From Desulfobulbus oligotrophicus (GTDB taxonomy: Bacteria > Desulfobacterota > Desulfobulbia > Desulfobulbales > Desulfobulbaceae): DNA of 64,000 bases. Position 1 is the first letter of the stretch. Each line of letters opens with the position of its first letter. Below, piece by piece: positions 1 through 64,000 of this stretch. The stretch is from assembly GCF_016446285.1 (NCBI RefSeq), contig NZ_CP054140.1, positions 2,027,501 to 2,091,500 on the forward strand, given 5' to 3'. The notes under the pieces were generated by a model. It did no database searches, had not been told where the DNA came from, and was given only the letters and a program-made list of their open reading frames with translations. A program made the position numbers and the translations under genes.

Positions 1-271
1 CGCGTTCAACGGTGAAGCTGCGCATCATGGCATTGGTCAGGCTGGTTGAAAACTTGCGGGCAAAGCTGTCAAGCACGATATCAAGATTGGGGATACGCAT
101 CTCCCCGCTGATATGCGATCGTTCATAGACCTTGAACAGATCAAGCGGTTCTGAAGCCGGGTTCGTCCGGCCGGGGAGCTGGTCATCTGCTGACTGATCA
201 ACAGAAATTCGACCGGCCCTGATGGCTGCAAGGAGTTCAGCGATTTCTTCTTTTTTGAGGATCGTTTCCAC
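1..271 (-). CDS. fliM: Flagellar motor switch protein FliM (N-terminal part, runs off window edge)
   Basis: This is the N-terminal 90 residues of FliM, the C-ring protein that binds phospho-CheY and sets rotation direction. The start is GTG, five bases after the fliL stop. The first residues contain ILKKEEIAELLAAI, the N-terminal CheY-P-binding helix type of FliM. After a variable linker comes the start of the middle domain (residues PLDLFKVYERSH, then IPNLDIVLDSFARKF and SLTNAMMRSF). The frame stays open to the left edge. The tight fliL-fliM junction is the usual arrangement and implies co-transcription. The identity is secure from motif and context; only the C-terminal part is unseen. Confidence 0.93.
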   Translation of the reverse strand, partial: METILKKEEIAELLAAIRAGRISVDQSADDQLPGRTNPASEPLDLFKVYERSHISGEMRIPNLDIVLDSFARKFSTSLTNAMMRSFTVER

Positions 272-276
272 GGAGT

Positions 277-789
277 TCACTGGACCACAAAATCGGTGAG
301 ATACACATTGCTTACTTTGCCGGTTCTGAGGAAAGAGTTGATCTTACTTTTCAACTCTGCCTTGACCTGATTTTTTCCTTGAATGTCCTGCAGCTCCTCA
401 AAGGTCTTGTTGCCGATAAGGAGAAGAACGGCATCACGGATCTGCGGCATCCGTTTGCCGACCTCCTCAACGGCACTCTCCCGGTCGAGTTCCAGTGACA
501 GCGAGGCCCTCACATAATGGGCAGTGTCGGTACCGATGATATTGACGATAAACTCATTGATCTCCACTATCGGGCCGATGCCGGCGTCTTCCGGAATCGG
601 CTTGATCAGGGCAGCGGCCTTGCTTCCTTCTCCCTGCCGGCCGGGTTCCGTTTGTTTTTGCTGCTGAAGAAAGAAGTAGCCGCCGCCTCCGATCAGCAGA
701 ACAGCCACGGTGACACCGATCATGATGACCCATTTCTTAGAGCTTCGTTGTTGTGTTTCAACTGTCTTATCGTTTTGGTTTTCTGCCAT
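277..789 (-). CDS. fliL: Flagellar basal body-associated protein FliL
   Basis: FliL is an inner-membrane protein that surrounds the stator near the MS ring and supports torque generation. The 170-residue product has a short charged cytoplasmic N-terminus, one membrane segment at about residues 20-42 (VIMIGVTVAVLLIGGGGYFF), a Gln/Lys/Gly-rich linker, and a periplasmic domain starting near PIVEINEFIVNI. That domain carries the typical FliL features YVRASLSLEL and IRDAVLLLIGNKTFEEL. Length and architecture are normal. It is the first gene of the transcript that continues into fliM, behind a sigma-54-type promoter and a leader of roughly 90 bases. Confidence 0.95.
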   Translation of the reverse strand: MAENQNDKTVETQQRSSKKWVIMIGVTVAVLLIGGGGYFFLQQQKQTEPGRQGEGSKAAALIKPIPEDAGIGPIVEINEFIVNIIGTDTAHYVRASLSLELDRESAVEEVGKRMPQIRDAVLLLIGNKTFEELQDIQGKNQVKAELKSKINSFLRTGKVSNVYLTDFVVQ

Positions 790-888
790 GTTGCGGTCCT
801 TTTAAACTGTCATCAATAAAGGGTACTTGTGAAAGAGGATAACCCGGTGGTGCTTCACGGGTTGACTGTTTGCAGACACCACTGCTTA

Positions 889-904
889 TGCAAGTTGAAT
901 GCCT
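889..904 (-). promoter_or_regulatory. Putative sigma-54 (-24/-12) promoter for fliL-fliM
   Basis: Read on the minus strand the site is AGGCAT-N5-TTGCA. It has the invariant GG and GC dinucleotides exactly 10 bases apart and differs from the TGGCAC-N5-TTGCA consensus at two positions. It lies about 100 bases before the fliL start and beyond the flgE terminator, so it would open a new transcript. The nearby sigma-54 activator gene supports the assignment. No transcript data are available. Confidence 0.6.
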
Positions 905-967
905 GATACAGAGCCGTGCTGTGCTGTCATGAAGAAAAGAACATGGGAGAGAAAGCGCTGCAGGCTG

Positions 968-1008
968 TAAAAAAGAGAGGCCCCGTGTCATGACAATGAC
1001 ATGGGGCC
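968..1008 (-). terminator. Rho-independent terminator after flgE
   Basis: On the minus strand a 12-base stem (GGCCCCATGTCA pairing with TGACACGGGGCC, one G-T pair) closes a short loop and is followed by TCTCTTTTTTAC. It begins about 30 bases after the flgE stop. It separates the hook operon from the fliL transcript. Confidence 0.85.
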
Positions 1009-1037
1009 TGGTGTCGGAAAAATGACTTTACGGCGGA

Positions 1038-2300
1038 TCAGCGTTTCAGATTGATCAGCTCACTGAGCATCTCATCAACAGTGGTGATGATCTTCGAGTT
1101 TGCCTGAAAACCGCGCTGGGTGGTGATCATCTGGACAAACTCCTGGCCCATGTCAACATTGGACAGTTCAAGGGAGTTGGTGAATACTTTACCCAGTTCC
1201 GGACCCGGCAGGCCAACCCGGATGGAGCCGACCTCGGAGGTGGCTGTATAGCGGTTGGCTCCGGCGAGTTTCAGGCCGCCCGGGTTTTGAAATTTGGCAA
1301 GCACCAGTTGCGAGATGTTGATCTGCCGGCCATTGGAGTACGAAGCCACCACTGTTCCCTGGTTGTTGATAAAGACGTTGGTCAGTTCACCGGCCGCGTA
1401 CCCGTTCTGTTCCTGACCGATGATCGCTGAACTGCTGTCAAACTGTGTGCAGTCAAAGGTAAAGTCAATAACTGAAGCAGCTGCACCGTTTCCCCAGGCA
1501 GGCAGGTTGATCTGCACGGTGAGGGGGTCAGGGAAATCGATGTACAGACCGTTTGCATCGAACTGCAGCTGTTGCGAAATAGCCTGAGGAGCGGCGGTGT
1601 TGTTGTCAACGGTGTATGCCATGTTCCAGAGGTTGGTGCTGTCATCTTCCAGCTGCCAGTACATGGTTATAAGGTGCGATTGTCCCAGGGAGTCGAATAT
1701 CTGGGTGGAGCCGGAGTAATTGTAGGTTGTCCGATCGGTCGGATCAATGGGTATTCCTGTTCCGATAACCCGGGAGTTTTCGTCCAGGTTGGTGGTCAGG
1801 GTCAGCGTGGAGGTAGGGTTGGCCGGGGTCAGACCGAGGTTGACCACCCGAATGTCGGTGGGATCTTGTGGCAGAAGCTCGCTGTTGTTAACAGGATCAA
1901 ATGTCATCCCCTGCACGCGTAAACCTTCGGGATTGATAAGGTAGCCATCCTGGTTAAAGCGGAAAGAACCGGCGCGGGAGTAGTAGGTTGTGTCGTTGCC
2001 TGTTTCTTTGAGCAGGAAAAATCCAGTACCCTCAATGGCGACATCCGTATTTGAAGAGGTGGTTTCAAAGGTCCCCTGGCTGTAAATAGAGTCAACAATG
2101 GAGAGGCCGACTCCACGGCCCACCTGGGATGCGCCTCCGGAGCCGTAAATATTGCCTGATAAGAGGTCGGAAAAGATACTGCGGGATCCCTTGAATCCCA
2201 GGGTGTTGGTGTTGGCGAGGTTGTTGCCGATAACGCTCATGGCTTGCGAGTTGGTGTTAAGTCCGCTGATGCCGCTGAACATAGCACTTTGAATACCCAT
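1038..2300 (-). CDS. flgE: Flagellar hook protein FlgE
   Basis: FlgE polymerises into the hook, the universal joint between rod and filament. The 420-residue protein starts with the conserved rod/hook N-terminal segment (SAMFSGISGLNTNSQAMSVI, then GNNLANTNTLGFK). It ends with the matching C-terminal helix (SNVDMGQEFVQMITTQRGFQ, then ANSKIITTVDEML), which together form the D0 coiled-coil core. The centre is the variable surface domain, with the FlgE pattern TNLDEN followed by QIFDSLGQSH. An AGGAG ribosome site precedes the ATG. The gene follows flgD, whose product caps the growing hook, and is the last gene before a strong terminator. The 149-base gap before it shows no clear promoter. Confidence 0.96.
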   Translation of the reverse strand: MGIQSAMFSGISGLNTNSQAMSVIGNNLANTNTLGFKGSRSIFSDLLSGNIYGSGGASQVGRGVGLSIVDSIYSQGTFETTSSNTDVAIEGTGFFLLKETGNDTTYYSRAGSFRFNQDGYLINPEGLRVQGMTFDPVNNSELLPQDPTDIRVVNLGLTPANPTSTLTLTTNLDENSRVIGTGIPIDPTDRTTYNYSGSTQIFDSLGQSHLITMYWQLEDDSTNLWNMAYTVDNNTAAPQAISQQLQFDANGLYIDFPDPLTVQINLPAWGNGAAASVIDFTFDCTQFDSSSAIIGQEQNGYAAGELTNVFINNQGTVVASYSNGRQINISQLVLAKFQNPGGLKLAGANRYTATSEVGSIRVGLPGPELGKVFTNSLELSNVDMGQEFVQMITTQRGFQANSKIITTVDEMLSELINLKR

Positions 2301-2449
2301 GACAAACTCCTAGGTGATTGATGTGAGAGGACTGGTAATGTGAGCAAATAGCGTATCAAGGGGGAGGGCGACACGGTGTTCTCTGCAGATATGCCCTGTA
2401 CCCTGTTATTGTCTGATCGGCTGCAACGCTGCTTTTTTTTAGTTGTTTT

Positions 2450-3145
2450 TCAGCCTGCGCTGCTCTCTGCCGCCGGTTGGCTCTTGTTATAGGCCCCGTG
2501 GATGGATGAAACCGTATATTCGCCAAGGGCAGTGACGATTTTTGCCTCTCTGCCGCTTAAGTCAATACCGGTTACCTCTGAACGTACCAGGGGGGAGACC
2601 GCGGCACTGTAGCCGTCGGCACCGGTAGCGTTGATGACGATGGAATAGGTACCGCTGGGCAGGGTACTGCCGCTGCTGTCTTTACCGTCCCAGGTCAGGA
2701 AGTGGTTGCCTGCGGCCAGGTCGTCGGCTTGCAGGACCGCCACGGTCTGCCCGAATGCGTTCTGGATCGACACCGAGGCATCGCTGATGGCTCCATCGAT
2801 CTTGTAGCCGATCTGGAGCGGATTGCCCTGAAAGGAGAACTCGCTTTCCTCAACCACAACCTCCTGGCCGATCAGACTGAGCGAGGAGAGCCGTTCGGAA
2901 TTGTTCTGTGCCACAGCCAGCAGTTTCATGGAATCGTTGAGATTAAACAACTGCTCCAGCTGGCTGTACTGCGCCAGCTGTGCGGTGAACTCAGTGGGGT
3001 CTGAAGGGTTGAGCGGATCCTGGTGTTGCATTTGGGCAACCAGCAGGGTCAGAAACTGTTCCTGTCCCAGGGCGGATGTTTTGGTGGTGGTTGTCTTTGT
3101 TGTTGCCGCGGTGTCGGTGTTGATTACGCCGGAAACAGATGTCAT
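2450..3145 (-). CDS. flgD: Flagellar hook capping/assembly protein FlgD
   Basis: FlgD sits at the tip of the nascent hook and directs FlgE polymerisation. The 231-residue product has a Thr-rich start, then the conserved N-terminal block LGQEQFLTLLVAQMQHQDPL followed by NPSDPTEFTAQLAQYSQLEQ. Next comes a tudor/Ig-like region with the FlgD signature HFLTWDGKDSSGSTLPSGTY. The length is typical. It sits between fliK, which controls hook length, and flgE, which encodes the hook subunit, so the three hook-assembly genes are consecutive. Confidence 0.95.
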   Translation of the reverse strand: MTSVSGVINTDTAATTKTTTTKTSALGQEQFLTLLVAQMQHQDPLNPSDPTEFTAQLAQYSQLEQLFNLNDSMKLLAVAQNNSERLSSLSLIGQEVVVEESEFSFQGNPLQIGYKIDGAISDASVSIQNAFGQTVAVLQADDLAAGNHFLTWDGKDSSGSTLPSGTYSIVINATGADGYSAAVSPLVRSEVTGIDLSGREAKIVTALGEYTVSSIHGAYNKSQPAAESSAG

Positions 3146-3160
3146 GATGTTCTCCGTACC

Positions 3161-4603
3161 TCAGATGAGGACATTTAAAATATTGCTGGCTGCGGACACA
3201 GCCATCTCTTCATCACTGATCGAGGAAGAAAACGGTTGTTGGGCGATTGAGAGACCCGGAAAAGCTGCTGCCTGCTGCCGAGCGTCACGGCCCTGAAATC
3301 GTTCGTCACCGGTTTGCTCCTGCGTTGCCACGGTCACTTCAACCTGCTGCAGATGCAGTCCCTGTTCTTCCAGAGCATCGCGCAGGCGGGGCAGGTGACG
3401 GTCAATCATCTCCCGGGTCTGCGGGTTCTGGGTCAGAATGTGCGCCTTCACATTGTCCTGCTCCACTGTGATGGTCATCCGTACTTTTCCGAGCTCCTGC
3501 GGGTTGAGGCGCAACACCACCTCATGAGATTCCAGGCGGTTATTGATGGTGAGGTGCGCTGTTATCTGGTCCACCACCGTACTTTCCGGCACCATGAGTC
3601 CTGAGGGCAGGTGATAGAATGCTGGCTGCCCGGGCGGACTGATTGTGGCCGGCCGGCCGGTGCTCAGCGGTTGAACGAGAACCGGCTGGTGGTGGTGAAC
3701 AGCCTGCTGCAGATCGGTTTTTTGCCAGACAAACTGTTCGTCAGGTCCTTTGTTCGATTGTGTGGACAGATTATCGGGTTCGGGATTCTTCTGCGACTGC
3801 TGGGCATGTATGTCCTGTTGCTCGCTGAACTGTCCCGCTATTTTGCTTAAGGCCTCTTTAGGAAGGCGCGATTGGATATAGCGTGTGTCGGCATCCAGGC
3901 GCGGGGTGGCGGTTAAGGAGCCGGGAACGGCAGTCCCGTTGTTTTCATGCTCTTCATCACCACCAAGGGCCTGTACAGCGATGCTGTGCTGCCCGCTTGC
4001 ATCGTGGAGCTCTGGATGGCTGTCAATCAGGGTCTCACCCATGCCGGTGGCTGCCCCGCCTTGCTGTAAACCGGAGGTAAAGGCCTGTGACAGGGGATGG
4101 CGGCCATGTAGTGGTCGACCTGTCATCTCCCCAGTGGATGATTCTGTCTGTAATTCGGTCGGCTCGGCCATCTGAGAGACTGCTCTGCTGCCGGACGGCT
4201 CTTCGCCTCGATTGAGCTGCTCCAGCATGCGTGTGATCGCTGTCTTTTCAGAACGGGTATCTGTGCTGCTGTCTGCCTTGTGGCTGCTCAGGTGTTCCGG
4301 AGGTATCGGCTGCACGTGCTCCTCAGCCGGAGAATACGGATCAGCGGCCGGTGCTTCTCTCTGCCTGCCCGCCGAAGAGCGGCTGTTTTTTTGTGTGGAG
4401 CTCTGCTGATTACGGGGCACATCCTTCTTCCCCTTGCGCGTAGAGGCAGGGGTTGATTGTTTGTCAGAGTGTTTTTGCTGTGCTGCGGATTCCAGGTGGT
4501 CGGCAAACAGACTTTTCTGTTTATGACCTGCAGGTGCCGCTCCTGAGAAGGCGTCAAAGGATGGCCGATCAGAGGGGATGAAGGCAAGGGCGGACAGGGA
4601 CAT
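3161..4603 (-). CDS. fliK: Flagellar hook-length control protein FliK
   Basis: FliK is the secreted molecular ruler that measures hook length and switches the export gate from hook to filament substrates. The 480-residue protein has a long low-complexity N-terminal part rich in Ser, Gln, Pro and Lys. It ends in the globular FliK C-terminal domain, recognisable by LRLNPQELGKVRMTITVEQD and the following LTQNPQTREMIDRHLPRLRD. A Gln-rich tail follows. The start overlaps the stop of the upstream MotE-like gene (TAATG), suggesting translational coupling. The identity rests on the C-terminal domain plus position before flgD; the N-terminal part is too variable to judge. Confidence 0.88.
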   Translation of the reverse strand: MSLSALAFIPSDRPSFDAFSGAAPAGHKQKSLFADHLESAAQQKHSDKQSTPASTRKGKKDVPRNQQSSTQKNSRSSAGRQREAPAADPYSPAEEHVQPIPPEHLSSHKADSSTDTRSEKTAITRMLEQLNRGEEPSGSRAVSQMAEPTELQTESSTGEMTGRPLHGRHPLSQAFTSGLQQGGAATGMGETLIDSHPELHDASGQHSIAVQALGGDEEHENNGTAVPGSLTATPRLDADTRYIQSRLPKEALSKIAGQFSEQQDIHAQQSQKNPEPDNLSTQSNKGPDEQFVWQKTDLQQAVHHHQPVLVQPLSTGRPATISPPGQPAFYHLPSGLMVPESTVVDQITAHLTINNRLESHEVVLRLNPQELGKVRMTITVEQDNVKAHILTQNPQTREMIDRHLPRLRDALEEQGLHLQQVEVTVATQEQTGDERFQGRDARQQAAAFPGLSIAQQPFSSSISDEEMAVSAASNILNVLI

Positions 4604-5118
4604 TACGGTGCATCCAGAGTACTGAAGCCGGTGGTCAGCCTGGCGGCTTTTTCACGTTCCATACTGCCGAGAATCTTTGCTGCTGACTTGGTTTTCATTT
4701 TTGCTAAAATGGCGATTGCCAGCTCCTGATCGATTGATCCCATGACTGCGGCGGCTTTCTCCGCCGTCATTTTTTCGTAAACCCTGGCCAGCTCGGTCAC
4801 CCTCTTGTTCTCCTCTTCGCTTTTCTGCTCCAGAAGTTTGGCGATCTGGTCGCGAAGCCGGGTGAGCTGGTCGATCTTCTTATCGACCTCAACCTCCATT
4901 CTCTTTAATTCCTTTTTCCTGTCCTCTACATTTTCCTTTTCCTGGGAGGTGAAAGATACGGAATCACGGATATTTCCCATGATCCGCCGCTCTTCCACCG
5001 ATTCGTACTGCTGCTGTCGGTCTTTCGGGCCCGGTGCAGCGGATGAGCGTTCCTCTGCCCATACCTGGGCGGCAACAATTCCCAAAAGGAGACAGCAGAT
5101 AAGACAGTATCGTTTCAT
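4603..5118 (-). CDS. MotE-like periplasmic protein with MgtE-N-type repeat
   Basis: This 171-residue protein starts at ATG 5118, behind a GGAG site; a GTG four codons upstream is less likely. It has a cleavable signal peptide (MKRYCLICCLLLGIVAAQVWA), a long charged coiled coil (about residues 50-110), and a C-terminal MgtE-N-like helical repeat with YEKMTAEKAAAVMGSIDQEL and AILAKMKTKSAAKILGSMER. That layout matches MotE-type proteins found in flagellar operons of several phyla, where MotE stabilises a stator partner. Here it lies between fliJ and fliK, so a role in motor or stator assembly is likely but inferred. It is not an Mg2+ transporter, because the transport domain is absent. Confidence 0.7.
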   Translation of the reverse strand: MKRYCLICCLLLGIVAAQVWAEERSSAAPGPKDRQQQYESVEERRIMGNIRDSVSFTSQEKENVEDRKKELKRMEVEVDKKIDQLTRLRDQIAKLLEQKSEEENKRVTELARVYEKMTAEKAAAVMGSIDQELAIAILAKMKTKSAAKILGSMEREKAARLTTGFSTLDAP

Positions 5119-5175
5119 GGCAGGCTCCACACCCTGTTGCAGCTTATAAAAAGCATGTTGATGCGCATGGTTGGA

Positions 5176-5616
5176 TCAGCGCTTTCTGCGTTCATGGGAG
5201 AGTACGGCGATCTCATCAAGCATGGCCAACTCCTTTTTTTCTAAAAATCCGGCATAGGCGGCATTCTGCTGTTCCTGGAGTTTTTCCATGATCTTCCGGT
5301 CCTGACCGGCCCTGATGAGCTGTTGCTGTTTAACGGTCACCTGGGCCTGTTGCTGTCTGAGCTCATCGTGGAGTGTTGCCAGCTTCTCCTTGAGCAGATC
5401 GATCTGATATTCGAACCGCAGCAGACGATCAACAGAAGTGCCGGTCTCTTTGTCACGTTGTATTTCCAGAAAAAGATGCTGGAGATCTTCTTCGACCTGC
5501 ATGATCGACTGGTGCAGTTTTTTTTCAAGCACACAGGCCTGGTGAAAATCCTGACGGGCAGCATCTTCCACCTGTCGGCGGTAGTTGAGGACCGCATGGA
5601 GACGAAAGGGTTTCAT
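5176..5616 (-). CDS. fliJ: Flagellar export chaperone-escort protein FliJ
   Basis: FliJ is the small coiled-coil stalk that links the FliI ATPase ring to the export gate. The 146-residue product is almost entirely helical, rich in Gln, Glu, Lys and Leu with heptad spacing. It begins with the family-typical KPFRLHAVLNYRRQVEDAA. Its ATG overlaps the fliI stop (ATGA), so the two are translationally coupled. Sequence conservation in FliJ is low, so the call depends on length, coiled-coil character, the N-terminal motif and its place directly after fliI. Confidence 0.88.
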   Translation of the reverse strand: MKPFRLHAVLNYRRQVEDAARQDFHQACVLEKKLHQSIMQVEEDLQHLFLEIQRDKETGTSVDRLLRFEYQIDLLKEKLATLHDELRQQQAQVTVKQQQLIRAGQDRKIMEKLQEQQNAAYAGFLEKKELAMLDEIAVLSHERRKR

Positions 5617-6995
5617 GGTGTGTTCTCAACATTATCGGTCTTTCTGCGGCCATAGCCTGATCGGCCGCTTCTCCTGCGATCGCCCGGTTGACGGTCGCTG
5701 ACCAGTTCGCCCAGAGCGGCAATGGTCTCTTCAAGGTTGGAAGATTCATCAAACCCCTGGGTAAGGAACGTATTGATGGCATCGATCCGGGAAATTGCAT
5801 AATCGATCTTCTTGTTGCTGCCCGCGGCATAGGCGCCGATGTTGATCAGGTCTTCCGACTCACGGTAGACAGCCAGAACACTGCGGGCTTTGCCTGCAAG
5901 TTCACGGTGCCGGGGCGTGGTGATATCACGCATGACCCTGCTGGTCGACATCATCACATCAATGGCCGGATAATGGTTTTTGGCGGCAATACCGCGTGAC
6001 AGCACAATATGACCATCCAGGATGGAGCGCACCGAGTCTGCCACCGGTTCGGTCAGATCGTCGCCATCCACAAGAACTGTATACAGGCCGGTGATCGACC
6101 CCTGGTTCTGGAAGTTGCCGGCACGTTCCAGCAGCTTGGGCAGGGTTGCGAACACACTGGGTGTATATCCTTTGGTGGTGGGCGGTTCACCGATGGAGAG
6201 CCCGATCTCACGCATGGCCATGGCAAAACGGGTGACCGAATCCATCATGAGCAGCACGTTTTTACCCTGGCGGCAGAAGTATTCGGCAATGGCTGTGGCA
6301 ACAAAGGCACCGCGCATCCGAAGCAGGGGGGACTGATCCGAGGTAACGGCAATGATGACCGAGTGAGCCAACCCTTCCGGCCCCAGATCCCGTTCGATAA
6401 ATTCCCGGACCTCGCGGCCGCGTTCGCCGATCAGAGCGATGACGTTGACATCGGCCTTGGCATACTTGGCCATCATGCCGAGCAACACACTTTTACCGAC
6501 GCCCGATCCGGCCATGATGCCCATACGTTGGCCGATGCCACAGGTGAGCAACCCATTGATCGCCCGGATACCGAGGTCAAGCGGCTGGGTGATGGCATCT
6601 CGCTGCATGGGGCCGGGCGGCAGTGAGTACAGCGCCTTTTCATGGGGAAGATACAGTGGCGGTCCCTGGTCCAGTGATTCGCCCATGCCATCGAGAACTC
6701 GACCGAGCAGACCGTCGCCCACCCGGATGGAGGCCTGTTCTTTTTTTATCCGGATGAGGCTGCCCGGGCCCAGACCGCGTACTTCTCCAAGGGGCATGAG
6801 CAGTGCCCGATTGTCACTGTAGCCGACAATCTCTGCGGGCACGGCTTCTCCTCCCTGCAGGGGCGTGATTTCACAGAGGGATCCGATCGATGAACGCGGG
6901 CAGGAGCCCTCGACAACCAGACCGACAATCCGGTGCACCTTGCCGTACACTCGAATCGGTGAAAAAGAATGAAGAGGAGAGGTGTCAATGGGCAT
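5613..6995 (-). CDS. fliI: Flagellum-specific ATPase FliI
   Basis: FliI is the hexameric ATPase of the flagellar type III export apparatus, related to the F1 beta subunit. The 460-residue protein carries Walker A GSGVGKS at residues 163-169, followed by the conserved IGERGREVREFIERDLG and the Walker B region KNVLLMMDSVTRFAMAMREI. The SIGEPPTTKGYTPSVFATLP and HIVLSRGIAAKNHYPAIDV blocks are also present. The C-terminus has an Arg/Gly/Asp-rich tail. Length and motifs are those of a functional enzyme. It follows fliH, its negative regulator, after an 84-base gap with no visible signal. Confidence 0.97.
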   Translation of the reverse strand: MPIDTSPLHSFSPIRVYGKVHRIVGLVVEGSCPRSSIGSLCEITPLQGGEAVPAEIVGYSDNRALLMPLGEVRGLGPGSLIRIKKEQASIRVGDGLLGRVLDGMGESLDQGPPLYLPHEKALYSLPPGPMQRDAITQPLDLGIRAINGLLTCGIGQRMGIMAGSGVGKSVLLGMMAKYAKADVNVIALIGERGREVREFIERDLGPEGLAHSVIIAVTSDQSPLLRMRGAFVATAIAEYFCRQGKNVLLMMDSVTRFAMAMREIGLSIGEPPTTKGYTPSVFATLPKLLERAGNFQNQGSITGLYTVLVDGDDLTEPVADSVRSILDGHIVLSRGIAAKNHYPAIDVMMSTSRVMRDITTPRHRELAGKARSVLAVYRESEDLINIGAYAAGSNKKIDYAISRIDAINTFLTQGFDESSNLEETIAALGELVSDRQPGDRRRSGRSGYGRRKTDNVENTP

Positions 6996-7079
6996 AGTTA
7001 AAGTTAAAGATGAGGGAATCGTATTTGTTCAACAGATGGTTGCTGTACACATCATGACAATGACCAACTGTTCTGCCGT

Positions 7080-7916
7080 CTAATTGGCAGACGGTGAGGA
7101 GTTTTCAACCTGGTCCGGCTGTGAGCTGCGCGTTGGAGTTTCCTGATCAGGCTCCAGGGGCGGGACCAGGGCCTGTTCCACCACAAACTCCTTCAGGCCG
7201 GCCAGCTGTGTTTCCACCGTTGCATCCACTGTGCAGACCTGCGATTCCAGCAGACAGCCGCCACGGGTTATCGTCTCGTCTGTTTTAAAGACAACGCGTT
7301 CAATACCGCGAACAGCCGCCACCATTTCCGGTGCCTTCTGTTCGGCAATCGCAAGGTCTGCCGGATGCAGGGTCACATGATACTCTTCACAGGCAATGGC
7401 CTCCTCCAGGGCGGACTGCAGAGCAGCCGCGATGGTATTGCGCGGGGTCTGCAGCTCCTGGCGCACAATCTTTTCGCAGAGCAGCATGATCAGGTTGATG
7501 TACTGTGTCTGGTGCTGTTGCAGAAGCACGGTGCGTTGCCGGCTTAACTGGTGACAACCGTCAGTGAATGCAGCGACGGCCTGTCGCATCTCTTCCTGGT
7601 ATTGGGCGGCAAGGTCAGCCATTCCCTGTTCATAGGCCTGCCGGCGGACGGCTTCCACATCAACAGCAGGAGCAGGGGGAGGGTCCGGCACCTCTGATTT
7701 CAGCGGCTTGTCTTCAGCGCTCACCTCGGCCTGCGGCTGCGGCGGTTCTTCCCTCTGTGTCTGCAACGGCACCGCTTCCTCCGCATCTGTCTGCACGGGG
7801 GCGAGCTGCTCATCGACAACAGCTGCAGGCTCGTCCGGAACTGTTGCCATGCTCCGGCGGATGAGTGTGGTCCGGGTAAAGAGCTGATCTTCTTTAAAGA
7901 CCTTAGACAAACTCAT
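7080..7916 (-). CDS. fliH: Flagellar assembly protein FliH
   Basis: FliH is the peripheral stalk that tethers and inhibits FliI. The 278-residue product begins MSLSKVFKEDQLF. A start three codons earlier is possible, but ATG 7916 has an AAGG sequence at proper spacing inside the end of fliG. A long Pro/Glu/Gln/Val-rich linker follows, then the FliH/HrpE helical part (AVRRQAYEQGMADLAAQYQE) and the C-terminal globular domain with ITRGGCLLESQVCTVDATVE. That last motif matches the GGCLVE.....VDA pattern of FliH and V-ATPase E subunits. It overlaps fliG by 14 bases. The C-terminus has an extra acidic, Ser-rich tail. Confidence 0.9.
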   Translation of the reverse strand: MSLSKVFKEDQLFTRTTLIRRSMATVPDEPAAVVDEQLAPVQTDAEEAVPLQTQREEPPQPQAEVSAEDKPLKSEVPDPPPAPAVDVEAVRRQAYEQGMADLAAQYQEEMRQAVAAFTDGCHQLSRQRTVLLQQHQTQYINLIMLLCEKIVRQELQTPRNTIAAALQSALEEAIACEEYHVTLHPADLAIAEQKAPEMVAAVRGIERVVFKTDETITRGGCLLESQVCTVDATVETQLAGLKEFVVEQALVPPLEPDQETPTRSSQPDQVENSSPSAN

Positions 7917-8913
7917 CACCACCATCCTTGCCGAGCGTCAGCTTGCCTTCCTCTTCAAGTTTCATCGCAACCTTGACAATGGTCTGTTGCATGACTTCAA
8001 CCTCGGAAAGCCGTACCGGACCCATGGCCTCCAGGTCATCTTTGATCATTTCAGCGGCACGGGACGACATGTTGCTGAAGATCTTGTGCTTGATCTCATC
8101 GGAAGCGGTCTTCAGGGCCATGGCCAGTGCATCGTTGTTGATCTCACGAAGAATCATCTGGATGGAGCGGTCGTCAAGCGCGCACAGATCCTCAAAGGTG
8201 AACATCAGTTTGCGGATATCTTCAACCATCTCCGGATCAACCTCTTCCAGGTTTTCCAGAATTTCAGCGTCAAGGTTGTCGGTCATTGCGTCGAGGATCT
8301 CCACCACCTTCTTCAGGCCGCCGACCTGGCGTTGTTCATGACTGCTGACAACAATACCGATCTCCTTGCTCAGGGCCTCTTCTATGCGATCGATGACTGC
8401 CGGAGAGACCGTATCCAGGGTGGCTATTCGATGGATGACATCAGCTCGTATCTCTTCCGGAAGTTTGGCGATAATAGCGCCGGCGTGTTCTGTGGCCTGG
8501 GTTGATAAAACGAGTGCCAGTGTCTGCGGATGTTCACGTTCCAGAAGACTTGCAACCATGGAAGGTTGCATCTTGGCAATGGTCTCCAGGGGCCGGGACT
8601 CGGTACCGGCCACAAACTGGCGCATCAGACTGTTCTCTCTGCTCTTGCTGCCGGCACCGGCAATGAGTTTTTTGGCAAACTCCTGACCTTTGACCACGAG
8701 TCCCACCTGTCCTTCTGCCGCCATCTCGAAATCCGCCAGCACCTGGGTCTTTATATCTTCAGGTATATGTTCGATATCGGCCATACATCTGGTCACCTTG
8801 AAGATCTCTTCATCGGTGAGCTCCCGCAACAGTTTGGTGGCCGCCTCTTCCCCCAGGCAGATGAGAAGAATGGCAGCCTTTTTTAATCCGGTTAATTTTT
8901 CCAATGCAGCCAT
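7903..8913 (-). CDS. fliG: Flagellar motor switch protein FliG
   Basis: FliG forms the upper C-ring, binds FliF through its N-domain and contacts the stator through its C-domain. The 336-residue product starts MAALEKLTGLKKAAILLICL (ATG 8913; a TTG three codons upstream is possible). The middle domain has EREHPQTLALVLSTQ, a match to the EHPQ motif. The C-terminal torque helix follows the pattern MFTFEDLCALDDRSIQMILR, with charged residues Asp and Arg where the stator contacts are expected. The C-terminal MSSRAAEMIKDDLEAMGPVR is also typical. No strong ribosome site is seen, so coupling with fliF upstream may matter. Confidence 0.97.
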   Translation of the reverse strand: MAALEKLTGLKKAAILLICLGEEAATKLLRELTDEEIFKVTRCMADIEHIPEDIKTQVLADFEMAAEGQVGLVVKGQEFAKKLIAGAGSKSRENSLMRQFVAGTESRPLETIAKMQPSMVASLLEREHPQTLALVLSTQATEHAGAIIAKLPEEIRADVIHRIATLDTVSPAVIDRIEEALSKEIGIVVSSHEQRQVGGLKKVVEILDAMTDNLDAEILENLEEVDPEMVEDIRKLMFTFEDLCALDDRSIQMILREINNDALAMALKTASDEIKHKIFSNMSSRAAEMIKDDLEAMGPVRLSEVEVMQQTIVKVAMKLEEEGKLTLGKDGGDEFV

Positions 8914-8987
8914 AATGGTCAAGGTTTGAGTTGAGAAAAAAAGTCTGCTGCAGCCGCCTGATCATGCCGGTCTGAAGCTGCAGAAGG

Positions 8988-10631
8988 TTACCCCTGCTCA
9001 CGGATCCAGCTCTTGAGTACATGGGCACTGAACACCGGATCGTTGTCCACCCCTTTCCTGATCTTTTCCAGGATGTCCAGAGGTGGTGATTCCATGGCCG
9101 TCCTGTAGGCTGAGCCGCCGATCAGGGTGTCAACAGCAGGATGACCGCTCTCCGCATCAGTGAGCGGCTCACGTGTCTGTTCAGCCTCCATCTGCTCCAC
9201 GGTTTTGAAGTGCTGGGTCACATCCTTGCGCAACACACTCATCAGGGGTCGGATCAGCAGCAAATAGAGAAGAAGACCGCCGATCAGGACAAGACCGTAG
9301 CGAATAAACGGCAGGTAGTGATAGAGCCGGTTATCCAGACCATCGGTATCGCTCTGTTCTGCAGAGGCAAGAAAGGGCATGGAGGTCACTTCAATCTTAT
9401 CACCACGGGAACTGTCCAGGCCCAGAGCCGATGCCACCATGGTTTCAACAGCCTTTATTTCACTGGTCGATCGGGGTTCTGTTGCAGACGGTTCTTTGTC
9501 TTTTGCCGGTATAACCTTATCAGCGATCAGGACAGAAACCGAGAGTCTGCTGATCGTGCCAATGGGATTGGTTGTTTTGGAGACAACTTTACTGATCTCA
9601 TAGTTGGTGATGCGCTGGGAACGGCTTGTCGGCGGAGTGGTACCGGATATTTGCGTACCAGGACCTTCCAGGTTGGATTGAACTCCAGGGATACCGCCGG
9701 TGATTTCAGAGCCAGATTTTTCCTCGCTCACCTGTTCACTCCGTACCACCGGTTCTTCAGGATCAAAGGTCTCTTCGGTCTTTTCAGTTTTGGCAAAATC
9801 CAGTGTTGCACTGACTCGTACCATGGCATTCTGCGGGCCAAGCGACTTGTCGAGCAGGGCCTGCGCCCGATCTTCAAGCCGCTGTTCAATCTGCATCTGA
9901 AACTCGAGCATGTCGGGTGACAGGGCATTGCCCATACCCTTGTCACCGATGCGGGAAAGCACAGTCCCATTCTGGTCTATAACAGTGACATGCGAGGGCT
10001 CCAGCTCTTCTATGGAGCTGGAAACCAGATGCACAATGCCCTCGATCTGCGGTTCACTCAATCGTTTGCCTGGAGCCAGTTTGATGATGACCGAGGCAGT
10101 GGCCGGTTTTTGCTGATCCCGGAACAACCGTTTTTCCGGTAAAGCCAGATGCACGCGAGCTGATTCCACCGGGCCTAAAGAGGTGATGGTTCGCGTCAGT
10201 TCTCCCTGCAGCGCCCTGGAATAGTTGACCTTCTGAACAAAATCAGTGAGCGCAAACGACTGCTTATCAAAAATTTCAAATCCCACCCCGCCCCCCTGGG
10301 GTAAACCAAGGGTTGCCAGGCTCAGTCGGGTTTCATGAATATTTTTGGCGGGAATGAGGATGTTGTGCCCATTGTTGGCAAGCTGATAGGGCATGTTCTG
10401 GCCCTTCATCCACTCAACAACGGCAGAGGCATCTGCGTCGGCCAGGTTGCCGTACAGGAGCTGATAGTCTGCGGTTCGGGCCTGCACGATAATCCAGGTG
10501 AAAAGCCCGAGCGTGATGACGGTAACCGCACCCAGGGCGATTTTTCGTGACAGAGGCCAGCCGGCTATAACGGTTATCAGGTTTTGCCAGCCGGCTTTTA
10601 CTTTTGAAGCGGCATCATTCTGTTCGGCCAT
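8988..10631 (-). CDS. fliF: Flagellar MS-ring protein FliF
   Basis: FliF builds the MS ring, the base of the basal body in the inner membrane. The 547-residue protein has two membrane segments, one near residues 28-50 (IALGAVTVITLGLFTWIIVQ) and one near residue 440 (IRYGLVLIGGLLLYLLLIRP). Between them is the periplasmic ring-building part with LPQGGGVGFEIFDKQSFALT, RALQGELTRTITSLGPVESA and the RVHLALPEKRLF motif. The C-terminal cytoplasmic tail ends in VLKSWIREQG, the FliG-binding segment. All parts expected of a full-length protein are present. Confidence 0.97.
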   Translation of the reverse strand: MAEQNDAASKVKAGWQNLITVIAGWPLSRKIALGAVTVITLGLFTWIIVQARTADYQLLYGNLADADASAVVEWMKGQNMPYQLANNGHNILIPAKNIHETRLSLATLGLPQGGGVGFEIFDKQSFALTDFVQKVNYSRALQGELTRTITSLGPVESARVHLALPEKRLFRDQQKPATASVIIKLAPGKRLSEPQIEGIVHLVSSSIEELEPSHVTVIDQNGTVLSRIGDKGMGNALSPDMLEFQMQIEQRLEDRAQALLDKSLGPQNAMVRVSATLDFAKTEKTEETFDPEEPVVRSEQVSEEKSGSEITGGIPGVQSNLEGPGTQISGTTPPTSRSQRITNYEISKVVSKTTNPIGTISRLSVSVLIADKVIPAKDKEPSATEPRSTSEIKAVETMVASALGLDSSRGDKIEVTSMPFLASAEQSDTDGLDNRLYHYLPFIRYGLVLIGGLLLYLLLIRPLMSVLRKDVTQHFKTVEQMEAEQTREPLTDAESGHPAVDTLIGGSAYRTAMESPPLDILEKIRKGVDNDPVFSAHVLKSWIREQG

Positions 10632-10693
10632 GAGAGGTCTCTATGTGATTTTGCATGTCTGCTGGACAAAGATGAACGAAAAAACAGTTCGGG

Positions 10694-10987
10694 TTAAACC
10701 TGCATGCGCATGATCTCTTGATAGGCATCAATGGCCTTGTTGCGAACCTGGACCATATAACGCAGAGAGATGTCAGCCTTTTCCATGGCGATCATCGCGT
10801 CATGCAGATTTTTTTCATCACCGGTGTGTACCTGCTGGACGGCCTGATCCGCAGCCTGCTGCAAGGCGTCTGTCTGGCCGACCATGGCTGTCAGCATGTC
10901 ACTGAAGCTGGTTTCCGCCTGGCGAAGCTGAGACTGTGGTGACTGAGACGGTTGTTGGATGGTGGTCAGGGCTGTAAGGGCCTCCAT
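10694..10987 (-). CDS. fliE: Flagellar hook-basal body complex protein FliE
   Basis: FliE is the adaptor between the MS ring and the proximal rod and is among the first export substrates. The 97-residue protein has the FliE pattern SFSDMLTAMVGQTDALQQAA followed by VHTGDEKNLHDAMIAMEKAD and the C-terminal YMVQVRNKAIDAYQEIMRMQ. It follows flgC by three bases. The length and C-terminal helix are normal. Confidence 0.96.
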   Translation of the reverse strand: MEALTALTTIQQPSQSPQSQLRQAETSFSDMLTAMVGQTDALQQAADQAVQQVHTGDEKNLHDAMIAMEKADISLRYMVQVRNKAIDAYQEIMRMQV

Positions 10988-10990
10988 TGC

Positions 10991-11428
10991 TTATCTCCCG
11001 ATTTCAAGTGCTTTAAGCGCCATGCGTTTAGCTGATTTGATGATGGTGGTGTTGGCCTCGTAGGAACGGGTGGCCGACATCATGTCAACGGTCTCTTTGA
11101 GCACACTGATGTTGGGCAGCTCCACATACCCGTCTTCCTGTGCATCCGGATGAGCAGGATCGTATATCCGTTGCGGCGGACTGGTATCTTCCACGATCTG
11201 AGCGACTTTTACCCCCTGGATACCGGTTTGACCGGTGACCGAGGCATGCAGGTGCTGTTTGAAAGACAGTGGTTCGGTCTGGAAGACAACGGACTTTTTC
11301 CGGTAAGGCCCTCCCTCCGGCGTTGAGGTGGTCTCAGCATTGGCCAGGTTGGCGCTGATGGTGTTGAGCCTGGTGGTCTGTGCCTTCAGACCCGAGGCCG
11401 CGATGTTAAAGGTGGTGAAAATGTCCAT
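10991..11428 (-). CDS. flgC: Flagellar proximal rod protein FlgC
   Basis: FlgC is one of the proximal rod subunits that cross the periplasm. The 145-residue protein begins with the rod signature FTTFNIAASGLKAQTTRLNT followed by ISANLANAETTSTPEGGPYR. It ends with VDMMSATRSYEANTTIIKSA, the conserved C-terminal rod helix. The gene lies between flgB and fliE in the standard flgB-flgC-fliE order. Nothing unusual is seen. Confidence 0.97.
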   Translation of the reverse strand: MDIFTTFNIAASGLKAQTTRLNTISANLANAETTSTPEGGPYRKKSVVFQTEPLSFKQHLHASVTGQTGIQGVKVAQIVEDTSPPQRIYDPAHPDAQEDGYVELPNISVLKETVDMMSATRSYEANTTIIKSAKRMALKALEIGR

Positions 11429-11466
11429 ACAAGACTCCTTAAACGAGGTGTAAAGCTTCTGTAAAT

Positions 11467-11880
11467 TTAGGCACCGCCGTTGGCGGCATACTTGAGCAAC
11501 GCGATTTTTTTGTTGAGCATGGTGACCGCGGTCTCATACAGGATCTCATTCTCCGAGAGTTTGACCATCTCCTGATCAACACTGATGGTATTGTTGTCAC
11601 CGATACCGGTGGTGTCCCGGCTGATGGTCACGGTTCCGTGAACGTGCTCAAGACTGTCCGGCGCCACCGGGATGTGGCCGGCATGGGTGGTGACACTGCG
11701 CATCCCGGTATCGGTTACTGCACCGCGCAGCGCCTCTTCAAAGGTAAATGACTGGGCTGCATAACCGGGGGTTTCCGCGTTCGCTATGTTGGAGCTGATA
11801 ATTTCCTGATTTTTTGTCCTGAGATCCAGAACTTTATGCAGCAGCTGCATGGTACGGTCCAGTTGATGTATGCTTGACAC
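11467..11880 (-). CDS. flgB: Flagellar proximal rod protein FlgB
   Basis: FlgB is a proximal rod subunit, assembled just above FliE. The 137-residue protein has the rod core LDLRTKNQEIISSNIANAET followed by PGYAAQSFTFEEAL near the N-terminus. The C-terminal block has ISVDQEMVKLSENEILYETA and VTMLNKKIALLKYA. It is the first classical flagellar gene of the operon, 21 bases after the stop of the large TPR gene. A flgB directly behind this TPR gene implies the TPR product is part of the same regulon. Confidence 0.96.
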   Translation of the reverse strand: MSSIHQLDRTMQLLHKVLDLRTKNQEIISSNIANAETPGYAAQSFTFEEALRGAVTDTGMRSVTTHAGHIPVAPDSLEHVHGTVTISRDTTGIGDNNTISVDQEMVKLSENEILYETAVTMLNKKIALLKYAANGGA

Positions 11881-11901
11881 AGGTATCTCCAGGTAGTGGC
11901 A

Positions 11902-14346
11902 TCAGAGCCGGGTGGTTGGGGGTTTGTTGGGCAAAAGTTCCAGAATCTCCGCTTCTTGACGGGCCAGTTTTCTCCACAGAGGGTCTGATCCTTTGTCGGC
12001 TACTTCTTGAAACAGTTTAAGTGCCTGCATTGATTTGTCTTGTTGTGCAGCAATCTGTGCCAAGCGGAACAGTGCCTGGTCATCGGTCGGGGCATGCTCT
12101 CGAACCTGCTGAAACAACGGCTCGGCCAGAGTCGGTTCACCCGTCTGAAAGTACGATTCCGCCAGCCGGCGCAGGGAATCTGGCGGCAGCTCTGAGCGGA
12201 GAGCAGACTGGGTGAGGGTGGCAATCACATTTTGCCAGTCATTTTTTTCAAAGTACAGGCGTCCTTTTAAAAGTTCTGTTTCGAGAAACTGCGGCTGGGA
12301 GGTGTCTTTGGTCAGCGTAAGGGCCTGCTCAAGCTGGCCGGAGGCATACAGTGCCTGCATCTTGTACCTGTGGATGGCTGTCAGATCTTTACCCTTGGGG
12401 TAGCGTACCTGATAGCGATCCGCATATTCCTGCACCTGCACAAAGAAACCCGAGGCAAACAGCTCTTTGATAAGCGGCAGATAAACAGTTTCTTTTGTTG
12501 CTTCAGGGGAGACCTCGAAAAGATACTGATAGGTCTGTAAGGCCTGATCAGTCAGGCCAAGTTGAGTGTAGGCACGGGCGAGATCATACAACACGTCGGT
12601 ATCAAGCCAGCCGTGTATAAAAAGTTGTCTGTTCTGTTTGGCCAGGACCAGGGCCTTGACATACTGTTCACTTTGCACCAGCTGCTGAATGAGAACAGGC
12701 AACTGCTGGATCAGCAGAGCAGCTGTTTCGGTACGTAACGCACCGGATTGAAAGCTGCGAAGCAACTGCCTGCACTGGTGCACACTCTTTTCATGCTCCT
12801 TGGACAAGGCATTGACCAGAGCCTGTTTAAAAGCACTCTCTTCACGAAGGGGGATTGACCCGGCCGTGGTTGCCAGGGTCCCGTAAGTCGCTTCAGCATC
12901 CCGTGCCTTCAGCCGGTTCGAAGTGAACTCAATGTCTGTCTGCTTGAGGGTGGCACGCATGCCGCCCTCTGTTTTCGGAAAGGCCTCCCGAATCTGCTGG
13001 AACTCCTTACTCCCCCGTTTTGCCATGGCGGGAATGTGCAGCTGCGACATGGCCAGCCTGAACAGCACCAGGTCTGACTGTGGCTTACCGGTCAGCAGGT
13101 CGCTGAGCCTCTGATAGCATGTGGCGGCCTCACTATAAACACGGGCAGAGTACAGTGCGTCTGCAAACCGGGCAAGTGACATGGGATCAGTCTGCAGGAG
13201 TGTGGATCGACTGTTTATATCCAGGTAAGCAGACAGGGCATCGTCCTTCCGGTCTCGTGCGGCCAGCAGATCCGCCCGGCGAAGATCCCGTATCTGCACC
13301 AGGACCGGATCACTGCTGATGACGGCATCGGCCAGCCGTTCATCCGCCTCGGTGAAACGGCCTGCCATGATGGCCATTTCCGCCTCCAGAAGATGCAGGG
13401 ATCCGGTGAAGGGGAGCGTACCCAGTGTTTTCCGAAGGGTGCGCAGCTCATAGTAGGCATCAATGTACTCACCTTGTGAGGCCTGCTGGTAAATAAGCAG
13501 CAGATTGGCCAGGCCGGCCATGAGTGAATCAGGATACTGCACCATGATCTTTTGGAGCAGGATATACGGTTCTTGGTATGCGCCGGCCCTGGTCAGGCAT
13601 TCGGCATAGGTAAGAACCAGTCGCTCCTTGATTTTCTCATCGAGGCTCTGGGTTAACCGTTCACGCAGAAGCGGGCCGAGTTGTTGCCATTGTTTGTTGA
13701 AAAACAGGCGCTGCATCTCTTCGGGCAACCACTCATCCAGAGAAGATTGAGGCAAGAGCGCCTCTGCCAGGGGAGAGGGGGGCAGATGAAAGTGCGGAGG
13801 GGTGATAATCTCCACCGGCAACTCATAGGCAGTGAAAAAAGAGCGCCAGTCTTTTGAGAACTGTGTTGCCTCCACCGGGTTGAAGACATCATCAGAGGTG
13901 TGCTTGACCACTGGGATTCCGTGTAGTTTAGATGACACCTCCGGTGTTGAGGCGGAAAGCTGGTTGCCCAGCAGAATGTCAAGGGTCAGCTGCCGGGTGT
14001 TTTTAGTACTGGTGACATTGACCAGCTGCGGTGGATAACGAAAATAGAGGGAAACAAACAACGACTTCTGCTCTGTTCTGGTCGTCAGTTTGATCATCCT
14101 GCTGTCTGTTGCCGGTGTTTTGAAGTCCGCAGCCAGGGTGGTGTCAATAAATTCGAGATCAACTCTCCGTCCGCTGGTTGCCATCTTATAGGCAGGCAGC
14201 GGGTTGACATTAAAGATTAAAAAAATCCGGGCTGGCTCATCGCGGCGATCGATACCGTTAAGAACGGCAGCTGCCGCAGCTTCATTGACAAACAGCAGTG
14301 TCGCAACAGCGAGCAGCAGATGAGTTATGAACAAAGAACGGGTCAT
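11902..14346 (-). CDS. Large secreted TPR-repeat protein, first gene of the flagellar operon
   Basis: I do not recognise a named gene. The 814-residue product starts with a signal peptide (FITHLLLAVATLLFVNEAAA). A beta-rich segment of about 120 residues follows and resembles an AMIN-like or secretin-associated fold (ARIFLIFNVNPLPAYKMATS, then RRVDLEFIDTTL). The rest is a long series of TPR-type helical pairs, for example LARAYTQLGLTDQALQTYQY and LAESYFQTGEPTLAEPLFQQ. It lies directly behind a sigma-54-type promoter and 21 bases before flgB. A role as a periplasmic scaffold in basal-body or motor assembly is plausible. This is inference from export signal, repeats and operon position. Confidence 0.7.
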   Translation of the reverse strand: MTRSLFITHLLLAVATLLFVNEAAAAAVLNGIDRRDEPARIFLIFNVNPLPAYKMATSGRRVDLEFIDTTLAADFKTPATDSRMIKLTTRTEQKSLFVSLYFRYPPQLVNVTSTKNTRQLTLDILLGNQLSASTPEVSSKLHGIPVVKHTSDDVFNPVEATQFSKDWRSFFTAYELPVEIITPPHFHLPPSPLAEALLPQSSLDEWLPEEMQRLFFNKQWQQLGPLLRERLTQSLDEKIKERLVLTYAECLTRAGAYQEPYILLQKIMVQYPDSLMAGLANLLLIYQQASQGEYIDAYYELRTLRKTLGTLPFTGSLHLLEAEMAIMAGRFTEADERLADAVISSDPVLVQIRDLRRADLLAARDRKDDALSAYLDINSRSTLLQTDPMSLARFADALYSARVYSEAATCYQRLSDLLTGKPQSDLVLFRLAMSQLHIPAMAKRGSKEFQQIREAFPKTEGGMRATLKQTDIEFTSNRLKARDAEATYGTLATTAGSIPLREESAFKQALVNALSKEHEKSVHQCRQLLRSFQSGALRTETAALLIQQLPVLIQQLVQSEQYVKALVLAKQNRQLFIHGWLDTDVLYDLARAYTQLGLTDQALQTYQYLFEVSPEATKETVYLPLIKELFASGFFVQVQEYADRYQVRYPKGKDLTAIHRYKMQALYASGQLEQALTLTKDTSQPQFLETELLKGRLYFEKNDWQNVIATLTQSALRSELPPDSLRRLAESYFQTGEPTLAEPLFQQVREHAPTDDQALFRLAQIAAQQDKSMQALKLFQEVADKGSDPLWRKLARQEAEILELLPNKPPTTRL

Positions 14347-14386
14347 ACGGTCTGTTTACCTCTACTTTTCATGGTGTTTTCTTTTA

Positions 14387-14402
14387 AGCAATAAGTGTTC
14401 CA
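14387..14402 (-). promoter_or_regulatory. Putative sigma-54 (-24/-12) promoter for the TPR-flgBC-fliEFGHIJ operon
   Basis: On the minus strand the site reads TGGAAC-N5-TTGCT, a one-mismatch fit to TGGCAC-N5-TTGCT, with GG and GC exactly 10 bases apart. It lies about 40 bases upstream of the TPR gene start, so transcription would begin roughly 30 bases before the ATG. This is the better of the two sigma-54 sites in the flagellar cluster. Confidence 0.7.
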
Positions 14403-14868
14403 TCCCGTTTGTGATGTTCACCGGTATTTTGATTATGATGGATTCAATGACCGTAAGAGCAGTCTACATGCCTGTTGTTGTTTATATGTGACGGTATTTT
14501 GGCAGATCCGCCACAGAGTGCTTCTGGGGACGAGTCAATTTGCAGACAGAGACGGGGGAGGAAAAGCCGGGAGAACGGCAGTTCAGTGGGATAGCGATGA
14601 AAGAGCAGATATACGGTAATGAACAGCAAATCTGGTAAACTTTTTGCTTTCTGTAGTGCATCAGGTCTATGCTGAAGTTGTATGCAGTCGCCGGTGTTCC
14701 GGCAGCCTGTAGACGTTGCCGGCGTCAACAGCAACCTATCGGCAAGTAGGTAACCGGTGCAAATGTACCAACCTCATCGTTGAAGCGTGCCGAAAAAAAG
14801 TGTTTTCTTGTCCGGGAAATCATGTCGCCCTGGAGAAGAGGCAGATCCCCTGACAACTTTTGAGAGAA
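14403..14868. other. Intergenic region between the flagellar operon and the CheX-like gene
   Basis: No convincing coding sequence is seen on either strand. The right half (about 14690-14790) is rich in short inverted repeats such as ACCTA/TAGGT and two CCGG-containing stems. It could form a structured 5' leader for the plus-strand gene. It does not match any riboswitch consensus I know well enough to name. No second sigma-54 site with correct spacing was found on the plus strand. Confidence 0.5.
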
Positions 14869-15978
14869 ATGAGCAGAGTGCAACCAACACATGATATGGA
14901 TCAGCACCATACATTGGTCGATGATGTGCTGCATGGGGCAACAGTACAGGTCTGTGAGGAGGTCAGTGCCCTGTTAAGCGGTTCTCTTCAGGTGACTCTT
15001 GAAAAAGGACTGCTGTTAAACAAGAGACAGTGCCTCGAAAAAATGCAGGGCAAACAGGTCATGGCCCGGCTCACGGTAACAGGTGAAGAGGGGACGCAAG
15101 ACGCCTATTTCTCGGTGCCGTTGAAGACTGCTGTCTATCTGGGAGGTGCACTGATCATGCTTCCCATGATGGCACTGGATGAGATGGTTGCTGCTGATAC
15201 CTATGATGACGATGTGCAGGATGCCTACAGTGAGATCGTCGAGATCATTGCCGCCGGGTATACGGCTGTTTTTGCGCAGCAGTATCCAGGCAAACCGGAG
15301 CTTGTCAAAACAGCTGTGGAACCGGTGTCACCGGCGGAGATCGATCCTGAAGCAGATGATCTTGTTGCCCGGCAGACCTACTATTGCATCCATGGTCACC
15401 TCCAATACAATGAACATGATATCGGCGAGTTGCACTTTCTTCTTCCTGCCGGCGTTGTCGGACTGGCGGAGGAGCGGCTTTTTGCAGGGCAGCAGGAGTC
15501 TTTCGGAGAGGAGCAGGTGCAACATCCGGAACATGACTATGTCTCGGGTACGGTCAATGGGACAGTGCCGACCTCTACACTACAGTCAGGTGTTGATGCA
15601 AGTAGTGCGGATATCCTGCTGGTGACAGATGATGCGCAGGGTGCTGAACACATGGCCGCTGTTTTAGCGGAAATGGGGTTTTCCTGCCGTCTTCTATCGT
15701 TTAAGGATCCGATTAACAGCGTGCCCTCTGCTGAGGTGCAGCTGATTTTTTTAGTGATGCGAGAGCCGAGCGAGCAGGCCTTTGGTGCGGCCATAAAGAT
15801 CAGTGCAACCGGTCTGTCGGTTCCCATGGTGGCGGCAGGACCTGTCTGGACCAGGTCGCTGGTGCTCAAAGCGGTGAAGTACGGGGCCTGTGACATACTT
15901 ATCACACCGGCATCCGCCGGGGATATCCGCGAGATACTGGCGGTTAACTTGGTGAAAAAGTTATCAGAACCTGCCTGA
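14869..15978 (+). CDS. CheX/CheC-like domain protein with C-terminal degenerate receiver domain
   Basis: The 369-residue product (ATG 14869; an upstream TTG or an ATG eight codons downstream are alternatives) has two parts. Residues ~1-190 look like the CheX/CheC fold, with MARLTVTGEEG, FSVPLKTAVYLGGALIMLP and the helix DAYSEIVEIIAAGYTAVF. In that helix the family motif ExxN is changed to ExxE. Residues ~245-365 follow a response-regulator receiver layout, from ILLVTDDAQGAEHM to KYGACDILITPASAGDI. The phospho-acceptor Asp is replaced (LIFLVM), and the usual Thr/Ser and Lys are Ala and Thr. The protein is therefore probably a non-phosphorylatable signalling adaptor. It lies beside the flagellar cluster, so a role in motility control is likely. 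Confidence 0.6.
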   Translation: MSRVQPTHDMDQHHTLVDDVLHGATVQVCEEVSALLSGSLQVTLEKGLLLNKRQCLEKMQGKQVMARLTVTGEEGTQDAYFSVPLKTAVYLGGALIMLPMMALDEMVAADTYDDDVQDAYSEIVEIIAAGYTAVFAQQYPGKPELVKTAVEPVSPAEIDPEADDLVARQTYYCIHGHLQYNEHDIGELHFLLPAGVVGLAEERLFAGQQESFGEEQVQHPEHDYVSGTVNGTVPTSTLQSGVDASSADILLVTDDAQGAEHMAAVLAEMGFSCRLLSFKDPINSVPSAEVQLIFLVMREPSEQAFGAAIKISATGLSVPMVAAGPVWTRSLVLKAVKYGACDILITPASAGDIREILAVNLVKKLSEPA

Positions 15979-15986
15979 TCTTCTTT

Positions 15987-17060
15987 TCATTCTTCAGCCC
16001 AGTTGTCGGTGAGTTCCTTTTTTTTGATTTTTTCCAGGAGGGTGGTGCGTTTGAGGTTTAACAGACGTGCCGCTTCTTTTTTGTTGCCCTGCGTTATTTT
16101 CAGGGCATGGACAATCAACTGTGTTTCAAAGTCATTGACCAGCGCATTAAAATCAACTTCACCCTTTACCCATTCTTCTGATACAGGGGGCGATGTGGGG
16201 GAGAAAAGCTGCGACTGTTCCCATCGCGTCTCATTGGCGGTCTGTTGCTGAGATGCGCTCGGCGGCGAGGGGGCAGATGCGGTGAGGGGATCACGATACT
16301 TATCGGGCAGATCGGGATAACCGACGGTGGCACCACTGTGGAGGATCGACATGTGCTGGATGAGATTTTCCAGTTCACGGACATTGCCGCGCCAGGAATA
16401 GTTTGTCAGGGATCGAAGTGCGGACTGATCGAATCCGAGAAAAGGATTCTTTTTACTTTTGCCGAGAAGTTCAATAAAGTGTTTCACCAGCAGCGGGATG
16501 TCCTCTACTCGTGCACGCAGCGGTGGAATGGAGACTGGAACAACATTGAGGCGATAGTACAGGTCCTCGCGAAAGCGCCCTTCAGCAACCATCTGTTCAA
16601 GATCACAGTGGGTGGCTGCAATGATACGTACATCCACGGCTATCGGTTTTAATCCGCCGACAGGTTCGAACTGCCGTTCCTGGAGCACTCTCAGCAGTTT
16701 CGCTTGCAACATCGGTTTCATGTCACCGATTTCATCGAGGAACAGTGAGCCGCGATGGGCGTACTCAATACGACCGACTTTGGGGCTGACAGCACCGGTA
16801 AAGGCACCTTTCGTGTAGCCGAACAGCTCGCTTTCCAGCAGGTCATCAGGGATGGCTGCGCAGTTGACCGGAACAAAGTGATAACTGCTCCGGGGGCTGT
16901 ACTGATGTATGGCCTTGGCAACCAGCTCTTTGCCTGTTCCTGATTCACCCTGGATGAGAACAGTGCTGGAGCCATCCTGGGCTAACTTGTCAATCAGCTT
17001 AAACAGCTGCTGCATGACTGGGCTTCGACCGATTATGCCGCAAAACATATCACTGGACAT
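15987..17060 (-). CDS. Sigma-54-dependent transcriptional activator without receiver domain (FlrC/FleQ-type)
   Basis: This is an AAA+ enhancer-binding protein that remodels sigma-54 polymerase. Near the N-terminus it has Walker A GESGTGKE, then ELFGYTKGAFTGAVSPK with the GAFTGA loop that contacts sigma-54. Walker B GSLFLDEIGDM and the sensor regions (RFREDLYYRLNVVPVSIPPL) follow. The C-terminus carries a Fis-type helix-turn-helix (GNKKEAARLLNLKRTTLLEK). There is no receiver or GAF domain; the protein starts almost directly with the ATPase. ATG 17060 is preferred, and a GTG eight codons upstream is possible. It lies close to two sigma-54-type flagellar promoters, so it probably activates flagellar genes. 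What controls it is not visible here. Confidence 0.85.
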   Translation of the reverse strand: MSSDMFCGIIGRSPVMQQLFKLIDKLAQDGSSTVLIQGESGTGKELVAKAIHQYSPRSSYHFVPVNCAAIPDDLLESELFGYTKGAFTGAVSPKVGRIEYAHRGSLFLDEIGDMKPMLQAKLLRVLQERQFEPVGGLKPIAVDVRIIAATHCDLEQMVAEGRFREDLYYRLNVVPVSIPPLRARVEDIPLLVKHFIELLGKSKKNPFLGFDQSALRSLTNYSWRGNVRELENLIQHMSILHSGATVGYPDLPDKYRDPLTASAPSPPSASQQQTANETRWEQSQLFSPTSPPVSEEWVKGEVDFNALVNDFETQLIVHALKITQGNKKEAARLLNLKRTTLLEKIKKKELTDNWAEE

Positions 17061-17492
17061 GGCGTATCTGGAAGGTATCTCCACAAGTGTATACGTGATC
17101 AGACGTGTGTTCTTTGCTTGTTTCTGCTGTACGGGGCATCAACAGAAAAACGGTCCCCAAGGGCTCATCGCCGGCCTTTCTCATGTCAATATTATGACAA
17201 ACAAGGGGTTGCCCGCGGTTTGCGCATCGAACGTGTATCTGTGTTGACAATCAACATATTTTCAATAAAACCGTCTCTGCCTGTACGACTGAAAATCCAT
17301 GACTGTTGCTCATGGGCACCAGAAGTGAATCAGACGTAACAGAAAGCCATAAAAATACGATTTTCTGATATGCTATCATAAATGAACCTCGATGTACAAG
17401 AGACTTGCCCTCAAACGTGTCATTATTTTGACGGCGCTGGGGTGACAGACGCTGTTCTTCCTCTACTTTTAGTTGACAGGCAAGCTGAGCCT
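17061..17492. other. Intergenic region upstream of the activator and nuclease genes
   Basis: The region separates two divergent genes. A TTGACA at 17244-17249 lies inside a small palindrome GTTGA-CAA-TCAAC. The bases 16 positions downstream (TAAAAC) make only a poor -10 element, so a plus-strand promoter here is weak evidence. The reading frame of the downstream nuclease stays open back to 17382, but nothing in that extension looks like protein. I see no RNA gene. Confidence 0.4.
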
Positions 17493-17981
17493 ATGCGGTT
17501 GTTGGTCGGATTTTTTAAAGTGCTGATCCTTTTTTGGGTGCTTTTGTGGGCAACAACCGTTGGTGCCTGGGAGGGTGTGGTGACGAAAGTTCTTGATGGC
17601 GACTCAATGTTGGTGAAACAGAAAAAGCGAACAGTCACGGTCCGGCTGTACGGCATTGATTGTCCCGAATACAACCAGCCCTATGCGTCTGCCGCCAAGA
17701 AGACGGTACAAAAGATGGTTCTCGGTCAAAAGGTGCGGATACAACCAATGGGTACTGATCAGTACAGGCGAACGGTCGGCCTGGTGACGTTCCGGGGGCA
17801 GATACTCAATGTTGAGCTTGTCCGGCGAGGGTTGGCCTGGGTGTATCCCCGTTACTGCAAAAAACAGCCCCTTTGTCGTCAGCTGCGTGACATCGAAGGC
17901 GTTGCCCGGACAAACAGAATCGGGCTCTGGCAAAGATCAGCCCCGGTTCCTCCATGGAAGTGGAGACAGCATCGCCGCTGA
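17493..17981 (+). CDS. Secreted thermonuclease (SNase family)
   Basis: The 162-residue product is a staphylococcal-nuclease-like endonuclease that cleaves DNA and RNA with Ca2+. It begins with a hydrophobic signal (MRLLVGFFKVLILFWVLLWA), so the ATG at 17493 is preferred over an in-frame ATG 37 codons upstream. The SNase fold shows VTKVLDGDSMLV, VRLYGIDCPEYNQPYASAAK (active-site Arg), DQYRRTVGLV (second Arg) and LVRRGLAWVYPRYC. A Cys-rich short insert YCKKQPLC precedes the C-terminal GLWQRSAPVPPWKWR, which is typical of bacterial homologues. Likely periplasmic or secreted. It stands alone and shows no operon partner. Confidence 0.88.
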   Translation: MRLLVGFFKVLILFWVLLWATTVGAWEGVVTKVLDGDSMLVKQKKRTVTVRLYGIDCPEYNQPYASAAKKTVQKMVLGQKVRIQPMGTDQYRRTVGLVTFRGQILNVELVRRGLAWVYPRYCKKQPLCRQLRDIEGVARTNRIGLWQRSAPVPPWKWRQHRR

Positions 17982-18615
17982 TTGGCAGTCCGGTGCAAGA
18001 GACAGATGCCGGAGCAGATAGCGTATTTTTCGTCGACCGGTACCGGCGGGCGGCACGGATTACAACTGTGTGCCCCTCTGATACAGGAAACAGTGTATCG
18101 GTACCCGTGGTGTTATTCAGGTCACCTCAGGCAGGCCACCTGAAAGATGATCTGTCTGTGACGATGCAGAAAACCTTTTTTCAGAACAGCGGGTGATTTT
18201 CAATACTTTGTTGTTTACATCTGCTTCATTCCGACTAAATTTGAGCGGGCTATCAGTGCTTTTTGTTGAAGGCTCAGGAAGATTCAACAGTATCCCAATG
18301 TGAGCAGTCCGGCAATGAAGGGGGTGACGTCGCAAGAGGGGTGCAGCAGAAGTGTGGTAGAGGGGCCGATGTACGTCTTTTTGAAAACTCTGTTGTTCCT
18401 GCCTGTCTCCCCGGTGGTGCAGATCCTGTGAAACCGGAATAAAGGTACATTGAGTCGGAGTCTGTATACATTTGAGAACTTGCTCTTCTCATGGTTTTGC
18501 GGTATGGTCGCACGTTACGTTTTAAATGAGGAATCATTCATTTTACCGGCTGCAACCACAGGATGCTGCATTGAATACCAAAGTCTTTTCGTTACTTTTT
18601 TATTGAAGGTGTGAA
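17982..18615. other. Long intergenic region before the redox operon
   Basis: About 630 bases without a supportable gene. Several short open frames are present on both strands, but none has a ribosome site, family resemblance or protein-like composition. No clear terminator or promoter consensus was found. A GAAGGTG ribosome site sits at the right end, belonging to the Fe-S protein. Confidence 0.5.
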
Positions 18616-19383
18616 ATGAACATTAAGGAGCTGGAAGAATTAACCAATGAAGGGGTGGATCACCTTCCTCTGCTGGAGCGTCGTGCATTTTTACGCGCCG
18701 GACTCGCCATCACCGGATTGTTCATGGGGGGGACCATACTGTCGCTGACCTCGATTCGTCGTGCAGAAGCTGTCACCGGTCCGATTCCGAAGAATGCCGA
18801 CTATCCGTACAAGCCTCATTACAGCATGGTTATGCGGCAAAATCTGTGTATTGATTGCGAACTCTGCATGGACGCCTGTGTGCGAACCAACAATGTGCCG
18901 TCGTATGGCTGGAGAACGAAAATCCTGGAGCGGACCCGTCATATCGGGCCGAAAGAACAGGAGACCATCTTCATGCCTATTTTGTGCAACCAGTGCAACG
19001 AACCACCCTGTGTCCGTGTTTGTCCAACAGTGGCCACCTATAAGGACAAAACCACAGGCATTGTGGTCATGGACAATAAGAAGTGTATCGGTTGTAAAAC
19101 GTGTATGGCCGCCTGCCCGTACAATGCCCGGTACTACAATGAAGAGACGCGGGCTATTGATAAGTGTAACTTCTGCCTTGATACCCGCCTGAGCAAAGGT
19201 GAGAAAGACCCGGCCTGCGTTGAGGCGTGTCCTGCTGATGTCAGAGTTTTCGGCGACCTTAACGATCCGGAAAGTGAAGTGTATAAGTTGGTGCACCAGC
19301 CGGAGACAACGGTATGGGTGCTCCGGCCTGAAACCGGAGCTTTGCCGAACGTTTTTTATATGAATGTGGTTTTGGACGTTTAA
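18616..19383 (+). CDS. TAT-exported ferredoxin-like protein with four [4Fe-4S] sites (NrfC/DsrO type)
   Basis: The 255-residue protein carries a twin-arginine signal (RRAFLRAGLAITGLFMGGT), so it is exported folded. The mature part has sixteen cysteines in four ferredoxin-type groups: CIDCELCMDAC, CNQCNEPPCVRVCP, CIGCKTCMAACP, and CNFC with the later CVEACP. This is the electron-wire subunit of the complex iron-sulfur family, passing electrons between a quinone-linked NrfD membrane protein and a periplasmic partner. A hexahaem cytochrome gene follows after 20 bases with an AGGAG site, and a NrfD-type gene lies further on. No molybdopterin subunit is encoded nearby. The physiological donor and acceptor cannot be read from sequence. 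Confidence 0.88.
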   Translation: MNIKELEELTNEGVDHLPLLERRAFLRAGLAITGLFMGGTILSLTSIRRAEAVTGPIPKNADYPYKPHYSMVMRQNLCIDCELCMDACVRTNNVPSYGWRTKILERTRHIGPKEQETIFMPILCNQCNEPPCVRVCPTVATYKDKTTGIVVMDNKKCIGCKTCMAACPYNARYYNEETRAIDKCNFCLDTRLSKGEKDPACVEACPADVRVFGDLNDPESEVYKLVHQPETTVWVLRPETGALPNVFYMNVVLDV

Positions 19384-19403
19384 AGGGGAAAGGAGAAAAA
19401 ACC

Positions 19404-20111
19404 ATGAAGGGAAAAACATTGTTGATGGCTGCATGGGGTGTGATCTTTGCGGCGGGAATATTATTTGCTTCAGACAAGGATGCAACCGTTCCTTCCGAGC
19501 CGGCTCAAGAGGCCGCAGCTGCCAAAGAGTACGAATCGTTTGGGGACACCAAGATTGTTATCATGGAGGCCGTTAAAGACATGTTCAGCCATAATTCCCA
19601 CGTGGTAACGGCTGGTATCTCCTGTGAAAGCTGTCATCCCAGCCTGTTTGAACGTAAACGGGGGGCGGGCAAGGCCAAGGGCGATTACAATCACACCTCG
19701 TTCGATGCCGGCAAATATTGCGGTGCCTGCCACGACGGTGATGCTGCCTTCAGCACCACCGGTCAGCAATCATGTAAGGTGTGTCACGGCAGTGATATGC
19801 AACAGCCGGAAATCATCGTCTTCAACCGCCCGGTTAAAGGGGTTGTGTTTGACCATAAAGGGCATGTGGACATGGGGCTGAACTGTGCAAGCTGTCATGA
19901 CAAGGAATTTGAAATGCGTATTGGGGCAGCCGAGGAAACCGCACACAAGTTTCACATGCAGGCCATGTACAGAGGGCAGTACTGTGGTGTCTGCCATAAC
20001 GGTAACATAGCCTTTGCCGCCAACACCCGGTGTACAACCTGTCACATCGGTATCAAAGGGGTTGAGAAGATGCTCAAAAAGAAGAACGGCGACTTTGAGA
20101 AAAAGGGCTGA
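19404..20111 (+). CDS. Hexahaem c-type cytochrome
   Basis: The 235-residue protein has an N-terminal signal (LLMAAWGVIFAAGILFA) and six CxxCH haem-binding motifs: CESCH, CGACH, CKVCH, CASCH, CGVCH and CTTCH. Extra His residues, for example in SHNSHV, NHTSF and FDHKGHVDM, can serve as distal ligands, giving a class III (c3/c7-like) arrangement. It lacks a large catalytic domain, so electron transfer is the likely role. It follows the ferredoxin-like gene with normal operon spacing and is followed by a terminator-like hairpin before the NrfD-type gene. It is most likely the periplasmic electron entry or exit point of a menaquinone-linked complex. Confidence 0.9.
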   Translation: MKGKTLLMAAWGVIFAAGILFASDKDATVPSEPAQEAAAAKEYESFGDTKIVIMEAVKDMFSHNSHVVTAGISCESCHPSLFERKRGAGKAKGDYNHTSFDAGKYCGACHDGDAAFSTTGQQSCKVCHGSDMQQPEIIVFNRPVKGVVFDHKGHVDMGLNCASCHDKEFEMRIGAAEETAHKFHMQAMYRGQYCGVCHNGNIAFAANTRCTTCHIGIKGVEKMLKKKNGDFEKKG

Positions 20112-20136
20112 GTCTTTACCTCTAGTCAGTTTCCAG

Positions 20137-20163
20137 GGCGGACCACGAGGTTCGCCTTTTTTG
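20137..20163 (+). terminator. Terminator-like hairpin between the hexahaem cytochrome and nrfD-type genes
   Basis: GGCGGACC pairs with GGTTCGCC (one G-T pair) around a four-base loop ACGA and is followed directly by TTTTTTG. It lies 26 bases after the cytochrome stop. It should end or reduce transcription between two subunits of what looks like one complex. Confidence 0.75.
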
Positions 20164-20397
20164 TGAAAAACTCTGTTGTAATCGACTGTTTTTTGTGTAA
20201 TTTTTATTGCGGAGCGGTACAGTTTTTATCGGATTCCCCTTTTCTGCTGAAGTGACGAGGAGGACGCACAGTGTTCCTCCGGATCAGATGATTGAAAATC
20301 CCTGTCGATCGTTTGGTTAACGAGTGACAACCGGTGAGTCGCCGTGACCATACCCGTTGTTTAGACAGACTCTGTGAGATCGTAAAGGAGGCAAAAG

Positions 20398-21582
20398 ATG
20401 GCAAGGCAATTTTCCCTGGATATCACCGCTGAACCTGAAGTGGCCAATTCGTTGGTAAAAATGATGTCGTTTTTTTTCGGCTTAATGTTGCTGGTCGGCG
20501 TCGGTGTCGGGTTAGCCGGGTTTATTATTGGTCATGAGCATATTTTCAACAACACCCGGGAGGTTCCATGGGGTCTGTTGATCTCCACCTATGCGTTTTT
20601 TGCCATCACTTCAACGGGTCTGTGTCTGTTGGCGGCGATAAGTCATATATTCGGCGGTAATAAGCTCGCACCGCTGGCCAACCGAATGGTGTGGATCTCC
20701 CTGATCACTATTCTCAGTGGCTTTCTCGTCATCGGCATGGAGATCGAAAACCCCTGGCGTATGGCTATTTACAACGTCATCTCACCAAATGTTACTTCGA
20801 ATATCTGGTGGATGGGCACCCTGTACGGTATGGCTCTCGGGTTCATCCTTCTTGAGTTCTGGCTGATTTTAACCGAGCACTACACGTTGGCCCTGGTACT
20901 CGGTGTTTTCGGCGCCCTTGCCGAGGTTGCCGCTAACACGTGCCTTGGTGGAGTTTTCTCCACACTGGCTGCCCGGCCCTTCTGGTATGGGGCGCAAATG
21001 CCTGTCCTCTTTCTCGCCTGTGCCTTTCTTTCCGGAGCGGCAGCTGCTATTTTCTTTACGCATCTGGCCTATATCATCCGTCGCCGACAGATGGAGCCGG
21101 CGGTGTTTGCCGGTGTGCAGGCTGCGGGTAAGGTTTTGTTGCTGATGATTGTTTTGGTTGCTGTTGGTGTCTTCTGGCGGATGGCTTCCTTCTATGTCGG
21201 TGGTGTCAGCGATGGACGTGTTGCTGCAGATGCCTTTTTCAAGGGGCCCATGTCAATCAGTTTTTGGGGGCTTGAGGTTGGGGTCGGCCTTGCAGCTCCG
21301 GTTGTGCTGCTTGTCCTCACACGGATGAAGAGTCTGTTTGCCATGTCTGCGGCAGCGTTGATGAGTCTGGTGGGCATGTTCGTCGCCCGCTTGAACATGG
21401 TGACCGGTGGTCAGTTTGTACCGCAGTATCTTGGGTATGATGATTTACCAACCTATTTGGATTATACTCCCTCCGGATGGGAGTGGATTGTGGTTTTGGC
21501 AGGTATCGGTTTTACCGGTATTGCCTTTCTCCAGGGGGAGCGGTTTTTCGGTAAACGTTTTACCGAGCACGACGCGCATTGA
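20398..21582 (+). CDS. NrfD/PsrC-type quinone-interacting membrane subunit
   Basis: The 394-residue protein has about ten hydrophobic helices, for example LMLLVGVGVGLAGFIIGHEH and WGLLISTYAFFAITSTGLCL. It matches the NrfD/DsrP/PsrC family that exchanges electrons with menaquinone. Conserved features such as ANRMVWISLITILSGFLVIG and WLILTEHY support this. An AAAGGAGG ribosome site precedes the ATG. With the TAT ferredoxin-like protein and hexahaem cytochrome upstream it completes a three-part quinone:cytochrome module. The 286-base gap before it contains a terminator-like hairpin, so it may have its own promoter. The direction of electron flow is not determinable from sequence. Confidence 0.85.
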   Translation: MARQFSLDITAEPEVANSLVKMMSFFFGLMLLVGVGVGLAGFIIGHEHIFNNTREVPWGLLISTYAFFAITSTGLCLLAAISHIFGGNKLAPLANRMVWISLITILSGFLVIGMEIENPWRMAIYNVISPNVTSNIWWMGTLYGMALGFILLEFWLILTEHYTLALVLGVFGALAEVAANTCLGGVFSTLAARPFWYGAQMPVLFLACAFLSGAAAAIFFTHLAYIIRRRQMEPAVFAGVQAAGKVLLLMIVLVAVGVFWRMASFYVGGVSDGRVAADAFFKGPMSISFWGLEVGVGLAAPVVLLVLTRMKSLFAMSAAALMSLVGMFVARLNMVTGGQFVPQYLGYDDLPTYLDYTPSGWEWIVVLAGIGFTGIAFLQGERFFGKRFTEHDAH

Positions 21583-21737
21583 TCGAAACGCGACTCAGAA
21601 TCCTTGCCGATCATGACTGAGTATGGTCAGGGCTGAACAGTCATTGATGAGAATACCTGGAAAAGGGACGATGATACGGACTGCGCCGGTTATGTCGATA
21701 CCTGGAAATTCAGGTGTTAAAAATAGGTGCGGTAAAC

Positions 21738-21766
21738 TTGACATTGTTTTATTTCTTCAGTATAAA
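21738..21766 (+). promoter_or_regulatory. Sigma-70-type promoter of rpsT
   Basis: A perfect -35 box TTGACA and a -10 box TATAAA are separated by 17 bases. They lie about 60 bases upstream of the S20 start. This is the best housekeeping promoter in the window and fits a highly expressed ribosomal gene. Confidence 0.85.
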
Positions 21767-21824
21767 AAACAGTTTTAAATGTTAGCTTTTACTATTTTTG
21801 TGTTTAAAGGAGTGAGAAGTCTTC

Positions 21825-22097
21825 ATGGCAAATCATAAGTCAGCAGAGAAAAGAGATCGTCAGTCTAAAGTACGCCGTTTGCGTAACCGGATGAGTAAAT
21901 CGACAATGAAAACCGCTATTCGTCAAGTGGAAGAGGCAATTGTCTCCGGATCTGAAGAACAGGCGAAAGCAGCTCTGCAGGCAGCCATCCCGGTTATATA
22001 CAAGACAGCAACCAAAGGAACTGTGCACAAGAACACTGCTGCTCGTAAGGTTTCCCGCCTGACTAAAAGAGTGAACAAGATGCAGCCTCTTGCCTGA
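21825..22097 (+). CDS. rpsT: Ribosomal protein S20
   Basis: S20 is a small basic helical protein of the 30S subunit that binds 16S rRNA and helps early assembly. The 90-residue product begins MANHKSAEKRDRQSKVRRLR and contains GTVHKNTAARKVSRLTKRV, both family hallmarks. An AAAGGAG site precedes the ATG. It is a single-gene unit with its own strong promoter and terminator. Nothing is unusual. Confidence 0.98.
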   Translation: MANHKSAEKRDRQSKVRRLRNRMSKSTMKTAIRQVEEAIVSGSEEQAKAALQAAIPVIYKTATKGTVHKNTAARKVSRLTKRVNKMQPLA

Positions 22098-22133
22098 AGC
22101 AACAACATATTTGTTGTCTCCTTCACATTCATA

Positions 22134-22167
22134 GGCCATGGGTGCAGTGCATTCCCATGGCCTTTTT
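22134..22167 (+). terminator. Rho-independent terminator of rpsT
   Basis: GGCCATGGG and CCCATGGCC form a perfect nine-base stem around an 11-base loop, followed by TTTTTACT. It starts 36 bases after the S20 stop. Confidence 0.92.
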
Positions 22168-22334
22168 ACTTCTGACGTACCGCCCTGGTTTTTGAAGAGA
22201 TGAGCAAGGCTTTTGTCCGACTCTTTCCAGAGACGGGAAAAGACGGTAAAGGGTATGTTGCCGCAACAGGGCCGGTGGACCCCCGGATACCTGCATCTAC
22301 CGTTTGTTAACTCCTGATATTCAGCAGATTCTCC

Positions 22335-23822
22335 ATGTATTTTCCCGAACAGCGTACCTTTGTAGAGTTGATCGAAGATTTCGATCTCGTTCCGGTCTAT
22401 CGTACTGTTATTGCCGACCTTGATACACCGCTAACCCTGTTTGCCAAGATTGCCGGTGGTGATCCGTATGCCTTTTTGTTTGAGTCCATGGAAGGCGGGG
22501 AGAAGTGGGGGCGTTATTCTTTTGTCGGGTTTGATCCTCTGCTTATCTTCACCACTGTTCGTGATCAGGTGCAGGTCAGTTTTCCCGGGCATGCTGAAAA
22601 AAACGAGCATCGGTCCGGGGTTGATCCTCTTGAAGAGTTACGTCGTCTGCTGGCCTCTTTTGTCGTACCCAACACTCCGGGGCCGGCCAAATTTTACGGA
22701 GGGGCGGTCGGCTTTCTTGGGTACGATATGGTCCGGTTCATGGAGCATCTGCCGGATCCGCATCGTCCCGGTGATCTGCCGGATTCCTCCTTTCAGATAC
22801 CGAGGATGGTTCTCATCCACGATGCAGTGCAGCAGAAGCTGACCATTGTCTGTAATGTCTGGGCTGAAGATTCGGAAGATGCGGCTCATCTGTATGCGGA
22901 TGCCTGTCAGCGGATCGATGCTGTTGTTGATCGTCTGCGGCAACCTGTTGACCACCGATGCATTTCCCAGGAGCGGGCCGTTACCCCGCACCAATTTACC
23001 GCCAATATGGATGAGGCCGGTTTTGTGTCCATGGTGGAACGAGCCAAGGAGTACATCCTTGCCGGTGATATCATCCAAGTGGTGCTCTCGCAGCGATTTC
23101 ATTGCACATCCACCCTCAACCCCTTCGCTTTATACCGGGCCCTGCGCCACATCAATCCCAGCCCCTACCTGTTTTATCTCAGCCAGGGAGAAACCGTGCT
23201 GATCGGTTCATCGCCGGAGATACTGGTACGTTTGGAAGAGGGCAATATTGAACTGCGGCCGATTGCCGGTACTCGCAAACGAGGGATCACAGCAGCAGAG
23301 GATCATGCCCTGGAGCAGGAGCTGCTGGCTGATCCCAAGGAACGGGCCGAACATCTGATGCTGGTTGATCTCGGTCGTAATGATGTCGGCAGGGTGGCAC
23401 AGACCGGTTCAGTGACGGTTCGTGATCTCCTGGTGGTTGAGCGATACAGTCATGTCATGCATCTGGTTTCCGGAGTACACGGTACCCTGGTGCCCGGCAT
23501 GGATCAGTTTGACGTGTTATCCGCCTGTTTTCCTGCCGGGACCGTGAGTGGTGCACCCAAAGTACGGGCCATGGAGATCATTGACGAGCTGGAGGTGGAC
23601 CGTCGCGGACCCTATGCAGGGGCTGTGGGATATTTTGGTTTTTCCGGCAACATGGATTTCTGTATCACCATCCGCACCTTTATCCTGCACGGACAGGATC
23701 TCTGGATTCAGGCCGGGGCAGGAATTGTTGCCGATTCCAATCCTCAGAGTGAATACGAAGAGACCATCAACAAGGCCATGGGGCTTCGGCGTGCTGTGGA
23801 ACTGGCGGAGAAGGGGTTCTGA
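22335..23822 (+). CDS. trpE: Anthranilate synthase component I
   Basis: TrpE converts chorismate to anthranilate, the first committed step of tryptophan synthesis, using ammonia supplied by TrpG. The 495-residue protein has the N-terminal regulatory part with YAFLFESMEGGEKWGRYSFV, where the Tyr/Ser region contributes to the Trp feedback site. It ends in the chorismate-binding domain: AGDIIQVVLSQRF, PIAGTRKRG, LMLVDLGRNDVGRV, and SGAPKVRAMEIIDELE, then GAGIVADSNPQSEYEETINK. It is the first of five closely packed trp genes. The 167 bases between the rpsT terminator and this start show no leader peptide with Trp codons and no clear attenuator. Confidence 0.96.
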   Translation: MYFPEQRTFVELIEDFDLVPVYRTVIADLDTPLTLFAKIAGGDPYAFLFESMEGGEKWGRYSFVGFDPLLIFTTVRDQVQVSFPGHAEKNEHRSGVDPLEELRRLLASFVVPNTPGPAKFYGGAVGFLGYDMVRFMEHLPDPHRPGDLPDSSFQIPRMVLIHDAVQQKLTIVCNVWAEDSEDAAHLYADACQRIDAVVDRLRQPVDHRCISQERAVTPHQFTANMDEAGFVSMVERAKEYILAGDIIQVVLSQRFHCTSTLNPFALYRALRHINPSPYLFYLSQGETVLIGSSPEILVRLEEGNIELRPIAGTRKRGITAAEDHALEQELLADPKERAEHLMLVDLGRNDVGRVAQTGSVTVRDLLVVERYSHVMHLVSGVHGTLVPGMDQFDVLSACFPAGTVSGAPKVRAMEIIDELEVDRRGPYAGAVGYFGFSGNMDFCITIRTFILHGQDLWIQAGAGIVADSNPQSEYEETINKAMGLRRAVELAEKGF

Positions 23823-23825
23823 GCC

Positions 23826-24443
23826 ATGATCGTCATCATTGATAACTACGATTCGTTCACGTACAACATTGTACAGGTCCTGGCCGCCGCTCCTTCCGAA
23901 ACGTTTGCCAATGGGCAGTCTCCTGAGATCCGTGTGTTTCGTAACGATGCGGTGACTGTGACCGAAATAGAGGCACTGCGTCCGGATCGACTGCTCATCT
24001 CTCCCGGTCCGGGGACACCCGCCAGGGCAGGGATATCCATGGCCGCTATCCTTCATTTCAGTCAGCATATCCCTGTACTGGGTGTCTGTTTAGGACATCA
24101 GGCCATAGCCGAGGCCTTTGGCGGCAGAGTGATCCGGGCCTCTCGTCTCATGCACGGGAAGACCAGTCCGATCGACCATGACGGTCGCGGCGTGTTTACC
24201 GACCTGCCTGCTCATTTTGCCGGTATGCGGTATCATTCGCTGATTGTCGATGAAGCGCTTCCCGAATGTCTGCAGGCCACTGCCCGCACCGATACAGGTG
24301 AACTTATGGGGATTCGGCACAGATCACTGCCGGTTGAAGGTGTGCAGTTTCATCCGGAATCCATCATGACCGAGTCCGGGGGGCGTCTGCTCCACAATTT
24401 TCTCCGTCCGGACTACGAAGAGCTTGTACGAAAGCGATCCTGA
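23826..24443 (+). CDS. trpG: Anthranilate synthase component II, glutamine amidotransferase
   Basis: TrpG hydrolyses glutamine and channels ammonia to TrpE. The 205-residue class I amidotransferase starts IVIIDNYDSFTYNIVQVL and has LLISPGPGTPARAG, the nucleophile elbow GVCLGHQAIAEAFGG (catalytic Cys), and the VQFHPESIMTESG block with the catalytic His and Glu. It starts three bases after the trpE stop. TrpG is not fused to TrpD here. The length is slightly above average because of an insert after VLAAAPSETFANGQS. Confidence 0.96.
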   Translation: MIVIIDNYDSFTYNIVQVLAAAPSETFANGQSPEIRVFRNDAVTVTEIEALRPDRLLISPGPGTPARAGISMAAILHFSQHIPVLGVCLGHQAIAEAFGGRVIRASRLMHGKTSPIDHDGRGVFTDLPAHFAGMRYHSLIVDEALPECLQATARTDTGELMGIRHRSLPVEGVQFHPESIMTESGGRLLHNFLRPDYEELVRKRS

Positions 24444-24472
24444 AAATCATCCTGCAACAGTGAGGGGAGAGC

Positions 24473-25501
24473 ATGATTAGAGAGGCCATTGCCAAAGTTG
24501 TTGCTTTGGAACATTTAACCGAGCCGGAGATGGTCGAGGTGATGCAGGAGATCATGAGCGGCGGGGCGACCAGCGCGCAGATCGGCTCCTTTATGACCGC
24601 CCTGCGCATGAAGGGTGAGAGTATCGATGAAATTGTCGGTGCGGTCCGGGTTATGCGGGAGAAGGCAACCTTCATTGATACCGGGGTGAATACCCGGGCC
24701 GGTGAGGTGCTTATGGATATCGTCGGCACCGGTGGTGACGGCTCCGGCAGCTTTAACGTTTCAACCACCACGAGCTTTATTGTCGCTGCTGCCGGTATTC
24801 CGGTGGCCAAGCACGGCAACCGTGCCGCTTCTTCACACTGTGGCAGTGCGGATGTGCTTGAAGCACTGGGCGTTGATTTAAGAATGCCGCCGGAAAAGGT
24901 GGGAGCCTGTGTGCGGGAGGTCGGCATTGGTTTTCTCTTCGCCCCCATGCTCCATGGTGCCATGAAGCATGCCATCAGGCCCAGGCAGGAGATCGGTATC
25001 CGTACCCTGTTCAATATTCTCGGTCCCATGACCAATCCGGCCGGGACCAATGTTCAACTGACCGGCGTGTTTTCTCTGCCGCTGACCACTGTACTGGCCG
25101 AGGTTTTTGTACGGCTTGGCATGCAGCGTGTGATCATTGTGTGGGGAGAAGGCAACCTGGATGAGATGACTATTACCGGGGCAACACACATTGCCGATGC
25201 CTCCAAAGGCAGGGTGACCAACTCGGTGCTGACCCCTGAGGAGGTTGGCCTGCACACCGCACCCATGGCTGCCATTCGCGGGGGGCGGACCGCAGAGGAG
25301 TCGGGGAGACAGGTTCGGGCCGTGCTGGGTGGAGAAAAAGGCGCCAAACTTGATATGGTCCTGCTCAATGCCGGTACAGCCCTGATGGCCGCAGGCCGGG
25401 TCGAATCAATACTTGAGGGTATAGACCTGGCTCGTACAATCATCAGCTCCGGTGCCGCACTCGATAAACTCGAGCAGTTGATCCAGTTCAGCAAAGGGTG
25501 A
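24473..25501 (+). CDS. trpD: Anthranilate phosphoribosyltransferase
   Basis: TrpD joins anthranilate to PRPP, giving phosphoribosylanthranilate. The 342-residue protein carries the PRPP-binding signature DIVGTGGDGSGSFNVSTTTS followed by KHGNRAASSHCGSADVLEAL. It also has FLFAPMLHGAMKHAIRPRQE and the NILGPMTNPAGTNVQLTGVF block. A GAGGGGAG ribosome site lies ahead of the ATG. All expected catalytic regions are present. It is third in the trp operon with a 29-base gap after trpG. Confidence 0.97.
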   Translation: MIREAIAKVVALEHLTEPEMVEVMQEIMSGGATSAQIGSFMTALRMKGESIDEIVGAVRVMREKATFIDTGVNTRAGEVLMDIVGTGGDGSGSFNVSTTTSFIVAAAGIPVAKHGNRAASSHCGSADVLEALGVDLRMPPEKVGACVREVGIGFLFAPMLHGAMKHAIRPRQEIGIRTLFNILGPMTNPAGTNVQLTGVFSLPLTTVLAEVFVRLGMQRVIIVWGEGNLDEMTITGATHIADASKGRVTNSVLTPEEVGLHTAPMAAIRGGRTAEESGRQVRAVLGGEKGAKLDMVLLNAGTALMAAGRVESILEGIDLARTIISSGAALDKLEQLIQFSKG

Positions 25502-25508
25502 GGTTTAT

Positions 25509-26273
25509 ATGATACTTGATGCCATTGTCGCTCGAAAGTATGAAGAGGTGGCTGTCCTTAAGAAAAATGGTTTACCGGTGATGGAGCGACCGGTTGCCCC
25601 TCCTCGCGGCTTTTTACAGGCACTGCTGGCAACACCGTCGGTGGCGATTATTGCTGAGGCCAAAAAAGCCTCACCTTCCAAAGGGGTTATTGAACCTGAT
25701 TTTGATCCGGTACGCATAGCCCGCAACTATCAGGACGGTGGTGCCCACTGTTTATCGGTGTTAACCGACGTTGATTTCTTTCAGGGGGCGCTCATGTTTA
25801 TTCCCCTGGTGCGGGAGGCGGTCGAGCTGCCGGTGCTCCGCAAGGATTTTATTATCGATCCACTGCAGATTGAAGAGGCCCGGGTGGTTGGTGCCGATGC
25901 GATTCTGCTCATTGCCGCTGTTTTAGAACAGGAGCAGCTGCGCGATTTCCGCCTGCAGGCCGAATCACATAGCATGGATGTTCTGGTTGAGGTGCATGAT
26001 GAACAGGAGCTGAACACAGCTCTTCAAAGCGGTGCCCGGCTCATTGGTATCAACAACCGTAATCTGAATGATTTCTCAGTCAGCCTGGAAACCACCTTTC
26101 AACTGTTGCCGATGATACCGGCGAGTGTTCCGGTGGTGAGTGAGTCGGGAATCAGATCGGTTGCTGATATGCAGCGCTTAAAAGAGGCCGGCGTCAAGGC
26201 TGCGTTGATCGGTGAGAGTCTGATGCGGGCCGGGCAGAAGGATCAACTGCTGCAGAATTTTCTGGCCGTATGA
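25509..26273 (+). CDS. trpC: Indole-3-glycerol phosphate synthase
   Basis: TrpC closes the indole ring, converting CdRP to indole-3-glycerol phosphate. The 254-residue TIM-barrel protein shows IIAEAKKASPSKGVI (catalytic Lys region), ALSVLTDVDFF-type sequence LSVLTDVDFFQGAL, LPVLRKDFIIDPLQIEEARV, LIGINNRNLNDFSV and VVSESGIRSVADM. It is a stand-alone enzyme, not fused to TrpF. Its stop overlaps the trpF start by four bases (ATGA), so the two are coupled. Confidence 0.97.
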   Translation: MILDAIVARKYEEVAVLKKNGLPVMERPVAPPRGFLQALLATPSVAIIAEAKKASPSKGVIEPDFDPVRIARNYQDGGAHCLSVLTDVDFFQGALMFIPLVREAVELPVLRKDFIIDPLQIEEARVVGADAILLIAAVLEQEQLRDFRLQAESHSMDVLVEVHDEQELNTALQSGARLIGINNRNLNDFSVSLETTFQLLPMIPASVPVVSESGIRSVADMQRLKEAGVKAALIGESLMRAGQKDQLLQNFLAV

Positions 26274-26944
26274 GCGCACCCGATCGTATCCGTATCAAAA
26301 TCTGCGGGATGACCCGCCTTGCTGACGCACTTTGTGCTGCAACAGCCGGTGTTGACGCCCTGGGGTTTATTTTTTATGAAAAGAGTCCCCGGGCCGTCTC
26401 GCTGTCGGCGGCAAAAGATATCATCAGACAACTGCCGCCCCTGGTTGCCGCTGTGGGTGTGTTTGTGGACGAAAAGCTGGAGCAGGTTGTTCGTACTGTC
26501 CGTGCGTGCGGCCTGACCCATGTGCAACTGCACGGTGCGGAACCACCGGACTACTGCCGGCAACTGGCTGATAGCGCTGCATCCTGCCGGATAATCAAGG
26601 CCGTTCGAGTCGGCACGCACAGCACGTCTGCAGATATTACCCCTTACAGGACTGCGGTTCACGGGTATCTGCTTGATACCTATGAGCACAGCAGGGCCGG
26701 CGGCACCGGTCAAAGATTTGACTGGTCTCTGATCGATCAGCTGCAGCTGGATCGGCCCTTCTTTCTGGCCGGTGGTCTTGACTTGAAGAATATCAGAGTC
26801 GCACTCAAACAGGTCACCCCCTACGGGGTTGATGCCAACTCAGGTCTGGAAGATGCACCAGGGCTGAAAAATCATCATCGTATCCACAGCTTCATCACCA
26901 CAGTCCGTGGTTTTGAGTGTGAGCGTCTAGCGAGCCAGCAGTAG
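26270..26944 (+). CDS. trpF: Phosphoribosylanthranilate isomerase
   Basis: TrpF catalyses the Amadori rearrangement of phosphoribosylanthranilate. The 224-residue barrel protein begins with IRIKICGMTRLADAL, which holds the catalytic Cys in KICG. It continues with ALGFIFYEKSPRAVS, VQLHGAEPPDYC and the phosphate-binding end GVDANSGLEDAPGLKNHHRI (catalytic Asp). It is the last trp gene here and runs 18 bases into the convergent rlpA-like gene. trpB and trpA do not follow, so they must lie elsewhere. Confidence 0.96.
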   Translation: MSAPDRIRIKICGMTRLADALCAATAGVDALGFIFYEKSPRAVSLSAAKDIIRQLPPLVAAVGVFVDEKLEQVVRTVRACGLTHVQLHGAEPPDYCRQLADSAASCRIIKAVRVGTHSTSADITPYRTAVHGYLLDTYEHSRAGGTGQRFDWSLIDQLQLDRPFFLAGGLDLKNIRVALKQVTPYGVDANSGLEDAPGLKNHHRIHSFITTVRGFECERLASQQ

Positions 26945-27769
26945 AGCGTACCGGAATCCCTCGTTTTTCAACCCCTGTTCATACACTTTTGCCTGTTTGA
27001 GTGAGGTGCTGGCAAAGATCATCACCCTGTACAGGTTCATGCCGGCTGCCGGATACTGCTGAATAATGACATCACGACCCCGTCTGGCAAAGGCCTTGGC
27101 CAGAGTCCTGGCGTTTTCAACCTGTACAAAGGCGCCCACCTGTACATAAAAGTTGCCTTTGTCAAAGTCCGGGATGGGCGGCGGTTTGATTTTTGGTTTG
27201 GGCCTGCTCACCTCTTCACCTGTCCTGCTGCCGGTTTTGGCAGCCACCAGGGGCTGCTCTTCCACCTGCTGGGCGCCTAAAGCAACGATCTCCACACGGG
27301 CGGTCCCCCGACCGATCACACCCAGTTCCTGGGCTTTGTTATACGACAGGTCAATAATGCGTTCCTGAACAAACGGGCCGCGATCGTTGATACGCACAGT
27401 GGTGGAACGCCCGTTTTCCAGATTTTTCACCAGCAGCATGGTGTTCATGGGCAGGGTTTTATGAGCCGCTGTATCGGCGTGCATGTTGTAGGTTTCACCG
27501 TTGGATGTCTTGCGGCCATGAAACGGTTTGCCGTACCATGAGGCTATACCTCGTTCAACATAGCCTGTTGCCGATGGAATCGGATAGTAGGTGATACCGT
27601 TGATAACGTAGGGTCGCTGGGTGGCCGGCATCCTGGATTTTTTCTTACCCGGTGCGGACACACCTTTTTTCGGCTCAGCCTGTTTTGTTGCACAGCCGAA
27701 CCCGAGGCAGAGTACCAGGCAGAGTACAAAGGTGTGGATACAGGATCGAAAGACAGAGCAGGCAGACAT
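26927..27769 (-). CDS. rlpA: RlpA-type lipoprotein with DPBB and SPOR domains
   Basis: RlpA proteins are septal lytic transglycosylases or peptidoglycan-binding lipoproteins of the cell envelope. The preferred start is ATG 27769, four bases after the upstream cytochrome stop; a longer frame to 27916 is not protein-like. The 280-residue product has a lipoprotein signal ending LGFGC, then a double-psi beta barrel (GIASWYGKPFHGRKTSNGET, TMLLVKNLENGRSTTVRIND with RGPFVQERIIDLS). The C-terminal SPOR domain (GNFYVQVGAFVQVENARTLA) binds denuded glycan. The acid residue pattern of the barrel suggests activity, but this is not proven. It is probably co-transcribed with the nonahaem cytochrome. Confidence 0.9.
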   Translation of the reverse strand: MSACSVFRSCIHTFVLCLVLCLGFGCATKQAEPKKGVSAPGKKKSRMPATQRPYVINGITYYPIPSATGYVERGIASWYGKPFHGRKTSNGETYNMHADTAAHKTLPMNTMLLVKNLENGRSTTVRINDRGPFVQERIIDLSYNKAQELGVIGRGTARVEIVALGAQQVEEQPLVAAKTGSRTGEEVSRPKPKIKPPPIPDFDKGNFYVQVGAFVQVENARTLAKAFARRGRDVIIQQYPAAGMNLYRVMIFASTSLKQAKVYEQGLKNEGFRYALLLAR

Positions 27770-27773
27770 GTGG

Positions 27774-29243
27774 TTACGGAGTGTTTTTCGGAAGCAGGTG
27801 CTGAAAACGGTCACGATAGAAGAGGCCCGCCGGACCGGTGGTGTGGGGTGTGTACGGCCGAAGCCCCTTGCCTTGACCGGTGATGTTGTCAAAGGGTACG
27901 GTGGCGTCGGCTTCAATCATGGACAGGTGCAGATCAAGGATAGGCCGGAACACCTTGATGATGCCGTCACTGTCCTGGTGAATCTCCATCTGCTCCCAAC
28001 GCCGTTGGCTAAACCCCTGGTACCAGATGCCCGGCCTGGCTGTGCCGGTTAAACCGTCGCGCATGGTCAGAGGCCACTCGTCTGAATAGTGGAGGTTGTG
28101 TTCCAGCAGCGCTTCCACCTCAGAACTTGACTGTACAGTCAGCCTGTCCCAGGCGTCGTGGTCTTCGTGTTGAGATAAAAGCAGGTGCGTGGAACCGTCG
28201 TTGTAGCTCCACTGGCCGTGGCAGACCTGGCAGGCCACCTTTTGCCCGTACTGTTTGTGAGCCGGGTGCTGCAGCAGTGGAACCAGATGCTCTTTGTCGG
28301 CAGTCCGACTGCGGACAACCAGGGTTTTGTTGCGTACACTCACATTGGTCAGAGCCGGTACAGCCTGGCCCGGTTGCCAGCCGTGACAGGTTCGGCAGGT
28401 GAGGGCTATCGGCGTTCCATGGCCTATCTTCTGGTGACAGTCAATGCAACTGAGCCCGCGCTGGTGATGAATGTCTGTTGACAGCTCGTGCCACTCAACA
28501 CCATAGGGTCGATCCGGTACATTTCCCGGAGTGGTCGTGGTGTAGGGGGTGCGATACTCCCAGTTGTAGTCGTGTTCGTACCGGCCGTAGTAGTCACTGC
28601 CCACATAGTTGCCGTAATGGCAGCTTAAACACTGTTTATCCGTGGGCACTGTAAAGGCATGGCTGTGCAACGAGCCGTCCTTGAAGGGGAGATGACAGGC
28701 ACTGCAACCAGTGCCGTGGGTAACAGCTGCATAGTCATCACCTGCTGAGTAGACGTGACAACGCAGGCATCGGCGGCGCAGCATATCGTCGGCCAGGGCC
28801 AGAGGGCTATCAATGGTTGCACTCTGGGGGATGTCCAGGGGCGTGGTCAGGGTGTTCTGGGCACCAAAGTGGTGACGAACCGTGTTCACCTTATTGGCAA
28901 GGGTGAAATGCAGTGATTTGGCAGCGGTGGCAAGTTGTTCGGCATGACAGCTGCCACAGGTTTTCTGCATGTGGTCGGGATGACTGGGACGGGCCACCAG
29001 ACCGGCATGTGAACGGTCTGCATCACTTTGCTGGTCAACACCCTGATGACAGCTGGTACAGGCCAGTTGATGGGCAGCATCCAGCCTGATGGTGTCGTGG
29101 CACTCCCGGCATCCGGTTTTAACCGGTGCGGCAGACTGTTGAGTTGAAGCGGGCTTCTGAGGTGTTGGCGGTTCAACCTCGTTGTTCTGGCAACTGCAGA
29201 GCACCAGCAGAAATGTCAGTATCCAGAGAAAAGTGTAATTCAT
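27774..29243 (-). CDS. Nonahaem c-type cytochrome, putative lipoprotein
   Basis: I do not recognise a named homologue. The 489-residue protein starts with a short hydrophobic signal and a lipobox-like end (LTFLLVLCSC), so it may be lipid-anchored. Nine CxxCH sites are visible: CRECH, CTSCH, CGSCH, CLRCH, CSACH, CLSCH, CIDCH, CRTCH and CQVCH. Eight or nine can be paired with other His residues as ligands. The last ~150 residues contain no haem motifs and form a separate region (RLTVQSSSEVEALLEHNLHY, RPILDLHLSMIEADATVPFD). Periplasmic electron transfer or a multihaem reductase-like function is possible. It shares a transcript with rlpA, which says little about substrate. Confidence 0.8.
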   Translation of the reverse strand: MNYTFLWILTFLLVLCSCQNNEVEPPTPQKPASTQQSAAPVKTGCRECHDTIRLDAAHQLACTSCHQGVDQQSDADRSHAGLVARPSHPDHMQKTCGSCHAEQLATAAKSLHFTLANKVNTVRHHFGAQNTLTTPLDIPQSATIDSPLALADDMLRRRCLRCHVYSAGDDYAAVTHGTGCSACHLPFKDGSLHSHAFTVPTDKQCLSCHYGNYVGSDYYGRYEHDYNWEYRTPYTTTTPGNVPDRPYGVEWHELSTDIHHQRGLSCIDCHQKIGHGTPIALTCRTCHGWQPGQAVPALTNVSVRNKTLVVRSRTADKEHLVPLLQHPAHKQYGQKVACQVCHGQWSYNDGSTHLLLSQHEDHDAWDRLTVQSSSEVEALLEHNLHYSDEWPLTMRDGLTGTARPGIWYQGFSQRRWEQMEIHQDSDGIIKVFRPILDLHLSMIEADATVPFDNITGQGKGLRPYTPHTTGPAGLFYRDRFQHLLPKNTP

Positions 29244-29320
29244 ATCCTTGACACTATAGCATAAAATTGCTACATCAAAAATCCTTAAACCACATTTTTC
29301 AAGCTCTTCCCGCCCTGTAC

Positions 29321-29397
29321 GCCGATATAGCTCAGTTTGGTAGAGCGGCTGATTCGTAATCAGTAGGTCAGCGGTTCAAGTCCGCTTATCGGCTCCA
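29321..29397 (+). tRNA. tRNA-Thr (anticodon CGU)
   Basis: The acceptor stem GCCGATA pairs with TATCGGC, followed by T and an encoded CCA. The D arm reads GCTC...GAGC, the anticodon stem is GCTGA/TCAGT with loop TTCGTAA, and the T arm is AGCGG-TTCAAGT-CCGCT. The anticodon CGT (29355-29357) reads the ACG codon of threonine. All arms are intact. It marks the left border of an accessory region; no second copy of its 3' end was found downstream. Confidence 0.97.
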
Positions 29398-29405
29398 TAC
29401 TTCAA

Positions 29406-29438
29406 GCACTTGGCAAGCACTTGCCAGGTGCTTTTTTT
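29406..29438 (+). terminator. Terminator downstream of tRNA-Thr
   Basis: GCACTTGGCAAG and CTTGCCAGGTGC (one G-T pair) are adjacent and followed by seven T. The hairpin would use some central bases as loop. It lies nine bases after the encoded CCA. Confidence 0.8.
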
Positions 29439-29645
29439 GTGCGCTGCAACTGCGAAAAAACATATTCGTTTACTGCTGTTTTATAAAGCTTCTTGAGTAT
29501 CAATCAGGACGATATTGTGCTTAACACAGCACAGTCGGATGTGGCTGCATTGAGACCATTGTCATTGGTAAGAGCTCTGCAAAGTAGGATGTCAAATCCT
29601 TTGCGCGTGGGACCTTACGCCCTCATGTGCTTGTCACTATGACTG

Positions 29646-30458
29646 ATGAAAGCAACGCTTCCCTTCCCTTGGGGTGGAAGAATGAACGGGAGCCGCTGTG
29701 GAGACGATTCCCGCAATCTCAACCTCTCTTCGGTCAACTCCATACGCAAAGGCGTGGTGCTTCCATCCAAAGAAATGCAAGCTGTGCTCCAATCTCCAAT
29801 CGCACCCACACCGGAAAACGAGCTCAGAGGGCAGAGAGGCTTACCAAATTGTCATTGAGACAATCCTGTCCCACCTTGACCTTGCTTCTCTCTGTCTTGG
29901 AACATCCATGCTGGAAAACGGCTTTATCGACATAGACATGCGAACCATCGTCCGTGACTCCGGCATCGGCCATTCGCGTTGTGACCGAGCTCTTTTTTGA
30001 ATTTCTGAACTTTGGCCGATGCTCCAGAGAGAAAGAGCCAGGGCCACACAAAAATTGCAGCGCCGAGCCATGAAAGCGCAACGAAAGATAACGGATTTCA
30101 TGCGCCGAGTGACCATAGGGCTTAAAAATCATTTTTCAGCCAGACCTCAACGCTCCAAGGCCGAACAAGAAAGACGAGAGGAGCTTTCACGGCACTGGAA
30201 CATGATGTGTGCGAAATACATGCTTGCCGATCTCGAATCAGACGAGTGTCAACGACGAACAAACGCGGAACTTGGACTGCCCGCCGACTACAGCCCCGAC
30301 AGATACGCATAGCAGAGCTTGCGCGTCTGGCCGTATGGAATTCTCCTGACTTTCGGGCTGTCCTTGGCCTTGTCCCCCCTGCCAAAATCGAATTTTCCGC
30401 CCTGGATTCTCCAATAAGCGGTTTTGCTCCAGTGCTATGCCAGCGCCACAAAAAATAA
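29646..30458 (+). pseudogene. Decayed gene of unknown family (possible replication-type protein)
   Basis: Protein-like stretches appear in more than one plus frame but are broken. One block in one frame ends near 29858 (VVLPSKEMQAVLQSPIAPTP). The next frame continues with LSHLDLASLCLGTSMLENGF and VRDSGIGHSRCDRALF, then a stop at about 30000. The same frame resumes with RKITDFMRRVTIGLKNHF and ends at 30312. A third piece reads RIAELARLAVWNSPDFRAVL up to 30458. The central part recalls plasmid- or phage-type replication initiators, but only loosely. It sits between a tRNA gene and a defence operon, a common place for remains of a mobile element. Confidence 0.45.
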
Positions 30459-30660
30459 GTGTCGCATAGTTGGCTCGTAGGTGTCGTGCATAAAAACCAG
30501 GAGGCAAAAATAAACAACACAATGAAATAAAAAATGGAGTTAAATACCCCATAAAAAAGGGGCTCTTGTCTTGCGCGATAAATTATCCCATAATAACTAT
30601 GCGTCGGAAAAACATTGCAAATTACAAAACCATGACGGTCTAAAACAGGAGAAAGATTCT

Positions 30661-32523
30661 GTGCGAGTCGTGTCCATAAAAATAAATAATTTCCGTGGAG
30701 TGAAATATTCTTCCTTGTTGCTACCTCACCATGGAGTTCTTATCGGCGATAATAATGTCGGTAAAACAACGGTATTAGAAGCGCTCGATCTCGTTCTTGG
30801 ACCTGATCGACTTCACCGACAGCCTGTCATAGACGAGCATGATTTTTTTAGAGGCCAATATACACTGAAACCCCAGAGGGAGATTACCGCTGATTCGCCT
30901 GCTGAAAAAACTGATGGTAATCGCACAGAGGCAGTATCTAACATAGAGACAGATGAGCAAGTGCCTCAAATTGAGATTGAAGTCATTATTGCTGCCCTTA
31001 ACGGTGAACAGAAAAATAAGTTTGGCGATTATATCGAATTTTGGGATTCTAAAACGAATCAGTTATATGACAAGGCAGATCCTAAGGGTGTAGACACCCC
31101 CACGATTTCAGAAGTGCTTCGCGTTACGTTTATCGGGTCATACGATAAAGACGAAGATGATTTTGATGGAAAAACATACTTTACTCGTAGCCTGCTTGAA
31201 GATGATAATCCCGCATTGTTTAACAAAAGACATAAACAACTATGCGGTTTTTTGTACCTTCGCTCTCTTCGCACTGGTTCCCGCGCTCTAAGCTTAGAGC
31301 GAGGTAGCTTGCTCGACATCATATTGCGCCTAAATGAGGTCAGGCCACAAATGTGGGAAGCAACGCTAAATACACTTGCGAATTTACCGGTCGGAAGTGA
31401 CCCTGAATTAGGAATTTCTCCAATACTTGAGAGCATTAACGCTGCATTGAAAAAATATGTTCCTAAAGAATGGGGAGTCGAACCACATCTACGAGTATCA
31501 AATCTTACTCGAGAGCATTTACGAAAAACTATTACAGCGTTTATTGCAACTGGTGACGGTGACCATGCAGCTCCATTCTATCGCCAGGGAACGGGAACAA
31601 TTAATATGCTTGTTTTGGCAATGTTGTCACAGATTGCTGAAAATAAGCAAAACGTCATATTTGCTATGGAGGAGCCCGAGACAGCAATTCCACCTTACGC
31701 GCAAAAACGCATAGTCCATGAAGTTCGTAAATTAGCTTCTCAAGCCATTTTTACCTCTCATTCCCCGTATGTGCTGGAAGAGTTTACAATAAAAGAAACG
31801 GTTGTTCTTTCCAGAGATAGCGAAGGGCTCCTAACCCAACAAAGCATTGTACTCCCGGAGAATGTGAAGCCTAAGCGTTACAGGCAAGACTTTCGTATCC
31901 GTTTTTGCGAAGGATTACTTGCTCGCCGAGTCCTCATCGTGGAGGGAGCGACAGAAGCGTCGGCGTTTCCTGCTGCCTGCCGTCTTCTTGCCGAACTTGA
32001 ACCAGATACATATTCGTCACTTGAGGCTTTGGGGGTTTGTGTCGTTGATGCCGGTGGCGAAACAGATATCCCTGGTGTAGCGCAACTCTTTAAAAAATTA
32101 GGAAAGCAGACCTTCGCTCTTTGCGATAAGCAAGGAGAGACAAATAAGAAACTGATTGAGGAGCATGTTGAACAACTTTTCATGCATGATGAAAAAGGAT
32201 TTGAGAATATGGTTCTCAAAGGAGCGACAGAGGAGTCTTTAAAAGCATTTTGCAAGCAACTCTGCTGGCCTCAGCATTTAACTCAACGATTCCCCGACCC
32301 CGAGAACAATGTGTGCTGTGCTCTACAAGAATATTTTATTTGGGCGAAAGGCTGCTGGGGCATCGCGGATTTCCTCTCTCAAAGGAGCCTAGATGAAATT
32401 CCCGAATGGATTCGAAATACGGCTATAGAACTGAAAAACGCTTGTGCCCCGGCTAGTGCTTGCCACTGTGTTGACCCAGAACCGGAGCTTACTCCGAAAG
32501 CTGATGGCAATGAACCTCACTAA
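30661..32523 (+). CDS. gajA: Gabija defence nuclease GajA: OLD-family ATPase-TOPRIM protein
   Basis: GajA-type proteins are nucleotide-sensing DNA endonucleases; with GajB they form the Gabija anti-phage system. The start is GTG 30661, eight bases after AGGAGA, giving 620 residues. A TTG 30 codons upstream is open but lacks a ribosome site. The N-terminal ABC-type ATPase has INNFRGV, Walker A GDNNVGKT (residues 29-36), the signature-like YRQGTGTINML, Walker B NVIFAMEEPETAIPP and FTSHSPYVLEEF. The C-terminal TOPRIM nuclease shows VLIVEGATEASAF (metal-binding Glu), VVDAGGETDI and FALCDKQG. The adjacent UvrD-like helicase makes it a class 2 OLD protein. Codon and base use is AT-richer than the core genes, pointing to transfer. 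Confidence 0.88.
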   Translation: MRVVSIKINNFRGVKYSSLLLPHHGVLIGDNNVGKTTVLEALDLVLGPDRLHRQPVIDEHDFFRGQYTLKPQREITADSPAEKTDGNRTEAVSNIETDEQVPQIEIEVIIAALNGEQKNKFGDYIEFWDSKTNQLYDKADPKGVDTPTISEVLRVTFIGSYDKDEDDFDGKTYFTRSLLEDDNPALFNKRHKQLCGFLYLRSLRTGSRALSLERGSLLDIILRLNEVRPQMWEATLNTLANLPVGSDPELGISPILESINAALKKYVPKEWGVEPHLRVSNLTREHLRKTITAFIATGDGDHAAPFYRQGTGTINMLVLAMLSQIAENKQNVIFAMEEPETAIPPYAQKRIVHEVRKLASQAIFTSHSPYVLEEFTIKETVVLSRDSEGLLTQQSIVLPENVKPKRYRQDFRIRFCEGLLARRVLIVEGATEASAFPAACRLLAELEPDTYSSLEALGVCVVDAGGETDIPGVAQLFKKLGKQTFALCDKQGETNKKLIEEHVEQLFMHDEKGFENMVLKGATEESLKAFCKQLCWPQHLTQRFPDPENNVCCALQEYFIWAKGCWGIADFLSQRSLDEIPEWIRNTAIELKNACAPASACHCVDPEPELTPKADGNEPH

Positions 32524-34333
32524 AGGTCAGACTGCTATAATGCAGGCAGATGGACATTTACTTGTCACTGGGGGGCCAGGCTCAGGCAAAACGACGATAT
32601 CCATTCTAAAAGCCTCGCAGATTGCCAGTCAAAATCTTTTGCCTGGGCAAAAAGTCCTATTTCTTAGTTTCGCTCGCGCAACTGTTTCACGGGTAATAGA
32701 AGCTATTGAATATGAGCAAAAAATTCCAAAAGAACAAAAAAGTTTTATTGTTGTAGATACATATCATTCATTTTTTTGGCGTATCTTGAAAACATATGGT
32801 TATCTTATAGGGCTACCACGCAGGATAAAAGTTCTTACTCCACCGAATGAGGCAATCGCACTTTCAGTAATTAGATCAGCTTTCCCGTCCAGAAAACTTA
32901 CCGATATACAAAAGCTAGAGAAAAAAAATGCCGAAGCAGCAGAACTGCTACGCTTAGCAAAAGAAGAAGGAAAAGTTTGCTTCGATCTATACGCACCGAA
33001 CACGTACCAGATTCTTCAAGGTAGCAAACGAATATGCCATTTAATTGCGAGCAGATATCCAACAATTATTCTTGATGAATTTCAGGATACTAACGCCGCA
33101 CAGTGGAGTGTGGTGCAAAAACTAGGGGGCGGTTGCAGGTTGCTCGCTTTAGCAGATCCAGAACAACGTATTTACGATTGGATTGGCGCTGATCCCGCTC
33201 GCCTTGATCACTTCCGAGAAACCTTTATTCCTATAGAAGTAGACCTTAAAGATGATAACCATCGAAGTGGCGATACGGAAATCGCTATGTTTGGGAGGGA
33301 TGTCCTCGCCGGGAAGTTCAGAAAAAATGCTTATAATGGTATTGGAATAGCTCCTTTTACTCCCAGCAGAGATCCGGCCATGACAAAGCTGATAACAACT
33401 GTCTATAGCTCCCGCAAACGCCTTATTGACCAGGGAATTTCTGGATGGTCCTTGGCGATTCTTGTTCCGACAAAAAAAATGACACGATTAGTTTCTGAGG
33501 CTTTTCTGCAACCTCCAGCAAAGTTGACTGTGATCCCTCATTTTGCTGCTATCGAAATGGAAGCTGCTATTCTTGGAGCAGAGGTAATTGCTTTATTGAT
33601 GCAACCAAATTCTGGGACTCACCACTTTGAAGAATTTATTGATTTAATGTGTAATTATTTTCAAGGTAAGGGTGGCGATGAACCGACACAAGGCGCTCTA
33701 CAGGAGGCAGACAAAATACGTAAAAACTACGATGCATGGGTGGATGCCCACGCAAAAGGGAAGACGCTGCGCAAAAATAGTATCCTCATCAACATGCACA
33801 ATGTCTATGAGCAGGCCTGTAGTGTCGCATTGACTGGCGACCCAGACAAGGACTGGGTGACTATCCGGGGCATTCTGGAAAAAGGAACTTGCCCACGTCT
33901 AAGGGAAATTTCACTCGAAGTGCGCAATTTGCGCCTGCTGCAGCGCGGTTCGCAGCTTCGCCAGGAGCTTTCTCAGGATTGGCTCAGTCACGGGGTTTAC
34001 CTTAATGCTTTAGAAGTTGTCAGGCGTGCTTTTGTTCAGGCACATTTTGATTTGAGAGCTAAGCCTGAATCTGGCGTGGTCGTAATGAATATGCACAAAG
34101 CAAAGGGGAAACAGTTTGATGAAGTCATAATATTTGAAGGTTGGCCTGTTCAGCATAAAGGGCAAACTGTTAGTAATCCCGACAGGATAGTGCGGGCAAA
34201 CTCTATAGAACAAGCCAATTCCCAAGCCCGACAAAATTTTTGCGTTAGTATTACCAGGAGTAAGCGGCAAACAACCATATTGACGCCAAAAAATGATCCG
34301 TGCGTTTTGCTCCCCAGCAATGATAACGCTTAG
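32504..34333 (+). CDS. gajB: Gabija UvrD/Rep-like helicase GajB
   Basis: GajB is the superfamily 1 helicase partner of GajA. ATG 32504 (or 32510) is preferred, overlapping the gajA end by about 20 bases; the open frame 60 bases further upstream lies wholly in gajA. The 609-residue protein has the N-terminal Q-type motif LTKGQ, Walker A GGPGSGKTT (residues 23-31), motif Ia VLFLSFARATVSR, Walker B TIILDEFQDTN, motif III ALADPEQRIYDWIGA, motif V MHKAKGKQFDEVIIFEG and motif VI SQARQNFCVSITRSK. It is longer than the well-known Bacillus GajB, mainly in the middle. The overlap implies translational coupling with gajA. Role in phage defence is from family knowledge, not tested here. Confidence 0.87.
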   Translation: MAMNLTKGQTAIMQADGHLLVTGGPGSGKTTISILKASQIASQNLLPGQKVLFLSFARATVSRVIEAIEYEQKIPKEQKSFIVVDTYHSFFWRILKTYGYLIGLPRRIKVLTPPNEAIALSVIRSAFPSRKLTDIQKLEKKNAEAAELLRLAKEEGKVCFDLYAPNTYQILQGSKRICHLIASRYPTIILDEFQDTNAAQWSVVQKLGGGCRLLALADPEQRIYDWIGADPARLDHFRETFIPIEVDLKDDNHRSGDTEIAMFGRDVLAGKFRKNAYNGIGIAPFTPSRDPAMTKLITTVYSSRKRLIDQGISGWSLAILVPTKKMTRLVSEAFLQPPAKLTVIPHFAAIEMEAAILGAEVIALLMQPNSGTHHFEEFIDLMCNYFQGKGGDEPTQGALQEADKIRKNYDAWVDAHAKGKTLRKNSILINMHNVYEQACSVALTGDPDKDWVTIRGILEKGTCPRLREISLEVRNLRLLQRGSQLRQELSQDWLSHGVYLNALEVVRRAFVQAHFDLRAKPESGVVVMNMHKAKGKQFDEVIIFEGWPVQHKGQTVSNPDRIVRANSIEQANSQARQNFCVSITRSKRQTTILTPKNDPCVLLPSNDNA

Positions 34334-34344
34334 TGAGGGGTGCC

Positions 34345-34758
34345 CTAGTCCACCCGCATAAACTCTGCCGACGTGATCATCCTTGGATGGGTTATGCCGG
34401 AGTCTAGGAAATCTTTATCTCCAGTGAGTATTCCATCAACTCCTGCGGCCAGCGCAGCAAGATAGATCGGGCGGTCATTCAGATCGCGGATTTTTTGTTT
34501 ATCCCTCACACCTTCCCCTGTCTCTTCCGGCGTAGACACAATCTCAACCGAGAGTGTCAGCAGAGAAAGAAACCGTTCAAAGTCCGATATCTTGTGGGGG
34601 AATTTTCGGTTGTACACACGGCGCATTTCATCCAATGAGTAGTCGCACACTACAGCATCATGCGGCGGGCTTACCGCTTTCATGAACGCCCGTGCCGGTA
34701 CGCTGTCCGGAAACAGAGCGGCGGAAATCAGGATGTTCGTATCAATGAGGCAGCGCAT
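34345..34758 (-). CDS. PIN-domain toxin (VapC-like)
   Basis: PIN proteins are Mg2+-dependent endoribonucleases that often target tRNA or rRNA. The 137-residue protein starts MRCLIDTNILISAAL (first active-site Asp) and carries DYSLDEMRRV (Glu), DLNDRPIYLAALAAGVDGIL and TGDKDFLD, the conserved acidic cluster. Its ATG overlaps the stop of the AbrB-type antitoxin (TGATG), the classic toxin-antitoxin layout. It is convergent with gajB, 11 bases apart. The pair probably stabilises this accessory region. Confidence 0.88.
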   Translation of the reverse strand: MRCLIDTNILISAALFPDSVPARAFMKAVSPPHDAVVCDYSLDEMRRVYNRKFPHKISDFERFLSLLTLSVEIVSTPEETGEGVRDKQKIRDLNDRPIYLAALAAGVDGILTGDKDFLDSGITHPRMITSAEFMRVD

Positions 34759-35027
34759 CAGTCCTGTTCTTCAGAACGCATTTTTTTGACCAGATCAACA
34801 ACATCTTCGTCCGAGCGCAGCCCGGCCTTTGCTGCTTCGCCTTCCATCGAGGATTGCAGCATCTTCATGGCATAAACGGCGGAATTCATTATGATCACCT
34901 GATTGTCCTGGCTAATGAGCGTTACCCTGTCGCCTGTTTTGACCCCAAGCACTTCCCGAATATCTTTGGGCAACGTGATTTGCCCTTTTGCCATCACCTT
35001 GGCGTTACCAACAAGAACGTTTTGCAT
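34758..35027 (-). CDS. AbrB/MazE-type antitoxin
   Basis: The 89-residue protein has an N-terminal SpoVT/AbrB swapped-hairpin DNA-binding domain (AKVMAKGQITLPKDIREVLG, then VKTGDRVTLISQDNQVI). A C-terminal helical tail rich in acidic and Lys residues follows, the usual toxin-neutralising part. A strong AGGAGG ribosome site precedes the ATG. It is followed by a PIN toxin with overlapping codons. An inverted-repeat site 30-54 bases upstream is a good autoregulatory operator. Confidence 0.88.
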   Translation of the reverse strand: MQNVLVGNAKVMAKGQITLPKDIREVLGVKTGDRVTLISQDNQVIIMNSAVYAMKMLQSSMEGEAAKAGLRSDEDVVDLVKKMRSEEQD

Positions 35028-35056
35028 AAAGCTTTGCCTCCTGCAAGCATAAAATC

Positions 35057-35081
35057 CCTACTTATCCTAAAAGTAGGATAA
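35057..35081 (-). promoter_or_regulatory. Overlapping inverted repeats upstream of the PIN/AbrB pair (putative operator)
   Basis: TTATCCTA-AAAG-TAGGATAA is a perfect eight-base inverted repeat. It overlaps a second one, CCTACTT...AAGTAGG. Both lie 30-54 bases before the antitoxin ATG, where a promoter is expected. AbrB-type antitoxins bind such palindromes to repress their own operon. Confidence 0.55.
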
Positions 35082-35362
35082 TAGTTGTTTGGCAAAAAAG
35101 CAAGACCACGCCGACATTTTTCTTTCCCCCAACCATGTCAGCACCTTGCTAATTTTGCAGCAGACTGCTGCGAAATTGGGGGATTGCCGCCTCTGATTTT
35201 GCCCGTTCTTGCAGGACATTCTGTTAAGCGAGTATATTCTTTAACGGAGGTGTTCGATGACAATGAAAACAAAATCAAGCAAGACCAGGCAGCGGTATTC
35301 CCAGCAGTACAAGACAGAAGCACTTGCCCTTGCCGAAAAGGTTGGGGTTGTGACAGCAGCTA

Positions 35363-36854
35363 GTCGTCCTTGAAAAAGCCTTTTTTCATATTGCCGGGGC
35401 GATCGCTCCGGCACCCTTTTTTTGCCCATCGAAGCGGCACCAGAGGACCAAAAGCAATCCGGTAAAAAGAAGAAACAACCTTTCCCTCAACTTCTTGAGG
35501 ATAAGACGGATATTGTGCCCTGCTCCACAGAGCAGGGCATTGATTTTATCGCCCAACTCACCCAGCAGGTAATTGCGTCCAAGCTTGCCATCCGCCTTCA
35601 TATGGCCGATCACCGGCTCAACGGCGCTGCGTCTCTTGAGTTCCTTCTTCATCTGCGGTGTCATTCCCCGCCTGCGACCGGAGATCAACACCTGGGGTTC
35701 TTTGATCTTGTGACCACGGTAGCCCCGGTCGACAAAACTGCGTTGAACGGTGCAGCCGGTGATCCGCTGCACCTGCTCAATGGCCCTGCCCAGGGTGTGG
35801 CCATCATAGGGATTGCCAGGTTCAGCCAACATGCCCACCACGAAGTTGTCTCGATTGGTGGTGGCCACGCTCACCTTGACCCCGAACTCGTACTTCTTGT
35901 GTGCCTTGCCCTTGGCAATGCATTCGACTTCCGGTGCATGCAGGCTGTAGAGCTTGTTCTTGTCCTGTTTCTGCTGCGTCAACAACCGCTCAGCCAGGGC
36001 AAGCTCGGGAAGAAGCACTGGGCCAAGCGCCTGCTGCCCTTCGATCTTGCGCACAATGTCCCGATACACCCTGCCCAGATAGGTCTTCAGCCGTTTTACC
36101 TCCCGACGGGCTCTTCGGGTTTGGCGGGCGTGAAAATACCGGCCGGCCTTTAACAAGGCCTGACGTCCAAGACGGGAGTAACTCTGCCGAAGACGAATGC
36201 CCCAAACCGCAGCCAACTTGACCAGTCGTTCCCGACTGCGGTTGTACAATCGTGAATCGGTCGGAAACGCCACCGCCTTTTCCTGAACAGTCGTATCAAC
36301 AATCACTCGCTCCAAACTGGTCGGCGCAACCGCTCCGCTTGTCAACCCCGCCTTTATCGTGAGCTGCAGGATCAATTCCGATCCCTGCTCACCTATCCTC
36401 TTTCGCCAGCGACTCAACGAAGACGGATCGATCGGCAGTTCATGACAAAAGTACTCTTCCCCGCAGAAATATTGATGGTACGGGTTCTCCACCCACCGCC
36501 GTACCGTCTCTTCGTCTGACGTGTTGAACGCATGGCTCAGATAGGTCAGGCCTACGAGCAAACGAATCGGGAGCCCCGGCCGGCCTTCCTCAGAGTACAG
36601 CTTGCCAAACTCGCTTTCAAACACTCCCCAGTCGATCAGCCCACTCAGCCGGTACAACTCATGACGATGATTGAGAATGCTCTCCAAACGGTTGCGGAAC
36701 ATGTCCAACTGGGGGCTGGAAATCTGCTTCTTCGGCTGCATCGAAAATCACCAGAAATTGAAGGGGAAAAGTGCAATATCCTGCAATTTACAGTGCTATA
36801 TTTTTCAATTTTTATCCATATATTCCAACTCGTTGAGAGTTTTTCATGGCCGAC
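35363..36854 (-). mobile_element. IS5-family insertion sequence, apparently complete
   Basis: A 1492-base element carrying one transposase gene. Its ends match as an imperfect inverted repeat: GTCGTCCTTGAAAAA at the left and, inverted, GTCGGCCATGAAAAA at the right (13 of 15). It is flanked by a CAGCTA direct repeat at 35357-35362 and 36855-36860, taken as the target duplication. It lies inside the IS3 relic. The intact gene, matching ends and duplication suggest a relatively recent insertion. Confidence 0.78.
35386..36741 (-). CDS. IS5-family transposase
   Basis: The 451-residue protein has the N-terminal DUF772-type DNA-binding domain (LYSEEGRPGLPIRLLVGLTY, NPYHQYFCGEEYFCHELPID, then PSSLSRWRKRIGEQG). 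A DDE catalytic core follows: LERVIVDTTVQEKAVAFPTD holds the first Asp, SFVDRGYRGHKI the second, and AVEPVIGHMKADGKLGRNYL the Glu. The order and spacing match IS5-family transposases. The gene is uninterrupted. A hydrophobic C-terminal tail (LFLLFTGLLLVLWC) extends past the usual end. Confidence 0.92.
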   Translation of the reverse strand: MQPKKQISSPQLDMFRNRLESILNHRHELYRLSGLIDWGVFESEFGKLYSEEGRPGLPIRLLVGLTYLSHAFNTSDEETVRRWVENPYHQYFCGEEYFCHELPIDPSSLSRWRKRIGEQGSELILQLTIKAGLTSGAVAPTSLERVIVDTTVQEKAVAFPTDSRLYNRSRERLVKLAAVWGIRLRQSYSRLGRQALLKAGRYFHARQTRRARREVKRLKTYLGRVYRDIVRKIEGQQALGPVLLPELALAERLLTQQKQDKNKLYSLHAPEVECIAKGKAHKKYEFGVKVSVATTNRDNFVVGMLAEPGNPYDGHTLGRAIEQVQRITGCTVQRSFVDRGYRGHKIKEPQVLISGRRRGMTPQMKKELKRRSAVEPVIGHMKADGKLGRNYLLGELGDKINALLCGAGHNIRLILKKLRERLFLLFTGLLLVLWCRFDGQKKGAGAIAPAI

Positions 36855-37365
36855 CAGCTAAGCAATGAGGGCTTCATGAAAGCTGGCTGTATTCCTGGCG
36901 AAGCAAGGCTCATTATGCGCAAGATCGAAGCGGTGTGGAAGAATGACTTTTTGTTGAAAACGCTCGGCTCAAGCGCTAGCTGGCGGAGCAGGCCGAGGAG
37001 CTGGGTATCGTAAAAAATGCTGCAGCATACTTCACCAAAAGCCTGAAGTGAAGTACGCCTTTATGCATAACCATACAGACGAATTCAAGAGTATTTCCAT
37101 GAGTCGTGTGTTGGACATCTCTCGCAGCGGATTCTACCTCTGGCGGCAACGAGGAGAGTAGCCAACAAAACGACAGCAACAGTGCATAGCTCTTGACAAA
37201 CTGGTTGTTGATGCTTTTGTAGCTCGGAAAATGCGGGCAGGTTCGCCCAGGCTGATTCTTGACCTGCACGACCGGGGCCACGCTTATGATCGCAAAACAG
37301 TCGCAGCCGGCATGAAGCGGCAGAATCTGCGGGTAAGGCAACCACGAACTCGAACCACAGTCGAA

Positions 37366-37941
37366 TCAGCTCTTTAACCGAGGGGCAGAGACAACACCGC
37401 TGATCGCCGAAACCTCCTCAGTGGGGAAAAGTAAAATCAGCACGTCGCACCACAGTTTCAGAAAGTCCAAAGAAGGGGGAGACGCTATACCGCCGCGCAT
37501 TCTGGCTCCCTCCATGATGCAGACGATGAAATCCATGCGGGTAAGCAAGGTATCCTTGTCCTGTGCAGGGAAGTATTCCTTCAGCAGGCGCAAAAACGCT
37601 TCATGCAGGCGGGTGTTGCCGTTGCGAAGAATCTGCTGAATGTCCGGGTCTTTTTCAGCGCTCAGCCAGGCTTGGAAAAAGGCCCTGCGGAGATCACGGG
37701 GCAGGAGCATTTCAAAGGCCAATTCCCCGGCAAGGCTGCGAAGAAAGGCTTTTTGGGCATTTTCCGAGGGAACTTTTTTTCCCTCTCTGGTTATCCCTGT
37801 GGCAAGAGCGAGTAGACGTTTTTCTCTGTCTTGATAAAATTCATGAAGAAGAGAGGTCATGGGAAAATTTTTGTCGTGGTTTTGCGCGACAAGGGGAGCG
37901 GTAGCCGGTTTTTCGTTTTGTCTGGGATTTTTGACAATCAT
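37366..37941 (-). CDS. TetR-like C-terminal domain protein without DNA-binding domain, 3' end altered by IS3 relic
   Basis: The 191-residue product is mostly helical and resembles the ligand-binding half of TetR/AcrR regulators (AFFQAWLSAEKDPDIQQIL, LLTRMDFIVCIMEGARMRGG, LDFLKLWCDVLILLF). No N-terminal helix-turn-helix is present. The start overlaps the MFS gene stop by four bases (ATGA), so it is not merely truncated at the 5' side by a missed start. The stop codon and last few residues lie in DNA belonging to the IS3 relic, so the original C-terminus was probably lost. It is last in the efflux operon. A sensor or accessory role is possible; it may also be non-functional. Confidence 0.5.
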   Translation of the reverse strand: MIVKNPRQNEKPATAPLVAQNHDKNFPMTSLLHEFYQDREKRLLALATGITREGKKVPSENAQKAFLRSLAGELAFEMLLPRDLRRAFFQAWLSAEKDPDIQQILRNGNTRLHEAFLRLLKEYFPAQDKDTLLTRMDFIVCIMEGARMRGGIASPPSLDFLKLWCDVLILLFPTEEVSAISGVVSAPRLKS

Positions 37942-39554
37942 GGCTTACTCCTCTCAGTGTGTTCAGGTGTGGCGGGCAGGATATACCCGCTTGGCGTCAT
38001 GGGGTTGGGCGGGGAGTGCTTCATCAGCAGGATAAGCAGCAGCGCGCCGAACCCTGCCCAGAAGCAGAAGGTATACGCGTCGCGAAAGGCCAGAACGTAA
38101 GCTTCCCGACTGACAACACTGCTGATGGTGCTCAGACCGCCCGTAAGAGCTTCCCGGACTATTTCCCGCCCTGGATCGATATAGTGACTCAGCCATGCCG
38201 CGTGCATCGCTTCTCTTTTGGTGAGCAGGGTGGCAAGAACAGCCGAGGCAAAAGTCGGCCCTACAACGCGGGGTATCTGCACATAGGCGAGAACGCTGAC
38301 AATTTCTTTCGGGTTGCCGTTACCTACGGAAATGGCCATGACCGCGAGAAAGCCGAAAGACGTACCCAGCGAGAAACAGAAAACAATGGACAGAAAGTCT
38401 CTGGCCACCCATTCATGCGTGATGAAAGTGCCCATGAAACAGCCTACCATCATGCAGGCTACGGCGAAAGCCAGCACCAGCCGGGCCTCCATCCGGCGAA
38501 TAAGCCATACGCTGGCCGGTAGAAGAACAACTTGAGCGGCAACGATAATCCACAGAAACTGCCCGGATTGAATACCTTTTAAATGTCCTACCGTCCCCAA
38601 GAAATTGGGGATAAGGTAGGCACTGCCGAAGCTGACCAGGGAGTAGAATATCCCCAGGGTCATGGGTGCGATAACGTTTGCGTGGGCGACCACTCGCGGA
38701 TGGGCAAAAGGATTGGGAACCACCAGCTGCCACAGGAGGAAGACTCCGAACAGGAATATGCCCCCGCCGATCAGGCCGATGATAATCCAGGAGTCGAACC
38801 AGTTCAGTCTGTTTCCCTGGTCAAGTCCGGCGAAAACGAGGGTCAGTGCCGTACACATCAGGATGGCTCCGATTCTGTCCATGCCTTTGAAAGCCTCGGC
38901 ATTGAATTTTTGTTCCGGGATAGAGAACAGAACAAGCATCACAAGCAAGATGGAGCTCACCGCCGACTGCCAGTAAATGAACTGCCAGCCGAGGTTTTCC
39001 ACATAAAAATCCGCCATGGTCACGCCACTGTGCAGGCTGACGGTCAGTCGGGCGGTATAGAAGGCCACGGCGACGAGCCAGTATTTCGGGGCAAGGGAAC
39101 GGAAAATGGTGGTGAGCGTTGCGGGCACGAAGCAGCCCAGGGTGACGGCGGCAATACCGTTGAGCAGCAGCAGACTGCGTTGATCCTGCACCATGGGAAT
39201 GCAGATGCAGACGGCCGCGAAAATGAGGCCCGGCCAGAGCAGAACTTTGCGCGGCCCGAAAATGACAACGGCCATGGGGATAGCAGGGGCCACCATCAGT
39301 TGCAGGGCGTTGGCTACTGTGCTGAGAATGGACGCTTCATCTCCCCCGAGGCCCCATACACCCCGCAAATCCATAAGAGCCATGGAGAACAGGCGGGTGT
39401 GCCAGGAGGTCATCATGGTGCCGGTCAGCACGGCGATAACAGCAACAACAGGTCGGAGGGGAATATCACCCCGGAGGACGTTTTTCAGGCTTTCATAAAA
39501 AGTACGCTCCCTGGGGAGTGGCCCGTTGTGTTCTGCTGCCTGAAGAAGGCTCAT
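37938..39554 (-). CDS. MFS drug efflux transporter (DHA2/EmrB-like)
   Basis: The 538-residue inner-membrane protein has about 14 hydrophobic helices, from PVVAVIAVLTGTMMTSWHTR near the N-terminus to YTFCFWAGFGALLLILLMKH near the C-terminus. This fits the DHA2 family of proton antiporters that export drugs with an EmrA-type adaptor. The adaptor gene precedes it with a four-base overlap, and an outer-membrane factor gene lies before that. The set forms a complete tripartite pump across both membranes. The substrate is unknown. Confidence 0.88.
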   Translation of the reverse strand: MSLLQAAEHNGPLPRERTFYESLKNVLRGDIPLRPVVAVIAVLTGTMMTSWHTRLFSMALMDLRGVWGLGGDEASILSTVANALQLMVAPAIPMAVVIFGPRKVLLWPGLIFAAVCICIPMVQDQRSLLLLNGIAAVTLGCFVPATLTTIFRSLAPKYWLVAVAFYTARLTVSLHSGVTMADFYVENLGWQFIYWQSAVSSILLVMLVLFSIPEQKFNAEAFKGMDRIGAILMCTALTLVFAGLDQGNRLNWFDSWIIIGLIGGGIFLFGVFLLWQLVVPNPFAHPRVVAHANVIAPMTLGIFYSLVSFGSAYLIPNFLGTVGHLKGIQSGQFLWIIVAAQVVLLPASVWLIRRMEARLVLAFAVACMMVGCFMGTFITHEWVARDFLSIVFCFSLGTSFGFLAVMAISVGNGNPKEIVSVLAYVQIPRVVGPTFASAVLATLLTKREAMHAAWLSHYIDPGREIVREALTGGLSTISSVVSREAYVLAFRDAYTFCFWAGFGALLLILLMKHSPPNPMTPSGYILPATPEHTERSKP

Positions 39555-40687
39555 TGCGGGCCTCCGTTACCGGTGTCGACTTCGGTGGTGACAGACATAC
39601 CGACGCGCAGAGAGGTGGTAAGCTGCTGACCTTTCTTCAGGACTATACGGACGGGAATACGCTGAACCACCTTGGTGAAATTGCCGGTGGCGTTATCCGA
39701 GGGCAACAGGGAAAAGGTGCTGCCGCTGGCAGGAGATATTCTTTCCACTATGCCTTCCAGGGGGGCATCGGGAAAAGCGTCCACCCGGACAAGAACCGTC
39801 TGGCCTTCGGCCATACGAGAAAGCTGGGTTTCCTTGTAGTTGGCGATAATATACGGCTCAGCCTCGTGTACAAGAGCGGCAACCTGGGTTCCGGGGTTAA
39901 CGAGTGTGCCGACCTGGATTTTGCGTGAACTTACCTGACCGTCCACAGGGGCGATGATGCGGGTATAGGCAAGGTTGATCTTCGCGGTTTCCAGATCGGC
40001 CTGCGCTGCTGTAAGGGATGCCTGCCGCTGGGCTCTTTCGCCCTCAAGCACTTCAAGCTGTCGTTGGGCGTATGCCACGGCGGCCTTGTTGGCACGGTAG
40101 GCGGCCTGTGCTTCGTCCAGGGCTGTCTTGGCATTATCGAATTCCTGCCCGGTAACGGCACCTGTGCTGGAAAGAGCGCGGAAGCGGTCATAGTCGCGTT
40201 TGGCAAGATCCAGAGAGGAGGCGCTGCGATCCGCCTCGGCCCGAGCCTGATCAATGGCGGCCTGTTGCAACGCTACTTCGTTGTCAAGGTTCAAAAGCTG
40301 GGATTTGCTCCGTTCCAGTTCGGCCTCGGCTCGCATGGCGGTGGCGCGATATTCGTCATCTATCAGTTCCACAAGCAGATCGTTGGCTTTTACCCTTTGG
40401 AAGTCCGCAAAATTGACCGACTTCACATAGCCGCTGATCTGGGCGTCCACCAGCGTGACATCGCCCTGAATATAGGCATTGTTCGTATATTGGAACCTGG
40501 AAGACGCTTCAAAGAATTCCCAGCGGACGATCATCAGAAGAATCATGACGAGTGTAAGGGCAAGAACAGCCCAGGGGATAAGTTTGAACGAGGTCTTGAT
40601 TCGGAGAGCCGGGGCCGTGGAAGGCTGGGCACCGGGAGTCTGGGTACCGGAAGTCTGAGTATCAGGAGTTTGAGTATCGTGGTTCAT
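39551..40687 (-). CDS. HlyD/EmrA-type membrane fusion protein
   Basis: The 378-residue adaptor links the MFS pump to the outer-membrane channel. It has a Thr/Gln/Pro-rich cytoplasmic start, one membrane anchor (LIPWAVLALTLVMILLMIV), a barrel-sandwich half YIQGDVTLVDAQISGYVKSV, a long coiled-coil hairpin (ELERSKSQLLNLDNEVALQQ) and the second half-motif INLAYTRIIAPVDGQVSSRK. The C-terminal beta barrel includes GQTVLVRVDAFPD. This is the EmrA architecture. The N-terminus contains short TQT repeats (TPDTQTSGTQTPG). Confidence 0.92.
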   Translation of the reverse strand: MNHDTQTPDTQTSGTQTPGAQPSTAPALRIKTSFKLIPWAVLALTLVMILLMIVRWEFFEASSRFQYTNNAYIQGDVTLVDAQISGYVKSVNFADFQRVKANDLLVELIDDEYRATAMRAEAELERSKSQLLNLDNEVALQQAAIDQARAEADRSASSLDLAKRDYDRFRALSSTGAVTGQEFDNAKTALDEAQAAYRANKAAVAYAQRQLEVLEGERAQRQASLTAAQADLETAKINLAYTRIIAPVDGQVSSRKIQVGTLVNPGTQVAALVHEAEPYIIANYKETQLSRMAEGQTVLVRVDAFPDAPLEGIVERISPASGSTFSLLPSDNATGNFTKVVQRIPVRIVLKKGQQLTTSLRVGMSVTTEVDTGNGGPQ

Positions 40688-40744
40688 GGTTGTCTATCCT
40701 TTATAGTCTTATCCTGGATGGCCGGCATGGGCACACCGGGCGGG

Positions 40745-42172
40745 TTAGAAAGAGGTTGCAATACCTCCGCCAAGGGCCTTGATAAGAGACACATTCAGGC
40801 TGAAGGCGCGGGTTTCAATAGTAATGAAGGACTGCCGGGCTGCGATATAGGTATTTTCAGCGGTCAGTACTTCCAGATAGGTGGCGAGGCCGCCTTCATA
40901 CCGGGTTTTGGTCAGTGTATAGGCTTCGCGGGCTTTGTCTTCCGCCAGCGTGGCGTGTCCGGTCTGGTCGTTGACGGAGCGGATGCCTGTCAGGGCCGAA
41001 GCCACCTCCTGTAAAGCATTGGCAACTGTGGCATCGTAATTGGCCACAGCTTCGTCATATTCCGCCCTTGCGCCGAGGTGTTGGCCCTCAAGGCGCCCGC
41101 CCTGAAAGATGGGCAGGGTAAGCGAGGGACCGAAGGAGGCGATTTTCGAAGCCGGGTCGATAAAATCGGACATGCCGATGGACTGAAGGCCGAAAAGGGC
41201 GGTCAGATTGAAGCTGGGATAAAAGGCTGCCTTTGTTTCGCCCACCCGATAGGCGGCCGCTTCAGTCTGAAAACGGGAAGCCACGACATCCGGCCTGCGC
41301 CCCAAAAGGTCGGAGAGAATGGTTTTGGGCAGGCCCTGTATTTTCAGAGTGGGCCTTTCGGGCAGGTGAATATGCAGTCCGCGATCAGGGCCGGCTCCCA
41401 TGAGGGCTGCAATGGCGAATTGGGTCTGGCGTATATCTTCTTCAGACTGGATCACCTGGCTACGGGCCGTGGATTCGGTACTTTCGGCCTGCTCAAGAGC
41501 TGCTTTGGTTTCAAAACCCTGAGCATGGCGCAGTGAGACCAGGCGGGTGCTTTCTTCACGGATGGCAAGGGTTCGCAAGGCAAGTTCATGCAGGCGGTAC
41601 TGTCCCATCAATTCGGCATAAGAGGATGCGATGGAGGCTGTCAGGGTCAGCCGTGCCTGCGCTTCATCGGCTCTGGAAGCCTGTTCGCTGGAAAGGGCCG
41701 CTTCCAGGGCCTTGCGGTTACGTCCGAAGAAATCCAGCTCCCAGGCAAGGTCAAGGGTCGCTCTGGGGTTGGTGCTCCACCTTTCCATGCCTTCACCGCT
41801 AACGGTCTCCTGGTAGGAACGGGTCACATTGGCGTTGCCGCTGATCTGGGGGAGCAGGCTGGAGCCGCTCTGTCTGACGGTTGCTTCCGCAAGGCGGACG
41901 CGGGCGGCGGCAGCGGCCAGGGAAGGCGCCTGCGCCAGAGCTTCCTGCATGATGCTGTTCAGCTGGGGGTCGCCATACTGCTTCCACCAGGTGTCAGTGG
42001 GCCACTCGGAAGCAATAGCTTCAAAACTCCGGGAGAGTTCGTAACGATCCAGAGGCTTGGGTTCCAGCATGGGGCCGAGGTTGCTCATGCTTGTACAACC
42101 CGTCAGAGCGAGAGTGCAGGCAAGGCAGGAGGGCAGGAAAATTTTTCTGCAATGGGCAAATAATATGTTCAT
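40745..42172 (-). CDS. Outer-membrane efflux lipoprotein (NodT/OprM family)
   Basis: The 475-residue protein is the channel of the tripartite pump. It begins with a lipoprotein signal (SCLACTLALTGC) and contains two TolC-type helical hairpin repeats, one starting DTWWKQYGDPQLNSIMQEAL and the second with ILSDLLGRRPDVVASRFQTE and YPSFNLTALFGLQS. Both are typical of the NodT family. It is first in the minus-strand operon and diverges from a LysR-type regulator gene. The length is normal. Confidence 0.93.
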   Translation of the reverse strand: MNILFAHCRKIFLPSCLACTLALTGCTSMSNLGPMLEPKPLDRYELSRSFEAIASEWPTDTWWKQYGDPQLNSIMQEALAQAPSLAAAAARVRLAEATVRQSGSSLLPQISGNANVTRSYQETVSGEGMERWSTNPRATLDLAWELDFFGRNRKALEAALSSEQASRADEAQARLTLTASIASSYAELMGQYRLHELALRTLAIREESTRLVSLRHAQGFETKAALEQAESTESTARSQVIQSEEDIRQTQFAIAALMGAGPDRGLHIHLPERPTLKIQGLPKTILSDLLGRRPDVVASRFQTEAAAYRVGETKAAFYPSFNLTALFGLQSIGMSDFIDPASKIASFGPSLTLPIFQGGRLEGQHLGARAEYDEAVANYDATVANALQEVASALTGIRSVNDQTGHATLAEDKAREAYTLTKTRYEGGLATYLEVLTAENTYIAARQSFITIETRAFSLNVSLIKALGGGIATSF

Positions 42173-42220
42173 ATCACTTCCTCAATATGAGCCGGATTAT
42201 GGCGAGGTCTTGTGATATGA

Positions 42221-42247
42221 TTTACAGAACATCTTGGAATATGTAAA
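42221..42247. promoter_or_regulatory. Inverted repeat in the efflux/LysR divergent intergenic region
   Basis: TTTACA and TGTAAA are separated by 15 bases, which is the size of a LysR-type dyad. The site lies about 50 bases from both divergent starts, where a LysR protein would control the efflux operon and its own gene. Confidence 0.45.
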
Positions 42248-42296
42248 ATGAATAGACTGAAGAGAAATTATGCATAAAATGAATTAAGAGGGTTGC

Positions 42297-43235
42297 ATGG
42301 AGACCATTGCCTCAATACGCACCTTGGCGGGAAAGGATCTCAATTTACTGGTGGTGTTCCGCGCTGTGGCGGAAACCGGCTCAGTGACAAAGGCCGCGCA
42401 CCTCCTTTCCCTGAGCCAGCCCGCTGTGAGTCATGCCTTGCGCAGACTGCGGGAGTCCCTGGATGATCCGCTTTTTGTCCGCGGAAAAAGCGGACTTGTG
42501 CTTACTTCGCATGCTCAGACATTGATAGAACCGGTAAAGGATGTACTGGCCAGAGCGGATTCCATTTTTGCCCGGGCCAGTTTTGATCCGGCACGGGAAA
42601 ACCGTGTGTTCAGGCTGGCAGCTTCCGATTTTACCGCATCGACCATGTTTCCCCGCCTGTTTCAGAAGCTGAGGGCCGTTGCACCCGGTATCCGGTTGGA
42701 TGTCAGCAATGTACACCGGAACGTTTTTGATTTTCTGGAAGAAGGAAGCTTGGATCTATGTTTTATCATTAACAATGTTGCGCCGAAACGCTTTCGCTCT
42801 GTGGACCTTCTCAGCGATAAATTTGTGGGGGTTATGCATAAAAACCACCCCCTGGCATCGTCGGCGACACAGCCCCAGGGTATTTCCATGGAAGACTACC
42901 TCGCATATCCGCATGTTGAGGTCAGTATTAACGACAGCAGGGACAATCTGTTGCGTAAAAAACTCCATGAACTGGGATATGAACGGAATGTCAGAGCCTT
43001 TTTGGCCAACTTTGCCAGCGGCTTGGCAACCTTGGAAGGCACCGACCTGCTTATGACCATACCCCGGCGGCTGGGTGCATCCTTTATCAAGATGTTCGGT
43101 CTGGTGGCTTTTCCTTTACCCTTTGATCTGGAAAGCCATACCCACATCGTTATCTGGCACGAACGCACAGATAACGAACCTGGTCTGTCCTGGCTGCGCC
43201 AGCTCATCGTCATCAACAGTCAGTTTATTGATTAA
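42297..43235 (+). CDS. LysR-family transcriptional regulator
   Basis: The 312-residue protein has the N-terminal winged helix-turn-helix of the family (LNLLVVFRAVAETGSVTKAA, then LLSLSQPAVSHALRRLRESL, DDPLFVRG). A periplasmic-binding-like effector domain follows from about residue 95 (RVFRLAASDFTASTMFPRLF). It is divergent from a tripartite efflux operon across a 124-base gap that holds an inverted repeat. Control of the pump in response to a small molecule is likely. The effector is unknown. Confidence 0.93.
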   Translation: METIASIRTLAGKDLNLLVVFRAVAETGSVTKAAHLLSLSQPAVSHALRRLRESLDDPLFVRGKSGLVLTSHAQTLIEPVKDVLARADSIFARASFDPARENRVFRLAASDFTASTMFPRLFQKLRAVAPGIRLDVSNVHRNVFDFLEEGSLDLCFIINNVAPKRFRSVDLLSDKFVGVMHKNHPLASSATQPQGISMEDYLAYPHVEVSINDSRDNLLRKKLHELGYERNVRAFLANFASGLATLEGTDLLMTIPRRLGASFIKMFGLVAFPLPFDLESHTHIVIWHERTDNEPGLSWLRQLIVINSQFID

Positions 43236-43269
43236 AGCCTGACTGTTTACAGACCAGGGGCTCTCTTGC

Positions 43270-43540
43270 ACATGATCTGGTTTTTTCAACTTAATCACGC
43301 TGGTACCCGGCAGAGTCATGTTTTTCGCAGTTGGTCGTTTTGAGTTCCACGTAGGCCCGAGACTCCTTTTCAGGGCCGGAATAACTGTTGATGCCGTATG
43401 TATCGGGTTTGGAAAAATGCTGTCTGAACATCCATTCATGAAAAATGCTGTCCAAACAGGTGAAGCCACCTCTGTATCCGTTATCGGATACCCCCTTTGA
43501 ACAACTTGTTTTGAACTTTCTTGCGGGGACGGAAAGGGAT
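43270..43540 (-). pseudogene. Possible IS3 OrfA fragment
   Basis: Minus-strand sequence encodes KQVVQRGYPITD followed, after a frame change, by HEWMFRQHFSKPDTYG. This recalls the helix-turn-helix start of IS3-type OrfA proteins (KQVV..GY....VA..L..S...LY.W). Frame changes and stops follow. The match is short, so this is a tentative call; it does explain the 400-base gap after the LysR gene. Confidence 0.35.
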
Positions 43541-43541
43541 A

Positions 43542-43570
43542 ATTAGACAAAATGATTTATTTTGTCTAAT
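43542..43570. promoter_or_regulatory. Perfect 12-base inverted repeat upstream of the VbhA/Fic pair
   Basis: ATTAGACAAAAT and ATTTTGTCTAAT flank a five-base spacer. The site lies about 70-100 bases before the antitoxin start. It has no T tract, so it is more likely an operator than a terminator. Confidence 0.5.
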
Positions 43571-43596
43571 CAGTTGGTTATCTAAATGTAGGCGAA

Positions 43597-43628
43597 ATCT
43601 TCTTAAAAAGATGTTATATTAAGAAGAT
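43597..43628. promoter_or_regulatory. Second inverted repeat spanning the likely -10 region of the VbhA/Fic pair
   Basis: ATCTTCTTA and TAAGAAGAT form perfect nine-base arms around TTATAT, which would serve as a -10 element. The right arm ends just before the GGAGGG ribosome site. A repressor bound here would block both polymerase and ribosome access. Confidence 0.5.
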
Positions 43629-43642
43629 GGAGGGATATGCCG

Positions 43643-43852
43643 ATGACGAGAGAACAACAAATCAGCCATAATTTGAAGGCCGTGGAGAACGCCGTGGCCC
43701 AGCAAACGCTCGAAGGGTTGGAAGTTCCGCCGGATGTCGTCGCAGAGATGAAGCGAGCGGCCCGAGGCGAGCTTGAGATTGAGGAAGGTATCCGCATCAC
43801 AGTTCGCAGGTTTATGCATGGCAAAATACGAGGGCAAAGACCATTACCTTGA
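43643..43852 (+). CDS. VbhA-like antitoxin of a Fic toxin
   Basis: The 69-residue protein (ATG 43643, eight bases after GGAGGG; an ATG two codons upstream is too close) has the short helical VbhA layout: NAVAQQTLEGLEVPPDVVAE followed by MKRAARGELEIEEGI. The inhibitory helix of this family presents a Glu in the pattern (S/T)xxxE(G/N). Here the E-G is present in TLEG, but the residue four before Glu is Gln. It overlaps the fic gene by 35 bases, the normal antitoxin-toxin coupling. Confidence 0.82.
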   Translation: MTREQQISHNLKAVENAVAQQTLEGLEVPPDVVAEMKRAARGELEIEEGIRITVRRFMHGKIRGQRPLP

Positions 43853-44474
43853 TCCCGAGACAGGCGTTCTGAAAAACAAACTTGGTCTTACGGATGAGGA
43901 AGAGCTCAAGGAGGCGGAAGCCTCTTTGGCGGCTTGGCGTAGCTTTCAACTCGCCAACAGCCCCATCAAAGGGCGTTTTGATCTCGATCACCTCAAAGCA
44001 ATTCACAAACATCTTTTTTGTGATGTGTACGAATGGGCGGGTGAACTTAGAAACATCGATCTGGCCAAAGAGAACAGCTATTTTGCCAATCACAAGCACA
44101 TTGTTAGCGCGGCACGGCCAGTATTCGAGAAGTTGGCCGATGAAGGCTACCTGAAAGGAGTGGATGCCGCCGCGTTCAGTGCGCGTGCCGCCTACTATCT
44201 TGGAGAGATAAACGCCTTGCATCCTTTCCGTGAGGGCAACGGAAGAGCGCAGCGCGAGTTCATCAACCACCTGGCTTACAGAAACGGCTATTTCATCGAA
44301 TGGAAGAACATAACCCAAAAGGAGATGATCCAAGCATCGGTGGAATCCTTCCACCATGCCGATAACACAAAGTTTGCCGCTTTTATCCGTGATAATTTGC
44401 GGGAGCTTCCAGCCTCAGATCCCGTCAAAACAACCCCGATCAAGAAGACCAGAAACCGGTTTGAGCCGGATTAG
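43818..44474 (+). CDS. Fic-domain AMPylating toxin (VbhT/class I-like)
   Basis: Fic proteins transfer AMP to target hydroxyls and are blocked by an antitoxin helix. The 218-residue product starts MAKYEGKDHYLDPETGVLKN; a frame opening 15 codons earlier lies in the antitoxin gene and is less likely. The catalytic loop HPFREGNGRAQREF is a full match to HPFxxGNGRxxR, so the enzyme should be active. The helix DVYEWAGELRNIDL and the flap KENSYFANHKHI are also typical. The C-terminus is short and basic (TPIKKTRNRF). The inhibitory motif is in the separate VbhA-like protein, so this is class I. Confidence 0.92.
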   Translation: MAKYEGKDHYLDPETGVLKNKLGLTDEEELKEAEASLAAWRSFQLANSPIKGRFDLDHLKAIHKHLFCDVYEWAGELRNIDLAKENSYFANHKHIVSAARPVFEKLADEGYLKGVDAAAFSARAAYYLGEINALHPFREGNGRAQREFINHLAYRNGYFIEWKNITQKEMIQASVESFHHADNTKFAAFIRDNLRELPASDPVKTTPIKKTRNRFEPD

Positions 44475-44588
44475 CGTAGGCCTTTCCTTATCGAGGGGCT
44501 CTGTCAGGCTTCCTTTTACGCCTCCATTAGATAAAAGTGAAGTGGTTTAATTCAACCGGACACCCTGCTAAGAGTGAGTTAACCGAAA

Positions 44589-45010
44589 GTGAGGCGTCCG
44601 ATGAGTGAGAAAAGAAACAGGCAGCGATTTACCAAAGAATTCAAAGAGGACGCCGTCCGACTGGTTTTGGAGCAGGCCTACAGCGGCATCGAGGTTGCCC
44701 GGCGTCTTGGTGTCAGCCCTTCCAACGTGACCCGCTGCGCTGGGTTCGGGAGTATCGTGATGAAAAGCGGCAACTCAGCGAGACGGGAAAGAGCCAGCGC
44801 GAGCCCGAGGCAGAGATCTGCCGGTAGAAAAAGAGAATCAGCGGCTGCAGATGGAGCGAGAAGTATTAAAAAAAGCCGCGGCCTTCTTTGCGAAAGAGTC
44901 CAACTGAGGTTCGACTTTATCCGGCAGTATAAGAAGGCCTATCCAGTGGCCTTGATGTGCAAGGCGCTGGTGAAGATCTGGATTTGCTGCCGGCTCATGG
45001 GTTGCTCATT
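44589..45010 (+). pseudogene. IS3-family OrfAB relic
   Basis: The first frame reads MSEKRNRQRFTKEFKEDAVR then LVLEQAYSGIEVARRLGVSP, a clear IS3 OrfA start. A frame change follows at about 44737. The second frame continues REYRDEKRQLSETGKSQREP to a stop, and a third gives FDFIRQYKKAYPVALMCKAL, the beginning of OrfB. The element ends abruptly near 45010. It is decayed and cannot transpose by itself. Confidence 0.75.
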
Positions 45011-45254
45011 GGTTATGTATGCCACACGTTTTTACTCATCATCCGGTTTGGCTGTAGATGACAGGGCGTTACGATGATACATTTATGACCGGGATTATCG
45101 CACAGGGTTTTAACAATCGTGCCAAAACAAGCTTTGGGATTTCTTATTTTCATCCTGAACTTTTTAAGTATTGTGTATGCAAGGAGCAAACGTAAGCTTA
45201 TCTGTCAAGTAGACAGTTGAAAAATAGAGTTTTCAGCGTTTTTTGACAGACAAT

Positions 45255-45500
45255 CCGCAGGTGTCAGATCCCCAGGGGAATCGTGTGCCGCTGTTCGTTA
45301 TATTGGCTGTTCCACCAGCAGGCAGATTCTCTCATCTCATTCAGATTGCAAAACAGGTACAGGTCGAGAACTTTGTTTCGATACGTCTTGTTAAAGCGAT
45401 TAATGAATGCATTCTGATTTGGCTTGCCGGGTTGAATGTACTACATCGACATCCCGGTTTTTTCGGCCCAGTGTTTCTGATTCAGGTTCAGTTTGCAATA
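45255..45500 (-). pseudogene. IS3-family OrfB C-terminal fragment, opposite orientation
   Basis: Read on the minus strand the sequence gives YIQPGKPNQNAFINRFNKTY, then NKVLDLYLFCNLNEMRESAC, WWNSQYNEQRHTIPLGI. This is the conserved C-terminal part of the IS3 integrase core, with the catalytic Glu position changed (FINRFN for FIERFN). A stop interrupts it after GMSM. It is separate in orientation from the neighbouring IS3 relic. The long open frame on the plus strand here is only its shadow. Confidence 0.72.
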
Positions 45501-45740
45501 AATGCGATAGATCCGTTTACGGTTTCCGCTCTACCGACTGCGGAGATACGTGCAACATTTCGAGAAGCCCCAGGGATGATGCTTTTCAAGCAGCGTACTT
45601 CTTCCGGTTTTGCCTGGAACCACGATTCCATCTCCTGTCAGAAGATTGAATGAACTTTCATGATACGTCTCCTTATCAGGAAAACCAAACCAATGATATT
45701 CTTCGAATCTTCTTTTCTGTATATTTTATGCGACAGCAGC

Positions 45741-45758
45741 ACTGAACAGTGGTTCAGT
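45741..45758. promoter_or_regulatory. Short inverted repeat upstream of the acrylyl-CoA reductase-like gene
   Basis: ACTGAAC-AGTG-GTTCAGT has perfect seven-base arms. It lies about 130 bases before the start of the oxidoreductase gene. It may be a repressor site; no promoter could be fixed next to it. Confidence 0.3.
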
Positions 45759-45884
45759 CCTTTCACGGATTTTCAGGATGACGGTTCTTTGCGTGTTTTT
45801 TTTATAAGACAACAGTGATTTCTGGTGTACATAAAAGGTGGCAGCACAACAGCAGAAAAACGTTTACACAAAAGGAGCGCGACA

Positions 45885-46889
45885 ATGACAACGACCAATA
45901 CTTTTACTGCCCTTGTAGTTGAGAGAGAAGGTAAAGAGCTGGTTTCGTCCTTGAAACAGCTGAGCGTGGATGATCTGCCTGATGAGGATGTACTGATTCA
46001 GGTCGACTATTCAACCGTGAACTATAAAGAGGGGCTGGGATTTGCCGATCGAAACAAGATATTTCGCATCTTTCCCATTGTGCCGGGCGTTGATCTGGCC
46101 GGTACGGTGGTTGAATCAAAGTCTGTCGCCTTTAAACCCGGTGATAAGGTTGTTTTAAACGGCTGGAGTGTCGGCGAGCGCTATTGGGGCGGCTACTCGC
46201 AGATGGCGAAGATCAGATCTGATTTTCTTGTCCATCTTCCCCAGGGAATGGACACGAGAAAGGCCATGCTCATCGGCACTGCCGGGTACACAGCCATGCT
46301 CATGGTTATGACGCTGGAAGAGGCCGGAGTAAAGCCGGACAGCGGGCCGATCCTTGTTACCGGTGCCACCGGTGGCGTGGGGGGTAATGCAGTGGCTATC
46401 CTTCACAAGCTGGGCTATGAGGTGACAGCACTGACCCGATCGCAAGACCCTTCCGTTCATGAATATCTGAAAAAGATCGGAGCCCGGGAGGTTGCCTGCG
46501 GTGAGGAGTGGTCCAAGGCGCCGGCACCGCTGGAAGCCCAGAAGTGGGCAGGCGCCATTGATAATGTCGGCAGCATTGTGCTGGCGCGGATTCTGGCGGA
46601 GCTGAAGTATGGCGGCTGTGTGGCAGCCTGCGGACTTGCCGGTGGATTTGATCTGCCGACAACTGTTATGCCCTTTATCCTGCGCGGTGTGAGTTTAAGA
46701 GGCGTTGATTCGGTGAGTTGCCCGACACCTCGCAGAATTGCGGCCTGGGAGCGACTGGTCACTGATATTTCCGACGAAGCCCTGGCAACAATCAACACCG
46801 TCATCCCGCTGCAAGACGTCCCCCGGTATGCCGGGGAGCTCCTGGCAGGAAAAATTACCGGCCATCTCATGGTTGATGTCAACGCTTAA
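45885..46889 (+). CDS. acuI: Acrylyl-CoA reductase-like MDR oxidoreductase (AcuI/YhdH family)
   Basis: AcuI reduces acryloyl-CoA to propionyl-CoA with NADPH and detoxifies acrylate. The 334-residue protein (ATG 45885 behind AAAGGAG; an open extension of 20 codons is rejected) belongs to the zinc-free medium-chain dehydrogenases. It has VDYSTVNYKEGLGFADRNKI, PIVPGVDLAGTVVES, the NADPH loop ILVTGATGGVGGNAVAILHK and GRIL-type end GKITGHLMVD. The sequence VNYKEGL and LVTGATGGVG are hallmarks of YhdH/AcuI. A MaoC-like gene follows after 45 bases with its own strong ribosome site, suggesting a short acyl-CoA pathway. The precise substrate is inferred. Confidence 0.83.
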   Translation: MTTTNTFTALVVEREGKELVSSLKQLSVDDLPDEDVLIQVDYSTVNYKEGLGFADRNKIFRIFPIVPGVDLAGTVVESKSVAFKPGDKVVLNGWSVGERYWGGYSQMAKIRSDFLVHLPQGMDTRKAMLIGTAGYTAMLMVMTLEEAGVKPDSGPILVTGATGGVGGNAVAILHKLGYEVTALTRSQDPSVHEYLKKIGAREVACGEEWSKAPAPLEAQKWAGAIDNVGSIVLARILAELKYGGCVAACGLAGGFDLPTTVMPFILRGVSLRGVDSVSCPTPRRIAAWERLVTDISDEALATINTVIPLQDVPRYAGELLAGKITGHLMVDVNA

Positions 46890-46934
46890 GCGTCAACTCA
46901 AAACCAGCAGTACACACATGAAAAGGAGGAGATA

Positions 46935-47390
46935 ATGGGTACAGTAACAGCAGGAGCAAAGATTCCGTGTCGTGTCGCCAGAACCCTGGATAAGGGCGAT
47001 TTTTCCCTCCTGCACCAGCTCACCTGGTTCAACATGGCGGTTCACAGTAATGCCGAGTATGCAAAAAACACCTGGTTTAAGGAGCGTTCACTGGCCGGGC
47101 CTCTTATTTTTTCGGTGGTTGACGGCCTTGTCCATCATGCGGATACGATTGCCGAGTTGCTGGCACAGGATGGGTATGAAATCTATGCCTACATCGGTGT
47201 GGACAACATGAAGATCACCTCTCCGGTCTTGTTTGGCGATACGCTTCGTGCTGATGCTGAAGTTGTTGACCTTCGACCAACGAAAAACCCGGAACGGTTT
47301 TTGTTTATCTACAAAAACAAGGGATACAACCAGCGGGATCAGCAGGTCATTGAATATCAGACAACCATGCTGGTTATGAAAAAGGCCTGA
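46935..47390 (+). CDS. MaoC-like (R)-hydratase/dehydratase family protein
   Basis: The 151-residue hot-dog protein starts behind an AAAAGGAGGAG ribosome site. The typical MaoC core is visible as FNMAVHSNAEYAKNTWFKER (in place of the usual D....H region), SLAGPLIFSVVDGLVHH and ITSPVLFGDTLRADAEVVD. Such proteins add water to enoyl-CoA esters. Together with the acrylyl-CoA reductase-like enzyme it could convert 3-hydroxypropionyl-CoA or lactyl-type substrates through acryloyl-CoA. The canonical D-x4-H catalytic pair is not clear, so the activity may differ. A terminator follows. Confidence 0.75.
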   Translation: MGTVTAGAKIPCRVARTLDKGDFSLLHQLTWFNMAVHSNAEYAKNTWFKERSLAGPLIFSVVDGLVHHADTIAELLAQDGYEIYAYIGVDNMKITSPVLFGDTLRADAEVVDLRPTKNPERFLFIYKNKGYNQRDQQVIEYQTTMLVMKKA

Positions 47391-47399
47391 TGAGAAACG

Positions 47400-47440
47400 C
47401 TCCCCTCACTGAGATCGCTGTGCAGTGAGGGGAGTTTGTG
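47400..47440 (+). terminator. Terminator after the MaoC-like gene
   Basis: CTCCCCTCACTG and CAGTGAGGGGAG form a perfect 12-base stem around an 11-base loop, followed by TTTGTGTGTT. The tail is weak in T, but the stem is strong. It sits between convergent genes and may serve both. Confidence 0.75.
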
Positions 47441-47450
47441 TGTTGTGCCG

Positions 47451-49268
47451 TTAAATCGCTTTTCCCTTGAACTGACTGGTGTAGAGGTGGTGGTACAGAC
47501 CCTGTTTTGCCAGGAGTTGCTGATGGGTGCCCTGTTCAGCAATGCGGCCGTCATCAATAACCACCACCAGGTCGGCATCCCGGATCGTGGAGAGCCGGTG
47601 GGCAATGACAAAACTGGTCTGGCGTTCCATAATGCGCAGAAGCGCTTGTTGAATGCGTACTTCGGTGCGTGTGTCCACACTGCTGGTGGCCTCGTCAAGA
47701 ATAAGAATTGAAGGCCTGGCGAGAATGGCCCGGGCTATGGCAAGCAGCTGTCGTTGTCCCTGGCTGAGGTTGCCCGCCCGTTCAGCAAGATCGGTGTGAT
47801 AGCCGTGGGGTAACTGCCGGATAAAGTGATCGGCATCGGCAAGTCGGGCTGCCTCGATACACTCCTCATCACTGGCCTCAAGTCGGCCGAAACGGATATT
47901 CTCCATTACGGATTGGGCAAATAAGAAGGTCTCCTGTGGCACCAGACCGATCCGTTGCCGTAACTCCGAAGGGGCAAAGTCACGCAGGTCGTGGCCATCC
48001 AACAGGATGCGACCGCCGTTGATTTCATAAAATCTCGTCAGAAGATTCATGACCGTGGTTTTGCCGGCACCGGTCGGCCCTACCAGGGCTACGGTCTGAC
48101 CGGGTTGTACACTCAAACTCATCTCCCGCACCACCGGATGATCCGGCAGATAGCCGAACTGCACCTGTTGGAAGATAACTTCGCCTTGGATCGGATCCGG
48201 CAGGGGTTTTCCCTGATCGTTTTCCGGTGGAGTGTCAAGGATGGCAAAGATACGCTCTGCCCCGGCCAAGGCAGCCTGGATGGAGTTATAGATGTTGGCC
48301 AGCAGACGCAGTGGCTGAATAAAGTTTTGGCCATAGGTGATGAAGGTGGCAATCACTCCCACAGAGACCATGCCGCGCAGAGCCAGACAGCCACCCAGGG
48401 CTGCAAGAATAATCACAAAAAAATTACCGAGCACGCCGGTGACCGGCATAAGCAGCATACTGTAGGTGTTGGCATAGACTCCGGCACGGTACACCTGTTC
48501 GTTTTCCTGCCTGAAGGTGTCGATCACGGCCTGGTCGCGGCCAAAGGCCTTGATCACCTTTTGTCCGGAAATGGCCTCTTCGCTGATGGCATTGAGGTTG
48601 CCCAACCGTTCCTGCAGCTCCCGATAGCCTTTACGGGTGTATTTAGCCACAAAACGGGTAAAGCCAAGGAGGATCGGCACAACCAGAAGCGTGGCCAGTG
48701 CCAGCCGGAAATCAAGCACAAACATGGCAATCACAATACCGACCAGCGACAGGGTACCGGCAAGCAGGGTGGTTACGTTTTGCGAGACCGCCTGATTAAC
48801 GGCATCGATGTCGTTGGTCAGCCGGCTCATCAGTTCGCCAGCGGGAAGACGATCAAAAAATACCAGGGGTAACCGCTGGATATGGGTAAAGAGGTTGTTG
48901 CGCAGCTGCTGTAAAGCCTGTTGCGAGACCCCGGCCATAACCCAGGCGGCAGCCAGTTGAAACCCATTGGCCAACAGATACACAACAGCCATACCGGAAA
49001 TAATGGGCAACAGCCCATCGGTGATCCCGGCGCTGATACACTGGTCGATAGCCCGGCCCATCAGATAGGGACCGCCCAGTCCGCAGAGGGTGGCGCAGAT
49101 AATACTGCAGGCAACCAGTGTTAACCGGATGGTAAAGGGGCGCAGGTAGGGTAGCAGTCGTTGCAGTGCTCCCTTCGGGTTGACTGCGGTTTCGATCCGA
49201 CCGACTGCACCCGGTCGTGGCGGTGCCAGACCTGCTCGGGCTGAGCGAGGAGCCGACTCTTGACTCAT
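47451..49268 (-). CDS. ABC-type exporter subunit with canonical ATPase site (MdlB/SmdB-like)
   Basis: The 605-residue half-transporter has a six-helix membrane domain (residues ~40-320, for example LVACSIICATLCGLGGPYLM) and a nucleotide-binding domain. Walker A is VGPTGAGKTTVMN, the signature is LSQGQRQLLAIARA (SQGQ rather than SGGQ), and Walker B is ILILDEATSSVDTRTE with the catalytic Glu intact. It overlaps the upstream partner gene by four bases. The two probably form a heterodimer that exports drugs or lipids. The basic, Ala/Arg-rich N-terminal 25 residues lie in the cytoplasm. Confidence 0.9.
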   Translation of the reverse strand: MSQESAPRSARAGLAPPRPGAVGRIETAVNPKGALQRLLPYLRPFTIRLTLVACSIICATLCGLGGPYLMGRAIDQCISAGITDGLLPIISGMAVVYLLANGFQLAAAWVMAGVSQQALQQLRNNLFTHIQRLPLVFFDRLPAGELMSRLTNDIDAVNQAVSQNVTTLLAGTLSLVGIVIAMFVLDFRLALATLLVVPILLGFTRFVAKYTRKGYRELQERLGNLNAISEEAISGQKVIKAFGRDQAVIDTFRQENEQVYRAGVYANTYSMLLMPVTGVLGNFFVIILAALGGCLALRGMVSVGVIATFITYGQNFIQPLRLLANIYNSIQAALAGAERIFAILDTPPENDQGKPLPDPIQGEVIFQQVQFGYLPDHPVVREMSLSVQPGQTVALVGPTGAGKTTVMNLLTRFYEINGGRILLDGHDLRDFAPSELRQRIGLVPQETFLFAQSVMENIRFGRLEASDEECIEAARLADADHFIRQLPHGYHTDLAERAGNLSQGQRQLLAIARAILARPSILILDEATSSVDTRTEVRIQQALLRIMERQTSFVIAHRLSTIRDADLVVVIDDGRIAEQGTHQQLLAKQGLYHHLYTSQFKGKAI

Positions 49269-51070
49269 GGCTGCACCGCCTCTGAGAACATCGACGCCGA
49301 CAGCTCAGGGTCTCCGAGCTGTGAGGCATAGATCTCCTGATAGATGGAACAGTGCGCAAGAAGTTCCTCATGGCTTCCCTGACTGACAACTCTCCCTTTG
49401 TCAAGAATAACGATGCTGTCTGCTGCTAGTACCGTGCTTACCCGCTGTGCTACCAGCAGACTGGTATGAGCAAAGGGCAGTTGAGTCAGGGCCTGCTGCA
49501 ATCGTGCTTCGGTGTCTACATCAAGGGCGCTGGTACTGTCGTCAAGAATAAGCAGCCGGGGTTGGTACAGTATGGCACGGGCAATGGCAACACGCTGCCG
49601 CTGCCCACCGGAGAGATTGCCGCCGCGTTCTTCGATACGGGTTTCATACCTCTCGGGAAGACGTACAATAAAGTCATGGGCCTGGGCCGCACGGGCAGCG
49701 GTTTCAACTTCGGTTAAGGTGGCCCCTGGTTTTCCATACCGGATGTTGTCGGCCACAGTGCCGGAGAAGAGAATGGTTTCCTGCGGCACCACGGCAATGA
49801 GAGCTCGCAGATCCTGTTGACGAAGCTCTCGAATATCCACACCATTGACCAGAATGCTGCCGCCGATGACATCGTAAAATCTTGGTATCAGGTTGATAAG
49901 AGTCGATTTACCGGCACCGGTGGCACCCAGTATGGCCACTGTGCTGCCTGGTTTGACTGCAAGGTCAATGTCACACAAGATCCATTCGCCTTTTTCACCG
50001 TTACCTGCAGGATCAACCTGATTGTAGCGAAAGCTGACTCCACAAAAACTGACCCCCAAAGGTCCTTCCCCCAGAGCAGACAAGGGTGTTGCAGCGCCTG
50101 TTGCCATATCCGTCACTTCAGGAACTGTCTCCAGAAGTTCTTTAATACGTCTGATTGAGGCCAGACCGTTGGCCCAGGCATTGGAGAGCATGGCCATCAT
50201 TGCCAATGGGGTCAGGGTGGTCAGCAGGTAGTTGGTAAAGGCGACAATCTGTCCCACTGTCAGCTCGCCCTGGATTGCAGCCAGCCCGCCATGCCAGATA
50301 ACCAGGACAATACCGGCGTTGACACACAGGGTGAGCAGTGGTGACATGGTGGAGATGGTTCGGAGAATACGAATTGAATAACCGGTAAAAACGGTGTTGA
50401 CCTCACTGAACCGTGCGCGTTCGTGATCAGCACGGACAAAAGCCTTGATAAGACGCACGCCGGAGATATTTTCCTGAAGTACGGTGTTGAGGCGATCAAA
50501 CTGCTGCTGCACCATTAAGAATAAAGGTTCCATGCGGAGCATAAACACGGTGACAATGGCAAGCGTCAGCAGGATTAACGGCAGCAGCCGCAGAGCAAGA
50601 GAGGGGCTGGTATCCACCATGAGGAGGAGGCTGCCGAGCATGAGCAGGGGAGCCCGGGTGCCGATACGCAGACTGATGTTGACAATCCGTTGCACTGCAG
50701 CAGTATCACTGGCCAGTCGAACCATCAGACCGCCGGTCTGCATGCGGTCAAGATTGCCAAAGCTTAAGTCTTGAATCTGAAGAAAGACCGCCTCACGCAG
50801 GTCGCGGGCCACACCTTCACCGACCTTGACCGACAGGTAGTTGTTGGCCACTGCCATGGCAAGGCTGAGCAGAGAGATGCACAGCATTAAAAGTCCGGTG
50901 TAGAGCACCACCTCCTGATCGTGGACGCGAATACCCTGATCAATGATGCGTTGAACGAGCCGGGGAATGGAAAGGTCAAAGATCACCAGGCCCACAAGGC
51001 AGATAAGCGCACCAATGGCAAGACGTTTGTACGGCTTGAGAAAAGGGAGAAGAAACCGGAGAGCTTGCAT
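49265..51070 (-). CDS. ABC-type exporter subunit with degenerate ATPase site (MdlA/SmdA-like)
   Basis: The 601-residue half-transporter has the same layout: membrane domain with FLKPYKRLAIGALICLVGLV, then a nucleotide-binding domain with Walker A LGATGAGKSTLIN, signature LSGGQRQRVAIARAIL and Walker B LLILDDSTSALDVDTE. In that Walker B the catalytic Glu is replaced by Asp. In known heterodimeric exporters one subunit carries such a degenerate residue and the other is canonical, exactly as seen here. The pair is translationally coupled. Confidence 0.9.
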   Translation of the reverse strand: MQALRFLLPFLKPYKRLAIGALICLVGLVIFDLSIPRLVQRIIDQGIRVHDQEVVLYTGLLMLCISLLSLAMAVANNYLSVKVGEGVARDLREAVFLQIQDLSFGNLDRMQTGGLMVRLASDTAAVQRIVNISLRIGTRAPLLMLGSLLLMVDTSPSLALRLLPLILLTLAIVTVFMLRMEPLFLMVQQQFDRLNTVLQENISGVRLIKAFVRADHERARFSEVNTVFTGYSIRILRTISTMSPLLTLCVNAGIVLVIWHGGLAAIQGELTVGQIVAFTNYLLTTLTPLAMMAMLSNAWANGLASIRRIKELLETVPEVTDMATGAATPLSALGEGPLGVSFCGVSFRYNQVDPAGNGEKGEWILCDIDLAVKPGSTVAILGATGAGKSTLINLIPRFYDVIGGSILVNGVDIRELRQQDLRALIAVVPQETILFSGTVADNIRYGKPGATLTEVETAARAAQAHDFIVRLPERYETRIEERGGNLSGGQRQRVAIARAILYQPRLLILDDSTSALDVDTEARLQQALTQLPFAHTSLLVAQRVSTVLAADSIVILDKGRVVSQGSHEELLAHCSIYQEIYASQLGDPELSASMFSEAVQP

Positions 51071-51120
51071 TGGTTTGGCAGATACATTGCCCTGCTTAAA
51101 GCACAGGTATGAAGGATATT

Positions 51121-51999
51121 TCAGAGAGAGCTTCTGTCAAAGGTTGTTAAAAGGGTCTGTTTTCCATAGTGTTCAATGGCACGATCAATGGCCTGGATCA
51201 TTTGCATGCTGTCTCGCGGCAGCAGACCGTACAGTTTGACCAGGTTTGTGGGATGGTTGCCATAAAAGGGAACATCGTCTAACCGGATACTGCGAAGGAG
51301 CTCTTTTTCCTCTTCAAGGATCTCATACTCGGTCGGTGGTTGAAATTCGCCTCGTTGAGTTGCCTGGTGTAACTCTGTGCCGTTAAAGAGTGCAAGCGTA
51401 CCGGCCCAGATCAGTTTTGGTTTTGTCTCATTTAAAAACAACGCTGTTTGGCGGGCATTCTCCATCCCGTTACCTTTGCCGGCAACACCTAACATGAGCA
51501 GGGCCATATGGTTGATACCCACCGTGTTCAGTCGCGCAAGTTCTTTTTTGGCTTCAGCAACCGAGTGCCCTTTGTTGAGGCGTTGTACCACGCTTTCACA
51601 ACCCGATTCAATGCCGATATAGAGGTCATTTATGCCGTATGATTTAAGCTCGCGTAACTGGGCATCTGTTTTGGTGCGAATGTCCCGAATAGATGCGTAC
51701 ATGGTGATGGTGGTACATTCAGGAAAGTAATGGTTGATGCGCTGGGCAATGGCAACAAGGCGGTGGGCAGGCAGTACAAAGGCATCACCATTGACCAGAA
51801 AGATACGTTTGGCCTGCCGGTAGATCTGACGCGCTTCGATGAGATCGCGCTCTATCTGCTCCAGGTCTATTACCCGAAACCTGACATCACGGTACATGTT
51901 GCAAAACGTGCACTTGTTGTGCGCACATCCGACTGTTACCTGCAGCAGCATGTTGTCTGCTTCCATTGGTGGTCTGTAGGTGGTTCCTTCAAACTGCAT
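51121..51999 (-). CDS. Radical SAM protein of unknown substrate
   Basis: The 292-residue protein has a [4Fe-4S] radical SAM motif in the form CAHNKCTFC near residue 25, preceded by LLQVTVGCAHN. Downstream are IFLVNGDAFVLPAHRLVAIA, IGIESGCESVVQRLNKGHSV (SAM-binding) and MALLMLGVAGKGNG. It resembles the HemN/Elp3-type subset that works on small molecules or methyl transfer. CX4CX2C spacing differs from the common CX3CX2C, which marks this uncharacterised family. It follows the ABC exporter genes in the same direction, but a 50-base gap leaves operon status open. Confidence 0.82.
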   Translation of the reverse strand: MQFEGTTYRPPMEADNMLLQVTVGCAHNKCTFCNMYRDVRFRVIDLEQIERDLIEARQIYRQAKRIFLVNGDAFVLPAHRLVAIAQRINHYFPECTTITMYASIRDIRTKTDAQLRELKSYGINDLYIGIESGCESVVQRLNKGHSVAEAKKELARLNTVGINHMALLMLGVAGKGNGMENARQTALFLNETKPKLIWAGTLALFNGTELHQATQRGEFQPPTEYEILEEEKELLRSIRLDDVPFYGNHPTNLVKLYGLLPRDSMQMIQAIDRAIEHYGKQTLLTTFDRSSL

Positions 52000-52202
52000 G
52001 GCTTTTCTCCATTGTAACGTTCCGTTTGTCCTGCATGTGGTCTGGGATATCCGGGCTGCTGTGCAGGGTGAGAACGGCTTGATCGTGTTTTATATATTTT
52101 CCCCCAACAGACAGCAGGGGGCTGTTGTTGTCGAGAGGTACATGTGTTTGGTCTCAACAGTATCAGTAATACGGTCAACATCTTTTGTCACGGATGTCGC
52201 GT

Positions 52203-52332
52203 CATGAAGCCTCTGCCGTGGTTGCAGGAGAGTGAGAGCTGCGGACGAATAGAGTCACTGTACTGTTTTGACAGATATTTTCGCAAAGAGTGGTATCCGG
52301 GATACAGGAAAGTATTGATTGCACGAAAATGA
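52203..52332 (+). repeat. Diverged direct repeat, copy A (contains a short Cys-bearing reading frame)
   Basis: This segment matches 57966-58086 with about four of five bases identical by eye. In copy A it encodes MKPLPWLQESESCGRIESLY followed by CFDRYFRKEWYPGYRKV and a stop at 52330-52332. In copy B the same frame is broken by a one-base deletion. The two copies bracket the 5.6-kb cassette and IS patch. Whether the frame is expressed is unknown. Confidence 0.7.
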
Positions 52333-52504
52333 CCAGGGTGTTTTATTCGGGGGAGGTAAAAAAACACTTGACTTCAACCGGTTACAGGTCGACCATGAAT
52401 CATGACCCCTTGCTGACACGGGGCGTTGTTGGGCTTGTGTACCATTGCATTTGTTATCGAGAAACTACATAATTATTTGTTAGAACTCACTGGAGGTCGT
52501 CATA
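52333..52504. other. Intergenic region before the zinc-ribbon gene
   Basis: No gene is seen. A GTTAGAA heptamer at 52479-52485 resembles an integron core site (GTTRRRY) except for its last base and lies 20 bases before the next gene. An ACTGGAGGT ribosome site follows it. Confidence 0.4.
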
Positions 52505-52708
52505 ATGGCTGCAAGAGACAGATACACATCTGAGGTAACCTGTCCAGAGTGCGGAAACAAGGGCATAGTCCACATCTCCGAGGATGACTATACCTTCATG
52601 AGAAACCAGCGCAGAGCTGTGGATCGTGTGGAGGGCGAGTTCACTGCGGAGGTGGATCGTGATAATAGGATTCACGTGACATGCAAGTGCGGACACGAGA
52701 TCCGCTAG
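52505..52708 (+). CDS. Small zinc-ribbon-type protein (unknown function)
   Basis: The 67-residue protein has two Cys pairs, CPECGNKG near the start and CKCGHE near the end, enough to bind one zinc ion. The middle is charged (DDYTFMRNQRRAVDRVEGEF). A GGAGG ribosome site precedes the ATG. It resembles no named family that I can identify. Its place directly after a core-site-like heptamer and before an attC-like site suggests it is an integron cassette gene. Function cannot be assigned. Confidence 0.65.
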   Translation: MAARDRYTSEVTCPECGNKGIVHISEDDYTFMRNQRRAVDRVEGEFTAEVDRDNRIHVTCKCGHEIR

Positions 52709-53018
52709 GTGGTCCCTAACCCTTAGAAGGCCACTGGTTGTCAACAGATAAAAGTATCTGGGAGCAATGAATTCATCACTCTGCGGCCAGTCGAGAATGG
52801 ACGACCCTCTTGCTCGTCGGAGACTGGGTTCCATTCGTGAGCTCGCCGGGAACGAAGGCCGGATGGTTGCGGCAAGGATTTTGTTGCCGTGCAGGTCGAT
52901 TCTGCAGCAGTGCTTGTGCTGCTTGGCGTACAATCGCCCGAGAAGGTATCCTTGCAAAGGGTTTGCTGATACTCCCATTATAGCGGAATGGTCCGCTGGG
53001 TGCTCAGGGGGCTTCTCT
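52709..53018. other. Non-coding or unrecognised cassette segment
   Basis: A reading frame of about 100 codons (52767-53078, plus) and a longer one on the minus strand cross this stretch, but neither has a ribosome site or family resemblance, and the first runs through the attC-like site. I see no RNA gene. Confidence 0.4.
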
Positions 53019-53073
53019 AGTATCAATTCACCCAAGCCGACGTCTTTGATGCGGCTAAATTCAGACGTTAGTA
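53019..53073 (+). other. attC-like integron recombination site
   Basis: The sequence CAATTCACCCAAGCCGACG, then nine bases, then GCGGCTAAATTCAGACGTTAG closely follows the aadA-type attC layout. CAAGCCGAC is the L'' arm, GCGGCT begins the L' arm, and CGTTAGTA contains the R' core GTTAG. The outer R'' box (TCTAGTAT) is degenerate. A new gene with different base composition starts 20 bases later. No integrase gene is in the window. Confidence 0.62.
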
Positions 53074-53092
53074 CATAAGTTGGGGAATATTA

Positions 53093-53533
53093 ATGGCTGA
53101 TGATATGGAAGAAAGAAAAACGATATATGGCAACACCAGACAAGATCTTCTTACGCGCAATTTATCCAATTCAGAAAAATACGATAATGCAATTCTTACT
53201 CTTTCAACGGGAATATTAGCAATTTCTCTAGCATTCATTAAAGACATAGTGCCTCTAAATAAAGTATCGTATATTTATTTACTTATAACATCTTGGATCT
53301 CGTTTGGTTTGGCAATTGTGTCAACCTTAGTATCGTTTAGATTAAGTCAACTTGCTATAAATCGTCAACTTAAGTACGCTGAAAAATATTACCTTGATAA
53401 AGAAGATGAATATTTGAAAAAAGAAAATCGTCTCGCAAAGTATACAGAATATTTAAATTATACTTCAGGTATATTTTTTGTTGCTGGTATAGTGACAACT
53501 ATTTTATTTGTATCAATAAATATTTCAGGATAA
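53093..53533 (+). CDS. AT-rich small membrane protein (cassette-borne, unknown)
   Basis: The 146-residue protein has two clear membrane segments in the N-terminal half (ILTLSTGILAISLAFIKDIV and YIYLLITSWISFGLAIVSTL) and one at the C-terminus (FFVAGIVTTILFVSIN). A charged coiled linker (KYAEKYYLDKEDEYLKKENR) lies between. The base composition is strikingly AT-rich compared with both neighbours. The layout recalls small SLATT-type effectors that sit in membranes near defence modules, but this is only a structural resemblance. It begins 20 bases after the attC-like core and is followed by a short partner gene 6 bases later. Confidence 0.65.
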   Translation: MADDMEERKTIYGNTRQDLLTRNLSNSEKYDNAILTLSTGILAISLAFIKDIVPLNKVSYIYLLITSWISFGLAIVSTLVSFRLSQLAINRQLKYAEKYYLDKEDEYLKKENRLAKYTEYLNYTSGIFFVAGIVTTILFVSINISG

Positions 53534-53539
53534 AATAAC

Positions 53540-53719
53540 ATGACTAAAAAAATTACAAAAGATGGTGCTTCTATACCAAGATTTCAGAAAATACAAACAG
53601 AAACAGGGAAAAGAGGTGCAACAATCTCCGAATTGCAACCCGTAAAAACACCTGCAACAACCACGCAGGGATCAAATACTCAAAGCTCCCAATCACAAGG
53701 GACTACGAAAAAAGAATAA
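53540..53719 (+). CDS. Short polar protein, probable partner of the preceding membrane protein
   Basis: The 59-residue product has a basic start (MTKKITKDGASIPRFQKIQT) and a Thr/Gln/Ser-rich tail without predicted structure (TTTQGSNTQSSQSQGTTKKE). It starts six bases after the membrane-protein stop, so the two are probably co-translated. Base composition matches that gene. No domain is recognised. Confidence 0.5.
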   Translation: MTKKITKDGASIPRFQKIQTETGKRGATISELQPVKTPATTTQGSNTQSSQSQGTTKKE

Positions 53720-53940
53720 ACGTGTTAACCCGTCAATACAGTCGATCGCTAACACTCCAGTTTTTTCGCCGTTCGTGGCGGCTGTGCGCCAAGAGTCGTG
53801 GTACTGACTTCGTCAAGCACCTTGCCCTGTCGTTTTGCACCAGAACAGGATACTTGACCGGACACCACACACTGATCATTCAAATTTCGTTTGTCTGATC
53901 GGCGCACGACACCGGTCAGCACCACAATTAGGACTTTGCT
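53720..53940. other. Cassette-end region, possibly a second degenerate attC
   Basis: The stretch holds GTTAACC (53724) and GCTAAC (53750) and ends with ATTAGGAC near 53930, which could be worn attC core parts. The spacing and arms could not be paired, so no site is claimed. No gene is seen. Confidence 0.35.
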
Positions 53941-54069
53941 ATGACATCACAAGCACTTCAGGTATTCGAGTGCGCTATTCAAGACGCCACGGAACTCCTC
54001 GGCCACTTCGATACCCTCAATACGCAACCTCCGCCACCAAGTGCGGAAGTTCTCAAACGCGCCAGCCTA
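53941..54069 (+). pseudogene. 5' fragment of a gene truncated by the IS630 array
   Basis: The first 43 codons are intact (MTSQALQVFECAIQDATELL, then GHFDTLNTQPPPPSAEVLK) behind an AGGAC site. The frame enters the first IS630 end at the CTAG target and stops soon after (54097). The start resembles HEPN-type (RiboL-PSP) proteins, but this rests on a short match. The rest of the gene is not present beyond the array, where an IS4 relic follows instead. Confidence 0.45.
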
Positions 54070-55152
54070 GTGCCCCGTGCGGTTAGTGTCGTCTTTTAAT
54101 TTTGAGACCTTTTCAAGTATCACCGCTGCAGTCTTTGTCCATGTGAATGGCTTGGCCGATCTGTTATTGTGCTGCTTGATGAAGCGGTGGATTTCATCTC
54201 TGAGATCTTTGACACTTGTAAACACCCCTCGGTGGATGGCTCTGCGCTCCAGTTGGCCGAACCAGCTTTCAACCGCATTCAGCCATGATGCACTGGTTGG
54301 TGTGAAATGGAACGTAAACCGAGGGTGAGCCTTGAGCCATTGCATCACATCTGCCGTTTTATGGGTACTGCTGTTGTCCAGTATGACATGGAGGGCAACC
54401 TCGGCTGGAACGGCCCTATTCAACTGCCGCAAGAAGTCGAGAAACTCCTTGGCTCGATGCCTTTTGGTTGTTCGGCCAAGCACTTGTCCGGTTAAAATGT
54501 CGAAGGCAGCGTATAAATTGGTGGTGCCATTTCGTTTGTAATCATGCGTGCGACGCTCAATCTGGCCGGGCCGCATGGGCAACATTGGCTGGGTACGATC
54601 CAACGCTTGAATCTGCGTTTTCTCATCAACGGAAAACACAGCCGCATTTTCAGGTGGATTCATGTACAGGCCAACAATATCGATTACTTTTTCAGCAAAA
54701 TTCGGATCATTGCTGATTTTGAAATTTTTAAGCCGATGCGGTTTTAAATCGGCTGCATTCCATATCTGTCGCACCTGCCACGTGGTGACCTTGGCGGCTT
54801 TGGCCATAAGGCGAACACTCCAATGGGTTGCCTCATGAGGAATGCACTCAACTGTCATCCGCAAAACTTCTTTGACCGTTGCATCGGTCAGTTTTTTTGG
54901 CTGGCCGCTACGAGGACGATCGACAAGCCCGTGGATGCCATACTCTTTAAATCGTTTCCTCCATCGATAGATTGTGCGAAAAGTTGTCCCTAATTCGACA
55001 ATCAAATCCTCGGCAGTTTTACCTGATGCCGTTAAGAGGATAATCTTGGCCCGAGATGCCAGATCTTGGGCTGTTTTCGGTGAGCGCAACAACGCCTCAA
55101 GGTCTTGGCGTTGTTCGTCTGTTATCGTAAATTTCTCGTGTTTGCGTGCCAT
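54067..55152 (-). CDS. IS630-family transposase, copy 1
   Basis: The 361-residue DDE transposase has an N-terminal helix-turn-helix pair (LASRAKIILLTASGKTAEDL, TTFRTIYRWRKRFKEYGIHG) and the catalytic core with VFSVDEKTQIQ, HVILDNSSTHK and WLNAVESWFGQLE. The spacing of the last Asp and Glu is about 35 residues, as in the family. The frame reads through the terminal repeat (DDTNRTGH), and its stop TAG is formed by the duplicated TA plus the next base of flanking DNA. The gene is intact and probably active. Confidence 0.95.
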   Translation of the reverse strand: MARKHEKFTITDEQRQDLEALLRSPKTAQDLASRAKIILLTASGKTAEDLIVELGTTFRTIYRWRKRFKEYGIHGLVDRPRSGQPKKLTDATVKEVLRMTVECIPHEATHWSVRLMAKAAKVTTWQVRQIWNAADLKPHRLKNFKISNDPNFAEKVIDIVGLYMNPPENAAVFSVDEKTQIQALDRTQPMLPMRPGQIERRTHDYKRNGTTNLYAAFDILTGQVLGRTTKRHRAKEFLDFLRQLNRAVPAEVALHVILDNSSTHKTADVMQWLKAHPRFTFHFTPTSASWLNAVESWFGQLERRAIHRGVFTSVKDLRDEIHRFIKQHNNRSAKPFTWTKTAAVILEKVSKLKDDTNRTGH

Positions 55153-55205
55153 ACGGCACTATAACACAAGAAATATTAAAAGACTCTATTAACCGCACGG
55201 GACAC
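54070..55205 (-). mobile_element. IS630-family element, copy 1 of 3
   Basis: A 1136-base element bounded by inverted repeats GTGCCCCGTGCGGTTA (left, one mismatch to the other copies) and TAACCGCACGGGACAC (right). It lies between TA dinucleotides at 54068-54069 and 55206-55207. The left flank keeps C before TA, giving CTAG at the junction. The left mismatch is unique to this copy. Confidence 0.92.
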
Positions 55206-56290
55206 TAGTGTCCCGTGCGGTTAGTGTCGTCTTTTAATTTTGAGACCTTTTCAAGTATCACCGCTGCAGTCTTTGTCCATGTGAATGGCTTGGCCGATCT
55301 GTTATTGTGCTGCTTGATGAAGCGGTGGATTTCATCTCTGAGATCTTTGACACTTGTAAACACCCCTCGGTGGATGGCTCTGCGCTCCAGTTGGCCGAAC
55401 CAGCTTTCAACCGCATTCAGCCATGATGTACTGGTTGGTGTGAAATGGAACGTAAACCGAGGGTGGGCCTTGAGCCATTGCATCACATCTGCCGTTTTAT
55501 GGGTACTGCTGTTGTCCAGTATGACATGGAGGGCAACCTCGGCTGGAACGGCCCTATTCAACTGCCGCAAGAAGTCGAGAAACTCCTTGGCTCGATGCCT
55601 TTTGGTTGTTCGGCCAAGCACTTGTCCGGTTAAAATGTCGAAGGCAGCGTATAAATTGGTGGTGCCATTTCGTTTGTAATCATGCGTGCGACGCTCAATC
55701 TGGCCGGGCCGCATGGGCAACATTGGCTGGGTACGATCCAACGCTTGAATCTGCGTTTTCTCATCAACGGAAAACACAGCCGCATTTTCAGGTGGATTCA
55801 TGTACAGGCCAACAATATCGATTACTTTCTCAGCAAAATTCGGATCATTGCTGATTTTGAAATTTTTAAGCCGATGCGGTTTTAAATCGGCTGCATTCCA
55901 TATCTGTCGCACCTGCCACGTGGTGACCTTGGCGGCTTTGGCCATAAGGCGAACACTCCAATGGGTTGCCTCATGAGGAATGCACTCAACTGTCATCCGC
56001 AAAACTTCTTTGACCGTTGCATCGGTCAGTTTTTTGGGCTGGCCGCTACGAGGACGATCGACAAGCCCGTGGATGCCATACTCTTTAAATCGTTTCCTCC
56101 ATCGATAGATTGTACGAAAAGTTGTCCCTAATTCGACAATCAAATCCTCGGCAGTTTTACCTGATGCCGTTAAGAGGATAATCTTGGCCCGAGATGCCAG
56201 ATCTTGGGCTGTTTTCGGTGAGCGCAACAACGCCTCAAGGTCTTGGCGTTGTTCGTCTGTTATCGTAAATTTCTCGTGTCTGCGTGCCAT
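55205..56290 (-). CDS. IS630-family transposase, copy 2
   Basis: 361 residues, differing from copy 1 at two visible positions: MARRHEKF for MARKHEKF, and TPTSTSW for TPTSASW next to the catalytic Glu region. The three DDE residues are unchanged. Its TAG stop is supplied by the shared TA and the terminal base of copy 1. Confidence 0.95.
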   Translation of the reverse strand: MARRHEKFTITDEQRQDLEALLRSPKTAQDLASRAKIILLTASGKTAEDLIVELGTTFRTIYRWRKRFKEYGIHGLVDRPRSGQPKKLTDATVKEVLRMTVECIPHEATHWSVRLMAKAAKVTTWQVRQIWNAADLKPHRLKNFKISNDPNFAEKVIDIVGLYMNPPENAAVFSVDEKTQIQALDRTQPMLPMRPGQIERRTHDYKRNGTTNLYAAFDILTGQVLGRTTKRHRAKEFLDFLRQLNRAVPAEVALHVILDNSSTHKTADVMQWLKAHPRFTFHFTPTSTSWLNAVESWFGQLERRAIHRGVFTSVKDLRDEIHRFIKQHNNRSAKPFTWTKTAAVILEKVSKLKDDTNRTGH

Positions 56291-56343
56291 ACGGCACTAT
56301 AACACAAGAAATATTAAAAGACTCTATTAACCGCACGGGACAC
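55208..56343 (-). mobile_element. IS630-family element, copy 2 of 3
   Basis: Same length and direction as copy 1, sharing one TA (55206-55207) with it and one TA (56344-56345) with copy 3. Both ends have the canonical GTGTCCCGTGCGGTTA repeat. The junction with copy 1 is a perfect 34-base palindrome across TA. Confidence 0.92.
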
Positions 56344-57428
56344 TAGTGTCCCGTGCGGTTAGTGTCGTCTTTTAATTTTGAGACCTTTTCAAGTATCACC
56401 GCTGCAGTCTTTGTCCATGTGAATGGCTTGGCCGATCTGTTATTGTGCTGCTTGATGAAGCGGTGGATTTCATCTCTGAGATCTTTGACACTTGTAAACA
56501 CCCCTCGGTGGATGGCTCTGCGCTCCAGTTGGCCGAACCAGCTTTCAACCGCATTCAGCCATGATGCACTGGTTGGTGTGAAATGGAACGTAAACCGAGG
56601 GTGGGCCTTGAGCCATTGCATCACATCTGCCGTTTTATGGGTACTGCTGTTGTCCAGTATGACATGGAGGGCAACCTCGGCTGGAACGGCCCTATTCAAC
56701 TGCCGCAAGAAGTCGAGAAACTCCTTGGCTCGATGCCTTTTGGTTGTTCGGCCAAGCACTTGTCCGGTTAAAATGTCGAAGGCAGCGTATAAATTGGTGG
56801 TGCCATTTCGTTTGTAATCATGCGTGCGACGCTCAATCTGGCCGGGCCGCATGGGCAACATTGGCTGGGTACGATCCAACGCTTGAATCTGCGTTTTCTC
56901 ATCAACGGAAAACACAGCCGCATTTTCAGGTGGATTCATGTACAGGCCAACAATATCGATTACTTTCTCAGCAAAATTCGGATCATTGCTGATTTTGAAA
57001 TTTTTAAGCCGATGCGGTTTTAAATCGGCTGCATTCCATATCTGTCGCACCTGCCACGTGGTGACCTTGGCGGCTTTGGCCATAAGGCGAACACTCCAAT
57101 GGGTTGCCTCATGAGGAATGCACTCAACTGTCATCCGCAAAACTTCTTTGACCGTTGCATCGGTCAGTTTTTTTGGCTGGCCGCTACGAGGACGATCGAC
57201 AAGCCCGTGGATGCCATACTCTTTAAATCGTTTCCTCCATCGATAGATTGTGCGAAAAGTTGTCCCTAATTCGACAATCAAATCCTCGGCAGTTTTACCT
57301 GATGCCGTTAAGAGGATAATCTTGGCCCGAGATGCCAGATCTTGGGCTGTTTTCGGTGAGCGCAACAACGCCTCAAGGTCTTGGCGTTGTTCGTCTGTTA
57401 TCGTAAATTTCTCGTGTTTGCGTGCCAT
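56343..57428 (-). CDS. IS630-family transposase, copy 3
   Basis: 361 residues, the same as copy 1 by eye at the protein level. At the DNA level it shares some bases with copy 2 (GGGTGGGCC, TTTCTCAGC) and others with copy 1 (the MARK start). The mosaic pattern suggests recent duplication with little decay. Stop codon again formed by the TA junction. Confidence 0.95.
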   Translation of the reverse strand: MARKHEKFTITDEQRQDLEALLRSPKTAQDLASRAKIILLTASGKTAEDLIVELGTTFRTIYRWRKRFKEYGIHGLVDRPRSGQPKKLTDATVKEVLRMTVECIPHEATHWSVRLMAKAAKVTTWQVRQIWNAADLKPHRLKNFKISNDPNFAEKVIDIVGLYMNPPENAAVFSVDEKTQIQALDRTQPMLPMRPGQIERRTHDYKRNGTTNLYAAFDILTGQVLGRTTKRHRAKEFLDFLRQLNRAVPAEVALHVILDNSSTHKTADVMQWLKAHPRFTFHFTPTSASWLNAVESWFGQLERRAIHRGVFTSVKDLRDEIHRFIKQHNNRSAKPFTWTKTAAVILEKVSKLKDDTNRTGH

Positions 57429-57481
57429 ACGGCACTATAACACAAGAAATATTAAAAGACTCTATTAACCGCACGGGACAC
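56346..57481 (-). mobile_element. IS630-family element, copy 3 of 3
   Basis: Again 1136 bases with canonical repeats, between TA at 56344-56345 and TA at 57482-57483. The right flank reads CTAGGCGG, so the C-TA-G context is kept at the outer border too. It is the copy closest to the right flank. Confidence 0.92.
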
Positions 57482-57489
57482 TAGGCGGA

Positions 57490-57910
57490 TACGGCTGCGT
57501 CGCGCCGCTGATGTCCACGTTTCTGGCAGCAGTACCGCTTGTCCACCGTTTTTCTGATTCTCTGCGCGCGTTTGCTTGCTTTGGATGAGGGGCAGAGAAT
57601 GAAATTAAGCGGCAGGAAACTCACCCCATCCACCACCAGTCCAAGATCATGAGCTTGAATCCTTTCAGGCTTTGGTTGGCGTTGTGGTCGTAGACCCAGG
57701 CGAGCACAATTCAACCACCTTGGGACAAGACCGGTCATAGGTGCTGTCGTCGATGATCAGCACTTTCTCCCGTTGCTCGCCGATCAGCACCTTCAAGAAT
57801 CCCCCCACGTCACCAGGTTCAACAGCAAGGTCCGCCTGGTATACCGAAGATTCTTCAGGAATTCGCAGGTGCTATCCTTCTTAAATCCCGGTTCCCGGTT
57901 CTGGACAATA
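57490..57910 (-). pseudogene. IS4-family transposase relic
   Basis: Minus-strand fragments in different frames follow an IS4-type transposase in order. FKKDSTCEFLKNLRYTRRTL comes first, then VLIIDDSTYDRSCPKVVEL (the DDS block with the first Asp). LAWVYDHNANQSLKGFKLMI follows in another frame, then LGLVVDGVSFLPLNFILCPS and KTVDKRYCCQKRGH. The catalytic Glu region is missing, since the fragment stops at the IS630 border. At least two frame breaks make it inactive. Confidence 0.7.
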
Positions 57911-57965
57911 CCACGGGGTGTGCTCCTTGCAGTTTGCAGATACCGCTGCCGGCCGACAGGTGTCG

Positions 57966-58086
57966 GCCACTGCCGTATTTGCAGAAGAGTGAGAGTTGCG
58001 AATGGATAGAGTCACTTACTGTTTTGACAGATATTGCCGCCAAGAGCGGTGCCCGAGAGACAAGAAAGAATTGGTTGCATGAAAAT
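57966..58086 (+). repeat. Diverged direct repeat, copy B
   Basis: Partner of the segment at 52203-52332. The coding frame seen in copy A is shifted by one missing base after GAGTCACT; the later part reads YCFDRYCRQERCPRDKKELV. An eight-base piece present in copy A (TGAAGCCT) is missing at its left end. It lies just upstream of the FecR gene. Confidence 0.65.
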
Positions 58087-58190
58087 GGTCTGATCGGGTA
58101 GGTATTAAGAACAGATATGTTGATTATTCAGATACATCGTTCAATATCCCTGTACGGATGGCACCATCTTTTTATGGAGAAGAAACCGAT

Positions 58191-58628
58191 ATGAAAATAT
58201 ACTGTCTGGCAATGTCTTTTCTGCTGTCTTTATTGGTAACATCAGTCTATGCGGCGGATGTGGGCAGTGTTAAGAGTGTTGAAGGAGAGGCATGGATTGT
58301 GCGGGGTACCGAGCAGATCCCTGCACAGAAAGGGATGCGCCTTCAGGTGAGTGACAGGTTGAAAACCGGCCCCAACGGAGCAATGGGTCTCTTTTTGCGC
58401 GACGATACGATCATCTCGATGGGATCGGCCGGCGAAATGGTCCTTGTTGAATTTGTTTTTCAGCCCAGAACAAATGAATTGGGGATGCTGACTCGATTTC
58501 TGAAGGGCAGTTTTACCTATGTTTCCGGAATAATGGCCAGGTTGAATCCTGAGTCGGTGAAGATTGAAACACCGGTGAGTATGGTCTCCATTCGCGGCAC
58601 TCATTTTCTCGTGAATGTGAAGGGATAA
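58191..58628 (+). CDS. FecR-domain secreted protein
   Basis: The 145-residue protein has a signal peptide (IYCLAMSFLLSLLVTSVYA) and a FecR/LysM-like beta domain: VGSVKSVEGEAWIVRG, QVSDRLKTGPNGAMGLFLRD, and ETPVSMVSIRGTHFLV. The ATG at 58191 lies behind GGAGAAG; an upstream ATG in frame is not preferred. It is not a cytoplasmic FecR anti-sigma protein, since it lacks the transmembrane and sigma-binding part. It heads a three-gene unit with an OmpA-type lipoprotein and a CHASE2/HD-GYP protein, a combination often seen where envelope state is coupled to signalling. Confidence 0.85.
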   Translation: MKIYCLAMSFLLSLLVTSVYAADVGSVKSVEGEAWIVRGTEQIPAQKGMRLQVSDRLKTGPNGAMGLFLRDDTIISMGSAGEMVLVEFVFQPRTNELGMLTRFLKGSFTYVSGIMARLNPESVKIETPVSMVSIRGTHFLVNVKG

Positions 58629-58642
58629 CCAGGGAGGATGAC

Positions 58643-59236
58643 ATGCGACACTGGATAGTGATGGTAGTTGTCTGTTGGTTTATTGCAGGTTGTGCGCCGA
58701 AAGAAACGTTTGTCCTTCTGCCCGATCCCGATGGTACAGTGGGCAACATCGTTGTCTCCAATCCCCATGGCTCTCAAACGATGAATGCTGCCCAGCAGGC
58801 GGTAACAGTGAAGAGCGAGGCCGACAGCCCCAGTGAAGCCAGGATCATGGAAGAGAAGGAAATTCGTCTGCTGTTTGGCAGGGCTCTGGACATCCAGCCA
58901 TCGCCCCCGGCCAAGTTCTTTCTTTACTTTCAAAGCAGTTCCAGTCAACCCAAACCCGAATCTGCAACTGAGATCCCCAGAATTCTGGCGGCCATAAAAG
59001 AAAGAGGGTCCATGGATATCAGTATCGATGGCCATACGGATCGGATGGGAGACGATGCCTATAACGAGAGTCTCTCTCTTCGGCGTGCGGAATACATTCA
59101 GTCGTTGCTGGAACAGTACGGTGTTGATCCAAAGTACATCTCCACCACCTCGCACGGCAAGAACAACCCTCTCGTGCCTACGGTTGACAACGTGTCGGAG
59201 CCACGCAACCGGCGCGTTGAGGTTATCGTTCGTTAA
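58643..59236 (+). CDS. OmpA-family lipoprotein
   Basis: The 197-residue protein has a lipoprotein signal ending WFIAGC. The C-terminal OmpA-like domain binds diaminopimelate of peptidoglycan: FFLYFQSSSSQ, ISIDGHTDRMGDDAYNESLS, LRRAEYIQSLLEQYGV and RNRRVEVIV, with the usual Asp and Arg present. The N-terminal part is short and unassigned (FVLLPDPDGTVGNIVVSNPH). It starts 14 bases after the FecR gene, and its stop is six bases before the next start. Confidence 0.9.
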   Translation: MRHWIVMVVVCWFIAGCAPKETFVLLPDPDGTVGNIVVSNPHGSQTMNAAQQAVTVKSEADSPSEARIMEEKEIRLLFGRALDIQPSPPAKFFLYFQSSSSQPKPESATEIPRILAAIKERGSMDISIDGHTDRMGDDAYNESLSLRRAEYIQSLLEQYGVDPKYISTTSHGKNNPLVPTVDNVSEPRNRRVEVIVR

Positions 59237-59242
59237 CCCGCC

Positions 59243-61255
59243 ATGACTGCTTTCCGCAGTTTTTTTCATCACACCACCTTGGAGACGAACAGAGGCGTCT
59301 TAACGGTCGGTGTACTGCTCGGCGTGGTTGCAGCTGTTCTTGTTTTGCTTGGGCCCGAGTCGCTGCGGCGCTTTGATCGGCTGGTTTATGATTTCATGCT
59401 GCACGGTCTTGGGCAAAAACCCGCCCATCCCAAGGTCCTGATTGTTGATATTGATGAGAAAAGCCTCAGCAGATATGGTCAGTGGCCGTGGCCGCGTCAT
59501 CTTGTGGCCCGGTTACTGAACACCATTCGGGACGGGCAACCTGACGGCGTTGGCGTTGATATTCTTTTTGCCGAGCCGGACCGTTCGTCTCTGAAATTTA
59601 TCAGCCAAGATCTCCAAACCTATTTGGGCGACACAGTTGATTTAACAGCCCTGCCCAAAGAGATGCTTGACCATGACTGGGCCCTTTCCCAGGTTGTGCA
59701 GCGTGGTCTTTTTTCATTAGGCGTGATGTTCTCCTTTGACGGCAATGGTCGAACAACAGGGCCACTGCCGGACAGCGGTATTAGTGTGACGGTTGTCAAG
59801 CGTCACAGTGGGGGGCAGTCTTTTTTTCCTGTGGCCGAGAGTTTTGTTGCCACCTTGCCGCAACTGGCCCAGGCAGCCGAAGGATTGGGTTTTTTTAATG
59901 CTGTTCCGGATACGGACGGGACCCTGCGCAGGGTTCCTTTGCTTATTCGTCATCAGGATGTCTACTATCCATCGTTTGCTCTGACCACCTACCTGCTGGC
60001 TCAAAAGAAGAAGAGTGTGACTGTTGATTCCAGTTATACGTGGTTTCATTCCGTGCAGGCGGCAGGAACAGACATACCGGTTGACCAGCATGGTTTTGCC
60101 GCCATACGGTTTCGAGGACCAGCCAAAACCTATCCGTACATTTCGGCGGCGGATGTGCTTGACGGCACTGTTTCCGCACAGGTTTTTCACAGCCGGATTG
60201 TTTTTGTCGGATCTTCAGTCGAGGGGTTGAAGGACAGTCACGTAACTTCTGTTGATCGGCACATGCCTGGAGTAGAAGTGCATGCTACCATGGTCGGAGC
60301 ACTGTTTGACGGTGATTTTATCTCTCTTCCCGTCTGGACGGATGTACTGCAGGCAGCAGGGGCATTGCTCGCCGTTGTTCTGGCAACAGTCATGATTGTC
60401 CAGCTTTCCATCTGGGCCGCCGGGGTAACACTGCTGGGCATTATCTGTGCCATAATCGGCAGTTCCATTGCCCTGTTGACAAGGTATCAGGTATTTCTGT
60501 CCCCGGTTCCGATTACCGTTGCTGTTGTCTTTTCCTTCACGCTCCTTTCTCTGATACGCTTTCGCAGTGAAGAGCTTCGTCTGGTTCATCGCGAACGCCA
60601 GCTTGCCGCAGCCAAGGATTGTGCCATAGTGGGCTGGGCCTCTTTAGCGGAAACTCGTGACACTGAAACCGGTAACCATATCTTTCGTACACAGAAGTAT
60701 ATACGGGCAATGGCGGAATTTCTGCTTGAGCATAAACAGGTCGATTACCGCCTGCAGCCAAAAGATGTGGATCTTCTGTTTAAGTCTTCTCCGCTGCATG
60801 ATGTGGGTAAGGTGGGCGTTCCTGATGCGATTCTGCTTAAACCCGGACGTTTGACACCGGCAGAGTTTGAAGAGATGAAGAAGCACACAGTGTACGGTGC
60901 CGAAGCCCTGGCCAAGGCTGAATCGGCCTCCGGGCTCACTGATGAAACTTCTTTTTTAAAAACCGCCCGTGAAATAGCTTTGACACATCATGAGAGGTGG
61001 GATGGCAGCGGATATCCGTATGGTTTGAAAGGAAAGGCGATTCCGTTAAGCGGCAGGCTCATGGCGCTTGCCGATGTCTACGATGCCCTGATCTCTGAAC
61101 GTGTGTACAAAAAAGCGATGAGTCATGAGGAGGCGGTTCGGATAATCCGCAGCAGCAGCGGCAGTCATTTTGATCCGGAAATTGTGGCACTTTTTGAGAT
61201 CATCGAACATGTCTTCAGGACGATCAGTCAGGAGCATGCTGATCATCAGCAATAA
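59243..61255 (+). CDS. CHASE2-HD-GYP protein, putative c-di-GMP phosphodiesterase
   Basis: The 670-residue protein starts with a membrane segment and a CHASE2 extracytoplasmic sensor (FDRLVYDFMLHGLGQKPAHP, LIVDIDEKSLSRYGQWPWPR). Three more membrane helices follow at about residues 370-430. The cytoplasmic part is an HD-GYP domain with AETRDTETGNHIFRT, HDVGKVGVPDAILLKPGRLT, HHERWDGSGYPYGLKGKAIP and LADVYDALISERVYKKAMSH. The HD and GYP residues are all present, so it should degrade c-di-GMP. It ends a three-gene operon with the FecR and OmpA-type proteins, so a periplasmic signal probably controls the enzyme. Confidence 0.92.
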   Translation: MTAFRSFFHHTTLETNRGVLTVGVLLGVVAAVLVLLGPESLRRFDRLVYDFMLHGLGQKPAHPKVLIVDIDEKSLSRYGQWPWPRHLVARLLNTIRDGQPDGVGVDILFAEPDRSSLKFISQDLQTYLGDTVDLTALPKEMLDHDWALSQVVQRGLFSLGVMFSFDGNGRTTGPLPDSGISVTVVKRHSGGQSFFPVAESFVATLPQLAQAAEGLGFFNAVPDTDGTLRRVPLLIRHQDVYYPSFALTTYLLAQKKKSVTVDSSYTWFHSVQAAGTDIPVDQHGFAAIRFRGPAKTYPYISAADVLDGTVSAQVFHSRIVFVGSSVEGLKDSHVTSVDRHMPGVEVHATMVGALFDGDFISLPVWTDVLQAAGALLAVVLATVMIVQLSIWAAGVTLLGIICAIIGSSIALLTRYQVFLSPVPITVAVVFSFTLLSLIRFRSEELRLVHRERQLAAAKDCAIVGWASLAETRDTETGNHIFRTQKYIRAMAEFLLEHKQVDYRLQPKDVDLLFKSSPLHDVGKVGVPDAILLKPGRLTPAEFEEMKKHTVYGAEALAKAESASGLTDETSFLKTAREIALTHHERWDGSGYPYGLKGKAIPLSGRLMALADVYDALISERVYKKAMSHEEAVRIIRSSSGSHFDPEIVALFEIIEHVFRTISQEHADHQQ

Positions 61256-61414
61256 ATTCTCCACAAAAAATCTTCTTTTTTACCACCTGCCGGTACCTGC
61301 TGAACAGTTTTGGCTGCAGACCATTGGTTCAGAGGCCATGGAACCGTCTTTGTTTCTTGCGACCTCCGATACAGTGCAGGCAACAAAGGTGATGCCTGTC
61401 CTGCTGAGCCGACA

Positions 61415-61457
61415 GCTGATCTGACAACCATCATGGTTTGACGGTTGTCAGATCAGC
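61415..61457. repeat. Perfect 15-base hairpin between convergent genes
   Basis: GCTGATCTGACAACC and GGTTGTCAGATCAGC form a perfect stem around 13 bases. A second small stem AACCAT/ATGGTT can form inside. No T tract follows on either strand. It lies between the HD-GYP gene and the deacetylase gene and may be a bidirectional terminator or an RNA-stabilising structure. Confidence 0.6.
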
Positions 61458-61482
61458 AGAGGGGTATGAAACAAGCGGTGGC

Positions 61483-62790
61483 TTACTCGGATAAGTATTG
61501 AAACCGCTTGTTTTTCTGATCAAGCAGCTGTGCCACCACATAATTTTTCTTGGCACGGGTAAAGGCAGTGTAGCCTTCCTGCTCACAGGCCGGGCAGCAG
61601 TCAATGGGCAGCTCAACACCCAGGCAGGTTGAGAGGTGGCTGCTGCTGCTTTTGATCAGCCGTACTCCCCGGCAGCTTTCGCAATCTTTCAGTTCTTCCC
61701 GCTGGTTTTCCAGAATACCTTCAGTGTCGTAATAGATCTTACGTTCACGGATAAAGTATTCGCCCTGCTTTTCAAAGTCGCCCATGGGCGGGTGATGGTA
61801 ACTGTCCAAAACATAGGCACAGGTTTGTCGTATGGTGTCCATGAGATCAGGTGATTCACGCAGGGCAGCCGGGTTGTAATCGGGTTCGCGGATTCCTGAA
61901 TAGTCACAGCCGGCCATGGCCAGACAGATGCCCAGATTGACATAGGGGAGCGCCCCTTTTATCGAATAGCCACCCTCAAGCACCGCTATATCGGGCTTAA
62001 GGAGCTCGTTGAGGCGGGCATATCCCTGCGCGGAAAACTGCATGTTGGTGATGGGGTCGGTATAGTGGTTGTCCTGACCGGCGGAGTTGATAATCAGGTC
62101 GGGATTGAAGTCGGCAAGAATGGGGAGCACCACCTCTTCAATGGCATAGAGATATCCCTCGTCAGAGGTCCGCGGCGGCAGGGGGATATTCACGGTCTTT
62201 CCCAGTGCCCTGGGACCTCCGTTCTCATACGGAAAACCTGATCCGGGATACAGGGTACGTCCATCCTGGTGAAGAGAGATAAACAGAACGTCCGGGTCGT
62301 GCCAGTACACATCCTGGGTCCCGTCGCCATGGTGGCAATCAGTATCAACAATGGCAATTCGTTTGCGGCCGTAGTGCTCTCGAATCCATTCGACCATTAC
62401 AGCTTCAATGTTGATGTTGCAGAACCCGCGATTACCGTGCACGACTTTCATGGCGTGATGGCCGGGCGGACGGACAAGAGCAAATGCCCGACGTGTTTCC
62501 TGTTCAAAGACCAATCGGGCCGCCTGAATGGCACCACCGGCGGAGATACGGTGTGATTCGGTACATATCGCCGATACCGACGGGAAACAGAAGTGAGCCC
62601 GCATAATATCGAGATCAGAGGCATACAGGGGGCGGTGCTCACTGATTCCCTCGATATCGAACAGGCCCTCTTCCCGAAACTGATCCTGGGTGTACAGGAG
62701 TCGCTCTTCCCGTTCGGGATGGGTAGGGGAGATAGCCCAGTCAAAGGCAGGAAAAAAAATAACGCCAAGAGAGGAGGCAGCTTTTAGCAT
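61483..62790 (-). CDS. Histone deacetylase family protein with C-terminal zinc-ribbon-like region
   Basis: The 435-residue protein belongs to the arginase/deacetylase fold (HDAC/AcuC/acetylpolyamine amidohydrolase). ATG 62790 follows AGGTG; an upstream frame of 27 codons is rejected. Active-site motifs are RPPGHHAMKVVHGNRGFCNI (His pair), VDTDCHHGDGTQDVYWHDPD (zinc Asp and His) and SLHQDGRTLYPGSG, with INSAGQDNHYTDPI giving the later Asp. After about residue 330 comes an extra region with CESCRG and CCPAC, a possible zinc ribbon. The substrate may be an acetylated protein or small molecule; the family alone does not decide. Confidence 0.88.
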   Translation of the reverse strand: MLKAASSLGVIFFPAFDWAISPTHPEREERLLYTQDQFREEGLFDIEGISEHRPLYASDLDIMRAHFCFPSVSAICTESHRISAGGAIQAARLVFEQETRRAFALVRPPGHHAMKVVHGNRGFCNINIEAVMVEWIREHYGRKRIAIVDTDCHHGDGTQDVYWHDPDVLFISLHQDGRTLYPGSGFPYENGGPRALGKTVNIPLPPRTSDEGYLYAIEEVVLPILADFNPDLIINSAGQDNHYTDPITNMQFSAQGYARLNELLKPDIAVLEGGYSIKGALPYVNLGICLAMAGCDYSGIREPDYNPAALRESPDLMDTIRQTCAYVLDSYHHPPMGDFEKQGEYFIRERKIYYDTEGILENQREELKDCESCRGVRLIKSSSSHLSTCLGVELPIDCCPACEQEGYTAFTRAKKNYVVAQLLDQKNKRFQYLSE

Positions 62791-62833
62791 GATCGCACCT
62801 GTGTGAATAAGAGAGTGTGGATGTGGTTGGAGA

Positions 62834-64000
62834 TCAGCATACCTGGAGGAGCGTTGCCGGGGCATCGGCAAGGTGGGTCACAACCGCCGGCCGCACCTGG
62901 GCAACAACCCTGATATTTTTGCCGCTGGTGTAACCGCCGTCAACCATGTTGAAGGAGTCGGCCTGGGTTATTTGCACTTCCTGATCGTTGATCCTGATAC
63001 CAGATGCTGCCAGATCGCCGACAAGCAGCTTTCTGGCCTCTGCCACGGCCTCATCAAGACTGAACCCCCGGGGAACAGACTGGAAAATACCAAGCATGGG
63101 GACGGACAACTTACGTCGTGCGGTATTAGCCGTCAGGCTGAGATGGCTGGTGGTCCTGGTGAGGGCTGCGCCAATGGCATTGACAACACTGTGGAGAGAA
63201 GGAACGGTCACTTCCAGTCCCAACCGTTCGGCAAGTGGCGCCTGAAAAACGGCGGCAGGGCCGCCGATGACAATCAGCCTGGTCGGCTTGATTTCCCGGC
63301 TGGTGAGTATTTCGTGAATGGTATAGACAGGTTTACTGTTGACCTTGAAGATCAGTTGTTCAATGGCTGTTGCCAGGGTTTCCACCGCAGTGCTGATCAC
63401 TGTTTCGGCCAGCTGTTCTGTTGAACAGCTCAATGCATTGCTCATGGCCGTCATACCGGTTTGGGAACGGTCGGTTGCGCCGAAGGCGGCAAGCCCCAGG
63501 ACATTGAAGGCATCCATAATGGTCGGCCGGTCACCGCCGGCGGCCATACAGGGGCCGAGTCGTTGCGGACCGACGGCAACCTCGCCGTTGTCACTGTGAA
63601 TAAGGGAGTCGCCACCGATCCCGATGGATTCGACATGGATGGCACGAACCAGGGTGGGGCGTTCTTCAATGGATATGCCCTCGCGTTCCAGGAGCGGTGT
63701 TCCGCCGGCAAAAAGGGCGATATCCGTGGTTGTGCCGCCGATATCCAGCATCAGGACATCCTCGTTAACAGGTGTGGTGGCAAGGATCCCCATGACTGAT
63801 GCCGCCGGACCGGAGAAGATGGACTGCACCGGTGTTTCCAAAGCACGGACCAGCGGCATGGTGCCACCGTCGGCTTTGAGAATGTTAATTTCAACGTCCT
63901 CAAGGGAAAATCCTTTGAGACTGGTGGTTAATGCCCCGGCAAAGCGCTGAAAAATACGCCAGACAGCTGAATTGTAGTAGGCTGTGTGGATGCGGCGACC
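62834..64000 (-). CDS. Hydantoinase A/oxoprolinase family protein (3' part, runs off right edge)
   Basis: The frame is open to the window edge, so 388 C-terminal codons are seen. Family features are LKADGGTMPLVRALETPVQS, IFSGPAASVMGILA, MLDIGGTTTDIALFAGGTPL and SIGIGGDSLIHSDNGEVAVG, the actin-like ATPase part of ATP-dependent hydantoinase/oxoprolinase enzymes. TRLIVIGGPAAVFQAPLAER follows. The ATG at 63859 is internal, not the start. The gene lies 43 bases upstream of the deacetylase gene, so both are probably one transcript. The substrate is unknown. Confidence 0.88.
   Translation of the reverse strand, partial: GRRIHTAYYNSAVWRIFQRFAGALTTSLKGFSLEDVEINILKADGGTMPLVRALETPVQSIFSGPAASVMGILATTPVNEDVLMLDIGGTTTDIALFAGGTPLLEREGISIEERPTLVRAIHVESIGIGGDSLIHSDNGEVAVGPQRLGPCMAAGGDRPTIMDAFNVLGLAAFGATDRSQTGMTAMSNALSCSTEQLAETVISTAVETLATAIEQLIFKVNSKPVYTIHEILTSREIKPTRLIVIGGPAAVFQAPLAERLGLEVTVPSLHSVVNAIGAALTRTTSHLSLTANTARRKLSVPMLGIFQSVPRGFSLDEAVAEARKLLVGDLAASGIRINDQEVQITQADSFNMVDGGYTSGKNIRVVAQVRPAVVTHLADAPATLLQVC

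Follow-up and report, generated by a model that had tools for sequence, protein, structure and literature searches.

An array of IS630-family copies and its transposase genes

The window, by which we mean the whole stretch of 64,000 nucleotides of Desulfobulbus oligotrophicus DNA that was analysed, contains three IS630-family copies of 1,136 bp each (A1, A2, and A3), all in one orientation, with spacings of 1138 and 1138 bp. Single TAs border the copies at 54068-54069, 55206-55207, 56344-56345, and 57482-57483. The features of the array are the following; the strand of each copy is that of its transposase gene.

54067..54070, no strand: CTAG at the left array border (host C, TA, element G)
54067..55152, minus strand: A1 transposase gene, 361 aa, whose stop codon TAG, made of the TA and a target base, lies beyond the element end
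54070..55205, minus strand: IS630-family copy A1, with 4C, 259A, and 622T relative to A3
55190..55223, no strand: perfect palindrome of 34 bp spanning the A1/A2 junction, with the shared TA at its centre
55205..56290, minus strand: A2 transposase gene, 361 aa, whose stop codon combines TA with the terminal base of A1
55208..56343, minus strand: IS630-family copy A2, with 222T, 829G, 907A, and 1073C relative to A3 (829G and 907A also in single copy L004)
56328..56361, no strand: perfect palindrome of 34 bp spanning the A2/A3 junction
56343..57428, minus strand: A3 transposase gene, 361 aa, whose stop codon combines TA with the terminal base of A2
56346..57481, minus strand: IS630-family copy A3, equal to single copy L003 over 1,136 bp
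56346..56361, no strand: left inverted repeat of A3, with right-repeat bases at element positions 7, 10, and 11
57481..57484, no strand: CTAG at the right array border (element C, TA, host G)

The sequence-only reading had described a perfect head-to-tail triple. The three 1136-base units, their common direction, and the 1138-base repeat unit were confirmed, but the copies are not identical, as they vary at seven sites (seven differences between A1 and A2, three between A1 and A3, and four between A2 and A3). The C-TA-G junctions and CTAG outer flanks of that reading are both present, with CTAG at all four array borders (starts 54067, 55205, 56343, and 57481). The element-end form of the site is CACTAGTG. 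Perfect 34-base palindromes lie at both inner junctions, as had been noticed, and their proposed hairpin potential agrees with the strong folding, as single-stranded DNA, of a 70-nt stretch around the A1/A2 palindrome (-25.1 kcal/mol, z -10.8). The palindromes may also be recombination hotspots, as that reading proposed; a templated end conversion is observed. The left repeat of A1 has one extra mismatch, GTGC for GTGT. No promoter was found across the junction, and the one terminator-like site, on the plus strand, is the junction palindrome itself. In the left flank, a 42-residue frame gave no Pfam match; the right flank, which gave only a weak and implausible Pfam match, may be a broken transposase of another family.

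The genome is a single contig of 3.10 Mb with seven copies of the element, namely, the array of three and four single copies. That the array is an artefact of assembly is most improbable. The copy number rests on the assembly, not on reads, and A3 equals L003 exactly, as such an artefact might produce; however, the differences at seven sites among A1, A2, and A3 argue against a simple assembly duplication, as does the single contig.

All three transposase reading frames are open. The assignment to the IS630 type made from the letters is borne out by the match of the transposase to NF033545, the IS630 family model (E value of 1.7e-84; 283.8 bits, cut-off 100), and no IS30 model in NCBIfam matches at an E value of 0.001, IS630 being the best. 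A DDE_3 domain was found in the A3 transposase. D176, D259, and E295, chosen by motif, are the putative acidic catalytic triad, the last two being spaced 35 residues apart. In the IS870 group, the CTAG target completes the stop codon of the transposase gene. The likeness to this group suggested earlier holds in that the open reading frames end one codon beyond the element, where CTA occurs in 7/7 copies, so that the stop TAG consists of the bordering TA and the next base and is supplied by the target. Furthermore, TA is found on both sides of all seven copies. The search for an empty insertion site found none, the array flanks being unique apart from a 123-bp match.

CTAG sites and stacked elements in the genome and its relatives

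The sequence-only reading had proposed to check whether single copies sit at CTAG, and all four in the genome do. Counting the outer array borders as one more site, the host sites are CTAG in 5/5 cases, for which the chance expectation is about 1e-12; in a 400-kb sample of the genome, CTAG is the rarest TA context (53 of 13,067 TAs). Among the relatives with callable ends, CTAG stands on both sides in 49 of 54 and a target-completed stop codon occurs in 23 of 54, the ends having been called by a rule that asked for a flanking TA at each end and for agreement of three terminal bases, with no demand for C or G beside the TA. The remaining 26 of the 80 relatives had been left out, having no boundary that beat the best of 100 shuffles. 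CTAG is missing from at least one side in five relatives, L041, L057, L063, L091, and L098, and the border call of L057 is seemingly off by a few bases. Moreover, among the same-genus end remnants with a readable border, L022 shows TAA, not TAG.

At two of the 80 relative loci, L064 and L071, two unlike IS630 elements follow each other head to tail at a single CTAG, each pair having one TA in common and CTAG at both outer borders. In L071, from an Acidobacteria draft, the elements measure 1,231 and 1,205 bp and have no detectable nucleotide similarity; in L064, from a draft of Magnetospirillum molischianum, they measure 1,137 and 1,170 bp and are about 65% similar across 464 bp. The two proteins of L071 and the intact one of L064 belong to the IS630 family. 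The L064 contig is short, its outer flanks carry a perfect inverted repeat of 540 bp, and beyond the pair it may be wrongly assembled. Since different elements are stacked at one CTAG, duplication of a unit is excluded as the maker of such pairs.

The search for arrays in relatives, also proposed earlier, yielded mixed pairs but no tandem array of nearly identical copies of the matched element in 94 loci (L015 to L108, blastn self-comparison), most of which are draft contigs, prone to break or collapse at repeats. The self-comparison gave repeats in four of these loci (L015, L064, L083, and L097). With 15 queries over L029 to L108, a second transposase match of at least 80 residues was present at three of 80 loci (L064, L071, and L038), that of L038 lying about 1.8 kb off on the opposite strand. 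Of 394 genomes in the phylum, 31 contain relatives. Apart from the own genome, none showed two neighbouring copies on one strand among the matches listed (best five candidates per genome), a survey in which arrays could be missed, as the own array itself was only partly among them. The GTGTAGTG-type junction, with up to two mismatches, occurred in 5 of 395 genomes, fewer than the control pattern (12), and none of these five loci had a transposase match. The own-type junction occurred in 13 of 192 genomes, only in G000 without mismatch; against the 12 further sites stand 26 of the control. Longer stretches at six junction places, three per survey, gave no transposase match, with four of the six contigs ending 11 to 128 bp past the site. 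Three genomes that have 74, 13, and 46 IS630-family matches showed, by coordinates, no pair sharing a CTAG; in L159, their most closely spaced pair, the stretch separating the transposase genes contains two CTAGs at a distance of 46 bp, and the element ends are uncallable.

History of the copies and of their left ends

The alleles of the copies connect the array with the rest of the genome. A3 shows no difference from L003, about 850 kb away, and A2 has 829G and 907A in common with L004. Alleles common to the array and to distant copies argue against a recent clean duplication, and the small differences between the copies suggest separate arrival. Four-gamete conflicts at the site pairs 622/829 and 622/907 point to exchange between copies or repeated mutation, and the allele sharing could therefore stem from conversion.

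These conflicts also lend something to another history, in which a neighbour insertion would give a dimer, an unequal crossover between sister chromosomes would turn it into a trimer, and gene conversion with L003 and L004 would spread the alleles. Direct repeats of 1.1 kb are good recombination substrates. Moreover, under random choice among about 411 CTAG sites, the largest cluster was of two copies in 0.096 of 200,000 simulated histories, which is not rare, and of three in 0.0012, which is, the latter figure being post hoc. However, after one unequal crossover from a dimer the middle copy is expected to resemble A3 in its left part and A1 in its right part, and A2 departs from this mosaic at 222, 829, 907, and 1073; furthermore, A3 equals the distant L003, unlike its neighbours. 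We regard this history as unlikely.

A further trace of exchange lies at the left end. Compared with unconverted copies, A3 differs in only three left-end bases, each of which is the right-end base; the same state is found in A1 (54070-54085) and A2 (55208-55223). The left end has been rewritten from the right end in one templated conversion event, the probability by chance being about 1.5e-10. From the close relatives, we judged the converted state to be derived. The left end reads TTTGG in L016, L018, L023, L025, and L020 (same genus, three genomes), as well as in L029 to L032, of which L031 has ends that failed to beat their shuffles; it reads TGCGG in L021 and L033, and L034 and L035 have other bases. 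Position 7 is T in L016, L018, L023, and L025 and C in L020 and L029 to L032, and the derived state is accordingly less sure there than at positions 10 and 11.

It is tempting, at low confidence, to hypothesize that self-adjacent insertion puts the unequal ends back to back (IRR-TA-IRL), that replication or repair of the imperfect palindrome rewrites the left end from the right, and that the array could act as a workshop for symmetric ends, from which perfected copies would spread (A3 to L003, and L004). Alternatively, the conversion may have occurred inside a single element, in a form that had been excised, or through recombination with a mini-element, the right end of which carries the same 16 bases. 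The record of a rewritten terminal repeat bears on how the ends of transposons stay matched.

Origin of the triple and comparison with known systems

We consider it probable that a first copy was joined by others inserting next to it, giving the triple, and that the copies underwent some conversion or crossing over among themselves. An intact IS870-like IS630 element would enter the TA of a CTAG and duplicate the TA; with G as its first base and C as its last, the element would make two CTAGs out of one at every insertion. The border between copies would always read CAC-TA-GTG, new copies would enter the renewed sites with no copy broken, and the stop codon (TAG, from TA and G) would be rebuilt each time. 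We infer the order and route of insertion in the array, and likewise that the transposase uses or prefers the element-end CTAGs. The earlier proposal that self-renewed CTAGs explain the array without host duplication is favoured by the allele sharing, by CTAG at single copies and in relatives, and by the mixed stacks; it falls short in that the preference alone rarely gives a triple in the simulated histories and exchange is indicated.

An IS30-like action on ends, by which a joined-end intermediate (circle or dimer) would insert beside an existing end and give same-orientation junctions, seems to us quite improbable. Both junctions here, and the L064 and L071 pairs, do have one orientation, and the end conversion resembles the IS30 end-targeting conversion products described in PMC9333248. 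Nevertheless, two junctions would be expected to share this orientation in a quarter of cases, plain insertion into CTAG likewise leaves one shared TA, and PMC2170065 describes the IS630 family as moving by cut and paste, with linear excision.

Further insertion beside a first copy, our preferred reading, can be set against several known systems. IS630 of Shigella sonnei resembles A1 to A3 in its family transposase, TA borders, and CTAG preference, the last of which is given in the title of Tenzen and Ohtsubo 1991, as cited in PMC2170065; the IS630-annotated copies of Shigella plasmids are distant, with about 24% identity to the A1 to A3 transposase. No report of tandem IS630 arrays was found in the literature searched. 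The IS870 group, to which we liken the element by the definition of that group, combines the CTAG target with a target-made stop, as in 7/7 copies. IS30 belongs to another family and moves by copy-out paste-in via circles or dimers; according to PMC9333248, its end-targeting comprises insertion beside its own ends, same-orientation junctions, and end-sequence conversion, whereas the borders of A1 to A3 are canonical CTAGs with one TA. Double insertion, in which tandem transposons form by repeated use of one duplicated target (McGurk and Barbash 2018, as cited in PMC12628747 and PMC12368964), concerns eukaryotic elements; in A1 to A3, the own terminal bases complete the preferred site. Template switching in yeast genes, where clustered changes make inverted-repeat arms match (PMC8604942), differs in that the arms here are IS terminal repeats, 1.1 kb apart or back to back. 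The array, of a kind already known, has copies with an informative history, in which the left-end conversion is a new detail, and offers a natural case in which ends and target preference renew the landing site, so that copies, even of different family members, can stack unbroken.

Array structure and CTAG target

The array consists of three head-to-tail copies of an IS630-family element (A1, A2 and A3), which share the same orientation, with a single TA separating each adjacent pair:

54070-55205, - strand (transposase), IS630-family copy A1, 1,136 bp
55208-56343, - strand (transposase), IS630-family copy A2, 1,136 bp
56346-57481, - strand (transposase), IS630-family copy A3, 1,136 bp

In the window sequence, we confirmed the 1,136-bp copies, the shared TA, the CTAG at 4/4 array borders and the perfect 34-bp palindrome at each of the two inner junctions, all described in the sequence-only reading; its "perfect" triple, however, contains seven variable sites (4 between A3 and A2, 3 between A3 and A1). 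Folded as single-stranded DNA, 70 nt around the first junction reached -25.1 kcal/mol (z -10.8), and no unusual single-stranded folding was found at the two outer borders. Pieces of the right flank of the array (window 57484-58150) resemble a broken transposase, possibly of a non-IS630 family; a Pfam search of one piece returned a weak unrelated match only.

Each copy carries an open transposase frame of 361 aa on the - strand, whose product exceeds the cut-off of the IS630-family profile by a wide margin, and a DDE_3 domain was found in that of A3. The frame ends one codon beyond the element (54067 in A1, 55205 in A2, 56343 in A3), with CTA at the stop position in 7/7 genome copies; the stop codon is TA plus the next base outside the element. 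In IS870 too, the CTAG target supplies the transposase stop codon. Overall, the window element is an unremarkable CTAG-type member of the IS630 family.

The element has no internal CTAG. Because its first base is G and its last base is C, a copy entering C-TA-G leaves a CTAG on each side, the border between two copies always reads CAC-TA-GTG, and every insertion renews the site and preserves the stop codon of the neighbour. Such renewal is dictated by the element sequence; we infer that the transposase uses the renewed CTAGs at element ends.

The host genome, a single contig of 3,102,012 bases, contains seven full-length copies, namely, the array and four singles (L003 to L006). CTAG is the rarest TA context (53/13,067 in 400 kb sampled from this genome, scaling to about 411 sites in the whole genome), and the host sites are CTAG in 5/5 cases (four singles plus the array), with a chance of about 1e-12. 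IS630 itself reportedly prefers CTAG, going by the title of a 1991 paper of Tenzen and Ohtsubo.

Of 80 relative loci found by transposase, 54 had callable ends, kept if above each of 100 shuffles. GTG starts the element in 52/54, and the stop codon is TA plus the next base in 23/54. The CTAG target proposed from the sequence alone was borne out by the CTA and TAG bordering 4/4 singles, as well as the array taken as one unit, and by the C preceding the left TA and the G following the right TA in 49/54 relatives. In another genome (G018:C1), five identical IS630-family copies occur in five places (e.g., 246055-246914); their transposase is divided between two frames that overlap, which makes them candidates for programmed frameshifting.

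Insertion and duplication as sources of the array

Two different elements are stacked head to tail at one CTAG in 2/80 relative loci, from drafts of an Acidobacteria member (L071) and of Magnetospirillum molischianum (L064):

L071, 1035-2265, first element, end match 22/24, IS630-family protein
L071, 2268-3472, second element, end match 18/24, IS630-family protein
L064, 869-2005, first element, end match 16/24, transposase frame broken
L064, 2008-3177, second element, end match 16/24, transposase frame open

The common CTAG lies at 2265-2268 in L071 and at 2005-2008 in L064, and the outer borders are CTAG in both. No nucleotide similarity was detected between the two L071 elements, and no other TA site of either locus gave an equally good left-end match (0/40 and 0/116). 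Unit duplication cannot yield these mixed pairs, whereas insertion at a CTAG renewed by the end of the other element can. The L064 evidence needs caution, since the contig is 3.7 kb long and its two outer flanks, 338-877 and 3169-3708, mirror each other as a perfect 540-bp inverted repeat; either the target region is truly palindromic or the draft assembly folded back on itself.

As a separate observation, two diverged IS630-family genes lie back to back on opposite strands at 634-2953 of L160 (G251:C45:13000-16600), and the CTAGs in the interval between the genes are spaced by 46 bp; the same CTAG spacing occurs between two same-strand genes in L159 (G485).

Within the host genome, A3 and L003 show 0 differences, although they are about 850 kb apart, A2 and L004 have 829G and 907A in common, and 622T is common to A1 and L004. 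A single unequal crossover turning a dimer into a trimer would leave the middle copy A3-like on the left and A1-like on the right; since A2 deviates from this mosaic at 222, 829, 907 and 1073, the sequences favour separate arrivals of the array copies. All four combinations are seen for the site pairs 622/829 and 622/907; therefore, copies exchanged segments, or one mutation arose twice. When seven copies chose CTAGs at random (200,000 simulated runs), the largest cluster held two copies in 0.096 of the runs and three in 0.0012, the latter being a post hoc figure. The proposal that CTAG preference caused the array is partly supported. Taken by itself, however, this preference accounts poorly for three copies in a row; element-end bias, jumping over short distances or recombination starting from a dimer may have played a part.

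Conversion of the left end

In L005 and L006, the left end GTGTCCTGTTTGGTTA shows 3 mismatches in 16 to the right end GTGTCCCGTGCGGTTA, compared with 0 in A2, A3, L003 and L004 and 1 in A1 (position 4). Over 1,136 bp, A3 differs from L005 only at positions 7, 10 and 11, which are the L005 end mismatches, each changed to the right-end base; the chance of three random substitutions giving these bases is about 1.5e-10. The converted left end is probably derived, because a TTTGG left end is carried by same-genus loci (L016, L018, L023, L025, L020) and by the close relatives L029-L032; L021 and L033 depart from this pattern, and the relatives vary at position 7.

The tandem junction sets right and left ends back to back. 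According to two papers, template switching homogenises unequal inverted repeats (PMC8604942), and IS30 undergoes sequence conversion when inserting beside an end (PMC9333248). The conversion could also have taken place within one element, or through recombination involving a mini-element of 137 bp (G000:C1:1605565-1605701) that carries the same 16 bases at its right end.

This 137-bp element, located in L133 (G000:C1:1604000-1606700), has no gene, IS630-type ends (left TTTGG-like, right TGCGG) and CTA and TAG flanks, and it is a likely miniature element mobilised by the transposase of the window element. More short elements with similar ends occur in L132 (G000:C1:74500-84500), near 75864, 76054, 82270 and 83260-83395; these are flanked by CTG and CAG, not CTA and TAG, and lie near repeats resembling repetitive extragenic palindromes.

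Comparison with known systems

Among the matches listed in a limited search of open-licence literature, covering titles, abstract openings and some passages, we found no report of an IS630 tandem array; the tandem copies of PMC6267812 belong to a phage-related repeat rather than to IS630. Eukaryotic transposons are described as entering a renewed target repeatedly (PMC12628747, PMC12368964), and insertion of IS30 beside its own ends is already described (PMC9333248). The window array is of a known kind, and its record of end conversion is unusually clear.
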